A stretch of 33,089 bases of DNA from a virus. Of the stretch, positions 1-33,089 are shown in pieces. The stretch covers positions 1 through 33,089 of IMG/VR virus record IMGVR_UViG_3300008516_000039; one strand, 5' to 3'. The notes beneath the pieces are model-generated. The model searched no databases. It was not told where the DNA came from and saw nothing but the letters and a program-made list of their open reading frames with translations. Position 1 is the stretch's first letter. The number at the start of each line of letters is the position of its first letter. The translations under genes and the position numbers were made by a program.

Positions 1-99
1 GAACATGGAATATTCAAGAGTGCTGGTGCTGGTGGCCCTCCTGTTACTGGAGGCATCTTGATGGATAGGACAAAGTTTGCCCCTATTAACGTAGTAGCG
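1..99. repeat. Terminal direct repeat, left copy (99 bp)
   Basis: Bases 1-99 are identical to 32991-33089. The open frame ending the window runs without a break through this repeat into bases 100-150. An exact overlap of 99 bases is the size expected from a k-mer assembler closing a circle, so I read it as an assembly overlap of a circular or circularly permuted molecule rather than a biological terminal repeat. A true short direct terminal repeat cannot be excluded from sequence alone. Confidence 0.95.
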
Positions 100-150
100 A
101 CTAACCAGATAGAATGGACCTTCACCATAGCGTTCACTTCAGGGGGATAA
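1..150 (+). CDS. Tail-tip structural protein, C-terminal part (continues from 32529)
   Basis: This is the last 49 codons of the gene starting at 32529; the frame is read from base 1 and stops with TAA at 148-150. The residues EHGIFKSAG and ILMDRTKFAPINVV followed by a beta-rich tail (TNQIEWTFTIAFTSGG) are typical of a family of small phage tail proteins in which an ITEHGLF-like motif precedes a final beta strand. Joined over the circle the protein has 203 residues. The next gene begins on the last base of this stop codon (TAATG), showing translational coupling. The family name is from memory of similar phage proteins; the exact role in the tail tip is inferred from position after the tape measure. 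Confidence 0.75.
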   Translation, partial: EHGIFKSAGAGGPPVTGGILMDRTKFAPINVVATNQIEWTFTIAFTSGG

Positions 151-623
151 TGAAAAGGATATTAGCAGGTAGAAAAGCAGTCGAGGAATACAGAGAGGCT
201 CATGCCAAACTTGATGACACCAATGGCCTAGACCATATGCCAATACACAATGAATTGCTCAGTAAACTCAAGGAGCTTGGCTTTGATTCTCTTCAAGACT
301 TCTTTGCAGCTAGTCAGCAAGCAAATATAGAAGCTCTATCTAAAGCAGTCATTAAGGTGAAATACTGTGATGGTTGTCCAGGCAAGGAGAAAAAGACGTG
401 TGTTGCTGGTTGCTATGATAAAGCTATGGAAGAGCGCAATGGCCCTGCCGAAGAGCTAAGAAAATCAAGGGCTAAAAGACTGGCAAATGCTCATAGGTTT
501 ACACCAGAGCACTGGGCATCTCATCTACCTCTAAAAGTAGGAGATGAGTTCTCGATGTATCCAGATTGTAATATTCTTCTTAGAGTAATTAAAGAAGCTG
601 AAATAGATTGGATGTGGAGATAA
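150..623 (+). CDS. Hypothetical protein with a four-cysteine cluster
   Basis: A 157-residue protein that I do not recognise. I choose ATG 150 over an upstream in-frame start at 114 because it overlaps the previous stop (TAATG) and has a purine-rich AGGGGG site just before it. The N-terminal 70 residues look helical and charged. A small cysteine cluster, C73-x2-C76-x7-C84-x3-C88, may bind a metal. The C-terminal half includes HRFTPEHWASHLPLKVGDEF and ends in WMWR. It sits between two tail genes, so a tail accessory or assembly role is possible, but nothing in the sequence shows a function. Confidence 0.7.
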   Translation: MKRILAGRKAVEEYREAHAKLDDTNGLDHMPIHNELLSKLKELGFDSLQDFFAASQQANIEALSKAVIKVKYCDGCPGKEKKTCVAGCYDKAMEERNGPAEELRKSRAKRLANAHRFTPEHWASHLPLKVGDEFSMYPDCNILLRVIKEAEIDWMWR

Positions 624-626
624 TAG

Positions 627-3137
627 ATGACTACACATATTCTGAGGCCAAACGCGGATGCTGATGCTACTGAGTTAGCTCTTGCGGGAGCACCAACAAA
701 CTGGCAGTGTGTAGATGAGGCAGTTGCCAATGACTGGACAGATACTGTTAAGAATGTCGTTGCTGCAGCAGCATGGCGATATGACCTCTATGATTCTGTA
801 GACCCTGTGTTTGTGGGGATAATAACATCAGTAACGATTTGGGTTCGCTGTTCTTGCCCTTCTGGAGATGGAGGTGGTAGCTGCAGAACTGTTATAAAAA
901 CACTCGGCACTGAGTACAGAGGAGACACTCATGCGCTTCCTGCTGACAATACCTTTTATAACTTCTCGACAGTATATAATAACCATCCAGCTGGTGGAGC
1001 ATGGTCATTAGCACAGGTCGGGGCTCTTCAAATAGGAGTTGATCTTCTTAATCAACTAGTTAAGGAATACGGAGACCCTGCCTGCACACAAGTCTGGGCA
1101 GTAATAACCTACAAAGTAACTCAGGCCACAGGTGGTGGGGCAATAGCCATAACTGGTACTCTCGTAAGACTTCCAAAGCTTGCAGTTGGTGCAGGTTCAA
1201 TCGCAATTGCTGGAGCTCTTGGTAGAGGTATTGCTAGAGATATTGGTGAAGGAGCCGTTGCCTCATCGGGTGGCTTAGTAGCCAGGTTCGTTAATTTCCA
1301 AAAGCCTGCAATCGTAAAAATAAATGATGTCAAGGTTATCTTGCTTCGAGATTCACTGTATATAGACAGGAGGATAGAGGCACGTAGTATAGCTGGATTT
1401 ACTGTCATAGATAAAGCTGGTACTTCTCACTATACGAAAGGCGAGCCTGTTCTAATATACGATAATGTCAATGTCCTGGCTTTCAGTGGGGTGATTGACA
1501 CCCCTGAAGAGGAAGAAGATGGTAATGGTCTTCTGCATCATATAACCTGTGCCGATAACCATTACCTGGCTGATAAGCGACTCGCTGCTGCATCTTATAT
1601 CGATACCCTGGCTGGCGGTATCGTCGAGAGCCTGCGGGCTACATATCTAGCTGGTGAAGGCGTAACAGTTGGAGTGATACAGGACGGCCCTATTCTTAAA
1701 CAGGTAGTGTTAAATTATGTGAGAGTATCTGAAGCTTTTGATGCTTTAGCTGAAAAGGCGAACTTCATTTGGAATATAGATGAGTTAAAGAAGCTTAACT
1801 TTATTGATAGAGCAACTAATGCAGCTCCTTGGGCTGCTACAAGAGATGAAATAATAAGAGGCAGTGCAAGGCTCTCGGGAGGCAGTCCTCTCTATCGTAA
1901 TCGTCAGTATATACGGGGTGGTAAAGGAGAAACAGACCCACAGACAGAAACTTTCACTGGTAATGGAGATACGAAGGCTTTTACTGTAGGTTATCCGATT
2001 GCCCTAATACCGTCAGGTACCACTGGCTCAGTTTCAGTAACGAGCAGAGACCCTGTGCTTCAGACTGTTGGTGTTAAAGGTATAGACGTAGCCAAAGATT
2101 GTTACTGGAACAAAGGCGATGCGACTATCGCTTTTGACATAGCACCTGAAAATGCTGAGACTGTGACGATTGTTTATACTGGAGAATTTAATATCATTAC
2201 ATTAAGTGAAGACGACGATGGTATTCTTAATAGACGGACAATTGAAGGTGGAGGTACAGGTTATGTAGATGATATCGCCCGCGACCCTAATATAACTACA
2301 CTGGCTGCTAGTTTTGAGGCAGCAGCTAAGAAACTCCAGAGATATGGTGTCTTGGGTAGGAGGTTCATTTATCAGACTCACGATGCAAGATTAGTACCTG
2401 GAATGCTGCAATCAATAACTTATTCTCCGTTTAATCTCAGTACTAACCCAATGCTCATAGAGGCAGTAAGAATGCAAGGCCAGGGTAAGCTATTTACAAA
2501 TACTATTACTGCCATCGAAGGCCCAGAAGTAGGTGGTTGGGCAAAGTTCTTCCAGCAGATAGTTGAAAGAGAGAAATTGATAGATAGGCTAACTGTAGGA
2601 GGAGGCGAAACAGAAACTACCTTAGTACAGAAAAGCGAGGAGCGGGGTTGGCAAGAGGCAGTTAATGTCATAGTTATGGACGTTGAGATATTGAGACCTA
2701 ATGCTGCTGGAGATGAAACAGATATAGCTCACCAATATCCCGATAGTGATTCACACTGGGATAAAGTAGATGAGGCTATAACAGATGAGAATGGTACATA
2801 TGTTTATGAAGGTCTACTAGGTTATCGTAGAGATTTGTACAATCTTCCAGCTCATGCTGGGACTGGGGTGATATACTCCGTTACAGTTTATATTCGGTGT
2901 AGAAGCGTTGGAGGATATTCTAAAGCTAAACCGTCTATAAAAAGCGGTGGTGTCGTGTCGGATGGCGATATAATAGAACCAACTATCCCCTTTGCGACAT
3001 ATCATTATCAGTGGCTCAAAAACCCAGCAGACGATGAAGATTGGGAATGGGCTGACATAGATTCGCTGCAGATTGGTATGTCGCTTCTAGAGACACTCTG
3101 TACCCAAGTTTGGGTTGAGGTCGAACATATCGCATAG
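627..3137 (+). CDS. Tail hub / tail-associated protein with duplicated LRPN domains
   Basis: An 836-residue distal tail protein. Residues about 5-160 form a domain starting LRPNADADATEL and ending LQIGVDLL...CTQVWAVITYK. Residues 168-225 are Gly/Ala-rich repeats of about 22 residues (GGGAIAITGTLVRL-like). Residues about 226-680 resemble a siphovirus tail hub: a beta-rich ligand-like start (VILLRDSLYIDRRIEARS), ITCADNHYLADKR, then AFDALAEKANFIWNIDELKKLNFIDR, which is typical of hub domains, with an inserted beta module (TFTGNGDTKAFTV) at about 441-520. Residues 689-836 are a second LRPN domain (LRPNAAGDETDIA...LQIGMSLL...CTQVWVEVEH). The same domain is found once more in the protein at 20857. 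The role as baseplate hub with host-contact domains is inferred from position and architecture. Confidence 0.75.
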   Translation: MTTHILRPNADADATELALAGAPTNWQCVDEAVANDWTDTVKNVVAAAAWRYDLYDSVDPVFVGIITSVTIWVRCSCPSGDGGGSCRTVIKTLGTEYRGDTHALPADNTFYNFSTVYNNHPAGGAWSLAQVGALQIGVDLLNQLVKEYGDPACTQVWAVITYKVTQATGGGAIAITGTLVRLPKLAVGAGSIAIAGALGRGIARDIGEGAVASSGGLVARFVNFQKPAIVKINDVKVILLRDSLYIDRRIEARSIAGFTVIDKAGTSHYTKGEPVLIYDNVNVLAFSGVIDTPEEEEDGNGLLHHITCADNHYLADKRLAAASYIDTLAGGIVESLRATYLAGEGVTVGVIQDGPILKQVVLNYVRVSEAFDALAEKANFIWNIDELKKLNFIDRATNAAPWAATRDEIIRGSARLSGGSPLYRNRQYIRGGKGETDPQTETFTGNGDTKAFTVGYPIALIPSGTTGSVSVTSRDPVLQTVGVKGIDVAKDCYWNKGDATIAFDIAPENAETVTIVYTGEFNIITLSEDDDGILNRRTIEGGGTGYVDDIARDPNITTLAASFEAAAKKLQRYGVLGRRFIYQTHDARLVPGMLQSITYSPFNLSTNPMLIEAVRMQGQGKLFTNTITAIEGPEVGGWAKFFQQIVEREKLIDRLTVGGGETETTLVQKSEERGWQEAVNVIVMDVEILRPNAAGDETDIAHQYPDSDSHWDKVDEAITDENGTYVYEGLLGYRRDLYNLPAHAGTGVIYSVTVYIRCRSVGGYSKAKPSIKSGGVVSDGDIIEPTIPFATYHYQWLKNPADDEDWEWADIDSLQIGMSLLETLCTQVWVEVEHIA

Positions 3138-3146
3138 GAGTTTTAT

Positions 3147-3623
3147 ATGAAAATATCAGAATTAAGATGTTGGAGCAGCAATATCAGGATTATTATTCGT
3201 AACCTTGACGGCTCTATTAAAGATGTAGTCGAGTTGCATAACAAGATAAATGACCTCGATTTGAATATGATGCGAGATGCTCTCAAGGGCACAGTAACTG
3301 ACCTGAAACTTCATTACATGGCTTGGGGCAGTGATGATACAGCACCAGCAGCTGGCGACACCAAGCTCATTGCTGAGTTTGGCAGAAAATTAGTGACTCT
3401 TCAAGAGGCTGGAGCAACAGGTATATTGGTGACTACTACTTATGTAGCCCCATATGAAGGCAATGAAGAGACGATAGAGGAGCTGGGATGGTTTGCTGGG
3501 CCTCTTGCCTCAGCAGTAGTAGATACTGGTGTACTCGTAGGTAGAGTTCTTTATTCTAGGGCGAAGACTGAATTGGAGAGTTTACAAGTCGAAAGAACAG
3601 ATACGTTCTCGGAGGTGACGTAA
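3147..3623 (+). CDS. Tail or virion-associated structural protein
   Basis: A 158-residue protein preceded by AGGAG at 3138. It contains YMAWGSDDTAPAAGDTKLIAEFGRK followed by alternating hydrophobic strands. The pattern of a low-complexity 'D-T-x-L-x-x-E-x-G-R' element after a helical start is widespread in small phage tail proteins that follow the hub gene. Its stop codon overlaps the next start by one base (TAATG), so it is in the same operon. No enzymatic motif is visible. Family assignment is from general resemblance only. Confidence 0.6.
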   Translation: MKISELRCWSSNIRIIIRNLDGSIKDVVELHNKINDLDLNMMRDALKGTVTDLKLHYMAWGSDDTAPAAGDTKLIAEFGRKLVTLQEAGATGILVTTTYVAPYEGNEETIEELGWFAGPLASAVVDTGVLVGRVLYSRAKTELESLQVERTDTFSEVT

Positions 3624-3847
3624 TGACTGCGAAACAGATTCAAACCTTGATGACTGGACTGGTAGTACTGACTTGTGTTATTGGTGGTATAACACTGATT
3701 TGCAATGGCATCGATGGCAGAGTAGGAGTTGTCTTGTTGATTATCGTTGCTGGCTATCTCGGGATTGACTTGTCACCATGGATGCCGATAGGGAGGAATC
3801 AGAAGAAGAAAGACAATAGCTGCTGTGATAAGGAAGATAAAATATGA
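3623..3847 (+). CDS. Small two-helix membrane protein, possible holin
   Basis: A 74-residue protein with two hydrophobic stretches, about residues 10-28 (LMTGLVVLTCVIGGITLIC) and 33-50 (RVGVVLLIIVAGYLGIDL), followed by a charged tail rich in lysine (GRNQKKKDNSCCDKEDK). The size, two helices and basic/charged C-terminus match the general shape of phage holins, and the position at the end of the tail operon is where lysis genes often lie. No endolysin gene follows it. Function is inference; it could be another small membrane protein. Confidence 0.6.
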   Translation: MTAKQIQTLMTGLVVLTCVIGGITLICNGIDGRVGVVLLIIVAGYLGIDLSPWMPIGRNQKKKDNSCCDKEDKI

Positions 3848-3857
3848 AATATTGGAT

Positions 3858-3897
3858 TTCTGCCACAGGCTCCGCTTCGCTCCGCCTGATGGCAGAA
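3858..3897 (+). terminator. Hairpin at end of tail operon
   Basis: TTCTGCCA (3858-3865) pairs perfectly with TGGCAGAA (3890-3897). Inside, CAGGC (3866-3870) pairs with GCCTG (3884-3888), then a 3x3 internal loop (TCC/TCC), a 2-bp GC stem and a TTC loop. It lies 10 bases after the last tail gene. There is no strong T run after it (CGATTTAG), so it may act as a weak or factor-assisted terminator. On the minus strand the inner part has the GGA/GAA pattern seen in other hairpins of this genome. Confidence 0.55.
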
Positions 3898-4011
3898 CGA
3901 TTTAGTGTAATGCTTGTGAATAGCAGAGGGCACGTTCTTACCGGGTTTGGGTAGGTTATGCCCAGAGAAAAAAGTGACGAATAAAGTTTACCTGGGGTAT
4001 TATAGATGGGG

Positions 4012-4040
4012 TTTACTTTTTATGGGAAATATGTTATAGT
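4012..4040 (+). promoter_or_regulatory. Candidate sigma70-like promoter upstream of 4082
   Basis: TTTACT (4012-4017), 17-base spacer, TATAGT (4035-4040). Transcription would start near 4047, about 35 bases before the gene at 4082, which has an AAGGAGG site. The motif ATAAAGTT with a following AC lies upstream at 3981; the same motif occurs upstream of two other candidate promoters (4643 and 9541). The rest of 3898-4081 holds no gene I can support. Confidence 0.6.
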
Positions 4041-4081
4041 AATAGTAGAAGCCCCAGCAAAAATAAGAAGGAGGACATTTA

Positions 4082-4501
4082 ATGACATCAGAATCTAAAA
4101 CACCAGAAGAGCGTATCTCATCACTGGAAGATGGTATGAGCACCGTCTTGGACATGCTTGAGGATTTGAGCAAACAGGTCAAGGGGATGGGCCCCAAGAA
4201 GGGCGGGTTATTTGGCGGCAAGAGAACCAAAACTGCAATCAAGGATACAAAGACCGGCATAGTGTATCCGTCGAAGGCAGGTGTGGGTAAGGCTCTAGCC
4301 GGAAAAGATGACTTTGCTGACCTGGATCCTGGAAATTCCTTTGTGTACTATCAGATGATAGGGAAGTCACCAGAGAGGTTTGTTGACGCTACTGAAGCAG
4401 AGGCAGAGAAGGTCTGGGCGGACGGCAAACTTGTTGCAGAGAAAGAGCGCGCGGAGTCCCAGAAGAGGTTAGATGCAGAAGCGGAAGGTGCGAAGAAGTA
4501 G
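4082..4501 (+). CDS. Hypothetical coiled-coil/basic protein
   Basis: A 139-residue protein with its own promoter, AAGGAGGA ribosome site and downstream hairpin, so it looks like a single-gene unit. Residues 8-35 (EERISSLEDGMSTVLDMLEDLSKQV) have heptad-like spacing and probably form a coiled coil. A basic Gly-rich linker (KKGGLFGGKRTK) follows. Residues 60-115 (DTKTGIVYPSKAGVGKALAG ... GNSFVYYQMIGKSPERF) form a compact unit I have a feeling of seeing in other viral proteins but cannot name. The C-terminus is a charged helix rich in Ala, Glu and Lys. Independent transcription from the left edge of the early region suggests an early or host-directed role, but this is inference. Confidence 0.7.
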   Translation: MTSESKTPEERISSLEDGMSTVLDMLEDLSKQVKGMGPKKGGLFGGKRTKTAIKDTKTGIVYPSKAGVGKALAGKDDFADLDPGNSFVYYQMIGKSPERFVDATEAEAEKVWADGKLVAEKERAESQKRLDAEAEGAKK

Positions 4502-4529
4502 GTAACAAATAACATACGGGGCTTCAAGG

Positions 4530-4565
4530 ACATGGGGGCAAAGGCGCGGGCTGATGCCCCCATGT
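4530..4565 (+). terminator. Perfect 11-bp hairpin after the gene at 4082
   Basis: ACATGGGGGCA (4530-4540) and TGCCCCCATGT (4555-4565) pair without mismatch around a 14-base loop. It lies 29 bases after the stop codon of the preceding gene and is followed by AATCTCT rather than a clean T run. Best read as a transcription terminator or 3'-end stabiliser for the single-gene unit. The remainder of 4566-4767 carries only a candidate promoter. Confidence 0.6.
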
Positions 4566-4703
4566 AATCTCTAGAACGTGCGATATTCATACCCAAATGT
4601 GGCTGAGTTTATGCAAGGTAAGGCTGCTGAACAGGCTTAGGAATAAAGTTACTTTTTTAGTCGATACCATAGACGTGCCTGCGTAGTTCATAGCCAACCT
4701 ATA

Positions 4704-4733
4704 TTTCGCTTGCAGTTGCTAGCGCGCTATAAT
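4704..4733 (+). promoter_or_regulatory. Candidate promoter upstream of the zinc-ribbon gene
   Basis: A consensus -10 box TATAAT lies at 4728-4733. The best -35 at proper distance is weak (TTTCGC at 4704, spacing 18), while a better TTGCAG at 4710 is too close. Transcription would start near 4740, about 28 bases before the start codon at 4768. The ATAAAGTTAC motif at 4643 lies upstream as at the other promoters, so activation by a protein at that motif is possible. Confidence 0.4.
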
Positions 4734-4767
4734 TATTATAGACAAAGTTAGAAAGGGGGACGGTACA

Positions 4768-4986
4768 ATGCCAGAAGCAATTGTAACAACCTTAGAATGC
4801 TCCAAGTGCGGGCATAAGTGGGTTGCAAGAGTGGCAAGGCCGGTTAGGTGTCCTGCGTGTCTCTCGCCTTCATGGAATGCTGGGAGTTGGGAACCAGAGC
4901 CAGAGAATGAGCCTTGGATTCCTGAGGAAGAAGCGGAGAGCATTGCAGATAGGATTGCTCGGCTTAAGGCACAACTAAGGGAGTGA
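4768..4986 (+). CDS. Small zinc-ribbon protein
   Basis: A 72-residue protein with an N-terminal treble-type zinc ribbon: C11-x2-C14 and C28-x2-C31, with the spacer GHKWVARVARPVR. Such ribbons with 'RCPxC' knuckles are common in small bacterial and phage proteins and usually bind DNA, RNA or protein. The C-terminus is acidic, then a short helix (ESIADRIARLKAQLRE) that could dimerise. It has a GGGGGA ribosome site. The 3' end of this gene (from 4965) begins a sequence of about 100 bases that recurs after the next gene at 5519. Confidence 0.75.
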   Translation: MPEAIVTTLECSKCGHKWVARVARPVRCPACLSPSWNAGSWEPEPENEPWIPEEEAESIADRIARLKAQLRE

Positions 4987-5065
4987 CTATCTGAATGCAA
5001 TGGTATAATACTAAATAACATACCATTGCATATGGGAGGTGACTGTGGGTACTGGACCATCAAAA
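4965..5065 (+). repeat. Diverged direct repeat, left copy
   Basis: The segment from TAAGGCACAACTAAG (4965) to the first codons of the winged-helix gene (GGTACTGGACCATCAAAA, to about 5065) recurs with mismatches at 5519-5617. It includes the end of the zinc-ribbon gene, a palindrome and the start of the next gene. The second copy has no coding role. The winged-helix gene therefore lies between two copies of its own upstream region. Confidence 0.7.
4995..5031. promoter_or_regulatory. Palindrome 1, candidate operator
   Basis: ATGCAATGGTAT (4995-5006) and ATACCATTGCAT (5020-5031) are perfect 12-base inverted arms around 13 bases. It ends just before the GGGAGG ribosome site of the winged-helix gene at 5045. 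The same arms recur at 5549-5583. Arms separated by a spacer suit binding of a dimeric regulator, or an RNA hairpin in the leader; there is no T run to make it a clear terminator. Confidence 0.6.
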
Positions 5066-5521
5066 CTGCAAAGGCGGATTCTTAGAGTGATACGTCAACG
5101 TGATGCAGCTGGTGAATTTTCAACAGCCGGGGATATCGCTGTATCACTTGATAAAGACGACCGCATTTACTACCGGGGGCATTGGGTCGACGGACATGAC
5201 TACTACGCAACCTGGCGAGCTTTGAAGCGGCTAGAAGCTAGAGGACTAGTGTATCACGGCAGAGGTTTTAGGTGGACTCTCAACCTTGAGAAAGTATCGT
5301 GGTGGGACCTACTGAAAGATAAGCAGAAGAGACACCCCCTATACTCAGTCATTGAACTCTACGATGAAGTTGTCAAAGAGTTGCACTTGAAGCATAGTGA
5401 TGCCGACCTCGAAGAGTTTATTTGGGTTCAGGCAGGGCACGGCTGGAGCAAGCGCGAGTTGGATAACGCAGCCTGGGGAAAAGAAATAAATTACGTGGAT
5501 GATGATGAGCAAGACAACTAA
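5045..5521 (+). CDS. Winged-helix DNA-binding protein, putative regulator
   Basis: A 158-residue protein. I choose GTG 5045, five bases after GGGAGG, over GTG 5039 which overlaps that site. Residues about 7-75 look like a winged helix: LQRRILRVIRQRDAAG, FSTAGDIAVSL, then YYATWRALKRLEARGLVYH as the probable recognition region followed by a beta wing (GRGFRWTL). The 'ALKRLEARGLV' segment is characteristic of winged-helix domains. The C-terminal half (WWDLLKDKQKRHPLYSVIELYDEVVKEL) is helical and unassigned. Identical palindromes lie directly upstream and directly downstream, so autoregulation is likely. Start region and stop codon each sit inside a copy of a roughly 100-base direct repeat, which suggests insertion or duplication of this gene. 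Confidence 0.7.
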   Translation: MGTGPSKLQRRILRVIRQRDAAGEFSTAGDIAVSLDKDDRIYYRGHWVDGHDYYATWRALKRLEARGLVYHGRGFRWTLNLEKVSWWDLLKDKQKRHPLYSVIELYDEVVKELHLKHSDADLEEFIWVQAGHGWSKRELDNAAWGKEINYVDDDEQDN

Positions 5522-5617
5522 GGCACAACTAAGAGGTGATTATCAGAATGCAATGGTATATAAGCTGCTTCTATACCATTGCACACAGATAATAACTACG
5601 AGTACTGAACCATAAAA
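5519..5617 (+). repeat. Diverged direct repeat, right copy
   Basis: This copy starts exactly at the TAA stop of the winged-helix gene with TAAGGCACAACTAAG and runs to AGTACTGAACCATAAAA near 5617. It matches 4965-5065, including the palindrome, at similar overall length. The reading frames present in the left copy are not maintained here, so this looks like a decayed duplicate. Confidence 0.7.
5549..5583. promoter_or_regulatory. Palindrome 2, candidate operator
   Basis: TGCAATGGTATA (5549-5560) and TATACCATTGCA (5572-5583) are perfect inverted arms around 11 bases. The arm sequence is the same as in the palindrome at 4995, while the loop differs. Conserved arms with a changed loop argue that the inverted symmetry itself is selected. 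It lies 45 bases before the gene at 5628. Confidence 0.6.
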
Positions 5618-5627
5618 GAGGTAAACC

Positions 5628-6005
5628 ATGACAACAAAACAATCACCAGAAGCTAGTATGGCAATAATAACAGCAAAGACTAAGATGCAGGGTGTGTTGG
5701 CTCGGGTTAACCGGCTCAGGAGGTGGGCAGATGCCATTGAAACCCTTGACCCAGATAACCCTATCATTGACGACAGGATATGTGACGGAGGAATATGTGC
5801 CTTCGCGGCTTCTCTTATCTTTGAAGGCGACGAAAAAATAATTCCCGGAATTGAATTCATCAAGAAACGATATGCACCACCAGATATCCTCAAACTTCTG
5901 ATCAAGCCGGAGGTAAAGAGAGTACTCCTTGAGGCTGAGCGTCAAGCACTCAAAGAGGGCTATCCTCTTCCGGCGTGGCAACATCCTCCTTGGATCTCGC
6001 AATGA
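5628..6005 (+). CDS. Hypothetical protein
   Basis: A 125-residue protein with an AAGAGGT ribosome site five bases before ATG. I do not recognise it. It is mostly helical: residues 10-45 (AIITAKTKMQGVLARVNRLRRWADAIETL), a loop with two cysteines (DDRICDGGICAFAASLIF), then helices ending PLPAWQHPPWISQ. The spacing C-x4-C is too isolated for a confident zinc site. It sits between the second palindrome and the iteron-like array, in the early/replication region. Confidence 0.6.
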   Translation: MTTKQSPEASMAIITAKTKMQGVLARVNRLRRWADAIETLDPDNPIIDDRICDGGICAFAASLIFEGDEKIIPGIEFIKKRYAPPDILKLLIKPEVKRVLLEAERQALKEGYPLPAWQHPPWISQ

Positions 6006-6051
6006 TGAAACAGCAAAACCGTGAGCTTGGTGAGCCCTAATGGTAATTCTG

Positions 6052-6237
6052 TACTATGAACTATTAACCTACGCTAATAACTTTCAACTTGCACTAGCAA
6101 CTTTTAACCCTCACTTGCAATTATTAGCTTTCATTAGCAACTTTTGGCTTTCACTAGCAACACTATATAGAGGGCTACCGTAGTAGTGTTGCTGGTGAAA
6201 GCCAATAATTACTAGTTAAGGTTAAAAGTTGCTAGTG
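6052..6237. repeat. 20-bp iteron-like array with inverted copies; candidate replication origin
   Basis: Six degenerate 20-bp units start at 6052, 6072, 6092, 6112, 6132 and 6152 (the last partial), consensus near CACTAGCAACTTTTAACCYT. After a 22-base centre (6164-6185), the same unit appears inverted: a partial copy 6186-6197, then 6198-6217 and 6218-6237, again at 20-bp spacing. Arms 6089-6109 and 6220-6240 are perfect inverted repeats over 21 bases; 6146-6163 and 6186-6203 match with one mismatch. Regular spacing near two helical turns is typical of iterons bound by an initiator or regulator. The array ends just before the ribosome site of the gene at 6256. Origin function is inference. Confidence 0.7.
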
Positions 6238-6255
6238 CAAATAGGAGCTCATCAG

Positions 6256-7152
6256 ATGCAAAGCAGTCCTTGGAACACCGAAGACAATACAAGCATCAAA
6301 AATTCATGGAATACAGAACAATCAAAGATGTTGAGCGCGCCTTGCAAATATATCGGGGCGTACGGCAAATACAAATACAATATCTCGGTTCAAATACATC
6401 GTTGCCGTAGATGGGACTGCAGAAAGGGGTGTGGTATGGCACATAAACAAGAACTCGTTAACCATTTCACTAAATTACTCGAAGGCAGGACACTATACAC
6501 GAGAGAGTTTGAATTTGACGAAGACTACTGGAAGGATATGCAAATTCAGATAAGTCACTCAAAACAGGGGTTTCTGCTTGTGAAAACAGTAACCTGGAAT
6601 GAAGATGAACCTTGGTGGACCGGCAAAGCGGTATTGATAATGGACCACATGCTTGTCGCTATCGATAAACCCAAAGAGGGTATTAAAGAGCTCCTGGAGA
6701 GGATTATTCCAGATAGGACACCCTCAGAAACAGAGAAGTCGCGGCCTGTAACATACTCGAGGAAGTGGGCACCACCAAAAGAAGAGAAGGAAGTATCTGA
6801 AGACAGAGTTGTTGTAAGGTATCTTCCTCAAAAGTTTGCCTTCTGGGTTGCGGAAGAACTTGATATAAGAATCGCGGGTAAATATATTAAAGTAGACAGC
6901 GAAGATAACGGGGATTGGATAAAATGGAGAGATACCATAGTGTATTACTACAAGGAGATATACAGGCGGATTAAAAAACGGTGCGGGAATAGTCTTGCGC
7001 AGATGACAGATGAGAGACAGGAAAGGGAAGTGGTGAAGGAGAGCAACCTTGTAATGAAGGAAACTGTGAACAAAGAGGCACCAAGTGTCTCAGAAATCGC
7101 AGAGGCTGTAAAGAAAGAGGTAGAACTAAAAGAGGCCAAAGCAGGCAAATAA
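6256..7152 (+). CDS. Cys-rich protein, possible replication initiator
   Basis: A 298-residue protein. ATG 6256 has an AGGAG site eight bases upstream; an upstream TTG at 6229 would lie inside the repeat array and is rejected. Near the N-terminus there is a possible zinc site, C30 with HRC50-RRWDC55-RKGC59-GMAH63. Similar 'RCRxWxC' clusters precede the catalytic domain in some phage and plasmid replication initiators, and the later segment RPVTYSRKWAPP (163-174) also recalls such proteins, but I see no HUH (HxH) motif, so catalytic activity is doubtful. The C-terminus is a charged helix. Immediate adjacency to a 20-bp iteron array is the strongest reason to suspect an origin-binding or regulatory role. 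The assignment is tentative. Confidence 0.6.
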   Translation: MQSSPWNTEDNTSIKNSWNTEQSKMLSAPCKYIGAYGKYKYNISVQIHRCRRWDCRKGCGMAHKQELVNHFTKLLEGRTLYTREFEFDEDYWKDMQIQISHSKQGFLLVKTVTWNEDEPWWTGKAVLIMDHMLVAIDKPKEGIKELLERIIPDRTPSETEKSRPVTYSRKWAPPKEEKEVSEDRVVVRYLPQKFAFWVAEELDIRIAGKYIKVDSEDNGDWIKWRDTIVYYYKEIYRRIKKRCGNSLAQMTDERQEREVVKESNLVMKETVNKEAPSVSEIAEAVKKEVELKEAKAGK

Positions 7153-7176
7153 TGTAAGTGAATTAAGGGGGAGCAA

Positions 7177-7434
7177 ATGGAAATGAAAAAGTATCGATGG
7201 GGATATGTGAAAAAGAGGATTGGTGAAACAGGGAACTTGGTGGGAAACGGTAATTTTGCAGAAAGGCCCTATATTGACCCAGAAGTGCAGGATGACGAGG
7301 GACACGCTGTTATGATTGATGACCAGGTAGTTTATTTGCCAACAGGTGCTATTATCACGGGGGTGATAGAAGACTTGCCTTTTACGGTTCTCCATTTTCT
7401 GGTTCCTGATGAGGATATAAAGATAAATGAATAA
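7177..7434 (+). CDS. Hypothetical protein
   Basis: An 85-residue protein after an AGGGGGAG ribosome site. It begins with a basic segment (MEMKKYRWGYVKKRIGETGN) and continues with short beta strands (HAVMIDDQVVYLPTGAIITGVIEDLPFTVLHFLV). Neither domain nor motif is recognised. Its end overlaps the start of the adenine methyltransferase gene by eight bases, so the two are translated from one message. Confidence 0.6.
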   Translation: MEMKKYRWGYVKKRIGETGNLVGNGNFAERPYIDPEVQDDEGHAVMIDDQVVYLPTGAIITGVIEDLPFTVLHFLVPDEDIKINE

Positions 7435-8047
7435 CCAAGACATTCTCGAACGGGTTAATCGGCTCAAGGAACAAATGGTGCAACAGGACAACCAGCCAAA
7501 GAGCCCTATTGTTGATTGGCCCCAAGGAAAATATCACACCATCTCAGCAGACCCTCCTTGGGATCTTCGTGAACTCGGTTACCAAGGATACGAGGCCACA
7601 GGTAAGAAATGGGGTATTCACGCTGGAATGTTCTATGACCTTATGACAACAAGGGAAATAGGTGGTCTTCCTGTTAAGGACCTGGCTGCAGATAACGCTC
7701 ATCTTTATCTATGGACAACCCATAACTTTATCGGGCCTGCGATAGAAATCATAGGTAAATGGGGATTCAAGTATAAGAGTTTACTCGTATGGGTGAAGAA
7801 ACCTGGGATGGGAATGGGTTACCATTTCCGGTATTGTACTGAGTTCCTGTTGTTCGGTGTTAGGGGCAGTTTAAGAACCCTTGTAAGAGACCAACGTGAT
7901 TTTTTCGAATCAGCGAAAATAGGACACAGCAGGAAGCCAGAAGTGGCTTATGAGATAATAGAAAGGTGTAGTCCAGGACCAAGGATTGAGTTATTTGCGA
8001 GAAACAAGAGGCCAGGATGGGATTCTTGGGGGAAGGAGATTGAATGA
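7427..8047 (+). CDS. MT-A70 family adenine DNA methyltransferase
   Basis: A 206-residue SAM-dependent N6-adenine methyltransferase of the MT-A70 type. The catalytic motif DPPW is at residues 42-45 (HTISADPPWDLRELG). Further family features are LPVKDLAADNAHLYLWTT, the segment VWVKKPGMGMGYHFRYCTEFLLFGVRG, and the C-terminal HSRKPEVAYEIIERCSPGPRIELFAR, which belongs to the cofactor-binding fold. Length and motif order fit the compact phage members. There is no restriction enzyme partner nearby, so protection against host restriction or marking of viral DNA for replication or packaging is more likely than a restriction-modification role. The start overlaps the upstream gene, and the stop overlaps the primase start. 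Confidence 0.9.
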   Translation: MNNQDILERVNRLKEQMVQQDNQPKSPIVDWPQGKYHTISADPPWDLRELGYQGYEATGKKWGIHAGMFYDLMTTREIGGLPVKDLAADNAHLYLWTTHNFIGPAIEIIGKWGFKYKSLLVWVKKPGMGMGYHFRYCTEFLLFGVRGSLRTLVRDQRDFFESAKIGHSRKPEVAYEIIERCSPGPRIELFARNKRPGWDSWGKEIE

Positions 8048-8796
8048 TGGATATGAGAGAGCAAATTGAACAGTATTTATCCTTGGGGTTTTCCCTGATA
8101 CCGTTGCAGCCAAGACAAAAAACTCCATTGGTAAAGTGGAAGACATTCAAACTTTCCGTGCTGGCCGTAGACTACTATCAGAAGAAGAATGCCAATTGGG
8201 CCATTCGTTCTGGTTTATTACCTTCCGGGGACTGGTTGTGGTTCCTTGACCTGGACAGAAAAGAGATGCTGGGTGAACTTTACAAGAAACATCCACCATT
8301 GAAATCTATGCCATTGGTGTCTACGAGTCACGGCTGGCATCTGTACGGCACCTGGAAAACAGAGCCCAAGACACAACACCTTGATGGTGTGGACATCATA
8401 TGTAACGGGTATGTTGTGGCTCCACCGAGTGTGCATCCTGATGGGCACATATACAAGTGGATTACGCCATTGAAAGGGGTACCCCCCACTTACAACCCGG
8501 GTTGGCTTGTCCCAGAAGCACAAAAACCAGTTATTGTTGCCCCTGCAGTGAGCAGCAGTTGGGAAACGGAGGAAGGATACATGTGGCAAGATAACTATAA
8601 AGGTGTCAGCGAGGGCAATAGACATAATCGGCTCATACAAATCATTGGTGCCCTTTGCGCAAATGAGAAGACTGAGAAACAGATACTGGATACTGTGATG
8701 GGGTGGAATAAGCGGAATGGGCCGCCCTTGAGGAAGGAGGAGATAGAAGAAACTGTAGAGTCTATGTATAGGGAGATGCTTGGGGGCACTCACTAA
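8044..8796 (+). CDS. PrimPol-type DNA primase/polymerase with C-terminal PriCT domain
   Basis: A 250-residue archaeo-eukaryotic-type primase. Residues 10-35 (YLSLGFSLIPLQPRQKTPLVKW) are the hallmark start of the bifunctional primase-polymerase family. Candidate metal ligands are D69 and D71 (FLDLD), with H99 in STSHGWHLYG and D117 in GVDIICNGYVVAPPSVHPDG as the other conserved active-site elements. Residues about 190-250 (SEGNRHNRLIQIIGALCAN ... EIEETVESMYREM) match the helical primase C-terminal domain often found after it. No helicase domain is fused and no helicase or DNA polymerase gene is present, so the virus must borrow the host replisome or a host helicase. It starts on ATGATG overlapping the methyltransferase stop. 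Confidence 0.9.
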   Translation: MMDMREQIEQYLSLGFSLIPLQPRQKTPLVKWKTFKLSVLAVDYYQKKNANWAIRSGLLPSGDWLWFLDLDRKEMLGELYKKHPPLKSMPLVSTSHGWHLYGTWKTEPKTQHLDGVDIICNGYVVAPPSVHPDGHIYKWITPLKGVPPTYNPGWLVPEAQKPVIVAPAVSSSWETEEGYMWQDNYKGVSEGNRHNRLIQIIGALCANEKTEKQILDTVMGWNKRNGPPLRKEEIEETVESMYREMLGGTH

Positions 8797-8809
8797 CTCG
8801 CTTAATCGC

Positions 8810-8839
8810 TCCCCGTAGGCCCGAAGGGCCGAAGGGGGA
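8810..8839. repeat. GAA-loop hairpin element
   Basis: TCCCC, internal loop GTA, GGCCC (8818-8822), loop GAA, GGGCC (8826-8830), internal loop GAA, then GGGG(G)A. It lies between the primase stop and the next ribosome site. The same architecture (outer stem, 3-base purine-rich internal loop, GC core, GAA loop) is found at 14734 and 27156 and, on the minus strand, at 3866. It could act as a terminator or processing hairpin, or be a small mobile palindrome. Confidence 0.6.
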
Positions 8840-8861
8840 ATACATAATAGGAGGACATGAA

Positions 8862-9137
8862 ATGGGTACAAGCATCGATTGCGAGGCACTATTGGATCAG
8901 TGTTGGAGTTTGATAAATAAGGCATATAGAGAAAAGTATGGTAAAGCAGGGGTGGGGTATCATAAGCCTGAGTTCAGGGTGGTGTTGTCCGTTGAGGAGA
9001 TACGAGCGCTGCGAGGGCATGTTGCCAACCTTCCATCAGATAGAAGGACGTTTATAGGTATTGATGACCGAACCATTTTTGGTCATGAATTACTAGAGCA
9101 GAAAAGGACACCATACATAGAAGCAATGATGCAGTAA
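8862..9137 (+). CDS. Hypothetical protein
   Basis: A 91-residue soluble protein with an AGGAGGA site seven bases before ATG. It is of mixed helix and strand content: a helical N-terminus (CEALLDQCWSLINKAYREKYGK) and a central stretch EFRVVLSVEEIRALRGHV. No family is recognised. It follows the primase after a hairpin and leads a short run of small genes (8862, 9155, 9405). Confidence 0.6.
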   Translation: MGTSIDCEALLDQCWSLINKAYREKYGKAGVGYHKPEFRVVLSVEEIRALRGHVANLPSDRRTFIGIDDRTIFGHELLEQKRTPYIEAMMQ

Positions 9138-9154
9138 TATAAGGAGGACACAAG

Positions 9155-9415
9155 ATGAAGATTAAAGCTTTTGATTGTGCTGCTGTGGGATTTCTCTTAG
9201 CATTGAGTGTCAATCTCGTAATACCTTTCGTGATTGCTTATTCTTCAGGCCATGATGCAGTTAATCTCATGTTTAATGAGTATGGCGAGAAGCACGTAGA
9301 AGCTGTGTTGTTCCCATTGTGGTTTATGGCTGGCATTATCACGTTCATAAGGTTAATTAACATCTATAGGAAGCAAGGTAGAAGAGCAAAGAAGGAGGAT
9401 CCTGATGACCACTAA
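9155..9415 (+). CDS. Small membrane protein with two transmembrane segments
   Basis: An 86-residue protein with two hydrophobic helices, residues about 9-29 (AAVGFLLALSVNLVIPFVIAY) and 50-67 (AVLFPLWFMAGIITFIRL), then a basic tail (RKQGRRAKKEDPDDH). AAGGAGGA precedes the start. The predicted topology has the basic tail in the cytoplasm. It could be a holin, a superinfection-exclusion protein or another membrane effector; the sequence does not decide. Confidence 0.65.
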   Translation: MKIKAFDCAAVGFLLALSVNLVIPFVIAYSSGHDAVNLMFNEYGEKHVEAVLFPLWFMAGIITFIRLINIYRKQGRRAKKEDPDDH

Positions 9416-9500
9416 AATCCGCGACATTATCTTCTTCACACGCATATCCATCGCACTCGCATTTCTCTTGTATTGCATCATACGCGCGGTGGATGGCTAG
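9405..9500 (+). CDS. 31-residue single-span membrane peptide
   Basis: A short reading frame, MTTKIRDIIFFTRISIALAF then LLYCIIRAVDG, preceded by a strong AAGGAGGA site (9391-9398) six bases before ATG. The peptide is one hydrophobic helix with basic residues near the start. It overlaps the preceding membrane protein by 11 bases. The good ribosome site and coherent hydrophobic character make me keep it. A two-component membrane system with the preceding gene is possible but unproven. Confidence 0.5.
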   Translation: MTTKIRDIIFFTRISIALAFLLYCIIRAVDG

Positions 9501-9581
9501 AACATGGTTGTGACGTACACAGATTGAAAATAGTTACCGGATAAAGTTAACCATAAGCCCCGTGCGTAATTGTACTTTTTG

Positions 9582-9610
9582 TTGCAACCTAGCTAAAATG
9601 TAGGTAATAT
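9582..9610 (+). promoter_or_regulatory. Strong candidate late promoter
   Basis: TTGCAA (9582-9587), exactly 17 bases, TAATAT (9605-9610). The expected start near 9617 places the following long hairpin at the very 5' end of the message for packaging and head genes. The ATAAAGTTAACC motif lies at 9541, about 40 bases upstream of the -35 box, as at two other promoters. It is the best candidate to drive the late operon starting at 9712. Confidence 0.7.
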
Positions 9611-9621
9611 ATAGTACATTT

Positions 9622-9693
9622 AAGAGGGCGGGTACAACCTTGGAGTGGATCTGAGGGTACCCGCCCTCTTTCTATTCTTAAGGTTGTTCCCGC
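9622..9693 (+). promoter_or_regulatory. Leader RNA with mutually exclusive helices (putative attenuator)
   Basis: AAGAGGGCGGGTAC (9622-9635) pairs perfectly with GTACCCGCCCTCTT (9657-9670), followed by TCTATTCTT, so this helix looks like an intrinsic terminator. The overlapping segment GCGGGTACAACCTT (9629-9642) can instead pair with AAGGTTGTTCCCGC (9680-9693) with one mismatch, which would break the first helix. Both lie between the late promoter and the small terminase start at 9712. The alternative pairing suggests a regulated read-through into the late operon. What would switch it is not visible. Confidence 0.6.
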
Positions 9694-9711
9694 TCAACAA
9701 GGAAATCTCAC

Positions 9712-10167
9712 ATGGCTGGTGCGTGGGATACAGAAGATGAGATAACTGAGACGTTGCAGGAACGACTGACAAGGCTGAGAAGCAGTCTCATTGCTGATAA
9801 ACAGCCCTTCAAACAAGCTGCTACTCCTGCTTCTTGGAAACCAGGCCAATCCGGTAATCCCAATGGCCGCCCACCTAAAGCTTCCTGTGTTACGTCCGTT
9901 GCTAAAGAACTACTTGATAAACCAGCAGATCTCCCACCTGATGCACCTGATTTTATGGAGGGTTGGTCTTGGGCTAAACTCATCGCCTACAACTTCATTG
10001 TCAAAACTGCTAAAATTGATGCACCTATACTCAAAGAGTTCCTTGACCGCACAGAAGGTAAGGTGGTGCAGCCAGTCGAAGCCAGTGGAAAAGGTGGGGC
10101 TCCTCTGTTTGACATGAGTGTTCTGGTAGAGAAATTAAAGCAAATGGCAGGAGTGGAAGATGAGTAA
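9712..10167 (+). CDS. terS: Putative small terminase subunit (DUF5681-type)
   Basis: A 151-residue protein. It contains the signature WKPGQSGNPNGRPPK (residues 42-56) of the DUF5681 domain, common in proteins directly before the large terminase in many phages, and a later DRTEGKV segment (about 113-119) shared with small terminase-like proteins. The small subunit recognises the viral DNA and recruits the motor protein for packaging. ATG follows an AAGGAAAT site. It is the first gene of the late operon, behind the putative attenuator. The next start (10160) overlaps its end by eight bases. Role as TerS is supported by domain and position, not by a proven DNA-binding motif. Confidence 0.75.
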   Translation: MAGAWDTEDEITETLQERLTRLRSSLIADKQPFKQAATPASWKPGQSGNPNGRPPKASCVTSVAKELLDKPADLPPDAPDFMEGWSWAKLIAYNFIVKTAKIDAPILKEFLDRTEGKVVQPVEASGKGGAPLFDMSVLVEKLKQMAGVEDE

Positions 10168-10849
10168 TACTCCAATTGCTGGTAAGGTAACTCCTGAGAT
10201 ATTGGCCTTGATGAAAGAACTTAGAGCGTCAGGAATGTCTCAAGATGCAGTCAGTAAGCAGTTAGGTCTTTCCCGGAATACCATCCGGTATCATACTGAA
10301 CCAGGGAAGAAAGAGAGTGAGTTGGAAAGAGCTACTGCTAGGGGTATCCGTGCAAAATACGAGGCGTTCAGATTGCTTGGTAGCAAATGTATTCAGTGTG
10401 GGGACACCCGCCTGGAAATCCTTTGCATCAACCATATCAATGGTGATGGTGCGGAGGATGAATTTTCGGGCATAGGACAACTCATTTATCGAGCTATCTG
10501 TGCTGGAAAAAGGACCACAGATGGCCTCAATCTTCTTTGCCCAAACTGTAATGTTCTTCACGAATATGCTCTTGGTAGGCGGACAGGTGAAAGCCGGCCA
10601 GGCAAATTACATACTACTGTGATCAAGATGCTTGGAGGAGTATGTGTTAAGTGTGGATGTACTGACCTCCGCGTTCTTGAGGTTAACCATATAGATGGGG
10701 GCGGCAAGACGGAGTACCTCAGCAAGAGCAATCAAGCTTTTTACTGGAAAGTCTTCTATGGAGAAAGAACTATTGATGACTTGAATGTTATGTGTGCTAG
10801 CTGTAACGCATTATATGAGTATGAACGCAAGGCAGGACTTGTCCAATGA
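10160..10849 (+). CDS. HTH protein with two tandem HNH-like zinc domains
   Basis: A 229-residue protein between the terminase genes. Residues about 12-45 form a helix-turn-helix (ILALMKELRASGMSQDAVSKQLGLSRNTI). Two homologous units follow: C77-x2-C80, N91-H92 (INHINGDG), C127-x2-C130; and C162-x2-C165, N176-H177 (VNHIDGGG), C212-x2-C215. Each resembles an HNH or treble-clef nuclease core with its NH dipeptide between two CxxC knuckles, and the two units share ...LGGxCxxCG and LNxxCxxCNxLYEY elements. HNH proteins beside terminase genes are required for cleavage of cos DNA in several phages, so a packaging nuclease is plausible. A homing endonuclease is the alternative. It overlaps both neighbours (ATGA at the large terminase start). 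Confidence 0.75.
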   Translation: MSNTPIAGKVTPEILALMKELRASGMSQDAVSKQLGLSRNTIRYHTEPGKKESELERATARGIRAKYEAFRLLGSKCIQCGDTRLEILCINHINGDGAEDEFSGIGQLIYRAICAGKRTTDGLNLLCPNCNVLHEYALGRRTGESRPGKLHTTVIKMLGGVCVKCGCTDLRVLEVNHIDGGGKTEYLSKSNQAFYWKVFYGERTIDDLNVMCASCNALYEYERKAGLVQ

Positions 10850-12129
10850 CTACCGCTTCATTACTTGAACGTGCCGCTAAGAACTTCGGTGCTGAAAAGC
10901 TCGCTGAGCAGTTCTCACCTGAAGAGTGGCAGGCATTGAAGTATGAATGGTCTATTTGGGCGCGTCCTTCCCAACTTCCACCACCTGGTGATTGGCTCGT
11001 CTGGTTGATGTTGGCAGGACGAGGATTTGGAAAAACGCGCGCAGCTGGCGAATTCGTTATTGAAGAGGTTAAAGCTGGAAGAGCTAAGCGAATAGGGTTT
11101 ATTGCCAAGACGCCAGCTAATGCGCGTGATGTTCAGGTAGAAGGGGAGAGTGGTATTATGAATATCTCATCCCCTGATTTCATGCCGAATTATGAACCAT
11201 CCAAACGTAGACTTACGTGGCCTAATGGTGCACTGGCGACTATCTACTCCAGTAAAGAGCCAGCACATCTTAATGGGCCCCAGCATGACCTCATATGGAT
11301 GGACGAACTCCGTACATTCTACACTGCTCAAGAAGTCTGGGACATGGCCATGCTTGGTCTGCGTCTTGGTTCACACCCACGCTGTGTTGTCACTACTACC
11401 CCACTACCAACCAAGCTAATCAGAGAGCTCGTTAAGATGCCGGACGTTGTAATTACGGGCGGCACCACCTATGAGAACAAATCCAATCTTGCGGCCTCAT
11501 TCTACAGTCAGATAGTTAGCAGATACGAAGGCTCCAGACTTGGTGAACAAGAACTCCACGCTAAATTACTTGATGATGTTCCGGGAGCCCTCTGGTCCCG
11601 CAGCATCATCAACTACAAGCCGGCTCCAGATCTCGTACGCGTAGTGGTAGCAGTAGACCCAGCGGTCACTAGTAAGGATACGTCAGACGAAACCGGTATT
11701 GTAGCCGCTGGTCTTGGCATTGATGGTCAAGGATACGTTCTTGCTGACCGTTCAGCAAGAGTCAGCCCTTATGCTTGGGCTCGAAGAGCAGTGCAGGCAT
11801 TCAGCGATTTCAGTTGTGATAAGGTTATTGGTGAAGTCAATAACGGTGGTGAGTTGGTTGAAGTAACCATACGTACTGTCGATAAGAATATTCCATACAA
11901 AGCAGTCCATGCTAGCCGGGGGAAATATACACGTGCTGAGCCTGTGGCTGCGCTTTATGAACAAGACAGAGTGCATCATGTTAAGCCGTTCACAGAACTG
12001 GAAGACCAGATGTGTACATGGTTAGCTGAAAGTGGAGAATCCCCTGACAGGATGGATGCACTAGTATGGGCAATAACCGAACTGATGCTTAAAGAAGAAA
12101 AAAGACCACAGTTTCTGAGGATTAGATAA
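10846..12129 (+). CDS. terL: Large terminase subunit (packaging ATPase and nuclease)
   Basis: A 427-residue packaging motor. The Walker A motif is LAGRGFGKTR (residues 56-65) and Walker B is LIWMDELRTF (about 150-159), followed by a coupling motif in CVVTTTPLPTKLIRE. The RNase H-like nuclease domain begins at VAVDPAVTSKD with D272 as first acidic ligand, continues with IGEVNNGGE near 328-335 and ends with PDRMDALVWAI (about 400-410), whose Asp is the last metal ligand. All motifs expected for an active motor-nuclease are present and length is normal. It pumps DNA into proheads through the portal encoded next. Its stop overlaps the portal start. Confidence 0.95.
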   Translation: MTTASLLERAAKNFGAEKLAEQFSPEEWQALKYEWSIWARPSQLPPPGDWLVWLMLAGRGFGKTRAAGEFVIEEVKAGRAKRIGFIAKTPANARDVQVEGESGIMNISSPDFMPNYEPSKRRLTWPNGALATIYSSKEPAHLNGPQHDLIWMDELRTFYTAQEVWDMAMLGLRLGSHPRCVVTTTPLPTKLIRELVKMPDVVITGGTTYENKSNLAASFYSQIVSRYEGSRLGEQELHAKLLDDVPGALWSRSIINYKPAPDLVRVVVAVDPAVTSKDTSDETGIVAAGLGIDGQGYVLADRSARVSPYAWARRAVQAFSDFSCDKVIGEVNNGGELVEVTIRTVDKNIPYKAVHASRGKYTRAEPVAALYEQDRVHHVKPFTELEDQMCTWLAESGESPDRMDALVWAITELMLKEEKRPQFLRIR

Positions 12130-14186
12130 TGGTAATGAGTAAATTACGCAACAGGTTGGCCGGTGTAATTTCTGCCAAGGCAGACACTACAGTTCCTTTA
12201 AGCCCTTATCAGGTTCTGTCCATGCAGACTGCAGACGTCCCAGTTTATACTGATCTCACAGTGCGCAAAGCAGTCCGCGAGGGTTACAAGATCTCAGGTG
12301 ATGTTTATCGGTGTGTGCGGGAAATTGTACAGGCAATCTCAGGTATTCCGTGGGTGGTTCTCGACAAAGACGGCGAAGTTATCCCTAACCATGATTTCGC
12401 TAAGGTATGGGCACACCCTAACAAACAGTTCTCGGGGCAAGACAATATGGAGCTCATCGTTGCTCATCAATTACTCGTCGGCAACTCGTTAATCCAGCCA
12501 ATCATCGTAGGTAGTAGACCTCGTGAGTTCTGGGTTTGCATGCCTGACCTTATCCATCCAATACCATCAAGTAAGCCCGGTGAATGGCTCGCTGGTTATC
12601 AGGTAACTAGTGCAGATGGCACTCAGAGAAACGTGCCACCTGAGCAGTTTATTCACTTCATGTTGCTGGATCCTGGCAATCTTTATTGGGGAGTTGGGCC
12701 TCTCCAGGCCGCAGCCCGCACCGTCGATACCGATAATGAAGCTCAAGACACACAAAAAATATCGATGCAGAATCGTGGCATACCGGATGGTGTCTTTGAA
12801 GTAGAAAAACCCTCTGGAGAGGAGGACCATCTAACACCTGAACAATACGAGGAAGCAGACCGAAGAATCAAAGAACACTATCTCACCAAAGAAAAGAGGC
12901 GTATGCCTTGGGTAATAGCTGGTGGTAAGTGGCATCAGATGAGTTTAACTCCAGCTGAGATGGACTTCATCAAGTCTCGCCTCTCCAACAAGCGTGATAT
13001 AGCTGGCACATTCGGCATCAGTTCGATATTCCTTGGAGATATGGAGCATTCCAGTTATGCTAACATGGCAGAAGCAAGGAAAGCGCTATATCAGGATGTT
13101 GGTATTCCTATGCTTGATGATATTAAGAGTACTTTGAATCTTAGAATTGCCCCGATGTATGGTGAGGGTATTACAATCTCGTACGACGTATCTAAGGTAC
13201 TTGCATTACGGGAAGACCACAAGAAGCAGGCCGAAACGGGAAAGATGTACTTTGATATGGGTGTTCCTTTTGACCAGATAAATGAGAAGCTGGAAATGGG
13301 GTTCTCTGAGTTCCCAGGTTGGGATAGGGGATACTTACCGTTGAATTTATTGCCAACTGGCTCATCGGGTTTATCGGAGCCGGCGGCAGAAGGAATGAGC
13401 AAAGCCCTCAACATGGAAACCGAGGAGCAGAAAACGGCACACTGGAAACGCATAGATAGACGCAGAGTTGCTTGGTGGCAGGTCGTCGCGAAGAAAGTTT
13501 TACCGCTTTATGAAGCTGAATCTGCAGCAGTAGCAAAAGCCCTGAAGGATATTAAGGCAGTAAGATCCAAGGCCATGACGCCCCGTGATTGGGAAGAAGC
13601 ATACTCAGAGAATCCGCCTCATTGGGCTGTGGACTTAACGCCGTCGTTGTTTGCTCAGGAATTCACTGATGAGTTGACTGATAGGGTCTTCTTCAAATCA
13701 TTACTTGAAATCGGTTGCGGGAACGGCCGCGATTCAATCTTCTTCGCACGTGGAGGATTGGATGTAACGGCTATTGATGTGGCTCCTAGTGCCATCAAAC
13801 TCGCTCAAGAGAACGCGGAGAAGGCTGAGGTGTCGATTAACTTCAAGGTGGCTAATGCCGAGAAGTTACCGTTTGATGACGGTCAATTCGAGTCTGTGTT
13901 CTCCTTGTCTGTGTTACATGCCACTGACCTTCAGAAGTCTATGCCTGAGGTTAATAGGGTATTAAAGAAGGACGGGCTTGCATTTGTCTACATATACGGG
14001 GATACACAGTTTGCTGATGGCAAGCGAGATGAAGTTATCACCGAAGATGGCTATTTAGAGCTGGCCAAGGGTCTGAACTTCACTGTGCTCGACATATACA
14101 CTGAACAAGAGAAAAACTTTGATGAGTTTGGAGAGAAGCATTTGATAATCGTGTCATTACTGAAGAAAGCAGGAGAACCTGAATGA
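12129..14186 (+). CDS. Portal protein fused to a SAM-dependent methyltransferase
   Basis: A 685-residue fusion. Residues 1 to about 430 are a phage portal of the HK97/SPP1-like superfamily (SGDVYRCVREIVQAISGIPW, PGEWLAGYQV, PPEQFIHFMLLDP, then FIKSRLSNKRDIAGTFGIS). Residues 430-482 are helical (RRRVAWWQVVAKKVLPLYEAE). Residues 483-685 are a complete class I methyltransferase: MTPRDWEEAY start, motif I LLEIGCGNGRDS (E527-D535), acidic D550 in TAIDVAPSAI, NAEKLPFDDGQFESVFSLSVLH, and motif EVNRVLKKDGLAFVYIYG. The frame is continuous with no stop. The portal is the DNA channel at the capsid vertex; a methyltransferase is not a usual portal domain. An internal ATG at 13575 begins the methyltransferase but has no clear ribosome site. 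Substrate unknown. Confidence 0.9.
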   Translation: MVMSKLRNRLAGVISAKADTTVPLSPYQVLSMQTADVPVYTDLTVRKAVREGYKISGDVYRCVREIVQAISGIPWVVLDKDGEVIPNHDFAKVWAHPNKQFSGQDNMELIVAHQLLVGNSLIQPIIVGSRPREFWVCMPDLIHPIPSSKPGEWLAGYQVTSADGTQRNVPPEQFIHFMLLDPGNLYWGVGPLQAAARTVDTDNEAQDTQKISMQNRGIPDGVFEVEKPSGEEDHLTPEQYEEADRRIKEHYLTKEKRRMPWVIAGGKWHQMSLTPAEMDFIKSRLSNKRDIAGTFGISSIFLGDMEHSSYANMAEARKALYQDVGIPMLDDIKSTLNLRIAPMYGEGITISYDVSKVLALREDHKKQAETGKMYFDMGVPFDQINEKLEMGFSEFPGWDRGYLPLNLLPTGSSGLSEPAAEGMSKALNMETEEQKTAHWKRIDRRRVAWWQVVAKKVLPLYEAESAAVAKALKDIKAVRSKAMTPRDWEEAYSENPPHWAVDLTPSLFAQEFTDELTDRVFFKSLLEIGCGNGRDSIFFARGGLDVTAIDVAPSAIKLAQENAEKAEVSINFKVANAEKLPFDDGQFESVFSLSVLHATDLQKSMPEVNRVLKKDGLAFVYIYGDTQFADGKRDEVITEDGYLELAKGLNFTVLDIYTEQEKNFDEFGEKHLIIVSLLKKAGEPE

Positions 14187-14214
14187 TCTGTGCTCAGAAG
14201 GGAGAAGTGAACAA

Positions 14215-14343
14215 ATGACAGTGATGATAGTGTTACATGCGGTCAGTTTCTTTGTTGGGGTGTTTGTCGGCAGTATCATATGGCACATATTAAAGGATAG
14301 AAAGCAGGAAAGCAAGAATGAACGAATGCCACGAAGCAGTTGA
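14215..14343 (+). CDS. 42-residue single-span membrane peptide
   Basis: A short frame beginning MTVMIVLHAVSFFVGVFVGS and continuing IIWHILKDRKQESKNERMPR. One hydrophobic helix of about 20 residues is followed by a charged tail. AAGGGAG lies about ten bases upstream of ATG. It overlaps the next gene by 26 bases in another frame. Position between portal and minor head genes is unusual for a membrane protein. Kept at moderate confidence on hydrophobicity, ribosome site and coverage of an otherwise empty gap. Confidence 0.5.
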   Translation: MTVMIVLHAVSFFVGVFVGSIIWHILKDRKQESKNERMPRSS

Positions 14344-14533
14344 AATCGATGGGCGCTACGTCTGCCAAGCAAAGAAGTGTCCTCACCGTGTGAAGGACGG
14401 CGGTTGTAAGCTCGGCAAAGTGAGCTTAGCCTGCAGTAACATCGCTTGCAACTGGAATAAAGCAGGCCGTTGTATATCCATGGATGTTATACTTGATGCT
14501 AATGGGAGATGTCAAGGAGCAGTGTACAAATGA
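14318..14533 (+). CDS. Cys-rich small protein, DUF1540-like
   Basis: A 71-residue protein with eight cysteines (residues 4, 16, 21, 30, 39, 44, 52 and 64). The C-terminal part, CSNIACNWNKAGRCIS...C, follows the pattern of the DUF1540 family (C-x3/4-C-x-W/Y-N-x4-C-x-A/S), small proteins thought to bind metal. The stop overlaps the next start (ATGA), so it is translationally coupled to the minor head protein. Its place between portal and minor head genes suggests it came in with the methyltransferase insertion, but this is inference. Confidence 0.65.
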   Translation: MNECHEAVEIDGRYVCQAKKCPHRVKDGGCKLGKVSLACSNIACNWNKAGRCISMDVILDANGRCQGAVYK

Positions 14534-15219
14534 AACTAAAGCTCGCGACAAAGCAATACAGGAGCAAGAACTCAGCTGAGTTGGTATTAGCCGTAGAGAA
14601 GGCAATAAAAGGACAGAGAGGAGACTGGGAAAAGCTGATGACGGCAATATTGGCTTCACTTATCGAGGACTTTGGCAACGAAATCGCTGAGGACCTGGGC
14701 GCTGAGACACCCAAAGCTGCACAAACACCGTTCTCGGAGGGCCGAAGGCCCGGAGAGGCAAGCAAAAGTGCGAAATGGGTATTTGATCCTGTAAGTGCGG
14801 CAGCCAGAGCGTGGATAATCAAGAACGGTGCTGCCAGCGTCAAGAGCATCCTGGACACCAATTTAGCCGATGTAAAACTCGTTATCTTGGCAGGGGTGGA
14901 CGAGAACTTAACTACCCCACAAATTGCTCGTAATATCCGTCAGTTCTATACAGACCAGTCAGCTGGTAAAGCAATGAGGGTAGCCCGCACAGAGGTATCA
15001 CATGCTGCAGGGTTTGGACAGCGGGAGGCTGCACGTCAATCAGGCGTTGTTAAGACCCACACATGGATTACTTCACGAGATGACCGTGTGCGTGATGCCC
15101 ACGCTGCTATGGATGGTGAGACAGTACCATTAGATAAAGCTTACTCGGATGGCTCCATGTATCCAGGTGAGCAAGATATTAACTGCAGATGTGTTGAAGC
15201 ATTCGGGACAGGGAGATAA
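14530..15219 (+). CDS. Minor head protein, Mu gpF-like
   Basis: A 229-residue protein. ATG 14530 is chosen because it overlaps the previous stop (ATGA) and follows AAGGAG; an in-frame ATG at 14509 lies upstream. The N-terminus is helical (ELVLAVEKAIKGQRGDWEKLM). The C-terminal region is the conserved head morphogenesis domain: ARTEVSHAAGFGQREAARQSG, KTHTWITSRDDRVRDAHAAMDGE and GEQDINCRCVEAF. These are the classic Phage_Mu_F motifs. The family is linked to portal assembly and is often fused to, or adjacent to, the portal. A GC hairpin element (14734-14756) lies in frame at about residues 69-76. Confidence 0.85.
   Translation: MKLKLATKQYRSKNSAELVLAVEKAIKGQRGDWEKLMTAILASLIEDFGNEIAEDLGAETPKAAQTPFSEGRRPGEASKSAKWVFDPVSAAARAWIIKNGAASVKSILDTNLADVKLVILAGVDENLTTPQIARNIRQFYTDQSAGKAMRVARTEVSHAAGFGQREAARQSGVVKTHTWITSRDDRVRDAHAAMDGETVPLDKAYSDGSMYPGEQDINCRCVEAFGTGR
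14734..14756. repeat. GAA-loop hairpin element inside a coding sequence
   Basis: CTC, GGA, GGGCC (14739-14743), GAA, GGCCC (14747-14751), GGA, GAG. The layout is an outer stem, 3x3 purine internal loop, GC core and GAA loop as at 8810 and 27156. It encodes SEGRRPGE within the linker before the conserved domain of the minor head protein, a place where an in-frame insertion would be tolerated. Confidence 0.55.
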
Positions 15220-15260
15220 GATGTATAGAATAGATAGGAGTACATTAAAGGAGGTGAATT

Positions 15261-16370
15261 ATGGCGGAACGCAAAACTGTCAAGTTTGAAGTCAAGCAGG
15301 TTGATGAGGACGCGGGTACCTTTGAAGGATATGCTGCCACCTTCTCCAAGAAGCCTGACAGTTATGGCGACATAATCGACAAGGGAGCTTTCACCAAGAC
15401 TCTCAAGGAGGCAGGCAACCGGGTAAAGATTCTTTTTAACCATAGCATCATGGAGCCTATCGGCAAGCCTACAGAGCTTTCAGAGGATGATAAAGGACTC
15501 TTCGTCAAGGGCAAACTGAGTCTCGGAGTCCAGCGTGCTCGTGAAACGCTGAGTCTTATGAAAGATGGTGTCATAACGGAGCTTTCATTCGGCTACGATA
15601 CAATGAAGGAGTCCTATCAAGGCGGCATCCGGCATCTCCAAGAGGTACGCCTTTGGGACACTTCACCAGTCGTCTTTGCTGCTAACCAGGAAGCTGTTAT
15701 AATGAGTGTTAAAGGGGCTACAACCTTCACTGATTTACCCCTTGCTGACCGAAGTCTTGCATGGGATGGTGCAAGAGCCGAACGACGAGTCCGGGCTTGG
15801 GCTGGCGGTGAGGACAACATGAACTGGAACAAGTATCGCCAGGCTTTCTTCTGGTATGATGAGGAAGACCCAGAACTACTTGGTTCATATAAGTTGGGGT
15901 TTGCAGACATCATCAACGCACGGCTTACTGCTATCCCGCGGGGCATATTCGCAGTTGCCGCAGTGTTGATGGGCGCACGAGGTGGTGTTGATATATCAGA
16001 GGCTGACAAGATGAAGGTCAAGTCACACGTCGAGAAATATTATGCTAAGATGGCCAAGGAATTCGACGATGATACTATAATAGCTCCTTGGAATAAAGCA
16101 GGAGCTGAACCCACAGAAGAAAAGACAGGCCGGGTGTTATCGGCAGCCAATATAGACAAAGTGCAAGCCGCGTTAAACGCTCTCCAATCACTTCTTGATG
16201 CAGCGGCAGAGGAGAATGACCCGGAGAAATCCAGTCATCTCTCGGAAGCTGTTAAGGAAGCCGAAGAACTGGAGGGAGTTGTGAGTGCACTGAAGGCAGA
16301 GAACGAAGGCTTTAGTACCAAAGAGGCAGAAGGCCGTATTGAAGCCATACTTGTCCAATTGAGGAAATAA
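15261..16370 (+). CDS. HK97-type prohead protease with C-terminal extension
   Basis: A 369-residue protein after a near-perfect AAAGGAGGTGA site. Residues 1 to about 155 are the S78 prohead protease: FEGYAATFSKKPDSYGDIIDKGAF, catalytic H61 in ILFNHS, catalytic S109 in ITELSFGYD, and LWDTSPVVFAANQEA. The enzyme matures the capsid by cutting scaffold and capsid delta domains. Residues about 165-290 (DRSLAWDGARAERRVRAWAGG, FFWYDEEDPELLGSYKL, ARGGVDISEADKMKVKSHVEKYYAK) form a domain frequently attached to phage head-maturation or structural proteins. The last 70 residues are a charged helical region that could serve as internal scaffold. It directly precedes the capsid gene. Confidence 0.9.
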   Translation: MAERKTVKFEVKQVDEDAGTFEGYAATFSKKPDSYGDIIDKGAFTKTLKEAGNRVKILFNHSIMEPIGKPTELSEDDKGLFVKGKLSLGVQRARETLSLMKDGVITELSFGYDTMKESYQGGIRHLQEVRLWDTSPVVFAANQEAVIMSVKGATTFTDLPLADRSLAWDGARAERRVRAWAGGEDNMNWNKYRQAFFWYDEEDPELLGSYKLGFADIINARLTAIPRGIFAVAAVLMGARGGVDISEADKMKVKSHVEKYYAKMAKEFDDDTIIAPWNKAGAEPTEEKTGRVLSAANIDKVQAALNALQSLLDAAAEENDPEKSSHLSEAVKEAEELEGVVSALKAENEGFSTKEAEGRIEAILVQLRK

Positions 16371-16387
16371 ACACGGAGGTAATTGAC

Positions 16388-17587
16388 ATGGATCCAAAAG
16401 AACTTGCCGCATTAGTTCAGAGTGCGGTAGATGAACTCCATAAGGCAGTCGAGCGCCAAGATGGAGAGATTAAGAAGCTCGGCGCACCCACTGCTGAAAC
16501 GAAAGCAGCCATCGATAAAATCAATACTGACATCACTGCCCGACTGGATGAGATGGAAGCCAAGTATCAGCGCCAGACTATCCCGGGAGCCGGCATCGCA
16601 GAGCCCACCACTGAAGAGGCAAAAGCCCGGTCAGCTGCGTTCTTCAAGTACGTGAGAGGCGGCGTCACAGCCTTGAACCCGGATGAGCGGAAAGCCTTGG
16701 TGGAAAACGACGTTGGGCAGTATCTCATCACTCCAGAGTTGGAAATGGAGATCGAGCGCACTCTTCCCAAGATAACCGTCGTTCGCCCGTTGGCAACAGT
16801 CCGACCAATTGGTAAAGACCGGCTGAAGGTCCGGAGTATCAGTGAAGTCCAGGTCGGCTGGGGTAAACTCGAGACAGGTACACCCATTACTGAGGGTGGC
16901 GGGGTTCCTGGTGTTCCTACTTACCAGTATGCGGAAGACCTCTATGGTCTGGCCAAGATTGGTGAGGATGAACTCCAAGACAGCGATTTCAACCTCAACG
17001 CGCTTCTAGCCGATTCGTTCACTAGAGCAATTGGTGAGGCTGAAGACCTGGCGTTCGTTATCGGTACTGGCCACGATAATGAGCAGCCTATGGGTATCAC
17101 CATAGATCCTACCCTTATTCTTGGCCAGACCGATGTAGCCACAACCAACGTGGCTCTCATAGAGGAATACATGGCAGTGATGTATGCCTGCCCTGCCCAA
17201 TACCGCAGAAACGGCTCCTGGGTTGTGAACTCAGCTACTGAGCTCCGCCTGAGGCAGATGAGGGCCGTTGACGGTGCAGGAACTGAGTTTGGTACATTCC
17301 TGTGGCAGCCTAGTCTGATAGCAGACAAACCCAACACCTTCCTAGGTCACCCGATATACAACCAGGACGATATAGCGGCTATTGCTGGTGCGGCCAATGT
17401 AATCGCTATCTTCGGAGACTTCAAAGCCGGTTACCGGGTTATTGACCGGCAGGGTATTACCCTCCAGAGACTGGTTGAGCTCTACTCCGAGGAAGGGTTG
17501 GTCGGCTTCAAGGTCCACAAGAGGGTTGGTGGTGGCGTGATAAAGGCAGCGAACAAACCGTTCGTACTACTGGCCGACATAGCATAA
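16388..17587 (+). CDS. Major capsid protein, HK97 fold
   Basis: A 399-residue capsid protein. Residues 1-75 are a charged coiled coil (LVQSAVDELHKAVERQDGEIKKL) acting as a delta/scaffold domain, probably removed by the upstream protease. The folded part starts near YVRGG and contains TLPKITVVRPLATVRPIGKDRLKV, EDELQDSDFNLNALLADSFTRAIGEAEDLAFVIGTG and a typical C-terminus, YRVIDRQGITLQRLVELYSEEGLVGFKVHKRVGGGVI. This order (N-arm, E-loop, spine helix, P domain, A domain) is standard for the family. ACGGAGGT precedes ATG. A hairpin follows the gene. Confidence 0.93.
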   Translation: MDPKELAALVQSAVDELHKAVERQDGEIKKLGAPTAETKAAIDKINTDITARLDEMEAKYQRQTIPGAGIAEPTTEEAKARSAAFFKYVRGGVTALNPDERKALVENDVGQYLITPELEMEIERTLPKITVVRPLATVRPIGKDRLKVRSISEVQVGWGKLETGTPITEGGGVPGVPTYQYAEDLYGLAKIGEDELQDSDFNLNALLADSFTRAIGEAEDLAFVIGTGHDNEQPMGITIDPTLILGQTDVATTNVALIEEYMAVMYACPAQYRRNGSWVVNSATELRLRQMRAVDGAGTEFGTFLWQPSLIADKPNTFLGHPIYNQDDIAAIAGAANVIAIFGDFKAGYRVIDRQGITLQRLVELYSEEGLVGFKVHKRVGGGVIKAANKPFVLLADIA

Positions 17588-17623
17588 GTCAAGCACACCT
17601 AGTAACAGGTGAAGCGAATAAGC

Positions 17624-17656
17624 CGTGAGGTGGGTGAAAATTAACGCCCACCCACG
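17624..17656 (+). terminator. Intercistronic hairpin after the capsid gene
   Basis: CGTG (17624-17627) plus GGTGGG (17629-17634) pair with CCCACC (17647-17652) plus CACG (17653-17656), with a one-base bulge and an A-rich loop. No T run follows. Placed 37 bases after the capsid stop, it is more likely a partial terminator or message-stabilising stem that sets capsid expression above that of downstream genes. Confidence 0.5.
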
Positions 17657-17676
17657 TATCACTCGGAGGTGATAAC

Positions 17677-18459
17677 ATGGTAGCAAAGATACAGAGATTG
17701 CACTTACCCAAGATTGGAGAGGGCGTACTCTACATACCAAGCGGTATGCCCTTCGAGGCAGACGATGATCCGCAGTATCCTGCAGGCGCATACATGAGGC
17801 TCGGTAACAAGGAGTTCATCTACGCCATCGCTGGTGGAGACGTGATTCCTGATATGGGAGCAATGAACTCCTACAAGCAGAAGGTTGTCAGAGCCCACTG
17901 TGCTGTAGAGGTTGCTGCAGGGTCGCTGGTAGTGGGTATTACTCCAGACAGTGATTCGGGTCTAGCTTGGACCGAAGGTGTTGCTGAAGACGAGCTCAAA
18001 GGTGGGCAATTCATAGGCTTCCCCACTGGTAACAAGGCTTTCATGCGTGGCATAGTCAGCAATACAGTTATCCCTGCTGGGAGTGGGACTATTTACATCA
18101 CTCTAGATTCACCTACTCCAACATTACTTCAAGCAGATAAGTGGTGTGAAGCTATACGGAACCCTTATGGGGCTGTGAAGCAGAACCAAGGTGCGTATGC
18201 AATGGTCATGGGTATGCCAACAGTCGTAGCAACTGTGGGCCAGGGTTTGTGGCTCCAGGTAAGTGGACCTGGCTGGGCTGCGCCTGCTGCGGATATCGGC
18301 TCAGAAGCCAATAACCAGGAAGCAGTATTCGTGGGCAATGGGAGTATTGCTCTTCGCAGCGAGTCGGGCAACGAAGATTGCCAGCATGCTGGTGTCTGTA
18401 TTGCCTTGGCTGCTGCTGAACGAGGCTCAATGTTCCTCATGCTCCAGATAGCGCACTAG
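17677..18459 (+). CDS. Putative capsid-associated structural protein
   Basis: A 260-residue protein rich in Gly, Ala and beta strands, after a CGGAGGTGATA site. Segments such as KVVRAHCAVEVAAGSLVVGITPD, GGQFIGFPTGNKAFMRGIVSN and VAAGSGTIYITLDSP look like a beta-rich virion protein. No enzyme motif is seen. A gene immediately after the capsid gene is often a decoration (cement) protein, which is my best guess from position. It is flanked by hairpins on both sides (17624 and 18504), suggesting its own mRNA level. Confidence 0.6.
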   Translation: MVAKIQRLHLPKIGEGVLYIPSGMPFEADDDPQYPAGAYMRLGNKEFIYAIAGGDVIPDMGAMNSYKQKVVRAHCAVEVAAGSLVVGITPDSDSGLAWTEGVAEDELKGGQFIGFPTGNKAFMRGIVSNTVIPAGSGTIYITLDSPTPTLLQADKWCEAIRNPYGAVKQNQGAYAMVMGMPTVVATVGQGLWLQVSGPGWAAPAADIGSEANNQEAVFVGNGSIALRSESGNEDCQHAGVCIALAAAERGSMFLMLQIAH

Positions 18460-18503
18460 GCAAACAGGAAGATAGCCCTGCTAGCGGGGTCCTCCTTCGG
18501 GTT

Positions 18504-18529
18504 GGGGGGAGTGGGTAACTGCTCCCCCT
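18504..18529 (+). terminator. GC-rich hairpin after the structural gene at 17677
   Basis: GGGGGAG (18505-18511) pairs with CTCCCCC (18522-18528) around TGGGTAACTG. Upstream CCTCC (18491-18495) offers a competing partner for the G-rich arm. No T run follows. It fills most of the 94-base spacer before the next gene, and with the hairpin at 17624 brackets the gene between them. Confidence 0.5.
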
Positions 18530-18553
18530 GACAGGAAAGAAAAGGTGGTGAAT

Positions 18554-18799
18554 ATGCGAGTAAGGACACTCAAACCTTTAGTTTCATCCTACGGCGGTTT
18601 TCCTCCGGGTGTAGTAGTTGACGTTCCCGATAAGGTAGCTAGGCAGTGGTGTAAGGTTGGGTTGGCTATGCAGGATAAGAGTCTCGACGGTGCTAAGGAG
18701 TCAAAGGTAGAGCCAAGAGCCGAAGCAAAGGTTGTAGCAGTTCCTGAAGACGTCAGCTCCAGCATTGCCAGTCTCCGGAGCAGATTAGGGAGGAAGTAA
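18554..18799 (+). CDS. Small head-associated protein
   Basis: An 81-residue protein. ATG 18554 follows AAAGGTGG by five bases; upstream GTG codons lie in that ribosome site. The first half (MRVRTLKPLVSSYGGFPPGV and DVPDKVARQWCKVGLA) is a pattern seen in many small phage proteins encoded after capsid genes, in which a proline-glycine turn precedes a helix with W/L-I-x-x-G-L-A. The second half is a charged linker and a short helix (SSIASLRSRLGRK). Its stop overlaps the next start (TAATG). Function unknown. Confidence 0.6.
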   Translation: MRVRTLKPLVSSYGGFPPGVVVDVPDKVARQWCKVGLAMQDKSLDGAKESKVEPRAEAKVVAVPEDVSSSIASLRSRLGRK

Positions 18800-19440
18800 T
18801 GACAGTAAAGAAGATATTGGACAGATACTATGAGGGGTTATCTACTGACCCTAAACCCACTGGTGTTATCCCTATGTCATATTTCAGGGAGACAGACACC
18901 TACTTCCTGTATAAGACGTTTGATGGTGATACCTGGGTCACAATAGATTGGGGATTGCTAGGTAATGTAGCAGTCCTTCAGCACCACATCCACTCCCGTA
19001 TGCGTGTCTACCCGCAGGATGTGAGTGCAACGATAGCTCTAGCTCCAACTGCGGTAGCTAACACCTTTGGTGATTGGACAGAGGCGATACCAATCAATAC
19101 CATAGATTTTATGTATATGGTTATTGGTCTAGTTATAGAGGTAGCGAATGCTGCGACAACTTTTCTTGTTCAAATGGGATACAGCATAGTAGATGGAATT
19201 GAACCTACAACTGCTCAGATATTGGGCGAAAGAAGATTCCTGTTACCTTCTCCAATAAATAAGGCTACTGAGGTTCTCGGTATACACGCTGCTCACTGCC
19301 CAGCTAATGCAAAACTATGGGGTAGGTTAAAGACAGCCTCCGGCACAGCTCAAGGGCTTGAGATTAGTGTTGCCATAATACGACATCAGGAGGTAACCAA
19401 TCCGATAACACATCTGGAAACATGGCCGTGGTCAACATAA
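18799..19440 (+). CDS. Hypothetical virion protein
   Basis: A 213-residue protein starting on the last base of the previous stop. The sequence (TYFLYKTFDGDTWVTIDWG, DWTEAIPINTIDFMYMVIGLVIEVANAATTFLVQMGYSI) suggests a beta-sandwich, with a receptor-like HHIHSRMRVYPQ segment. It resembles no family that I can name. It belongs to the head/virion operon. A virion surface or fibre-base role is inference. Confidence 0.6.
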   Translation: MTVKKILDRYYEGLSTDPKPTGVIPMSYFRETDTYFLYKTFDGDTWVTIDWGLLGNVAVLQHHIHSRMRVYPQDVSATIALAPTAVANTFGDWTEAIPINTIDFMYMVIGLVIEVANAATTFLVQMGYSIVDGIEPTTAQILGERRFLLPSPINKATEVLGIHAAHCPANAKLWGRLKTASGTAQGLEISVAIIRHQEVTNPITHLETWPWST

Positions 19441-19450
19441 GGAGGATAAC

Positions 19451-19870
19451 ATGCCAGAAGCAGCAGTAGATAATGGAGTAAAGGTCGCGGGCTACACCGA
19501 AATCAGAAACGGTATTTGTGAGAACTGCCACATACCTATGGATGTGATTTGTACTGTCTGCTCCACAGTCGTGGGAAGAGTTGATGGAGGATACCACTGC
19601 CCACAGTGTGGCGATAACGATGGCGTCTACCGTTGCCCGACTTGTGGTGGTAAAAAGGGTGAGCTGCTTGTGGCTTTCAATTCATTAGAGGTAGAAGACC
19701 GTGTAGGAAACGAATACCAGAAGGAGAGGATAATCTATTGTATGAAACACAGACGAGATAACATACCAGGATACCTCAGGACTGGGGGCAAGCTCCCGCT
19801 CTTCAAAGGGAAGAAGGGAGAAGCCCAAAGACTGAAGGAATTAAATATACAGGAGGTGAACCATGGCTGA
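19451..19870 (+). CDS. Multi-zinc-ribbon protein
   Basis: A 139-residue protein with four CxxC knuckles: C23/C26, C34/C37, C50/C53 and C62/C65, plus C97. Together they should hold two zinc ions in a double-ribbon (GICENCH...ICTVCS...YHCPQCGDNDGVYRCPTCGG). The C-terminus is basic (MKHRRDNIPGYLR, LFKGKKGEAQRLK). Knuckles of this type occur in adaptor and nucleic-acid-binding proteins; the target is unknown. AAGGAGGATAAC precedes the start and its end overlaps the next gene by eight bases. Confidence 0.7.
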   Translation: MPEAAVDNGVKVAGYTEIRNGICENCHIPMDVICTVCSTVVGRVDGGYHCPQCGDNDGVYRCPTCGGKKGELLVAFNSLEVEDRVGNEYQKERIIYCMKHRRDNIPGYLRTGGKLPLFKGKKGEAQRLKELNIQEVNHG

Positions 19871-20252
19871 AAGATGTATTCCGACAGCACTACTTTTTCA
19901 GAGTGTGAGCAAGTTGCTCAAGGGGGATGCTCCAGACTCACTTACCCATTTGGGCTTGTCCACAGACGCGGCTACAAAAGACCTGACTGTGGACTCCAAA
20001 AAGTTCGCAACAGAGATTACCAGAAAGGCAGTCGCGCCCTCACTAGAGACAATCACCAAGACGGATGACACGGTGGTTCAAAAACAGGCAGACTGGGAGC
20101 CTGGTGCGAACACCATCTATGGCGCTGGGATGTTCACTGCTCTTGAAGGTGACCTGTTGCAGGTCCTCCATGAGTGGGCAGCGTCAGTTACCTTTGAGGC
20201 CGGGGATAAGGTAACTGAGACCATGAAGATTCAGTCCAAGCAGGGTGCATAA
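19863..20252 (+). CDS. Virion structural protein
   Basis: A 129-residue protein with a textbook AGGAGGTGAACC site. It consists of an N-terminal helix (LFQSVSKLLKGD), a segment LTVDSKKFATEITRKAVAPSLETI, then beta strands (VVQKQADWEPGANTIYGAGMF and a final VTETMKIQSKQ). The arrangement 'E-x-x-RKAV-x-P...ADW...GxF' recalls a group of small phage structural proteins that share the layout of the tail-side protein at 3147. No catalytic motif is present. Confidence 0.6.
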   Translation: MAERCIPTALLFQSVSKLLKGDAPDSLTHLGLSTDAATKDLTVDSKKFATEITRKAVAPSLETITKTDDTVVQKQADWEPGANTIYGAGMFTALEGDLLQVLHEWAASVTFEAGDKVTETMKIQSKQGA

Positions 20253-20272
20253 TAAGAGCTGGAGAGTAACAT

Positions 20273-20857
20273 ATGTTCTCACTGGATGAAGGCGAGGTAA
20301 AGCTATTCAGTAAGTATTATGGCAGGAATGACCTTGTCCAGGATGAGGAATTCTGGCAGGATGTTTATGCCTACTACGTTCTGGAAGTCCATAATGCACC
20401 TCTGCCTATGGAGTATAATCCTTCCACGCTCAGGATAGTGAAGGAAATGCTAGTTTGTCCGCCTGGTGTATGTGGCAAATGCTGTTACTATAATCATGTT
20501 GAGCTCCACGATTATGACATCAGGCGGATAACAGAAAACACCGAATATACAAAAGAGGACTTTAAGAAGCTAATAACGGTAAAGGATAACAAGACAGTTA
20601 TGAGTGCTGCTGGTGGTTGTCCTTTCCTCAAGGATAATGCCTGCACGATATACGAATTCAGACCAGATGCTTGCTGGATGTTCCCGTTCAGCGGTAAGAG
20701 CATGATGATTGGGAATGTGCAGGTGAAGCAGATGCAGATAAGGATTAAATGTGAACCGGCGTTGGCAGTAGCGAGGAAGGTGATTACAGAGGTGATGAAA
20801 GATAAAGATAAAATATTACTCCCTGATTTGACGATAATTCCCAAGGTGGAGAAATAA
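20273..20857 (+). CDS. YkgJ-like Cys-cluster (Zn/Fe-chelating) protein
   Basis: A 194-residue protein. It carries the YkgJ-type cluster C62-P-P-G-V-C67-G-K-C70-C71, followed by C116 (AAGGCPFL), C124 (DNACTIYEFRPDAC) and C134 before a W-x-F-P-F motif. Members of this family bind zinc or an iron-sulfur centre and some act as metalloenzymes or metal-handling proteins; most are uncharacterised. The C-terminal 60 residues are helical and charged. It is translated with the large repeat protein (TAATG overlap). A metal-cluster protein between structural genes suggests a role in modifying or assembling a virion component; this is inference. Confidence 0.8.
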   Translation: MFSLDEGEVKLFSKYYGRNDLVQDEEFWQDVYAYYVLEVHNAPLPMEYNPSTLRIVKEMLVCPPGVCGKCCYYNHVELHDYDIRRITENTEYTKEDFKKLITVKDNKTVMSAAGGCPFLKDNACTIYEFRPDACWMFPFSGKSMMIGNVQVKQMQIRIKCEPALAVARKVITEVMKDKDKILLPDLTIIPKVEK

Positions 20858-23800
20858 TGCCCAATAATAGGGTCATCATAAACCCTAACTTCAAGAGTAA
20901 TGGTGAGTTCCACAGAAGCCTGAAAGCTAGAGGTGTTGGAGCCAAGGACTTTCCCAACAGCCATTCTGAAGTTGTATACCTCGGCAATGGGAAGTTTGGT
21001 GCGTCTATTGGCATCGGTCATAAAGTATTCTTCGATAAGGCTGACGGTAATAAGCCCAAGAAGCACAAGCTCACCGATGAACGCCCAACCAAGGATTATG
21101 TCCTGATTCAGGGAGCTAAATGCTGCACTGAGGTTCATCCTTACTACGCCAAGTATTTTGATACCCAGCACGAAGAGGTCAGGCTATATGAGGAACGCTG
21201 GGTAGTCCAGAGGCTCTTCAAAGCGCCTGATGAATGGCGTGATGTGGATTCATATAATCCTGTTATGTCAGTTGAGGAATATTCTGAGTCTACTGGTGAT
21301 GTAATGAAGGTCAGTATCGTAAGTGATACTGACTATGGCACCTTAACAGTTGAATATTTCCAGAGGGATGGCAATAACCTCAAGCACAATGTCTACTTCA
21401 CTAATACCTCAGGTTCCACTGGGACTTTCAGAGTGGTGCAGAGATGGGCGGGTATAGTTGGAGATAAGGTTAATGGCAAGGATTATCCTCTGATTACCGA
21501 TGAGTCAGTTCTTAACTTCCGCAAAGCCGATGGGAAGCTATCTGTAGCTGAAAATCTTCGCTCAATGATGTTCAACCCCGATGGCTCAGAGAAGACGGAG
21601 AAGTGTCTTCAGAGACCTATCAGTATTGAAGCTCACGCTCAAGGAATGAAGGCTGATTTTATTTATGCTCAGTGGGTTCTAGTTCAGAATGAGAGTTTGG
21701 AGATTGACCCTGGCACAGCAACACTAGATAACCCAACAGAGGATGGTGATATCCGTGACGCTACGGCTAGGGACAATAGTGACACCTATATATATATGGC
21801 TTATACCGTCCAGAAGCATAGAGCATATGTGGAATGGGATGTTTCAGGAATAGATGATGGTGCAATAATCACCAATACAGTTTTTAAGTACCACGGTGGT
21901 CCGTGGCATGCTAATGGTTATAAGTCGGACTGCCATATTAATGAGATACTTGGAGCAAGACCATCTACTTCTAGTAATGCAGACCTTTGGGCCGAAATCG
22001 GAGAAGGAACCACTTATGCTAGCCCAGATGGATTCCCTGTTGTTGCTACTAACCAGCAAGTAGACTTGGGTGCTTCGGCGGATGCAGACCTCCAGGCTCA
22101 ACTTGCTGTTAACAACTGGTTCGGGATTGGGATACAGCTCGATGATGAAGTTAGCTGGAGTGGAGCAAGTTACTCTGGTATTCGTTCTGAGGAATATGCT
22201 ACTCCTACCCCTCCACCAACTCTCTATGTGGAATATACAGCACCACCTACAGTCACCACTGAAGCAGTAGATGACATAGCTGCTACCACAGCCACAGGCA
22301 ACGGTACCATTACTGCTGGTGCACCTTGCGACAAGAGGGGAATAGTCTATGACTTAGCCACACATGGTGACCCTGGCGATACTGCTCCCGCAGTTTCGGA
22401 TTATGGTGATTATGAAGAAGAAGCTAACGGATTCGGTACTGGTGTGTTTGACCGACCTCTAACAGGTCTTACTGAAGTAACCACATATTATGCCCGTGCC
22501 TATGCTCATAACTCAGAAGGCTACGCCTACGGTGACGAGGTCAATTTCAGGACTCTGTTCACCCCTCGTTCAGGTACAGCTTTACTTGGGGAGAAGGGAA
22601 CAGCTACCAGAGTTGGTACACTGGTTAGAGCTGATGAAGCTTCACTTGGTTTGTTATCAACAGGAAGCAGAGCAATAGTTTATACTCCACGGTCAGCCAC
22701 AGCATTACTGGGGTTGCTGTCGACAGGTGCGAGAGCAGTAGCTTATGACAGGGTTGAGACCGCTCTGTTAGGCTTGAAAGGCACAGCTACTAGAGTCCTT
22801 GTCCTCACTAGAGGGAATTCAGCACTCTTGGGTCTGCTGGGAGCAGGTGTCAGAGTATTGACATTGATAAGGGCTGATACAGCCCTACTCGGTCTGAAAA
22901 CTACAGGATTGAAGTATCTTGTATTTACCTTCTCAGCTACCGCATTGCTTGGACTGAAGACTACTGGTGTAAGAACAATTGTGTTGAGTCGAGCCGATAC
23001 TGCCCTGCTCGGTCTCAAAGGCACAGCCACACGGGTACTTGTCCTCACCAGAGCAGATGATGCCTTGTTAGGATTGAAGTCAACTGGTGCAAGAGCAGTG
23101 GCTTATGCAAGAACAAATACAGCCTTATTGGGATTGAGAACTGCGGTTTATATAGCTCCAGCCGCTGAAACCTTAAGACCAAATGCTGCTGGGGATGAGA
23201 CAGCTCTTGCTAAAAGTGGATTTGGTGGTGCGAACTGGGATAGGGTAGCCGAAGAATTTCCTGATGATGGTGACACTTATGTTTATGCTCAGTCAAAAAC
23301 CTATCGACGTGACCTATACAATGTTGAGCCTCACGCTGCGGGTAGTGGTATTATAAACTTCATTAAAGTTTACAGTCGATGTTATGGTGCATCTACTAAT
23401 AATTCAGATGTCGTGATTACAATCAAGTCAGGAACTGGGGCTGGTGACCCTGACACTATTGGCGAGTCTGACGAGAACAGCTTGCCTTGGGGTTGGGCCG
23501 ACGATTCTTTCCAGTGGAACACAAATCCTGCCACTGGTTTAGCTTGGACCTGGGACGAGATAGACAGGTTACAAATAGGTATAGCCTTACGAGAGACTGA
23601 GTATGGATGGGACACAAGATGTACTCAGGTCTATGTTGAGGTTGATTACGGGGAAGAGGGAGCACTGAGAATCCTAGTATTAAATCGTGCTAGTTCTGCC
23701 CTGCTAAGTCTGAAAACTACAGGCGCTAAAGTCCTCACACTTATTCGTGGGGCTACCGCAATACTCGGATATACTCCTACTGGTGTTCGGGTTCTTAAGC

Positions 23801-24417
23801 TTATTCGTACAGCTACTGCGTATCTGGGTCTGAAAACTACTGGCGTCAGAACAGTGGTATTAACTAGAGGAGAGACTGCTCTGCTGGGATTGAAAACCAC
23901 TGGTGTTAGAGTGCTAACACTCATACGAGCCAATACTTCTCTTCTTGGATTAAAGACCACAGCGACCCGAGTCCTCGCGCTGATTCGTGGGGCGACAGCC
24001 TTACTCGGATTTGACCCGACTGGTGTAAGAGTTCTCAAACTTGTCCGCACAGCTACCGCGTATTTAGGGTTGAAAACAACAGGAGTTAGGGTGGTTGCTT
24101 TTTCGAGGGTTGCCACAGCTCTACTTGGACTGACGACAACTGGGGTAAAAGTAGCCAATTTCATAAGGTCGGCCACTGCATTACTCGGATTAGCATCCAC
24201 TGGTACAAGAGTCCTGGTATTAACCCGGATTGCTACTACTGTCTTACTAGGATTACTAACTACCGGCAAGAAAGTCTGGATAGTTGGCCGTATACATCTA
24301 GTATCACGAGCTTATGCTCTGGGCAAAAGCATGGTAAGGTATACACTGGGCAGAAGTCGAGACAAATATACCCTGGGAAAAAGCAAGGACCATTATGACT
24401 TAGGGAGGATGAAATAA
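20857..24417 (+). CDS. Large modular repeat protein, putative fibre/adhesin
   Basis: A 1186-residue protein. Residues 1 to about 280 form an unassigned N-terminal module (PNSHSEVVYLGNGKFGASIG; VEYFQRDGNNLKHNVYFTNTSGSTGTF). Residues about 285-470 resemble a DNRLRE-like beta-sandwich (VQKHRAYVEWDVSGIDDGAIITNTVFKYHGG). Residues about 470-567 are fibronectin type III-like (PPTVTTEAVDDIAATTATGNGTI, LTEVTTYYARAYAHNSEG). Residues 571-768 hold ten 20-residue repeats (RADTALLGLKTTGVRVLVLT-like), 769-933 an LRPN domain shared with the tail hub, and 935-1144 ten more repeats. The end has short YTLGKSKD-like repeats. This looks like an exposed adhesion fibre, but its location between head and connector genes is odd; head fibre or tail fibre both remain possible. 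Confidence 0.8.
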   Translation: MPNNRVIINPNFKSNGEFHRSLKARGVGAKDFPNSHSEVVYLGNGKFGASIGIGHKVFFDKADGNKPKKHKLTDERPTKDYVLIQGAKCCTEVHPYYAKYFDTQHEEVRLYEERWVVQRLFKAPDEWRDVDSYNPVMSVEEYSESTGDVMKVSIVSDTDYGTLTVEYFQRDGNNLKHNVYFTNTSGSTGTFRVVQRWAGIVGDKVNGKDYPLITDESVLNFRKADGKLSVAENLRSMMFNPDGSEKTEKCLQRPISIEAHAQGMKADFIYAQWVLVQNESLEIDPGTATLDNPTEDGDIRDATARDNSDTYIYMAYTVQKHRAYVEWDVSGIDDGAIITNTVFKYHGGPWHANGYKSDCHINEILGARPSTSSNADLWAEIGEGTTYASPDGFPVVATNQQVDLGASADADLQAQLAVNNWFGIGIQLDDEVSWSGASYSGIRSEEYATPTPPPTLYVEYTAPPTVTTEAVDDIAATTATGNGTITAGAPCDKRGIVYDLATHGDPGDTAPAVSDYGDYEEEANGFGTGVFDRPLTGLTEVTTYYARAYAHNSEGYAYGDEVNFRTLFTPRSGTALLGEKGTATRVGTLVRADEASLGLLSTGSRAIVYTPRSATALLGLLSTGARAVAYDRVETALLGLKGTATRVLVLTRGNSALLGLLGAGVRVLTLIRADTALLGLKTTGLKYLVFTFSATALLGLKTTGVRTIVLSRADTALLGLKGTATRVLVLTRADDALLGLKSTGARAVAYARTNTALLGLRTAVYIAPAAETLRPNAAGDETALAKSGFGGANWDRVAEEFPDDGDTYVYAQSKTYRRDLYNVEPHAAGSGIINFIKVYSRCYGASTNNSDVVITIKSGTGAGDPDTIGESDENSLPWGWADDSFQWNTNPATGLAWTWDEIDRLQIGIALRETEYGWDTRCTQVYVEVDYGEEGALRILVLNRASSALLSLKTTGAKVLTLIRGATAILGYTPTGVRVLKLIRTATAYLGLKTTGVRTVVLTRGETALLGLKTTGVRVLTLIRANTSLLGLKTTATRVLALIRGATALLGFDPTGVRVLKLVRTATAYLGLKTTGVRVVAFSRVATALLGLTTTGVKVANFIRSATALLGLASTGTRVLVLTRIATTVLLGLLTTGKKVWIVGRIHLVSRAYALGKSMVRYTLGRSRDKYTLGKSKDHYDLGRMK
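22567..24290 (+). repeat. Two arrays of ten 60-bp (20-residue) repeats around an LRPN domain
   Basis: Array A spans about 22567-23160 and array B about 23662-24290. Each unit encodes a pattern R-x-x-T-A-L-L-G-L-K-T-T-G-V-R-V-L-x-L-x. Most units are 20 residues; a few are 21. In array B the pair RGATAILGYTPTGVRVLKLI plus RTATAYLGLKTTG occurs twice, four units apart, showing a duplicated block. The units are too diverged in DNA to be a recent expansion of a single unit. Alternating hydrophobic residues suggest a beta-solenoid or beta-hairpin stack. Confidence 0.85.
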
Positions 24418-25208
24418 TGGCATTAAGTGATGCAAGTTTAGTGACATTGGTGCAGGCAAAAAACTATCTGAGAATTGATGTAGCAGCCAGTTTGCACGTG
24501 GATGCCGAGTTTGTTGGCGCAGGAGATGCTGGTGGAACTGATGAATTTGACCTTGACCACACGCCTGTAGAAGGCAGCCTGAAACTGTACCTTGAGAACG
24601 TCTTGCAGGTTGAACCTACCCACTTCAGCATTGCTGTTGCCACCATTACATTTGTTACACCTCCTCCAGACGGCGATATAATTACTGCCTCTTATGACTA
24701 TGCAGCTGAAGCTAATACGTTTGAGAGCTATGATGACCTTGAGCTGGAAAGTCTTATCGCAGCAGCAACGAGGAAAGCAGAAGAGCATACAGGAAGAGTA
24801 TTTATCCAACGCGAGATAATCGAAACTCATATAGGCGACGGCACCAAGATGTTGAAACTGTACAAGATGCCAATAGTCAGCACAGTAGCCATTGCCATAA
24901 CAGTTGACGGCGTTGAGCTAGAAAGCTGGAGTGAACGGCTTAGTATTGGGCGGATATACAATTTGAGTGTGTGGGAGGCAGATTCCGAGATAGTTGTAAC
25001 ATACACTGCCGGATATGGCGACAGAACAGCTACACAGGGATTGATTCCAGATGCGGTGAGTGCGGTATTATTGATATTGGCTGATCTATACGAGAATCGC
25101 GGTGATAAGGTAGACAGCATAAATGTGAGTGGAGTTGGTGCTACGAGCTACAAGCTGCCAAGCAGAGCTGAAGAATTGCTGAGACCGTTGAGGACGAGTG
25201 TACTATGA
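24417..25208 (+). CDS. Head-tail connector protein with an inserted beta domain
   Basis: A 263-residue connector. The first 28 residues (SLVTLVQAKNYLRIDV) and the segment from about 105 (YDDLELESLIAAATRKAEEHTGRVFIQREI) match the gp6-like head-tail connector family, which forms a ring beneath the portal. Residues about 30-96 are an insertion: GTDEFDLDHTPVEGSLKLYLENVLQ ... TITFVTPPPDGDIITASYDYA, a small beta module widespread in phage structural proteins. The C-terminal helix SAVLLILADLYENRGD is standard. The start uses a TAATG overlap and the stop overlaps the HNH gene (ATGA). Confidence 0.85.
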   Translation: MALSDASLVTLVQAKNYLRIDVAASLHVDAEFVGAGDAGGTDEFDLDHTPVEGSLKLYLENVLQVEPTHFSIAVATITFVTPPPDGDIITASYDYAAEANTFESYDDLELESLIAAATRKAEEHTGRVFIQREIIETHIGDGTKMLKLYKMPIVSTVAIAITVDGVELESWSERLSIGRIYNLSVWEADSEIVVTYTAGYGDRTATQGLIPDAVSAVLLILADLYENRGDKVDSINVSGVGATSYKLPSRAEELLRPLRTSVL

Positions 25209-25807
25209 TAGATGTAAAGGCAAGATTAGCGGAAATGCAGGAACGGTTAGGACTCTCTGATGGCCCACCAGGGTGGGAAGAGATGTTTATAGTCAATCCT
25301 GGTGAGATACCATGGTGGAGAATTGACGACTACAAAGAGAGACATGGGGTCTACAACCAACAACGGCAGCGGGTGACTAAGATAACCCATCCAAGGTACT
25401 TTAGTGAAGCAACAATGAAATCCTGTAAAAAACATCCAGAGACGAGAGAGAAATATCTCAATGAGCATCCTGAACTTCTTGCTGAGATACGAAAAAGGTA
25501 TAACGAGACCCCTGGAGGCAAAGCCGCACGGGCTAAAGGTACAGCTACACGTCGGAGACGCTCCGATGACCCTGCATTATACGCAGCAAGAACTTATCTG
25601 CTGCATGACCTTCAGGAGTCTTGCGCTATATGTGGGGCTCTGTATGATATTACCCATGTAATTGACCATATTATTGCTCTTTGCCTTGGTGGTACAGACG
25701 CCTGGGATAATTACCAGCCTGCCTGTATCTTATGCCATAGAGAAAAAACAGCAGAAGACCTGCGTAAGTATGGAGAGGTGCTTCGGAGGCAAGCAAATGT
25801 TATCTAG
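25205..25807 (+). CDS. HNH endonuclease
   Basis: A 200-residue nuclease. The C-terminal domain is a classical HNH: C140-x2-C143 (SCAICG), D154-H155 (HVIDHIIALCLGG), N169, C174-x2-C177-H178 and K181. The N-terminal 120 residues are basic and helical, with KARAKGTATRRRRSDD before the nuclease, and could bind DNA. It overlaps its neighbours at both ends (ATGA at the start; the next gene begins 11 bases before its end). Its place in the connector cluster is typical of free-standing homing-type HNH genes in phages, though a packaging or repair role is possible. Confidence 0.85.
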   Translation: MIDVKARLAEMQERLGLSDGPPGWEEMFIVNPGEIPWWRIDDYKERHGVYNQQRQRVTKITHPRYFSEATMKSCKKHPETREKYLNEHPELLAEIRKRYNETPGGKAARAKGTATRRRRSDDPALYAARTYLLHDLQESCAICGALYDITHVIDHIIALCLGGTDAWDNYQPACILCHREKTAEDLRKYGEVLRRQANVI

Positions 25808-26114
25808 TATTCTCAAAGACAGGGTAACCATACAACTGAGGGTTGCTACTCAGACTGCAGGGGGTGAAACGGTGGTATGGACTCCTGTGCAAACATTACA
25901 TGCCCGGGTCATACCATTGGATGCTAGAGCACGGGCAGTGTATATGCAGATGCAGAGTGTGGTAACACATCGGATTGTGTTCCGTGGTGGCGTGAGCCTA
26001 TCGTTGGGCAACAACAGGATATTACATGGCTCAAAGACATATGAACCAGTTGAGCCTGCTCAGGAAATTGGGGACTCAGTGATTATTATGGTAAAGGAGA
26101 TTTTAGCAATTTAA
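25797..26114 (+). CDS. Head-tail adaptor/joining protein
   Basis: A 105-residue protein. I choose ATG 25797 with GGAGG seven bases upstream; earlier in-frame starts lie within the HNH gene. The sequence MLSSILKDRVTIQLRVAT, TVVWTPVQTLHARVIPLDARA and HRIVFRGGVSLSLGNNRILHGSKTY follows the pattern of the phage head-tail joining family (SPP1 gp16-like), beta-barrel stoppers that close the portal channel after packaging. Position after the connector supports this. Confidence 0.75.
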   Translation: MLSSILKDRVTIQLRVATQTAGGETVVWTPVQTLHARVIPLDARARAVYMQMQSVVTHRIVFRGGVSLSLGNNRILHGSKTYEPVEPAQEIGDSVIIMVKEILAI

Positions 26115-26274
26115 CTGCAAAATTCTAATTTGAATACACTTAATATACAACCAAATGCATTTTTGCGCATCATTTTAGAATTTATATAGTAAAGGTCAGA
26201 TCCAAATTTTAACAAGCCTAATTTTGAACTTAGGGATATAGCTAAAAGGTAAAGCTAAATGATAGAAGGTAAAG
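26115..26274 (+). promoter_or_regulatory. AT-rich spacer with candidate internal promoter
   Basis: This 160-base gap is much richer in A/T than its surroundings. TTGCGC (26163-26168), 16 bases, TATAGT (26185-26190) forms a plausible promoter. AAATTCTAA near 26120 and TTAGAATTT near 26176 are inverted arms around it, so an operator is possible. No reading frame with a ribosome site is present. It is the only large gap inside the otherwise overlapping connector genes. Confidence 0.5.
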
Positions 26275-26694
26275 ATGCCGGAAAATAAAGTAACCTTAAA
26301 ATTCCACACCAAGGAAGTGATCAAGGCAATTGATGATGTTGCAGCTCAGAGAATGCTTGAGGCAGTTAACGTAGTGAGAAATACCACACTCGAGACTTTG
26401 AGTGGTCCAAGATCTGGGCGTACCTATAAGGTACCTGGTACACAACGCACATACACAGCAAGTGCGCCTGGGGAAGCACCTGCTACAGCTACGGCAAGTT
26501 TGAGACAGTCTGTGAAAGGGACAGTCGAAACTGAAGGCAAGACAGTCATAGGCAAGGTTGGAACTGATAAGGAGCACGGCAAGGAATTAGAATTCGGGAC
26601 GACACATATGGCACCGAGACCTTGGCTGCGACCATCGTTTGAGGCTTCTCTTGACAAGATAAAATCTATCTTTGGTAAGAGGTGGTTACCATGA
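26275..26694 (+). CDS. HK97 gp10-like neck/tail component
   Basis: A 139-residue protein matching the HK97-gp10 tail-component family: an N-terminal helix with AIDDVAAQRMLEAVNVVRNTTLE, the motif SGRTYKVPGTQRTYTASAPGEAPATATASLRQS (here cut for length into YKVPGTQRTY and ASAPGEAPA), KVGTDKEHGKELEFGTTHM and RPWLRPSFEAS. These proteins lie at the neck and help join head to tail. The stop overlaps the next start (ATGA). Confidence 0.88.
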   Translation: MPENKVTLKFHTKEVIKAIDDVAAQRMLEAVNVVRNTTLETLSGPRSGRTYKVPGTQRTYTASAPGEAPATATASLRQSVKGTVETEGKTVIGKVGTDKEHGKELEFGTTHMAPRPWLRPSFEASLDKIKSIFGKRWLP

Positions 26695-27128
26695 CAGTAG
26701 ATACACAGCAAAGCCTACTGACTTACTTGTATGATCTCTTGACAACTGATGGTGAACTCAAGGCAGCAATGAGTGACCCACTCCGCTGCTATCTTGCTTG
26801 GGCCAAACCCGACGCAGCGTTTCCTTACCTTGTTCACCGTATAGATGTTGGGCCGTCAGAGCCATTTATGATGAGGCAGGCTACTTACTACCTTGATATA
26901 TGGAGTGATAGTGATAGTGCTTTTAATGAGATAGCTCCCATCAGGAAACGGATAATCGAGCTACTTGATGAGCTTGAGCCGGCTACAGACGAGATAACAG
27001 CTGGACGTCTCTGGTTACAAACTGATGGCTTTATACCCGAGACTGAACAAGGGATTTGGCATTACGCCCTCCAGTTCAACCTTCGTTATTATAGGGCTCA
27101 GGAGGTGGCAGGTATTATGAGTAGATAA
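26691..27128 (+). CDS. Tail terminator / completion protein (DUF3168-like)
   Basis: A 145-residue protein. ATG 26691 overlaps the previous stop and follows AGAGGTGG; a GTG at 26682 is in the ribosome site. It has the features of the DUF3168/gp17-like tail terminator group: an N-terminal helix (LLTYLYDLLTTDGELKAAM), PYLVHRIDVGPSEPFMMRQATYYLDIW and a final strand with WHYALQFNLRYY. These proteins cap the growing tail tube and set the head-proximal end. Position before the major tail genes agrees. Confidence 0.8.
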   Translation: MTVDTQQSLLTYLYDLLTTDGELKAAMSDPLRCYLAWAKPDAAFPYLVHRIDVGPSEPFMMRQATYYLDIWSDSDSAFNEIAPIRKRIIELLDELEPATDEITAGRLWLQTDGFIPETEQGIWHYALQFNLRYYRAQEVAGIMSR

Positions 27129-27155
27129 GGTATGGAGAAATGCACAAACTAATCG

Positions 27156-27182
27156 TTCCTGAGGGGCGAAGCCCCGAAGGGA
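27156..27182. repeat. GAA-loop hairpin element before the major tail genes
   Basis: TTCC, TGA, GGGGC (27163-27167), GAA, GCCCC (27171-27175), GAA, GGGA. The layout is the same as at 8810 and 14734. It separates the tail terminator gene from the first major tail gene and may act as a processing or partial termination hairpin. Confidence 0.6.
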
Positions 27183-27211
27183 AAGCAAAATAACCAATAG
27201 GAGGTAAACAC

Positions 27212-27769
27212 ATGGCAGTCAAGAAAACAGGCGTAGGTGCAGATACCCAAGACCGCATCATAATTGATGCTGGAGCAGTTTACACAGGCTGGACCGATGT
27301 CGACACTCCAGGCACTCTTCTTGGCGCGACTAGGGGCGGAAACGTCTTCGAGCTTAACCGCACCATAAGACGTATGGACCCAGACGGAGCACGTGGGCCA
27401 GTCAAAGGCTTCCGCAGAATAGAGGAAGTCGTAGCAACTCTTACCGTCAACCTGCTTGAAATCACTGAGACCAATCTGATGATGGCAATAGCAGGCTCCA
27501 ATTCTCCAGCCACTCCTATAGTTGGTGGAGAGATTGCAGACGCTGATTACATCAGCAATGTAGTTCTTGTTGGTACGGTAACTGACCCCGACCTTCCAGG
27601 CACATCCAAGCCTATCATTTGTATACTGGAGAATTGCTTAGTTACTGGGCCATTCAGTCTCGGGATGAGCCCTAAGGATGAAGCCGTTCTCACGATGGTA
27701 TTCGAGGCTCACTACTTACCTGCAGCCCTTGATACCGAGCCTTGGAGCATTGAATATCCGGCGGCATAA
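27212..27769 (+). CDS. Major tail protein paralogue 1
   Basis: A 185-residue tail tube protein after an ATAGGAGGTAAA site. It starts AVKKTGVGADTQDRIIIDAG and contains GTLLGATRGGNVFELNRTIRRM, GARGPVKGFRRIEEVVATLTVN and the end SLGMSPKDEAVLTMVFEAHY. It is a close paralogue of the next gene: both share N- and C-terminal sequences almost position by position (GTLLGATRGGN, TIRRM, GPVKGFRR, PKDEAV, ALDTEPW). It lacks the large insertion of the second copy. It is probably the main tube subunit because it is the compact version. Confidence 0.85.
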   Translation: MAVKKTGVGADTQDRIIIDAGAVYTGWTDVDTPGTLLGATRGGNVFELNRTIRRMDPDGARGPVKGFRRIEEVVATLTVNLLEITETNLMMAIAGSNSPATPIVGGEIADADYISNVVLVGTVTDPDLPGTSKPIICILENCLVTGPFSLGMSPKDEAVLTMVFEAHYLPAALDTEPWSIEYPAA

Positions 27770-27808
27770 ATAATATGAGGGAATAATTCCCTATAGGAGG
27801 TAAGGTAC

Positions 27809-29074
27809 ATGACAGTTGCAAAACACGGTGTAAGCGCAGATAGCCAAGACCGAATACTTATCGATGCTGGGGCTGTCTATTTGGGTTTCTTGAGTGTTGC
27901 CAATCCAGGAACGTTACTTGGGGCAACACGAGGTGGTAATACCTTTGACCTTGCCCGCACTATCAGGCGTATGGAGGCTGACGGCGCTCGTGGCCCAGTG
28001 AAAGGTTTCAGGCGAGTCGAAGAGGTTGTAGCCACAATCAGGGCTAACATGATGGAGCTTACTGCAGAGAACCTGAGACTAGCAATAGCTGATGCCATAT
28101 ACAAGTCAGGCACGTCTACTGTTGGGGAGTGGGAGACTTGCGGTGCTGGTAACGACAAACAGAAGGAATTCCAGCTCGGCTTCCTCATAGACGACTGCGA
28201 GACCATATGGGAAGAAGGTACACCTACAGGTGTCACAGAATCGAAGGATGAGGTGGTCTTCGAGTGTGGAACCGCCAGTGCTAAATTCGCGGTAGGAGCT
28301 GGTGCAGGGGCTAACCAGGTTCTAGGTTCCATAGACCGTAGTCTTAGCGTCTTAAGCTATACTACTCTGAAAACCTACGAGTTCCTGGGACTTCGAGTCA
28401 AGAGCTCCATAGCCATCAAGGCTGGGCAGCTACAGATACTGCTAGACAAGGATGCAGCTTGTGCCAGCCCAGAGGCTACCATAGACCTTCCAGCAATACC
28501 GGCAGGTGTAATGACAACGGTTATGGTTCCTGCTGACTTCTCGGGTCTTACTGCTGATGTAGAATCGGTAGGCGTAAAGCAGGTTCCAGACCTGGGAGTA
28601 TTCGACCTGAATCTTGATGAGATTAAGGCAGTCCACGGTATGGTCGAGACAAACAGTGAAACCGTCGTGGAGAATGTTACGGAGGCAACCAGATACACTG
28701 ACTACACGATGGACTACGATAAGGGAACAATCCAGTTCGTCAACGCAGTCACTGACGGTGAGGATGTAAAAGTCTCCTACAAGCATCGCACCATCTCGGT
28801 TGATGCAGTCATAGGTGGTGAAACCACAGAAGCAAACCTCGCCATCATCAAGGACACTGCATACATTGACTCAGTGGCGATTGTGGGCACTATCACAAAA
28901 TTCAACGGGACCACTGCGCCCATAATTGTTAAGATAATCAATGCCCTCTGTGACACTGCCTTTAGCCTATCAATGGCGCCCAAGGATGAGGCAGTACCTG
29001 AGTTAACATTCACGGCCCACTACGCAAATAATGCTCTTGATACCGAGCCGTGGGAAATCACGTACCCAAGCTAA
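27809..29074 (+). CDS. Major tail protein paralogue 2 with ~240-residue insertion
   Basis: A 421-residue paralogue. Residues 1 to about 95 and about 341-421 align with the whole of the gene at 27212. Residues about 96-335 are inserted between the two halves. The insert starts near KSGTSTVGEWETCGAGNDK, includes a jelly-roll-like module (DDCETIWEEGTPTGVTESK, CGTASAKFAVGAGAGANQV, LKTYEFLGLRVKSSIAIKAG) as found in carbohydrate-binding or discoidin-like domains, and ends with a small beta module (VVENVTEATRYTDYTMDYDK). It would project from the tail surface. A minor decorated tube subunit or a tail-tip-proximal ring is possible; ratio to paralogue 1 is unknown. Confidence 0.85.
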   Translation: MTVAKHGVSADSQDRILIDAGAVYLGFLSVANPGTLLGATRGGNTFDLARTIRRMEADGARGPVKGFRRVEEVVATIRANMMELTAENLRLAIADAIYKSGTSTVGEWETCGAGNDKQKEFQLGFLIDDCETIWEEGTPTGVTESKDEVVFECGTASAKFAVGAGAGANQVLGSIDRSLSVLSYTTLKTYEFLGLRVKSSIAIKAGQLQILLDKDAACASPEATIDLPAIPAGVMTTVMVPADFSGLTADVESVGVKQVPDLGVFDLNLDEIKAVHGMVETNSETVVENVTEATRYTDYTMDYDKGTIQFVNAVTDGEDVKVSYKHRTISVDAVIGGETTEANLAIIKDTAYIDSVAIVGTITKFNGTTAPIIVKIINALCDTAFSLSMAPKDEAVPELTFTAHYANNALDTEPWEITYPS

Positions 29075-29102
29075 AGTAATCACGAAGGAGGACAACAAAA
29101 CA

Positions 29103-29450
29103 GTGGATATTGAAATCAGAGAACTCCAAGTAAAAGATGTCTTTGCTGTAGCTAGGATGCTGGGCAAGGTAACTAAAGGTGCACGAATACAGTTAGCTTC
29201 TGCATTAACCGGTAAGAAGATTAATCCCACCGAGTTAGGCATGGTGCTATTCCAGAGTCTGGTCACTGAAGCTGAGGAGGATATCAAGGTTTGGTTGGCA
29301 GACCTGGCTGGTAAAGAGGTGATAGAATTTGAAATTATGCCTGCTATAACTGTTCTGGATGTCATCGAGGGTCTTATTCAAAAAGAAGGCATCAGGGATT
29401 TTTTATCGCGGGCTTCCCAGTTAGCGGGCAAGTCTGCCACCAAAGACTAA
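29103..29450 (+). CDS. Tail assembly chaperone, gpG-like
   Basis: A 115-residue protein read from GTG 29103, eleven bases after GAAGGAGG. An in-frame upstream ATG at 29031 lies inside the tail gene and before the ribosome site, so it is rejected. Residues include VDIEIRELQVKDVFAVARML and VLDVIEGLIQKEGIRDFLSRA, a common layout for the first tail assembly chaperone. It coats the tape measure during tail assembly. Translation of a fraction of ribosomes shifts at 29399-29405 to make the longer GT form. Confidence 0.8.
   Translation: MDIEIRELQVKDVFAVARMLGKVTKGARIQLASALTGKKINPTELGMVLFQSLVTEAEEDIKVWLADLAGKEVIEFEIMPAITVLDVIEGLIQKEGIRDFLSRASQLAGKSATKD
29399..29405 (+). other. -1 ribosomal frameshift heptamer T-TTT-TTA
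   Basis: The sequence is read GAT TTT TTA in the gpG frame. TTTTTTA fits the canonical X-XXY-YYZ slippery pattern for a -1 shift. After slipping, the frame reads FFIAGFPVSGQV... and continues open through the downstream gpT region to the stop at 29773. Tail chaperones of siphoviruses almost always use such a shift, so the function is well supported by context. Confidence 0.8.
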
Positions 29451-29773
29451 ATAGGATATTCGATCTAATACAGGCACGGTATGGTTGGACAGATGAGGTA
29501 GTAAATGGCTTGCTATTCAGCCGGTTCTTACAATTACGAGACTTACTCCAAAAAGCAAAGCAGGATGAGGTTCACGAGAAGTTTACACTGTCTGCCTTTA
29601 CAGCTTGGCAACAAGGAGCAGGTCCAGGATTGAAGTTCAGTGAATACCTAGAAGGATTAGGTTTGTCGGATAAACAGGCAACTAGTGTAGAGTCAAAGGA
29701 ATTGACTGCCAAGGAAGCCATAGCTAAGGCTGAAAAGATTATGGTTATGGTTTCTAAGAAGGATAAAGTATAA
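29405..29773 (+). CDS. Tail assembly chaperone extension, gpT-like (made by -1 frameshift)
   Basis: This is the downstream part of the GT fusion. It is open from 29402 to the TAA at 29771-29773 and overlaps the gpG end in the -1 frame. Residues RIFDLIQARYGWTDEVVNGLLF and the long following helix are typical of gpT, which recruits the tail tube protein to the tape measure. It contains no good independent start with a ribosome site (ATG-less up to a TTG/ATG-type codon near 29510). The fusion would be about 223 residues. Its stop overlaps the tape measure start (TAATG). Confidence 0.8.
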   Translation: MAGFPVSGQVCHQRLNRIFDLIQARYGWTDEVVNGLLFSRFLQLRDLLQKAKQDEVHEKFTLSAFTAWQQGAGPGLKFSEYLEGLGLSDKQATSVESKELTAKEAIAKAEKIMVMVSKKDKV

Positions 29774-32514
29774 TGGACATTTTTACTCTGTTCGGGAACA
29801 TAGTTCTTGACGGCCAGGAAAAAGTCAACCAGCAGTTATCCGGACTGGAGAAGAACGCTGAGAAGGTCTCCAAGGGACTCAAGGTAGTTGGTGCCGCATT
29901 TACTGCTGTTGGTGTTGCTGGCCTGGCTATTGTTGCTTCCACCAAGAAGATAAATACTGAACTGGCTGCGGCAGGTGTCAATCTTGGCATGACCGGCAAG
30001 GAGATGAGGGGTCTTGCTCTCGACGTAACAAATGTGACATTCCCTCTTGAGAGTGTGGTGGCAACATTCAATCTGCTATCTAAGGCAGGAATCACAACAG
30101 CAGAGGACATGAAAACAGTAGCTAATGATTTCGACCTGCTGGCAGATGCCGTTGGAAGCACTGCAGAGATGGTCGGTGAGACTATGATTATGGGAATGAA
30201 GACTTTTCGTAAGGAGGTAGCTGAGAGCGGTAAATATCTGGATAATGTAACTTACCTGACTAAGAATACCACTCTATCTATCGAAGACTTGAATTCTGTT
30301 TTGGGGTACACCACTGCAGAGGCGGTAGATATGGGACTCACATTTGAAGACACTATCGCTATCCTTGGTGTCCTAGAAGATAAGGGTGTGTCTGGTGCAG
30401 TTGCTACACGTGCCTGGAGGAGCGCCCTGACTGAATCAGAGAAGACTGGTAAATCTATGGGTGAGGTATTAGGTGTAACTAATGATGAAATAGCAGAGTT
30501 TAATGACAAAATCAGTGACGCTACGGGAATCACTCAAAAGTATGCTGACATATCTGCGGAACAATTTACCATCATGGATAAGCTCAAGCAGAAGTGGAGT
30601 GAGTTGACTCTAGGAGCAAGTGGATTCCTTGAGCCTCTTGAACCTATTCTGGCTGGTCTAACAGCACTTGGCCCGTTGATGATTGGATTCTCTATGGTAA
30701 AAATCCCTAGTCTAATCGCTGCATGGCACGGCTTACAAAGTCTTATGACGACAAGAGTAATTCCAGCAATCACAGGTGTTACTGCTGCTCTTTGGGCAAA
30801 GGTTGCTGCTCTCTATGCATCTATGGTAGCGATGGGGCCGGCAGGTTGGGCTATGGCAGCTACATCAATGGTTCTTATAGCAGGTGGCCTCGCTGCTATT
30901 GCGATAAAAGCGAAAGATGCTCTTAGTGGTCTTACAGGCAAAGTAGAGGATTATATTTCACCGACAAGAGAAGCAGCTGGTGTTACTAAGGAGTTTAGTG
31001 ATAACTTATCAGAACTGGAAACTGTAACACGTGAAGTCTCTGAGGCTAATGACCTATTAGCACAGGCAAACAAATGGTTGGTAGCGATAAGAGAGGAACG
31101 AACCAAAACTATCGAGGAACAAATTGCTGAGGAAAAAGAGCTGGTAACCGCTACGGATAAAGTTACAGCTGCGGAGGGGTATTCGGTAGAGCAGCAGCTT
31201 TTGGGCGCAGATGCGTTGGAAGCCTTGATTGCAACTACTACCGATTCAGTAAATGCGAAAGAGGCTTACCTTAAAACTCTTCTTGCAATCGAAGACCCAA
31301 CTAGTAAAGAAATAGAGGCTGTAATTACTCTAACTGGTGAATTGACTGAGCTAAATAATGCAAGAAAAATACAACTGGAAGCCCTAGAAGAAGCTAACAG
31401 GCTGGATGAAGAACGCATCAGGCTAGATGAAGAGCGCATCAGGAAATACAAAGACTTTATAGCAGTAGTAGACGGGATAGGTGAAGCATTTATCCATAGT
31501 CAAACTGAAGCTGGCGAGCTCGGCGTATCGTTTGAAGACCTTATCAATTACGCACTTGAGATGGGAATAGAGATAAACCTAACTCGAGAGCATTTTGAAG
31601 AGTTTGGCTTCGATGTTAATAAGGCAGCTGAAGCGATGGAGATAGATTTAGCCTTAGTTGCTGACTCTTTCAGTGATGTAAGAGAAAGAATTGATGGAGT
31701 CACTGAAGCTCTTATTTACGATAAGTCAGAGGCTGGCAGATACAGGCTTACCCTTGATGATGTTATCAGAACCGCATCTATAATGGGTAGAACTAATGAA
31801 TGGATAGAGAGAACATTACTGGATATGGGTGATGCAAGCAGTGATGTAAATTCAGTTCTGGGTGCAATGGGCTTCACTGCCAAAGAAACTGCTGATGCTG
31901 TCGGTAAAAAGGCTGTCGCAGTCAGAGATGAGGCAGAAGCCGATAAAGATGCTAAAAAGGCAGCAGATGATTTAGCCAAAGCTTATGATGGAATAGGGAA
32001 ATCCTCAGAACAACTCAAAGCAGACCTCCAGGCACTGATTGCTGTAGGGGGCAGGCCAACTGAGGAACAGATACTTGAAGTTCATAGAAAAAGGCTTGAA
32101 GAAAAGGCTGCAGCAAAAGTTGGTGGAGGTGGTGCTGCACCACTTGCGGTGAGATTCCCACAGCCTGCTGTTCCGGAAGTTCTTGGAGAAGTTGAACGAA
32201 CAGTAGAAGATGCCATCGAATCTATAAGAGAAGCAGGTGAGAGGGCACCAACCGAAGACGAACGTGGTGAGATTGGATATGAACGTGGTGGTATCGCTAT
32301 GCGCCCTATGCTTGCTCGTGTAGGTGAGTTGGCACCGAGGATACCTGAAGTGATGATACCACTAAGTCAAGAAGCACTGGGGAAGCTAGGACTTGGTGGC
32401 CCAGCTGTGCTAATCACAGGCAATACTTTTAATGTGAGAGATGACCGAGACATAGACCGTGTAGCAGACCAGCTAGTTAATAGGATAAGATTAAGGACAG
32501 GTGTCCATATATAA
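29773..32514 (+). CDS. Tape measure protein
   Basis: A 913-residue tape measure. The N-terminus (LDGQEKVNQQLSGLEKNAEKV) and residues about 60-290 match the phage minor tail/TP901 core (MTGKEMRGLALDVTN, DMKTVANDFDLLADAVGST, EDLNSVLGYTTAEAVDMG). Hydrophobic segments occur at about 283-380. A coiled-coil region has a RLDEERIRLDEERI heptad duplication. Two homologous ~73-residue repeats lie at about 566 and 639 (DGIGEAFIHSQTEAG and DGVTEALIYDKSEAG). The C-terminus (IPEVMIPLSQEALGKLG, NTFNVRDDRDIDRVADQL) is typical. From the usual 0.15 nm per residue, the tail should be near 135 nm. No lysozyme or peptidase domain is seen. Confidence 0.92.
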   Translation: MDIFTLFGNIVLDGQEKVNQQLSGLEKNAEKVSKGLKVVGAAFTAVGVAGLAIVASTKKINTELAAAGVNLGMTGKEMRGLALDVTNVTFPLESVVATFNLLSKAGITTAEDMKTVANDFDLLADAVGSTAEMVGETMIMGMKTFRKEVAESGKYLDNVTYLTKNTTLSIEDLNSVLGYTTAEAVDMGLTFEDTIAILGVLEDKGVSGAVATRAWRSALTESEKTGKSMGEVLGVTNDEIAEFNDKISDATGITQKYADISAEQFTIMDKLKQKWSELTLGASGFLEPLEPILAGLTALGPLMIGFSMVKIPSLIAAWHGLQSLMTTRVIPAITGVTAALWAKVAALYASMVAMGPAGWAMAATSMVLIAGGLAAIAIKAKDALSGLTGKVEDYISPTREAAGVTKEFSDNLSELETVTREVSEANDLLAQANKWLVAIREERTKTIEEQIAEEKELVTATDKVTAAEGYSVEQQLLGADALEALIATTTDSVNAKEAYLKTLLAIEDPTSKEIEAVITLTGELTELNNARKIQLEALEEANRLDEERIRLDEERIRKYKDFIAVVDGIGEAFIHSQTEAGELGVSFEDLINYALEMGIEINLTREHFEEFGFDVNKAAEAMEIDLALVADSFSDVRERIDGVTEALIYDKSEAGRYRLTLDDVIRTASIMGRTNEWIERTLLDMGDASSDVNSVLGAMGFTAKETADAVGKKAVAVRDEAEADKDAKKAADDLAKAYDGIGKSSEQLKADLQALIAVGGRPTEEQILEVHRKRLEEKAAAKVGGGGAAPLAVRFPQPAVPEVLGEVERTVEDAIESIREAGERAPTEDERGEIGYERGGIAMRPMLARVGELAPRIPEVMIPLSQEALGKLGLGGPAVLITGNTFNVRDDRDIDRVADQLVNRIRLRTGVHI

Positions 32515-32528
32515 ATAGGAGGTGAAAC

Positions 32529-33089
32529 ATGGTAGGCGGAATAATGAGGAAACCAATAACCAAGACAGAGGCTCAGGGCTATGCACCAAACTGGCCAGCG
32601 TTAAAGGAGCATTTCCCAGAGATAGTTGGGATGCTCAACTATACCGAGAGGTGGTCATACATTCAGGGCAGGTGCCTGGAGTCTAAAGATGATGCCGAGT
32701 TTGTCAAAAAACACAGGCCCAAACTTCCCGATTCTTATAGAGTTATCATAAATAGAGTTGTTACTGATGACTTTGTAGAGGACATTGTAGATGCATTGGT
32801 TGCTGAGACGTGGACTCCTCTTTACAAGTATCATCACTCTGGTACAGGAGTAGGTGCTGAAGCTGCTTCTGATGCTGGCCTTGGAACGCCTGTAGAAGAT
32901 GCCCGTGATGTTGGAACACATGTTGAGGACAGCTCGAAGGTTTACAAGAGCATAGCAACTACTACTTATACTGGAGGACATGCTATCACAGAACATGGAA
33001 TATTCAAGAGTGCTGGTGCTGGTGGCCCTCCTGTTACTGGAGGCATCTTGATGGATAGGACAAAGTTTGCCCCTATTAACGTAGTAGCG
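32529..33089 (+). CDS. Tail-tip structural protein, N-terminal part (continues at base 1)
   Basis: It starts at ATG 32529 after AGGAGGTGAAAC and runs off the end; the terminal repeat places its last codons at 1-150, for 203 residues in all. After a helical N-terminus (ALKEHFPEIVGMLNYTERWS) come TPLYKYHHSGTGVGAEAASDAG and GTPVEDARDVGTHVED, then TTTYTGGHAITEHGIFKSAG. The 'GTGxGAEAAxDxxLGTxVE' pattern recurs in many phage structural proteins. Located between tape measure and tail hub, it is probably a distal tail component or a tail-tip surface protein. Confidence 0.75.
   Translation, partial: MVGGIMRKPITKTEAQGYAPNWPALKEHFPEIVGMLNYTERWSYIQGRCLESKDDAEFVKKHRPKLPDSYRVIINRVVTDDFVEDIVDALVAETWTPLYKYHHSGTGVGAEAASDAGLGTPVEDARDVGTHVEDSSKVYKSIATTTYTGGHAITEHGIFKSAGAGGPPVTGGILMDRTKFAPINVVA
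32991..33089. repeat. Terminal direct repeat, right copy (99 bp)
   Basis: Identical to 1-99 and in the same reading frame. It supports a circular assembly with a unit length of about 32,990 bp. Confidence 0.95.

Follow-up and report, generated by a model that had tools for sequence, protein, structure and literature searches.

The window analysed here is a 33,089-nucleotide stretch of viral DNA (IMG/VR record IMGVR_UViG_3300008516_000039), and the features of its portal region are listed in Table 1. Immediately 5' of the terminase gene is an HTH plus HNH-endonuclease-like ORF (10160-10849), and further upstream an MT-A70 adenine methyltransferase (7427-8047, E 1e-22) is followed by a Prim-Pol primase (8044-8796). 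Downstream, a cysteine-motif protein (CGKCC..., 20273-20857) lies amid structural genes and is like the YkgJ type by eye only; it is followed by an ORF of 1186 aa (20857-24417) in which imperfect 'TALLGLKTTGVRVL'-type repeats are numerous and for which neither Pfam nor PHROG gives a match.

Table 1. Features of the portal region, in window coordinates.
Feature	Position	Strand	Basis or remark
Terminase large subunit, directly 5' of portal	10846..12129	+	Pfam Terminase_6N/6C
HK97-type portal body, residues 1-431 of the fused ORF	12129..13421	+	Pfam PF04860, NCBIfam portal_HK97, AlphaFold2
Long linker helix, residues 432-478 ('TEEQKxxHWKRID...KAL')	13422..13562	+	AlphaFold2 helix; alignment with relatives
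Class I SAM-dependent methyltransferase, residues 482-685	13572..14183	+	Pfam, AlphaFold2, Foldseek, alignment A10
Small 42-aa ORF with hydrophobic stretch	14215..14343	+	Read from sequence
Cysteine-rich ORF of ~70 aa	14318..14533	+	Family A9; weakly DUF1540-like
MuF-type minor head protein (ORF from 14509)	14530..15219	+	Phage_Mu_F 1e-14
Prohead protease (S78)	15261..16370	+	Pfam PF04586 2e-28
HK97-fold major capsid protein	16388..17587	+	Pfam PF05065 1e-45

Portal and methyltransferase are encoded by one uninterrupted frame (12129-14186, plus strand) of 685 aa without a stop. Residues 58-379 match Phage_portal PF04860 (E 5e-52; 177.5 bits against a curated Pfam cut-off of 39.1), and the NCBIfam model portal_HK97 (TIGR01537) is matched with 123.5 bits against a cut-off of 112; the curated domain threshold, the portal fold and the gene order terminase-portal-protease-capsid are all those of an HK97-type portal. 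The second domain begins at about residue 482 (MTPRDW) and matches Methyltransf_11 over residues 526-619 (E 7e-22, exceeding the curated Pfam cut-off). It contains EIGCGNGRD (E527), D550, FDDGQFESV and RVLKKDG, the first two being invariant or nearly so across the 20-member methyltransferase alignment A10, and it has the GxGxG of motif I, the acidic post-I residue and the full Rossmann fold of the class I SAM-dependent methyltransferases. An AlphaFold2 model of the fusion, computed from a 33-sequence alignment, shows a portal body, the 432-478 helix and the fold of a class I methyltransferase; pLDDT is ~80-90 in most of the core, and the links at residues 411-429 and 475-496 have low confidence. 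Because the pTM is 0.45, the relative placement of the two domains is not predicted by the model. With this model Foldseek finds the GTA portal 6toa (E 2e-18) and HK97 portals, as well as the methyltransferases 2p8j (E 2e-11) and 6mro. A first-pass annotation, made from the letters alone, had claimed that the portal frame runs on into a complete class I methyltransferase with the motifs named above, and had proposed structure prediction as a check; the claim holds, and both folds are present in the predicted structure. Body fold and gene order are as for the known HK97-type portals (GTA 6toa, HK97 8cez), to which the window protein adds the C-terminal linker helix and the methyltransferase. 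Portals form a dodecameric ring at the vertex; twelve methyltransferases per vertex are an assumption from portal biology.

The same fusion occurs in L001, L002, L012 (=L013), L014 (=L015), L048 and L073, which are independent metagenome contigs; L001 is 79% identical to the window across the entire fusion. Since the identical architecture recurs in independent contigs, for which chance is negligible, the frame is no assembly slip. The first-pass annotation had accepted that a missed stop, a frameshift or the production of separate polypeptides would overturn it. An internal start is available in the window, where there is an ATG at residue 482, and separate portal and methyltransferase products could be imagined on this account. 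However, the frame is identical in many contigs, and 12 distinct fused loci (L001, L012 and ten further) lack any of the start codons ATG, GTG and TTG within 14 codons of where the domain begins; in those loci only the fusion can be made, because there is no standard start at the junction. Split products, or an artefact, are thus barely credible. Most other fused loci have a Met five codons 5' of the conserved Trp, mostly without a good Shine-Dalgarno sequence; in the same comparison of start regions the free-standing copy L111 has AAGGAGGT. To judge from this comparison, the Met at -5 is a fossil of a once separate gene. The fusion is under strong purifying selection, with dN/dS of about 0.05 for the two closest pairs (0.056 for the window and L001, 0.048 for L002 and L012).

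In close IMG/VR relatives (L003, L004, L005, L007, L008, L010 and many more) portal and MuF form a single ORF. The corresponding profile, phrog_2662 (portal-MuF, 717 positions), is matched by the window's portal ORF over positions 19-532 and by ORF 14509-15219 over positions 540-704, and the linker at residues 432-478 aligns with the stretch linking portal and MuF in insert-free relatives (L003, L004, L005, L049, L050). A cassette of methyltransferase and cysteine-rich ORF therefore sits at the portal-MuF joint, where, as this comparison shows, it was inserted in the lineage of the window. In the window MuF is encoded by an ORF of its own (236 aa), whose ATG overlaps the stop of the cysteine-rich ORF; on these alignments it derives from the C-terminal half of an ancestral fusion of portal and MuF, has been displaced and now has its own start. 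This interruption, and the move of MuF to its own ORF, had been overlooked in the earlier picture of the locus.

Two insertion points are observed, one after the linker helix (window, L001, L002, L014, L048) and the other before it (L012, L073). Mapped on the portal tree, presence of the methyltransferase requires six changes, of which at least four are forced by well supported branches. The portal of L002 is 96% identical to that of L038, in which MuF is found at that point and the methyltransferase is not. The methyltransferases of L002 and L012 are 93% identical, their portals are 70% identical, and their insertion points differ, which shows that the cassette moves horizontally. Other insertions were seen in these genomes: the MuF gene of L012 (6821-8498) is split by an HNH-type homing endonuclease ORF (7306-7956), and inteins with a LAGLIDADG-type endonuclease lie in the portals of L078 (662-3970) and L134 (2116-5799), the latter of which also has the methyltransferase. 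The C-terminal end of an intein, probably in the terminase, lies just 5' of the L010 portal gene (1-288), and zinc-ribbon-like cysteine segments occur in the portal linker or prohead protease of L007 (2655-4829), L010 (298-2409) and L004 (3551-4450); the linker of the portal has the look of a hot spot for insertions.

The cysteine-rich ORF beside the methyltransferase was absent from the first-pass annotation. A search with this protein found 44 contigs, in all of which the methyltransferase is directly upstream; this count includes near-duplicates, and there are 36 distinct methyltransferase-Cys pairs, the window included. The gap between the two genes, +132 in the window, ranges from -90 to +10 across the remaining 35 pairs; the 42-aa hydrophobic ORF is additional DNA that none of the other cassette copies compared has. 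The two proteins are co-inherited (Mantel r 0.45, with none of 2000 permutations as high), and the small one, second gene of the putative module, would be translationally coupled to the methyltransferase. Its family (A9, 32 members) has no Pfam match above cut-off, and its AlphaFold2 model (pLDDT 48) is too poor for interpretation or fold search. The cysteine-rich protein would most likely bind zinc and serve the methyltransferase as cofactor or partner. A purely works-like analogy may be drawn with the zinc activators of the Trm112 type, also small zinc-ligand-rich proteins paired with a class I methyltransferase.

Searches of IMG/VR extend the family well beyond the lineage of the window. 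An exact-pattern scan with GCGxGRDSIFFAR found eight contigs, seven of them portal fusions already found and the eighth L093, in which a very distant HK97-type portal carries the same methyltransferase followed by the same cysteine-rich ORF. A methyltransferase-side search gave 51 family members, sharply separated, truncated copies aside, from generic methyltransferases by profile E-values (<1e-44 against >1e-17); the cysteine-rich ORF follows in every member whose contig extends past the domain, L172 excepted. Both searches combined give 55 contigs from 31 metagenomes, which rules out an accident confined to the window. Among the 36 distinct pairs, 26 have the methyltransferase fused to an identified portal. 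The fused portals are of the HK97 type, PF04860 (the window lineage and L093 among them), Phage_portal_3, PF06381 (L105, L116, L129), Portal_Mu, PF06074 (L108-L110, L113, L114, L107) and phrog_10963 (L097); L107 alone joins portal, MuF and methyltransferase, with MuF in between. An S78/head-protease domain is the carrier in L139; in L117 the methyltransferase is the C-terminus of a protein of at least 1990 aa and in L172 it lies inside one of at least 1972 aa with a HEIGH metallopeptidase-like motif. Separate methyltransferase ORFs lie directly between a phrog_10963 portal and MuF in L102, L112 and L125; in L124 the gene follows a portal, unfused, and in L111 it is free-standing. Three of the 36 pairs (L098, L128, L115) are without carrier assignment. 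In their tree the methyltransferases do not sort by carrier but are mixed (9 changes, minimum 5); this tree was drawn with L129, a Phage_portal_3 carrier, labelled HK97. The profile search of viral metagenomes that the first-pass annotation had suggested thus yields several portal families, and a recurrence on unrelated head proteins that it had missed.

Among 50,697 GenBank phages the module was found neither at the DNA level nor by the cysteine-rich protein, and only generic methyltransferases (26-38% identity) appeared. A cellular origin was also considered; a single scan of genome contigs gave only generic methyltransferases (22-27%). In L124 (5059-5120) and L173 (3120-3180) the motif 'GGVGSGIRGH' lies near the start of post-portal ORFs and resembles 'GGPGSGNYGHxGRPG' junction motifs.

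As to the substrate, DNA had been one of the three targets first proposed. On this reading the domain would methylate phage DNA as it passes the portal and protect it from restriction. The location at the DNA channel would suit this, and DarB of P1 is a precedent for a DNA methylase in the virion (Iyer et al. 2017, PMC5512222). Against it, the place of motif IV reads FSLSVLHAT, with no [DNS]PP[YFW] or PC motif, the fused methyltransferase has no target-recognition domain or any other extra domain, and its best PDB relatives are non-DNA methyltransferases of the small-molecule/protein type. Lack of motif IV together with these relatives disfavours DNA as the target. The phage, moreover, already has its separate MT-A70 adenine methyltransferase, and packaging far outpaces methyltransferase turnover. 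We therefore hold DNA modification to be very unlikely. A PADLOC match to mad2 was taken as generic class I similarity.

The nearest families are TPMT, TehB and UbiE, i.e. small-molecule methyltransferases. The domain shares the SAM-binding core and fold of the Methyltransf_11/25 and TPMT/TehB-like enzymes (6mro, 2p8j), but has signatures of its own (W-x(3)-Y...HW at the N-terminus, fDE-x-GEKH at the C-terminus) and nearly always the cysteine-rich ORF. This kinship could mean that a metabolic or resistance methyltransferase of the TehB/TPMT type landed beside a portal by chance and became fused, the Met at -5 being a relic of its free-standing start. Such a passenger would not be expected to be carried by four or more portal families as well as a protease, nor to be paired so constantly with the cysteine-rich protein, and we think this origin unlikely. 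That one enzyme has been grafted repeatedly, on all these portal families and on the protease, shows selection for an enzyme at the portal place.

The window may be read as one copy of a mobile two-gene module, consisting of a methyltransferase fused to the C-terminus of a head protein and a small cysteine-rich protein. Portal, prohead protease, portal-MuF and giant polyvalent-type proteins would all be expected inside the procapsid, and since the carriers share this location and not sequence, the fusion most likely serves to put the enzyme into the virion, in the capsid interior next to the portal vertex. What it does there can be envisaged in two ways. One is that the anchored enzyme modifies portal, MuF, scaffold, capsid or terminase within the procapsid during assembly, with the cysteine-rich protein as activator and the fusion concentrating enzyme at substrate. 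The module is nearly always at or beside a portal gene, whatever the portal family, including the unfused copies between portal and MuF (L102, L112, L125); the strong purifying selection and the co-inherited small partner (Mantel r as above) are also as such a role would have it. The methyltransferase is, however, also found in giant polyvalent-type proteins. No essential assembly step can depend on it, since most close relatives assemble without it and at least four changes on the portal tree are forced. An assembly role is a possibility, though a rather doubtful one.

The other, which we prefer, is that the module would be an effector carried in the virion, with a host target on which it acts early. 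The domain might be cut free by the prohead protease or a neighbouring metalloprotease, or be exposed at the vertex during ejection, and would then, as infection begins, methylate a protein or a small molecule of the host. The preference arises because other effector enzymes, polyvalent proteins and MuF toxins occupy the same places. In L102 a MuF with an ADP-ribosyltransferase toxin lies beside the module (phrog_3895, 5e-16), and in L054 (7050-7562) the portal-MuF has a C-terminal acetyltransferase-like extension (phrog_3810, E 0.006, a weak match); Pizza beta-propeller matches of L054 were left out of account. A different C-terminal portal extension is found in L059 (6264-6815) at the junction used by the methyltransferase in L012 and L073; it is ADP-ribosyltransferase-like by eye, with weak support from phrog_16619, and the contig ends inside it. 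Directly after MuF in L001 (8853-9356) and L012 (8498-9019) is a HELGH/HELAH metallopeptidase-like ORF, a candidate releasing protease. On the other side, ejection of a portal-anchored domain would need cleavage, for which a site was not found; the family shows conservation and no diversification and, unlike polymorphic toxins, has no immunity-type neighbour; portal anchoring is not essential, as shown by the unfused copies in L102, L112, L125, L124 and L111; and the unvarying link to the portal region is just as compatible with a role in assembly. The effector reading is given about an even chance.

Enzymes joined to head proteins have been described before: portal or MuF proteins occur with a PBECR RNase or a 2H phosphoesterase as fusion partner (Iyer et al. 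2017, PMC5512222), and MuF toxins are known (Jamet et al. 2017, PMC5576092), so that this kind of arrangement has precedent. As in the polyvalent proteins (PMC5512222), a head protein of portal-terminase phages bears an enzyme domain; disparate domains share one polypeptide in the portal-methyltransferase and in L172, where the family lies inside a giant protein, and metallopeptidase-like ORFs occur near the module in L001 and L012. In contrast, the methylases of polyvalent proteins are adenine-DNA methylases with SNF2 helicases, while the window enzyme is of the Methyltransf_11 type, has an obligate cysteine-rich partner and belongs to a family carried mostly on portals; as set out above, it has neither of the two features, motif IV and a target-recognition domain, by which a DNA methyltransferase is recognized. 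With the MuF polymorphic toxins (PMC5576092) the module shares the position directly after the portal, and in L102 it has such a MuF-ADP-ribosyltransferase as neighbour. The window differs in that its MuF is short and separate, not one polypeptide with a toxin, the enzyme is on the portal, its sequence is conserved and no immunity gene was seen. The first-pass annotation knew of no comparable portal. This stands in so far as no description of a portal-methyltransferase was found in the open-licence literature searched; it does not stand for enzymes on portal or MuF in general. Enzymes on head proteins are thus known as a class, and the methyltransferase module with its cysteine-rich partner appears to be new.

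Taken as a whole, we think it rather probable that this is an undescribed, widespread and mobile virion module, in which a methyltransferase and its cysteine-rich zinc partner are grafted by uncultured tailed phages on any protein of the inner portal vertex, so that a non-DNA methyltransferase would be delivered or displayed there to act on a conserved host or virion target. Sequence handles for finding it are GCGNGRDSI, GEKH and MDVHLDADGKC. Portals are among the most conserved parts of the virion, and the module would enlarge the known set of enzymes carried in virions by a methyltransferase that is not of the DNA type and has an obligate partner. The question that it raises is whether a host or a virion protein may be methylated by a phage from within its capsid.
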